Under the pieces are notes generated by a model. The model made no database searches. It saw nothing but the letters and a program-made list of their open reading frames with translations, and was not told the DNA's origin. The position numbers and the translations under genes are program-made. 10,178 nucleotides of DNA from Gammaproteobacteria bacterium (lineage in GTDB: Bacteria; Pseudomonadota; Gammaproteobacteria; GRL18), in the NCBI GenBank assembly GCA_030632625.1, contig DAOVUK010000071.1:1-10178 (forward strand). Direction: 5' to 3'. Shown piece by piece: positions 1 to 10,178 of the stretch. The stretch's first letter is position 1, and the number at the start of each line of letters is the position of its first letter.

Positions 1-1
1 T

Positions 2-322
2 AATGAAAATATCCTTCATCAAATCATTATTACAGAAGGTTCCAAAACCTATTTGACCAGAAATGTATCCGAAGATAACAAAGATCAGCTATTTAAGCCC
101 TACAAAGACCTTTGTGCGGTTATCGGAAATATGATTTTAGAATGTAATTCAAACTACAAATACCCAAAATCACTAGCTTCTACGATCATTGAAATGGCAC
201 ATTTTCAGAATTTTTTTATGAAAAACCTGCCTTCGCTGACTGATTTTGGGGGGAATAAAGATGAATTAGAAATTATTTATTTTCTGGAGGATTTAGTTTT
301 TTCCACTATCCATAGAACATAA
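2..322 (+). CDS. 3' end of an unrecognised protein gene (5' end outside window)
   Basis: The reading frame is open from the first bases of the window to a TAA at 320-322, giving at least 106 residues. The only in-frame start-like codon near the edge is a TTG at 53, with no convincing ribosome binding site, so the gene almost certainly begins outside the window. The visible part is soluble-looking and mixed in charge, with acidic stretches such as NKDELEIIYFLEDL near the C-terminus. There is no signal peptide, membrane segment or family motif that I recognise. It lies on the side of the tRNA scar that should be the original chromosome, on the opposite strand to the metal operon, so it is probably unrelated to it. 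Function unknown. Confidence 0.55.
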   Translation, partial: NENILHQIIITEGSKTYLTRNVSEDNKDQLFKPYKDLCAVIGNMILECNSNYKYPKSLASTIIEMAHFQNFFMKNLPSLTDFGGNKDELEIIYFLEDLVFSTIHRT

Positions 323-566
323 AAAAACTTCAAACCGGACTAAAATAAATAATACTGATTTGTCCCGGTCTGAGCAATCAATATTGACTACACTATTCCA
401 TAACTAATTTTTTAGAAAGCCCGCTTTTGGCTGACAAGAGCCAGTCAGAAACTTGATATTAACAGCTTAAACTTTAGGAATGTTTAGACCGGATAATACG
501 AGTTTGATTGTTGTAGCTTGTGGCGCTTTGTTGCTTTGAAGTGCCCCATGAGTGCCCCGCAGACAT
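323..566. other. intergenic stretch, no gene seen
   Basis: No frame on either strand gives a believable start, ribosome site and length. Small features are visible: an 8-bp direct repeat AGTGCCCC at 540-547 and 551-558, and related ACCGG words at 334-339, 365-371 (CCGGTCT) and 486-492 (AGACCGG), the last two being exact inverted copies. A short stem TGGCT/AGCCA lies near 429-444. Any of these could be recombinase arm sites beside the tRNA scar, but nothing proves it. Confidence 0.5.
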
Positions 567-598
567 AAAAAAAGCCCTAGCATTTCTGCTAAGGCTTT
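567..598 (-). terminator. Rho-independent terminator downstream of the tRNA-Asn fragment
   Basis: A 12-bp stem lies at 571-582 and 587-598 with a 4-nt loop (583-586). Read on the minus strand it is followed directly by a run of seven T (567-573 as A on the + strand, partly within the stem). The one imperfect pair is a G-U wobble on the minus strand but a C-A mismatch on the + strand, which favours minus-strand use. It sits just past the 3' end of the tRNA fragment, where the terminator of an intact tRNA-Asn gene would be, and could also end the long minus-strand operon. Confidence 0.8.
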
Positions 599-606
599 GT
601 TTTGTA

Positions 607-653
607 TGGCTCCCCCGGACGGGCTCGAACCGCCGACCTAGTGATTAACAGTC
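607..653 (-). tRNA. tRNA-Asn(GTT) 3' fragment, probable attachment-site scar
   Basis: Read on the minus strand this gives the anticodon loop CTGTTAA (anticodon GTT at 649-647), the 3' side of the anticodon stem (TCACT), variable loop AGGTC, a complete T arm (GGCGG-TTCGAGC-CCGTC), the acceptor 3' strand CGGGGGA, discriminator G and encoded CCA (609-607). The 5' part is missing: the bases before the loop do not pair with TCACT, and no D arm or TCCCCCG acceptor 5' strand is found upstream. A tRNA cut at the anticodon with an intact 3' end is the usual mark left at one end of an element integrated by a tyrosine recombinase. By that logic the inserted DNA lies at higher coordinates, and a restored tRNA should be at its far end. 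It cannot make a working tRNA. Confidence 0.8.
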
Positions 654-670
654 GATATGATGGCTGTTAA
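645..670. repeat. inverted repeat of the anticodon-loop word at the att edge
   Basis: TTAACAG at 645-651 and CTGTTAA at 664-670 are perfect 7-bp inverted copies separated by 12 bp. The left copy is the tRNA anticodon loop; the right copy lies in the presumed element DNA. Paired inverted core-type sites around the crossover are typical of tyrosine recombinase att sites, so this may be part of the recombination core. The pairing is exact, but the role is inference. Confidence 0.4.
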
Positions 671-682
671 CTCCTGTTGCTT

Positions 683-707
683 TATTATGCAGTTTTCATT
701 CATAATA
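683..707. repeat. AT-rich inverted repeat after the operon's last gene
   Basis: TATTATG (683-689) and CATAATA (701-707) form a perfect 7-bp stem with an 11-nt loop, 12 bp past the stop codon of the last operon gene. It is weak (one G-C pair) and has no T run on the minus strand, so it is a poor terminator. It could stabilise the transcript end or be chance. Confidence 0.3.
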
Positions 708-718
708 CAAAGAGCCCC

Positions 719-3175
719 CTATTTTTTACGAAGTCGTAGCGAATTGGCTATTACTGATAACGAACTCAAGGCCATTGCCGCTGATGAAATAGTTGGATTT
801 AATTTCCCCCCCATTGCAAAAGGTATAGCTATGGCATTATAGCCAAACGCCCAAAACAGATTTTGCTTTACTACAGCAAAAGTCTGCTTACTAAGGTCGA
901 GTATTTCAGCTACTTTAGATATATCACCATCAATAATAACAAAATCAGCAGCTTCTATTGCTATACCTGCTGCATTACCAATTACTAAACCAACATTTGC
1001 CGCAGCCAATGCCGGGGCATCATTAATCCCATCTCCTACCATAGCAACTACCCTGCCCTTTGCCTGCAAATCTCGAATAATTTGTATTTTTTTTGCCGGA
1101 CTAGCCTGAACAGTAACCGTATCAATTCCCGCCAACTCTGCTATAGGCCTGCTTGCTGCCTCCGTATCACCTGTTACCATCAATGTTTCTATGTCCTGTG
1201 CACGCAAAATATCAATTAGCTGCCCTACCCCTTCCCTGATATGGTCCTGCAAAGCAAACAGGGCAAGTACTTTGTTATCAACTACCATATAAATTAATGT
1301 ACATCCATGCAATGCCCATTGATCTGCTGTTTCTTTCAGCATAGTCAAATCAATCTTTTGTTCATTTACCCAATGTTTATTACCCAACAAAACTTCATGC
1401 CCATCAACTTGGGATCGCACCCCCTGATCTGGAATAGAATAAAATTTAGATGACTTAAAGAGTGTCAATCCCTTTGCTTTTGCATATTTGACTATGGCTT
1501 TGCCAAATAAGTGCTCTGAGTTAAATTCAACGGAAGCAGCAAGCTGGACCACATAACTATCATCCAATGCTGAAATATTCATAAAATCAGATACTTTGGC
1601 ATGCCCTTCTGTAAGCGTTCCCGTCTTATCAAAGATCATAGTATCAATTGATGCCATGAATTCTGATGCATTACCATTGCGTATATAGACTTTTCGCCTG
1701 GCAGCCTGCCCCGAACCTACGCTAGTAGCGGCCGGTGCAGCCAGACCCAATGCACAAGGACATGAAATTAACAATACAGAGACTGCATTAGCAAATGCAT
1801 GAGCAACCCCCACTCCTCTGGCCAGCCAGCCTCCAAATGTCACTGCCGATAGAAACATAACGGATGACATCAAATGAGAAGATACGAGGTCAACTGTATT
1901 TTGTAGCTGCATCTTTGAACTCTGGGTCTGGTCAATCATATGCACCAGACTTGCTAGCATTGTATTCTTACCAATTGCAGTAGCCTTCATCCTCAAAACA
2001 CCGCTGCCATTAATACTGCCATCAAATAACTGCTGCCCTTGTTCTTTAATGCCTGGCATATTTGAACCGGTGATTATCGACTCATCTACACTGGAAAGTC
2101 CACTGATAACAATGCCATCAACTGGAATTCGTTCTCCTGGTCTAACCAACAGGACATCATCAACTTGTATTTTCTCTGTAGCAATTAGAATTTCATTTTC
2201 ACCTTGTAGCAAAGTGGCCATTTGTGGCTGCATATTTACCAACGCTTCAACCTCATGCACCATCTTGTTTTTTGCTAACTCTTCAAGATAACGCCCCAAC
2301 TGCACGAACCCAATAATAGCTGTGGCGGCATCAAAATAGCTATGTCGTCGCAAATTAAACATGGATGGAACACTCATCACAAAAGCAGAACCCGCTCCTA
2401 TTGCAATCAGGCTATCCATTTTTAATGTTTTCTGCCTAGCTTGAAGCCATGCTTTTTTAAAGATGTCTCCTCCACCAACAAGAATAACAACTAAACTTAA
2501 TCCAGCTTGCAACAATCTTAATTGCCTACTCCTAGCGGAAAGTAAACCCGTAATCATTGCAGGGATGCCAAGCAATGAAATCAGAATCAATCGTTTTTTA
2601 GTCGTCAGCAAATGTTTTTTCTCGTGCTCCAACAATAACTTCCGCTCGGCTAAAGTATCAATTGAATAGGCTTGATAACCATTATCCTCAATTATTTTAA
2701 AAATCTCTGCCTTACTTAAATAACCACTAACCGTCCCAATTTCTGACATGTAGTTAATATTGACATGCGTATTATCCTTTTCCCTGGACAACACCATTTC
2801 CAAAAACAAGGCGCAGGAGGCACAACTCATTCCGCCAATTCCAAAAACCACATCCTGTTGCAGACCATCTCGTCGCACCTCCTGTTTAGCAATCTTTTTT
2901 ATACTTTCTCGTGGTTTTTGAGAAAAATTGGCTAGTACAATCTCCAATAAATTAAGCAAATTTACTTTTGGAAATTGTTCAGGGTTAAATAGAATAGTGA
3001 CAGAATTTATTTCCGTAACAATCCTTACCTGCTCAATCGCCTCTCTTTTTAATAGTAGAATTTGTAAAATATAAGCACGTTCCTTATCTCGAAATAAACT
3101 TGGAGCAATAATTCTGATTCGGCGTTTTAATTGATGTGCAATGGTAAACTGACTAAATTCATGAATTTGAGACAT
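719..3175 (-). CDS. Cu+-type P1B ATPase with HMA_2-like plus HMA N-terminus and altered catalytic loop
   Basis: This 818-residue protein is a heavy-metal P-type ATPase of the inner membrane. Residues ~10-70 resemble an HMA_2-type domain without Cys, and ~108-170 are a classical HMA domain with GMSCASC (C118, C121). Eight membrane segments follow. The metal-site residues fit Cu+ transport: CPC (C472-P473-C474), YN in segment 7 (Y779, N780), and Met/SS in segment 8. The phosphorylation site DKTGT (D516) and GDGIND (714-719) are intact. Other key positions are not: the actuator TGE loop reads TGSN, with Ser371 in place of the Glu that drives dephosphorylation; the nucleotide-binding GxG reads DQG (D583-G585); and the HP motif is HL (H555). 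It may therefore be a slow or non-pumping ATPase. It is last in the operon, 67 bp after the reductase gene, with a weak ribosome site. Family certain; transport activity doubtful. Confidence 0.9.
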   Translation of the reverse strand: MSQIHEFSQFTIAHQLKRRIRIIAPSLFRDKERAYILQILLLKREAIEQVRIVTEINSVTILFNPEQFPKVNLLNLLEIVLANFSQKPRESIKKIAKQEVRRDGLQQDVVFGIGGMSCASCALFLEMVLSREKDNTHVNINYMSEIGTVSGYLSKAEIFKIIEDNGYQAYSIDTLAERKLLLEHEKKHLLTTKKRLILISLLGIPAMITGLLSARSRQLRLLQAGLSLVVILVGGGDIFKKAWLQARQKTLKMDSLIAIGAGSAFVMSVPSMFNLRRHSYFDAATAIIGFVQLGRYLEELAKNKMVHEVEALVNMQPQMATLLQGENEILIATEKIQVDDVLLVRPGERIPVDGIVISGLSSVDESIITGSNMPGIKEQGQQLFDGSINGSGVLRMKATAIGKNTMLASLVHMIDQTQSSKMQLQNTVDLVSSHLMSSVMFLSAVTFGGWLARGVGVAHAFANAVSVLLISCPCALGLAAPAATSVGSGQAARRKVYIRNGNASEFMASIDTMIFDKTGTLTEGHAKVSDFMNISALDDSYVVQLAASVEFNSEHLFGKAIVKYAKAKGLTLFKSSKFYSIPDQGVRSQVDGHEVLLGNKHWVNEQKIDLTMLKETADQWALHGCTLIYMVVDNKVLALFALQDHIREGVGQLIDILRAQDIETLMVTGDTEAASRPIAELAGIDTVTVQASPAKKIQIIRDLQAKGRVVAMVGDGINDAPALAAANVGLVIGNAAGIAIEAADFVIIDGDISKVAEILDLSKQTFAVVKQNLFWAFGYNAIAIPFAMGGKLNPTISSAAMALSSLSVIANSLRLRKK

Positions 3176-3242
3176 ATAATAAAACTTTACTTATCTATTC
3201 TTCTTTTTAAAATCTAACAGGTTTTTTTAAAACTATTAAACG

Positions 3243-4976
3243 CTAATCCTCATAGGCAGCATAAGTTTGCATTCCGCCTGATAGATTACGCACTTGAAAA
3301 CCATGCTGCTGTAGTATGCGTGTTGCGTTATACGCTCTTTGCCCCACACCACACACTACCCATATTTCTCGTTCCTGAGACAATTCATGCAAACGTTCCC
3401 GCAAAGAATCCAAGGGTATATTAACAACCTGAGGAATATGCTTACGCTGAAATTCCGCTTCAGTACGTACATCAACAAGTTGAGCCTGAGCAAAAGGGTC
3501 ATCCATAATTAATGACAACATCTGAATAATATCATCTTGCTCTTCTGTTACCTGGGCATGGGATTCTACCAATTGCTCCCACTTGGCCAAAGGGTGATTA
3601 CCACGTAAATGATTGGCTGCTATCATACCCGCCAGGTTAACAGGGTCTTTAGTAGCTCCAAATTGAGGCGCATAACACAACTCAGCTTCTTCTAAATCAT
3701 AGACTGTTCCACCCATTTGCAGAAATGCAGCAATCACATCAATTCTTCTTGCTACACCAGACTCCCCCAATGCTTGCGCACCAAGAATTTTGCCATTTCG
3801 GGCATCATAAAGTAACTTGATATGAATGGGGCTAGCGCCCGGGTAATAACCGACATGATTACTGGGATGCAAATACACTTTTTCGTACTCAATAGAGGTA
3901 CAGTTTTTAAGTATTTTTTCATTTACACCTGTGGTAGCGACTGTCAATCCAAACACGCCGCATACGGTCGTACCTTGAATTCCACGATAAGGCACAGAAG
4001 GAATAGTGCTCATTTTTTTTCTAACGATGTCAGTTGCAGCTAATCGTCCTTGCTTATTTGCAGGCCCCGCCATAGGAAATAACTGCCATTCATCGGTGAT
4101 GATATTTTTAACTTCAACCACATCTCCTACTGCCCAAATACTAGGATCACTGGTTTGAAGGTATTCATTTACTCGAATACCTCCATACGCACCTATATCC
4201 AGACCAGCCTGTATAGCCAACTCTGCACGCGGTTTTACTCCAACAGAAATCATAACTGCATCCACAGTCACTTGCTCGCCAGATTCAAGCATTATTTGTA
4301 ACGATCCATCTTTGTTTTGTGCAATTTCCGTAGTCTTGCAGCTCAACCTTAAATCTATTCCATGTTTCATTAGGTGCTTAGCAACATAAGTTGCCATTTC
4401 TTGATCCAGACTAGACATAACCTGTTCAGAATATTGCAATACGGTAACCTGTACATCACGTTTTATCAGATTTTCAGCCAACTCCAAACCTAAATACCCC
4501 GCACCCATGACAACAGCACGCTGAATATTTTTTAATTCCGAGCGAATCTGTCGACTATCGGGAATGGTTCTTAAGACATGTACTCCAGGTAAATCAAGAC
4601 CTGCTATATCAGGCCAAACTGACTGTGAGCCTGTCGATAGGACTAATGCATCATAATGCTCAAGGCGTTGAACATCAGTTTTTAAATCACGAACTGTAAT
4701 AGACTGATTTTCTTTATCTATAGACAAAACCTGAGTATCAGTACAAACACGAATATTAAACCGGCTTTCAAACAATGCAGGGGTTGCAACCAGCAATTTA
4801 TCTTCTTCTACAATGACGTCGCCAATAAAGTAAGGTAATCCACAATTAGCAAAAGACACATAGGGGCCCATCTCATAGATGACAATCTCACATTCTTCAT
4901 ATAATCGACGGACCCGAGCTGCACAACTTGCCCCTCCAGCAACACCACCAACAATTAAAACTCTTTTTTTCGACAT
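3243..4976 (-). CDS. CoA-disulfide / persulfide reductase fused to rhodanese (CoADR-RHD)
   Basis: This 577-residue cytoplasmic flavoenzyme uses NAD(P)H to reduce CoA disulfide, CoA persulfide or polysulfide. Visible parts: FAD-binding VGGVAGG (9-15), the family active-site stretch SFANCGLPY with C45, NAD(P)-binding VMGAGYLGLE (156-165), FAD-binding WAVGDV (281-286), and the conserved YAPQFGATKDPVN (435-447) of the dimerisation domain. A rhodanese domain covers ~475-577, with catalytic loop CGVGQR (C542). Its architecture and length match characterised CoADR-RHD enzymes and NADH-dependent persulfide reductases. The ATG at 4976 was preferred to a TTG at 5006 because the FAD motif starts straight after it; a weak AGGG lies about 10 nt upstream. 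It sits between the EcsC gene (50 bp gap) and the second ATPase, placing thiol/persulfide chemistry in a copper operon. The exact substrate cannot be told from sequence. Confidence 0.92.
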   Translation of the reverse strand: MSKKRVLIVGGVAGGASCAARVRRLYEECEIVIYEMGPYVSFANCGLPYFIGDVIVEEDKLLVATPALFESRFNIRVCTDTQVLSIDKENQSITVRDLKTDVQRLEHYDALVLSTGSQSVWPDIAGLDLPGVHVLRTIPDSRQIRSELKNIQRAVVMGAGYLGLELAENLIKRDVQVTVLQYSEQVMSSLDQEMATYVAKHLMKHGIDLRLSCKTTEIAQNKDGSLQIMLESGEQVTVDAVMISVGVKPRAELAIQAGLDIGAYGGIRVNEYLQTSDPSIWAVGDVVEVKNIITDEWQLFPMAGPANKQGRLAATDIVRKKMSTIPSVPYRGIQGTTVCGVFGLTVATTGVNEKILKNCTSIEYEKVYLHPSNHVGYYPGASPIHIKLLYDARNGKILGAQALGESGVARRIDVIAAFLQMGGTVYDLEEAELCYAPQFGATKDPVNLAGMIAANHLRGNHPLAKWEQLVESHAQVTEEQDDIIQMLSLIMDDPFAQAQLVDVRTEAEFQRKHIPQVVNIPLDSLRERLHELSQEREIWVVCGVGQRAYNATRILQQHGFQVRNLSGGMQTYAAYED

Positions 4977-5026
4977 TGTTACATAGCCCTGTGATCTATT
5001 TAACAAATACTGGATTCAAAAATTCA

Positions 5027-5857
5027 TCAAGCAATTTCTGCTACCCCCCAATCCCTGGAATTATGTTTACGATTATATTTAACGATATCCTTATACAAAT
5101 CTTCCACCACCTTATCACCATATTTTCTTTCCAGAGCACGAATCGAAAAATGTGCTTTTGCCATTTTTTGATAATGCCGAATAAACAGCCAATTCACTGA
5201 TGCACCACTGACCGCCCCTACAACTGGTAAACTTTGAGCAGCCAGCTTTCCCGAAACCGGAATAGAAAATCGTGCCGAAACAGCATTGATTAATTTAACC
5301 AGGACAGGGGCACCCTCTTTGGAAAAACCATGCACTGCAATATGATTTGTCGTGTCACCCAGAGCCTTAGTTAAAAATGACCGTACCGCATAATAACTGG
5401 TATCTGCCGACTCAGAAGTTTTTGCAGAACCCCCACCACTCAAAGCAAAAACAGTTAAACAAGCCATTTTACTATCAAGTTCTTCCAGATCTTCCCCATA
5501 ACTTCTAGCAATATCGGCAATAGAACGTAGCATGATGGTTGCTGAGACCGGTAATTCAACTGCCAAAGCTGCAATGCCGAACGACCCACCTACAGCGCCA
5601 CTGACTCCAACGAATAATTTGTGAATTTTGTTTTTTGGTTTACCGGGTTTTCTTTTAAGAGAATAAAGTGCAGCATCCAATGCCTTTTCCAAGGCTTTTT
5701 TGGTAATTCGTGAAACGATATTTGACCAATGTCCGGGTAATGCTGTCATTGCCTTTTCTATAGGCATACCAATTATATGACTAATTGATGTTGCCAAACT
5801 TGATGACTCTAGTTGTTGAGCTGCATTTGCTAATACTACCGAATCAGCCTGTTGCAT
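5027..5857 (-). CDS. EcsC-family protein
   Basis: A 276-residue protein of the EcsC family (named after a Bacillus gene beside an ABC transporter; biochemical role unclear). The signature region is at ~80-130: a glycine-rich hydrophobic stretch (GVSGAVGGSFGIAALAVELP) followed by MLRSIADIARSYGEDLEE. A second Gly/Ala-rich hydrophobic stretch lies at ~200-235 (LPVVGAVSGASVNWLFIRHY), and the C-terminus is charged with ALERKYG. There is no signal peptide, so it is probably membrane-associated from the cytoplasm. The length is normal for the family. Its ATG overlaps the stop of the upstream membrane-protein gene by one base (TAATG), with AGGG 6 nt before it, indicating translational coupling. Its place in a metal operon is the main clue to its role; a function in membrane protein maturation or stability would be inference. 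Confidence 0.85.
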   Translation of the reverse strand: MQQADSVVLANAAQQLESSSLATSISHIIGMPIEKAMTALPGHWSNIVSRITKKALEKALDAALYSLKRKPGKPKNKIHKLFVGVSGAVGGSFGIAALAVELPVSATIMLRSIADIARSYGEDLEELDSKMACLTVFALSGGGSAKTSESADTSYYAVRSFLTKALGDTTNHIAVHGFSKEGAPVLVKLINAVSARFSIPVSGKLAAQSLPVVGAVSGASVNWLFIRHYQKMAKAHFSIRALERKYGDKVVEDLYKDIVKYNRKHNSRDWGVAEIA

Positions 5858-6669
5858 TACATACCCTGAATATTGCTCATCATTACATTGATAAATTCGA
5901 TCAACTGATTCAATAATAAAATTGCATCATCAATTTTTTCTTTTAAAAAATGTAAAAATGTACGGTGCTTAAAGTCTTCTTCCACATAAAAAGTTAATCC
6001 TTTATGAATGGTATTTAAGCCCATAAAAATCATAATCACTGCAGCGGCTTTCAGCATTAAGCCTCGAAGCCCTGCTCCCATTTTGCCAAATGCCACACTA
6101 ATAAATAACATGGTTGGCAATGTCCCTGCACCAAATGCCAGCATTAATGATCCACCTTCCCAGATAGTTGTAGCCGATGTTGCCTCTACATACATAGCAA
6201 AAGTTAATGGACAAGGCATCAGCCCATTCAAAAATCCGGCTATCATTGCTCCAACAACCGGACCTTTAGTCCTGGCTTTGGCATAGCCTTTACGCAATAA
6301 GTCCATCGGTAGTAACTTGACTGAACCTTGCCATGGAATTAACCCCAAAATACCAAGTGCCAAAATAACCACAATCGACCCAATGACCATTTGCAAAATA
6401 CTTTGAAATTTTCCAAACAGGCCGCCTGATACCAACACTACACCTAATGATGCAGCTAATAGCCCTATCAGCACATAAATAAATATTCGAGTTAACTGAT
6501 ATGCAAAATAAGGTAAATAAGACTTTTTCTCACCTACATTCATAAAATAGCCGGAGACTAAAGCTCCGCACATTCCCAAACAGTGTCCACTACCCAAAAA
6601 ACCTGCAATAAAAGCCAATGTGTAATCAAATCCAGTGGCCGCAGCCATTTGGTGCATAGAATGATCCAT
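5857..6669 (-). CDS. TauE/SafE-type (UreH_2-like) membrane protein with possible copper ligands
   Basis: A 270-residue polytopic inner-membrane protein with about six membrane segments (~16-38, 48-78, 84-110, 138-162, 167-190, 198-222) and a soluble C-terminal tail. The first segment carries GSGHCLGMCG (H29, C30, C34), the hallmark of the UreH_2 branch often labelled 'sulfite exporter TauE/SafE family'. Segment four has NGLMPCPLTF (C153), where relatives usually have PCG. The N-terminus MDHSMHQM is Met/His-rich, as in copper-binding tails. Members of this branch are commonly found beside Cu+ ATPases, so copper (or cytochrome oxidase assembly) is a better guess than sulfite. The ATG at 6669 was chosen over a TTG at 6672 because AAGGA lies 6 nt before it. 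Only 9 bp separate it from the preceding ATPase gene. Confidence 0.85.
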   Translation of the reverse strand: MDHSMHQMAAATGFDYTLAFIAGFLGSGHCLGMCGALVSGYFMNVGEKKSYLPYFAYQLTRIFIYVLIGLLAASLGVVLVSGGLFGKFQSILQMVIGSIVVILALGILGLIPWQGSVKLLPMDLLRKGYAKARTKGPVVGAMIAGFLNGLMPCPLTFAMYVEATSATTIWEGGSLMLAFGAGTLPTMLFISVAFGKMGAGLRGLMLKAAAVIMIFMGLNTIHKGLTFYVEEDFKHRTFLHFLKEKIDDAILLLNQLIEFINVMMSNIQGM

Positions 6670-6675
6670 CAAATA

Positions 6676-6680
6676 TCCTT
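6676..6680 (-). promoter_or_regulatory. ribosome binding site that decides the TauE/SafE start
   Basis: AAGGA on the minus strand lies 6 nt before the ATG at 6669 and overlaps the TAA stop codon (6681-6679) of the upstream ATPase gene. The alternative TTG at 6672 would have a spacing of only 3 nt. The overlap of stop and ribosome site suggests coupled translation. Confidence 0.7.
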
Positions 6681-8583
6681 ACTTTTTACTAAGCCTCAAT
6701 GAATTAACAATAACTGATACCGAACTTAAAGCCATTGCTGCCGATGCCACCATGGGGTTCAACTTTCCTAAAGCCGCCACTGGAATAGCAATCGTGTTAT
6801 AACCAAAGGCCCAAAACAGATTCTGCTTAATAACATTGATTGTATCAGTGCTTAATTCTATCGTTTCTGTCACTTTGGAGATATCCCCTTGCACTAAAGT
6901 CAAATCAGCTGATTCAATTGCAATGTCTGTACCACTACCTATTGCAAAACCTACATTAGCTGCTGCCAAAGCAGGAGCGTCATTAATACCATCACCAATC
7001 ATACCAACTTGCTTACCTTCAGCCTGTAACTGCCTTATTATTTCAAGCTTTTCATCCGGCTTGGCATTTGCTATGACTTGTTCAATACCCACTTTTGCGG
7101 CAACATAATTTGCTGTTTTTTCTGTATCACCTGTCACCATTAATGTTTCAATACCTAAATGATGTAACCGTGCAATCGCATTCCTAGCTTCCTGCCTTGG
7201 TTTGTCTGCTATACCAAAAACTGCCGCCCCTTTTCCATTAACTGCCATATATACAGGTGTTTTACCCTGCTCCGCAAAGTGACCTGCTTCGTTCATTAAT
7301 CCCTCAACGCTTATAGCATGGTCATCCATCCAAAACTTGTTACCTATTAGTATTTTTTTTCCTTCAATTTCTGCTTCTATTCCACGCCCAGTTCGACTAT
7401 AAAAATGGCTACATTCCATCTGATCAATTGATTGTTCATTAGCATATTCAACAATTGCTTTTGCCAAAAAGTGTTCTGAATTGTTTTCGGCTGATGCTGC
7501 CAGAGCAATAATCTTATCCTTCCCAAGTCGTGATTTTTTGAAAAAATCAGTCACTTTAGGCTTTCCCTCTGTTATCGTTCCCGTTTTATCAAAAACAATA
7601 GCATTTAACTTAGTGGCCACTTCCAGGCTTTCACCATTTCGTATATAAACCCCCTTCTTTGCAGCTTGTCCAGTTCCAACCATAATAGCTGCCGGCGTTG
7701 CCAACCCTAAAGCACATGGACATGCAATCAACATTACAGTGACAGCACTGCCAAAAGCAGTCGCAAAAGGAGCACCTACCAGCATCCAGCTCGCAAAGGT
7801 CAACCCTGAAATCGCCATCACCGCCGGCACAAAAACAGCTGAAATTTTATCGACATGTTTCTGAATAGGTAATTTTGTCGCTTGTGCCTGATCAACCATG
7901 TGCACTATACCCGCCAATACAGTATCCATACCTATGGCTGTCGCCTTAATATGCAATACCCCATTACCATTAACACATCCTCCGATTACTTTATGCCCCA
8001 CCTCCTTAACTACAGGCATACTTTCACCCGTTACCATGGCCTCATCAACCGTGGAAATACCAAAAATAACCTCAGCGTCAGTTGGTATTTTTTCACCAGG
8101 CCTAACCAGTAGAATATCCTCTAAAGTAATATCATCGACATCAATCAGTATTTCTTCACCATCGCGTAGCAAAGTGGCAGTTTGTGGTTGCAGATCAACT
8201 AGTTTACGAATTGCTTCTCCGGCTTTCCCTCTGGCTCTTTCTTCAAGATAACGCCCTAGCAACACAAAAGTAATAATCGCTGCCGCTGCCTCAAAATACA
8301 TATGACCTCTACGCCTATATATTACAGGCAAGCTATACCCATAAGCAGAACCAACACCTAATGCGATCAAAGTATCCATATTAGCGGCTTTTTGTTTAGC
8401 CAATAGCCAGGCTTTAGTAAAAAACTGCCTTCCTGTACCAAAAACGACGGGAGTTGTTAAAATAAATTGTGCCCAGTGTGCCCATCTGGACTTATTCATT
8501 GACATTGCTATAGCAATAACAGGCGTACTTAGAATTGTGGCCCATACAAAACTTTTGCAGGAACAATAAACATTCAGACACAA
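6679..8583 (-). CDS. copA: Cu+-transporting P1B ATPase, N-terminally truncated (no metal-binding domain)
   Basis: This 634-residue P-type ATPase starts right at the first membrane segment (SFVWATILSTPVIAIAM), whereas CopA proteins usually carry 100 or more residues with one or two CxxC HMA domains before it. The catalytic core is complete: actuator TGES (E187), CPC in the membrane (C288-P289-C290), DKTGT (D332), nucleotide-binding GRG, MVTGD, GDGIND (530-535), and C-terminal FGYN and MALSSVSV typical of Cu+ pumps. The only deviation is HF instead of HP (H371). The first ~11 residues (MCLNVYCSCKS) are unlike the family and probably arise from junction DNA. Translation could begin at the TTG at 8583, which has AAGGA 5 nt upstream. 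It is first in the operon. It may be a shortened active pump or a 5'-truncated gene. The C-terminus NSLRLSKK nearly matches the other ATPase (NSLRLRKK), suggesting duplication. Confidence 0.85.
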   Translation of the reverse strand: MCLNVYCSCKSFVWATILSTPVIAIAMSMNKSRWAHWAQFILTTPVVFGTGRQFFTKAWLLAKQKAANMDTLIALGVGSAYGYSLPVIYRRRGHMYFEAAAAIITFVLLGRYLEERARGKAGEAIRKLVDLQPQTATLLRDGEEILIDVDDITLEDILLVRPGEKIPTDAEVIFGISTVDEAMVTGESMPVVKEVGHKVIGGCVNGNGVLHIKATAIGMDTVLAGIVHMVDQAQATKLPIQKHVDKISAVFVPAVMAISGLTFASWMLVGAPFATAFGSAVTVMLIACPCALGLATPAAIMVGTGQAAKKGVYIRNGESLEVATKLNAIVFDKTGTITEGKPKVTDFFKKSRLGKDKIIALAASAENNSEHFLAKAIVEYANEQSIDQMECSHFYSRTGRGIEAEIEGKKILIGNKFWMDDHAISVEGLMNEAGHFAEQGKTPVYMAVNGKGAAVFGIADKPRQEARNAIARLHHLGIETLMVTGDTEKTANYVAAKVGIEQVIANAKPDEKLEIIRQLQAEGKQVGMIGDGINDAPALAAANVGFAIGSGTDIAIESADLTLVQGDISKVTETIELSTDTINVIKQNLFWAFGYNTIAIPVAALGKLNPMVASAAMALSSVSVIVNSLRLSKK

Positions 8584-8625
8584 TCGATTCCTTTATAATA
8601 TAGATTTGTTATTTCCCTCTATTAA

Positions 8626-8841
8626 AGACCATGTCTACACGGTAACAATGACTATGACGGCACTACTGCACTTAATAAAGCAATAGCTGAATTGGTTGGC
8701 TGCAATCCCAAAAACAATACCAAATTATCTCAAATAATTAAGGTGTCAATGCTGAATTTAGGGATAACATCAAAAGCCAAAAACAAATCAACAGAAATGA
8801 AACTGGAAATCTATAAGCACATAAAAAACGATTATCACTAA
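8626..8841 (+). pseudogene. 5'-truncated coding remnant (C-terminal ~65-70 residues)
   Basis: After a TAA at 8623-8625 the frame runs open to a TAA at 8839-8841, encoding a plausible polar, Lys/Asn-rich tail (NNDYDGTTALNKAIAELVG ... HIKNDYH). No ATG precedes most of it. The first in-frame starts are a TTG or GTG inside the segment without good ribosome sites. It lies on the other side of the apparent junction from the truncated ATPase and shares strand and spacing (31 nt) with the next small gene, so it looks like the end of a gene whose 5' part was lost. Family not recognised. Confidence 0.45.
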
Positions 8842-8859
8842 ACAACCCCCTCTTATGTC

Positions 8860-8864
8860 GGGAG
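8860..8864 (+). promoter_or_regulatory. ribosome binding site for the 27-aa ORF
   Basis: GGGAG lies 8 nt before the ATG at 8873. It sits in and beside the loop of a small hairpin made by ATGTC (8855-8859) and GACAT (8864-8868), so folding could modulate access to it. The motif is clear; regulation is inference. Confidence 0.5.
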
Positions 8865-8872
8865 ACATTAAA

Positions 8873-8956
8873 ATGACTAAAGCAAAGAAACAACCATTAG
8901 AACACTTTGATACTATTTCCTGTCCTGTTAAAGCAGGCGGTATGCAGGATGACTGA
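8873..8956 (+). CDS. 27-residue small ORF, possible leader peptide
   Basis: The ORF MTKAKKQPLEHFDTI... ends in CPVKAGGMQDD. It has a good ribosome site (GGGAG, 8 nt spacing) and its stop codon lies inside the next gene, overlapping that gene's start by 8 bp. This suggests it is translated and coupled to the DUF5681 gene. It has two basic residue clusters and no membrane segment. No family is recognised, and it could be only a leader for the downstream gene. Confidence 0.45.
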   Translation: MTKAKKQPLEHFDTISCPVKAGGMQDD

Positions 8957-9365
8957 ACGTAATTGTGACGGCACTTTTAAAAAAGGTGTGAGCGGTAACA
9001 GTAAAGGAAGAGAATCTGGTAAAAAAGCAAGCGCAAAGCTTAGAAAGGCAATTGAAACAGAAGCGAACGACATTATCAAAGTGTTAGTCAAACAGGCTAA
9101 GGATGGCGATATACAGGCGGCTAAAATTTTACTGGATAAAACCGTCCCCTCTTTAAAACCTCAAGCATTACCCATAAACATTCCTGTAGGCGAAACTTTA
9201 CCTGACACAGGCAGTAATGTAGTCGATGCGGCAATGACAGGAAATATTCCACCCGATATAGGGACGCAGCTAATTAGGGCTTTGACTGACCAGTCGAAAT
9301 TAGTCGAATTGGAAGAAATAAGTAAACGATTAACCAGGCTTGAAAAGCAACTGGAGGCCAGATAA
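8949..9365 (+). CDS. DUF5681-like protein (phage small-terminase neighbourhood)
   Basis: A 138-residue protein. The N-terminus has DGTFKKGVSGNSKGRESGKK (7-26), a close match to the FKPGQSGNPKGRP-type motif of the DUF5681 family, found in prophages and other mobile elements, often next to terminase genes. Residues ~27-60 are a charged helix (KLRKAIETEANDIIKVLVKQAKDGDIQAAKILLDK), and the C-terminal ~25 residues (LEEISKRLTRLEKQLEAR) form a probable coiled coil for oligomerisation. The ATG at 8949 was chosen over an in-frame TTG at 8907 because the family motif begins right after it and AGGCGG lies upstream. It overlaps the 27-aa ORF in front and the next gene by one base (TAATG). A DNA-binding or packaging role is inferred from context, not shown. 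Confidence 0.75.
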   Translation: MTERNCDGTFKKGVSGNSKGRESGKKASAKLRKAIETEANDIIKVLVKQAKDGDIQAAKILLDKTVPSLKPQALPINIPVGETLPDTGSNVVDAAMTGNIPPDIGTQLIRALTDQSKLVELEEISKRLTRLEKQLEAR

Positions 9366-9844
9366 TGAAACAACAGCAGGTTAATAAACTCTATAGTAAG
9401 CTAACACCGCAGGAACAATCCGCGTTGTTATTTGAAGCTGCTATCAGAAAAGATGAAAATGAAGTTGATTTGATACTTGATTACGTTGAGATGCGGACAT
9501 ACTCAATACCGCACCTAAACTATCAGCAACGGATGACTGGGCTTATTAATCTATCTGGGTGTTATGGGATAGCTTATTGGAAAACGCTTTGCCAGTTAAG
9601 TGTATTAATAGCACTTTCTTTAGATGATAAAAGTTTTGATGAGACAGCCCGACTATTTATAAAAAAAATAAGTTCTATGGATGTAGCACTAGAGGCAGTA
9701 TGTAAAGAATTAAAGATTGATGTATCGTCAATTAAACAATTTTCTGAATGCAACGACTATCATCCTAATTTTGATGTTGATATAAAAAACCAATTCATTG
9801 ATCAGTACACTGAGATTTTTTCTAAAACAGCTTATTTAAACTAA
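9365..9844 (+). CDS. unrecognised protein coupled to the DUF5681 gene
   Basis: A 159-residue protein of unknown function. The start is secure: GGAGG (9353-9357) lies 7 nt before the ATG, which shares its A with the TAA of the gene in front. The N-terminal half looks helical (LTPQEQSALLFEAAIRKDE, then VDLILDYVEM), with a central hydrophobic segment near YWKTLCQLSVLIALSL that is more likely a buried helix than a membrane span. The acidic C-terminal half contains DVALEAVCKELKIDV. There is no signal peptide and no known catalytic motif. Its coupling to the DUF5681 gene suggests a shared process in a phage-like or mobile module. Confidence 0.7.
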   Translation: MKQQQVNKLYSKLTPQEQSALLFEAAIRKDENEVDLILDYVEMRTYSIPHLNYQQRMTGLINLSGCYGIAYWKTLCQLSVLIALSLDDKSFDETARLFIKKISSMDVALEAVCKELKIDVSSIKQFSECNDYHPNFDVDIKNQFIDQYTEIFSKTAYLN

Positions 9845-9907
9845 GTTCATTACTGATAACCTGATATAGCAGGAGACTAACAGGAATCAAAGCATTGGAT
9901 AAACAAA

Positions 9908-10072
9908 ATGAACATTAAATCAAGACTTCTAAAGCTTGAGAAAGAAAATCGTGTTTATATTGATTTTAATATTAACCGGCCACTTTCTGAATGGTCACGG
10001 GCTGAACTCAACACATATTTAAAATCAATAGGGCATGAATATATTCCATCCGACCTTAGCCCATCTTCGTGA
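9908..10072 (+). CDS. small unrecognised protein (54 aa)
   Basis: The ORF starts MNIKSRLLKLEKENRVYIDF and ends in SDLSPSS before a TGA at 10070-10072. It opens with a short amphipathic helix (SRLLKLEKEN), a pattern seen at the start of many small phage-borne proteins, then a conserved-looking LSEWSRAELNTYLKSIG segment. The ribosome site is weak (GGAT 7 nt upstream). It follows the previous gene by 63 bp on the same strand, with no terminator seen between them. Function unknown; coding status is likely but not certain. Confidence 0.5.
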   Translation: MNIKSRLLKLEKENRVYIDFNINRPLSEWSRAELNTYLKSIGHEYIPSDLSPSS

Positions 10073-10142
10073 CTTTTATAGGCACTATCCCAATAAATCA
10101 ATAGCTTGAGTTTTTAAAAAGTGGTCGGTTGGCACTACAAAT

Positions 10143-10160
10143 TTTGTATTTTTATACAAA
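10143..10160. repeat. AT-rich palindrome at the right edge
   Basis: TTTGTAT (10143-10149) and ATACAAA (10154-10160) form a perfect 7-bp inverted repeat with a TTTT spacer. It is too AT-rich for a strong terminator and has no T run after it. A dyad operator for a regulator of whatever lies to the right is possible. The symmetry is exact; its role is unknown. Confidence 0.35.
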
Positions 10161-10178
10161 TCATTAAATTGCGGTTAA

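Follow-up and report, generated by a model that had tools for sequence, protein, structure and literature searches.

What does a copper ATPase do when the glutamate that resets its pump cycle is missing, and is such a gene an accident or a protein with another task? The question is raised by a locus in the window, i.e., the whole stretch of 10,178 nt that was analysed (contig DAOVUK010000071.1 of a gammaproteobacterial metagenome-assembled genome, or MAG). In the cycle of P-type ATPases, binding of the metal together with ATP leads to a phosphorylated aspartate (E1P), and the metal leaves in the E2P state. The Glu of the (T/S)GE loop in the A domain drives hydrolysis of the aspartyl phosphate and thereby lets the pump reset. 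The loop is called invariant in one paper (PMC9433437), and a review states that a Glu is present in all pumps (PMC10654040). The features of the window that bear on the question are as follows.

719..3175, minus strand: TGE-less P1B-type ATPase homologue, 818 aa, with an HMA_2-like plus HMA (CASC) N-terminus, CPC and DKTGT
1427..1429, minus strand: codon GAT of Asp583, where the nucleotide-binding GxG normally has its first Gly
1628..1630, minus strand: codon GAT of Asp516, the phosphorylation aspartate of DKTGT, kept
1754..1762, minus strand: codons 472-474, CPC of the membrane Cu(I) site, kept (coordinates worked out from the codon numbers)
2063..2065, minus strand: codon TCA of Ser371, at the place of the (T/S)GE phosphatase Glu
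3243..5006, minus strand: CoA-disulfide/persulfide reductase with a C-terminal rhodanese domain, Npsr-like (PF07992, PF02852, PF00581)
5027..5857, minus strand: EcsC-family protein (Pfam)
5857..6672, minus strand: DsbD_2 membrane protein (PF13386)
6679..8583, minus strand: second P1B ATPase with intact TGES and GxG, an active-type paralogue without N-terminal metal-binding domains

The reading frame at 719-3175 on the minus strand is open over 818 codons. Its product scores 495.7 bits against TIGR01511, the copper P-type ATPase model, above the cut-off of 397. A Pfam HMA match at residues 111-167 exceeds its cut-off, and an HMA_2 match at residues 9-76 (27 bits) falls slightly under the cut-off of 30. 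The membrane copper features are all found, i.e., CPC in M4, Tyr-Asn and Met-x-x-Ser-Ser, and the motifs DKTGT, CPC (472-474), TGD and GDGIND are all intact. Two other features of P1B-1 ATPases are absent: the phosphatase Glu, with residues 369-374 reading TGSNMP and Ser371 at the Glu position, and the GxG loop, which reads DQG at 583-585. A third, the HP motif of the N domain, is incomplete, with His555 kept and the Pro missing. The preliminary description had reported TGSN with Ser371 in place of TGES, DQG in place of GxG, and DKTGT, CPC and GDGIND retained within 818 open codons; all three readings are confirmed, the serine codon being TCA at 2063-2065.

A protein search gave 4687 matches, and the best 120 of the 4687 (P0001-P0120) were aligned. 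Among these, P0001-P0087, which are 50-100% identical to the window protein, lack Glu at 371 in 87/87 cases, and P0088-P0120, which are 46-49% identical, carry it in 33/33. The opinion that a single sequencing error was unlikely is borne out by the 87 closest listed homologues, which are likewise without the Glu. Alignment with other P1B ATPases, the check proposed in the preliminary description, shows that TGE loss and DQG are conserved subfamily traits; the contrary outcome named there, that close relatives all carry TGE, fails, as the closest 87 of the 120 listed do not have the Glu. Thus the TGE loss is more general than the window sequence alone could reveal.

Counts at single sites cover the 85 clade members of more than 700 residues, without P0079 and P0087. 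The comparison rows are the 33 active sisters and 84 other P1B ATPases from loci L010-L088, L010 and L011 being active paralogues from Methylococcales. Glu371 is present in 0/85 clade members, 33/33 active sisters and 84/84 other P1B ATPases. The clade has Ser (58), Ala (16), Thr (4) or His (3) at this position, with Val, Gly, Leu and Asn once each. One clade member on a long branch, P0072, reads TGAE, with the Glu shifted one place on, and DKSGT. A maximum-likelihood tree was made by a quick method from 66 rows (35 clade members and 31 others), with the TGE, GxG and pre-CPC columns removed. The loss of the Glu maps to one change on this tree (SH-aLRT 99), and the nearest non-clade row is L140 from genome G332, an active ATPase of the order Methylococcales. 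On the tree the clade arose once within the HMA_2-bearing copper ATPases of Methylococcales, and that it is real we consider nearly certain. Its nearest relatives are the HMA_2-bearing active P1B ATPases of that order (6679-8583 in the window; P0088-P0120), which have the same N-terminal layout in full-length members. They differ from the clade in having TGES and GxG, in 33/33 listed, and they usually adjoin two small genes and DsbD_2.

The distribution of the clade was assessed in 311 genomes of Methylococcales, the order of G024 (a Methylococcaceae MAG), with three candidates scored per genome. Among the matches listed, 165/311 genomes have one at E<=1e-150, and clade members are present in at least 18/311 (G024, G104, G105, G106, G139, G179, G182, G222, G223, G235, G241, G242, G243, G245, G246, G278, G280 and G281). 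Because only three candidates per genome were scored, among the matches listed, fragments may be missed; remnants in G224, which is outside the 18 carriers, were found only via its reductase. The carriers appear to include the cultured methanotrophs Methyloprofundus, Methylomarinum and Methylotuvimicrobium. PmoA is found in 15/18 carriers, the three without it having assemblies of 1.7 Mb (G235), 2.2 Mb (G280) and 3.4 Mb (G278). In 13/18 carriers a TGE-bearing active paralogue was read. At E<=1e-200, 369 gammaproteobacterial genomes gave no clade member beyond Methylococcales, the MAG of the window excepted. Five of the 369 matched, with at least 50% identity only in G024 and G242, both Methylococcales; the motif is TGE in the matches of G541 and G418, and the motif pattern gave nothing for the match in G060 (L161). 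L009 is the only clade locus among the best 80 of 590 confirmed related loci. Broken copies were also seen: L138 (G278) has an in-frame stop, L157 (G224) consists of remnants, and L141 (G223) is broken by an insertion, in a genome that looks like that of a Bathymodiolus symbiont.

The MAG that holds the window (G000) is 81.6% complete and 3.6% contaminated, and it is the only one among 24 genomes of its order with the clade gene at E<=1e-150. In the tree the TGE-less ATPase of the window groups with Methyloprofundus sedimenti (P0011), and the active one pairs with Methylomarinum vadi (P0098). The named neighbours of another P1B ATPase of G000, among 120 listed, include sulfur-oxidising snail and worm symbionts and Thiotrichaceae. 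A pmoA search of G000 gave no match, nor did 14 control genomes, and the same family was matched in 15/19 genomes elsewhere; searches of G000 for ribosomal S7 and RpoB found nothing. The orphan ORF at 9365-9844 has no match in 23 relatives of G000, which says little about the host. The window contig is probably that of a methanotroph, co-binned in the MAG of a sulfur-oxidiser-like bacterium; a transfer of the gene row into the species of G000 is possible. The question of the host leaves the clade result untouched. G000 itself seems mixed, a sulfur-oxidising symbiont-like genome together with methanotroph-like contigs (C120, C75). In the region 176-3018 of G000:C75 (L002) there is a second TGE-less copy, partial, at the contig end and 82% identical; after it come an EcsC fragment and a stand-alone HMA protein of 175 residues with a clade-like N-terminal part.

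Selection was assessed by pairwise dN/dS (Nei-Gojobori). With pairs that share genomes and are not independent, whole-gene dN/dS ranges over 0.047-0.158 across 14 clade pairs, dS being saturated (>1.5) in two, and over 0.025-0.074 across 11 active-paralogue pairs. The clade value lies above that of the active paralogue in 10/11 matched pairs for the whole gene, 9/11 for the A domain and 6/11 for the P+N domains; for the latter the two ranges are comparable (0.014-0.145 in the clade, 0.050-0.103 in the active paralogue, 11 matched pairs). Mean within-domain identities are lower in the clade for most domains, in an unmatched comparison. The clade is under purifying selection, and the earlier statement that the gene is under constraint is supported by its whole-gene values. 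From the dN/dS comparison the constraint is strong yet slightly weaker than on the active pump, most consistently in the A domain. A sequencing error, a one-off mutation or a decaying pseudogene could point to the in-frame stop, the insertion and the remnants in G278, G223 and G224. However the Glu loss is common to the 87 closest listed homologues, the second, partial copy on G000:C75 is also without the Glu, and dN/dS is far under 1, and an accidental origin is highly improbable. For the clade as a whole, all three are ruled out by the homologues, the single-origin tree and dN/dS.

The sites that the clade has kept are those of copper loading and of phosphoryl transfer. All 85 members have both Cys of the HMA CxxC, the entry Glu298, the first Cys of CPC, Tyr-Asn and Met801, and all 85 have Asp516, Lys517, Thr520, His555, Asp670, Lys696, Asp715 and Asp719; Asp429, Thr518 and Asn718 are each present in 84/85. 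The second Cys of CPC is kept in 79/85, the others reading CPY (4) or CPS (2), and the SEH Glu is kept in 76/85. Thus copper or nucleotide binding may be decaying in some members, as shown by the 6/85 without the second CPC Cys and the 9/85 without the SEH Glu. The members with CPS or CPY and an intact DKTGT are P0044, P0049, P0050, P0053, P0059 and P0060, and L132 (G139) is of the same kind. In these variants the loss of copper binding would have followed that of the phosphatase Glu and preceded any loss of the phosphorylation Asp.

Other positions have changed across the clade. The copper-exit acid, assigned by alignment to LpCopA Glu189, a residue tied to copper release in PMC5428812, is Asp in 42 members, Glu in 17, Asn in 13, Ser in 8, Gly in 4 and Ala in 1. 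It is thus non-acidic in 26/85, against an acidic residue in 33/33 active sisters and about 75/84 other P1B ATPases. The first Gly of GxG is Asp in 83 and Glu in 2 of the 85, and Gly in 117/117 comparison rows. Residue 471, beside CPC, has changed from Ala to Ser in 84/85, and residue 526 from Pro to Ala in 78/85. The Pro of the HP motif is found in 0/85 clade members and is also missing in the 33 active sister rows; as it is missing in both alike, it is unrelated to the change in the clade.

The clade resembles the P1B-1 Cu(I)-ATPases (CopA, ATP7A/B; TIGR01511) in sequence, domain order, HMA CxxC, CPC, Tyr-Asn and Met-Ser-Ser, and in DKTGT, TGD and GDGIND, and the fold of the window protein matches ATP7B, HMA4, AfCopA and LpCopA. 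It differs from them in having no (T/S)GE Glu, an acid at the first Gly of GxG and a relaxed exit acid. The clade is a P1B ATPase by descent and fold. However, since two defining catalytic features fail, it is not to be classed as a copper-exporting pump. It should be noted that KdpB, when the serine of its TGES is phosphorylated, is also a P-type ATPase stopped at the phosphatase motif, according to PMC10654040. KdpB retains the Glu and its block is reversible, whereas in the clade the Glu is absent from the genome.

Judged from these sites, the requirements of the first half of the cycle appear to be kept, and those of the second half lost or loosened. The simplest reading would be a protein open to loading and phosphorylation yet unable to reset. 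The sensor, partner or phosphorylation-biased pump of the preliminary description would fit this pattern of kept and lost sites. We tentatively favour, at somewhat less than even confidence, an ex-pump that may serve as a copper-gated phospho-switch or partner and not as a cycling exporter. The clade protein would load Cu(I) from the cytosol and could be phosphorylated on Asp516, but hydrolysis of the aspartyl phosphate would be too slow to be of use. It would thus run half of the Post-Albers cycle and stay for long in a phosphorylated or occluded form, from which spontaneous hydrolysis, protein turnover or another phosphatase might release it. Its role may then be that of a copper-gated switch, a slow timer or a copper-occupied partner, the candidate targets being the active paralogue, the persulfide reductase or the assembly of cuproproteins.

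The chief problem for the switch lies at 583, where the acid may hinder the binding of ATP and with it phosphorylation; a model built on a phosphoenzyme would then be weakened. In the published model of ATP7B the Gly that matches 583 contacts adenine (PMC3203118), and an acid there may therefore weaken ATP binding or alter the choice of base. A preference for guanine, brought about by an acid close to the base, is speculation. The same adenine contact and the acid in 85/85 members would suit a non-catalytic partner that neither binds ATP usefully nor is phosphorylated, either a copper-binding scaffold or a regulatory subunit that forms a heterodimer with the TGES paralogue, which was read in 13/18 carriers and in the window belongs to the same gene row. 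However the phosphoryl-transfer site, Asp516 included, is invariant in 85/85, which a pure scaffold would not need, and a partner of this kind is rather unlikely.

A pump that is slow but complete should also be considered. Another acid, or spontaneous hydrolysis, would take the place of Glu371 and give a low-turnover transporter, for example one that loads copper enzymes. Clade-specific acids are found in or near the A domain at 308 (82/85) and 385 (72/85), one member reads TGAE, and the copper path is mostly retained. Set against these, the exit acid is relaxed (26/85 non-acidic) and CPC is incomplete in 6/85, and we regard the slow pump as unlikely.

The genes at 3243-5006, 5027-5857, 5857-6672 and 6679-8583 lie upstream of the TGE-less gene on the same strand. 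The window reductase has both the catalytic-type Cys of SFxNCGLPY and the rhodanese Cys; by pattern, the former is present in 101/103 and the latter in 90/103 of the reductases P0121-P0223. It resembles Npsr in its FAD reductase with a C-terminal rhodanese domain and in both catalytic-type Cys. It differs in that its score against the CoA-disulfide reductase model (436.8 bits) is under the cut-off of 578.8, and an Npsr activity is here only predicted.

A reductase gene is directly upstream of the clade gene, on the same strand, in 13/18 carriers (G179, G182, G222, G223, G235, G241, G242, G243, G245, G246, G278, G280 and G281) as well as in the window. The gap between the match ends is 19-593 bases in 12 of the 13; in G223 the ATPase gene is interrupted by an insertion, and its 5′ piece adjoins the reductase. 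In G024 the reductase follows the active ATPase, DsbD_2 and EcsC near a contig end, and another contig begins with the clade gene; this layout fits the gene order of the window, the two contigs not being shown joined. G104 and G106 have the reductase elsewhere in the genome, and no close reductase was found in the carriers G105 and G139. In G104-G106 a pyruvate:ferredoxin oxidoreductase (identified by Pfam in G104) is the neighbour, and in G246 a fructose-bisphosphate aldolase and a transaldolase are upstream of the clade gene. Reductases of at least 67% identity occur in 16/18 carriers vs 2/293 other genomes (Fisher p 9e-23, a value that ignores shared descent). The two non-carriers are G332, in which the sister ATPase is active, and G224, with its ATPase remnants. 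Through guilt by association, the neighbouring persulfide reductase hints at a connection between copper and reactive sulfur or thiol redox. An adjoining reductase of the persulfide type, together with the retained membrane copper site, could also mean that the membrane part of the pump has become an energy-independent carrier or channel, for copper or linked to thiols or persulfides. This is quite improbable, with cytosolic catalytic domains as strongly constrained as the P+N values given above indicate.

The active paralogue in the window is itself incomplete. Full-length relatives have about 813-848 residues and lie downstream of two small genes (C11, C27). Because the N-terminal domains and C11 and C27 are missing (6679-8583, 8584-8900), its 5′ part seems to have been lost or rearranged. 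On the plus strand at 8907-9844, a DUF5681 gene and the orphan ORF (9365-9844) abut the truncated ATPase row. At L010 (1924-2898) and L144-L156 the two small Pfam-less proteins (C11, C27) regularly come before the active paralogue, and DsbD_2, at times with EcsC, comes after it, in what looks like an undescribed copper gene row.

Taken together, the points for a switch are the kept copper and phosphorylation sites, Glu371 in 0/85, the relaxed exit, one origin, low dN/dS, the adjacent reductase and the presence of an active paralogue. Those against it are the CPC and SEH losses, the broken copies, dN/dS above that of the active paralogue in 10/11 pairs, and G105 and G139, which have no close reductase. 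A more specific form of the switch is possible though doubtful: a half-cycle P-type ATPase, i.e., a selected single-origin subfamily in which copper loading and aspartyl phosphorylation would be kept, dephosphorylation deleted and metal release relaxed. Such a protein would be a copper-triggered phospho-switch that works in one direction and is tied to persulfide redox in methanotrophs; the invariant acid at GxG might also have altered its choice of nucleotide.

Among the matches listed from the open-access literature there is no TGE-less P-type family. A natural TGE-less clade, maintained across members as distant as 50% identity, would to our knowledge be the first P-type ATPase subfamily of its kind. 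The clade would make testable the idea of a P-type ATPase as a stable copper-dependent switch. As methane oxidation in the carrier methanotrophs is copper-dependent, the protein is a candidate part of methanotroph copper control.
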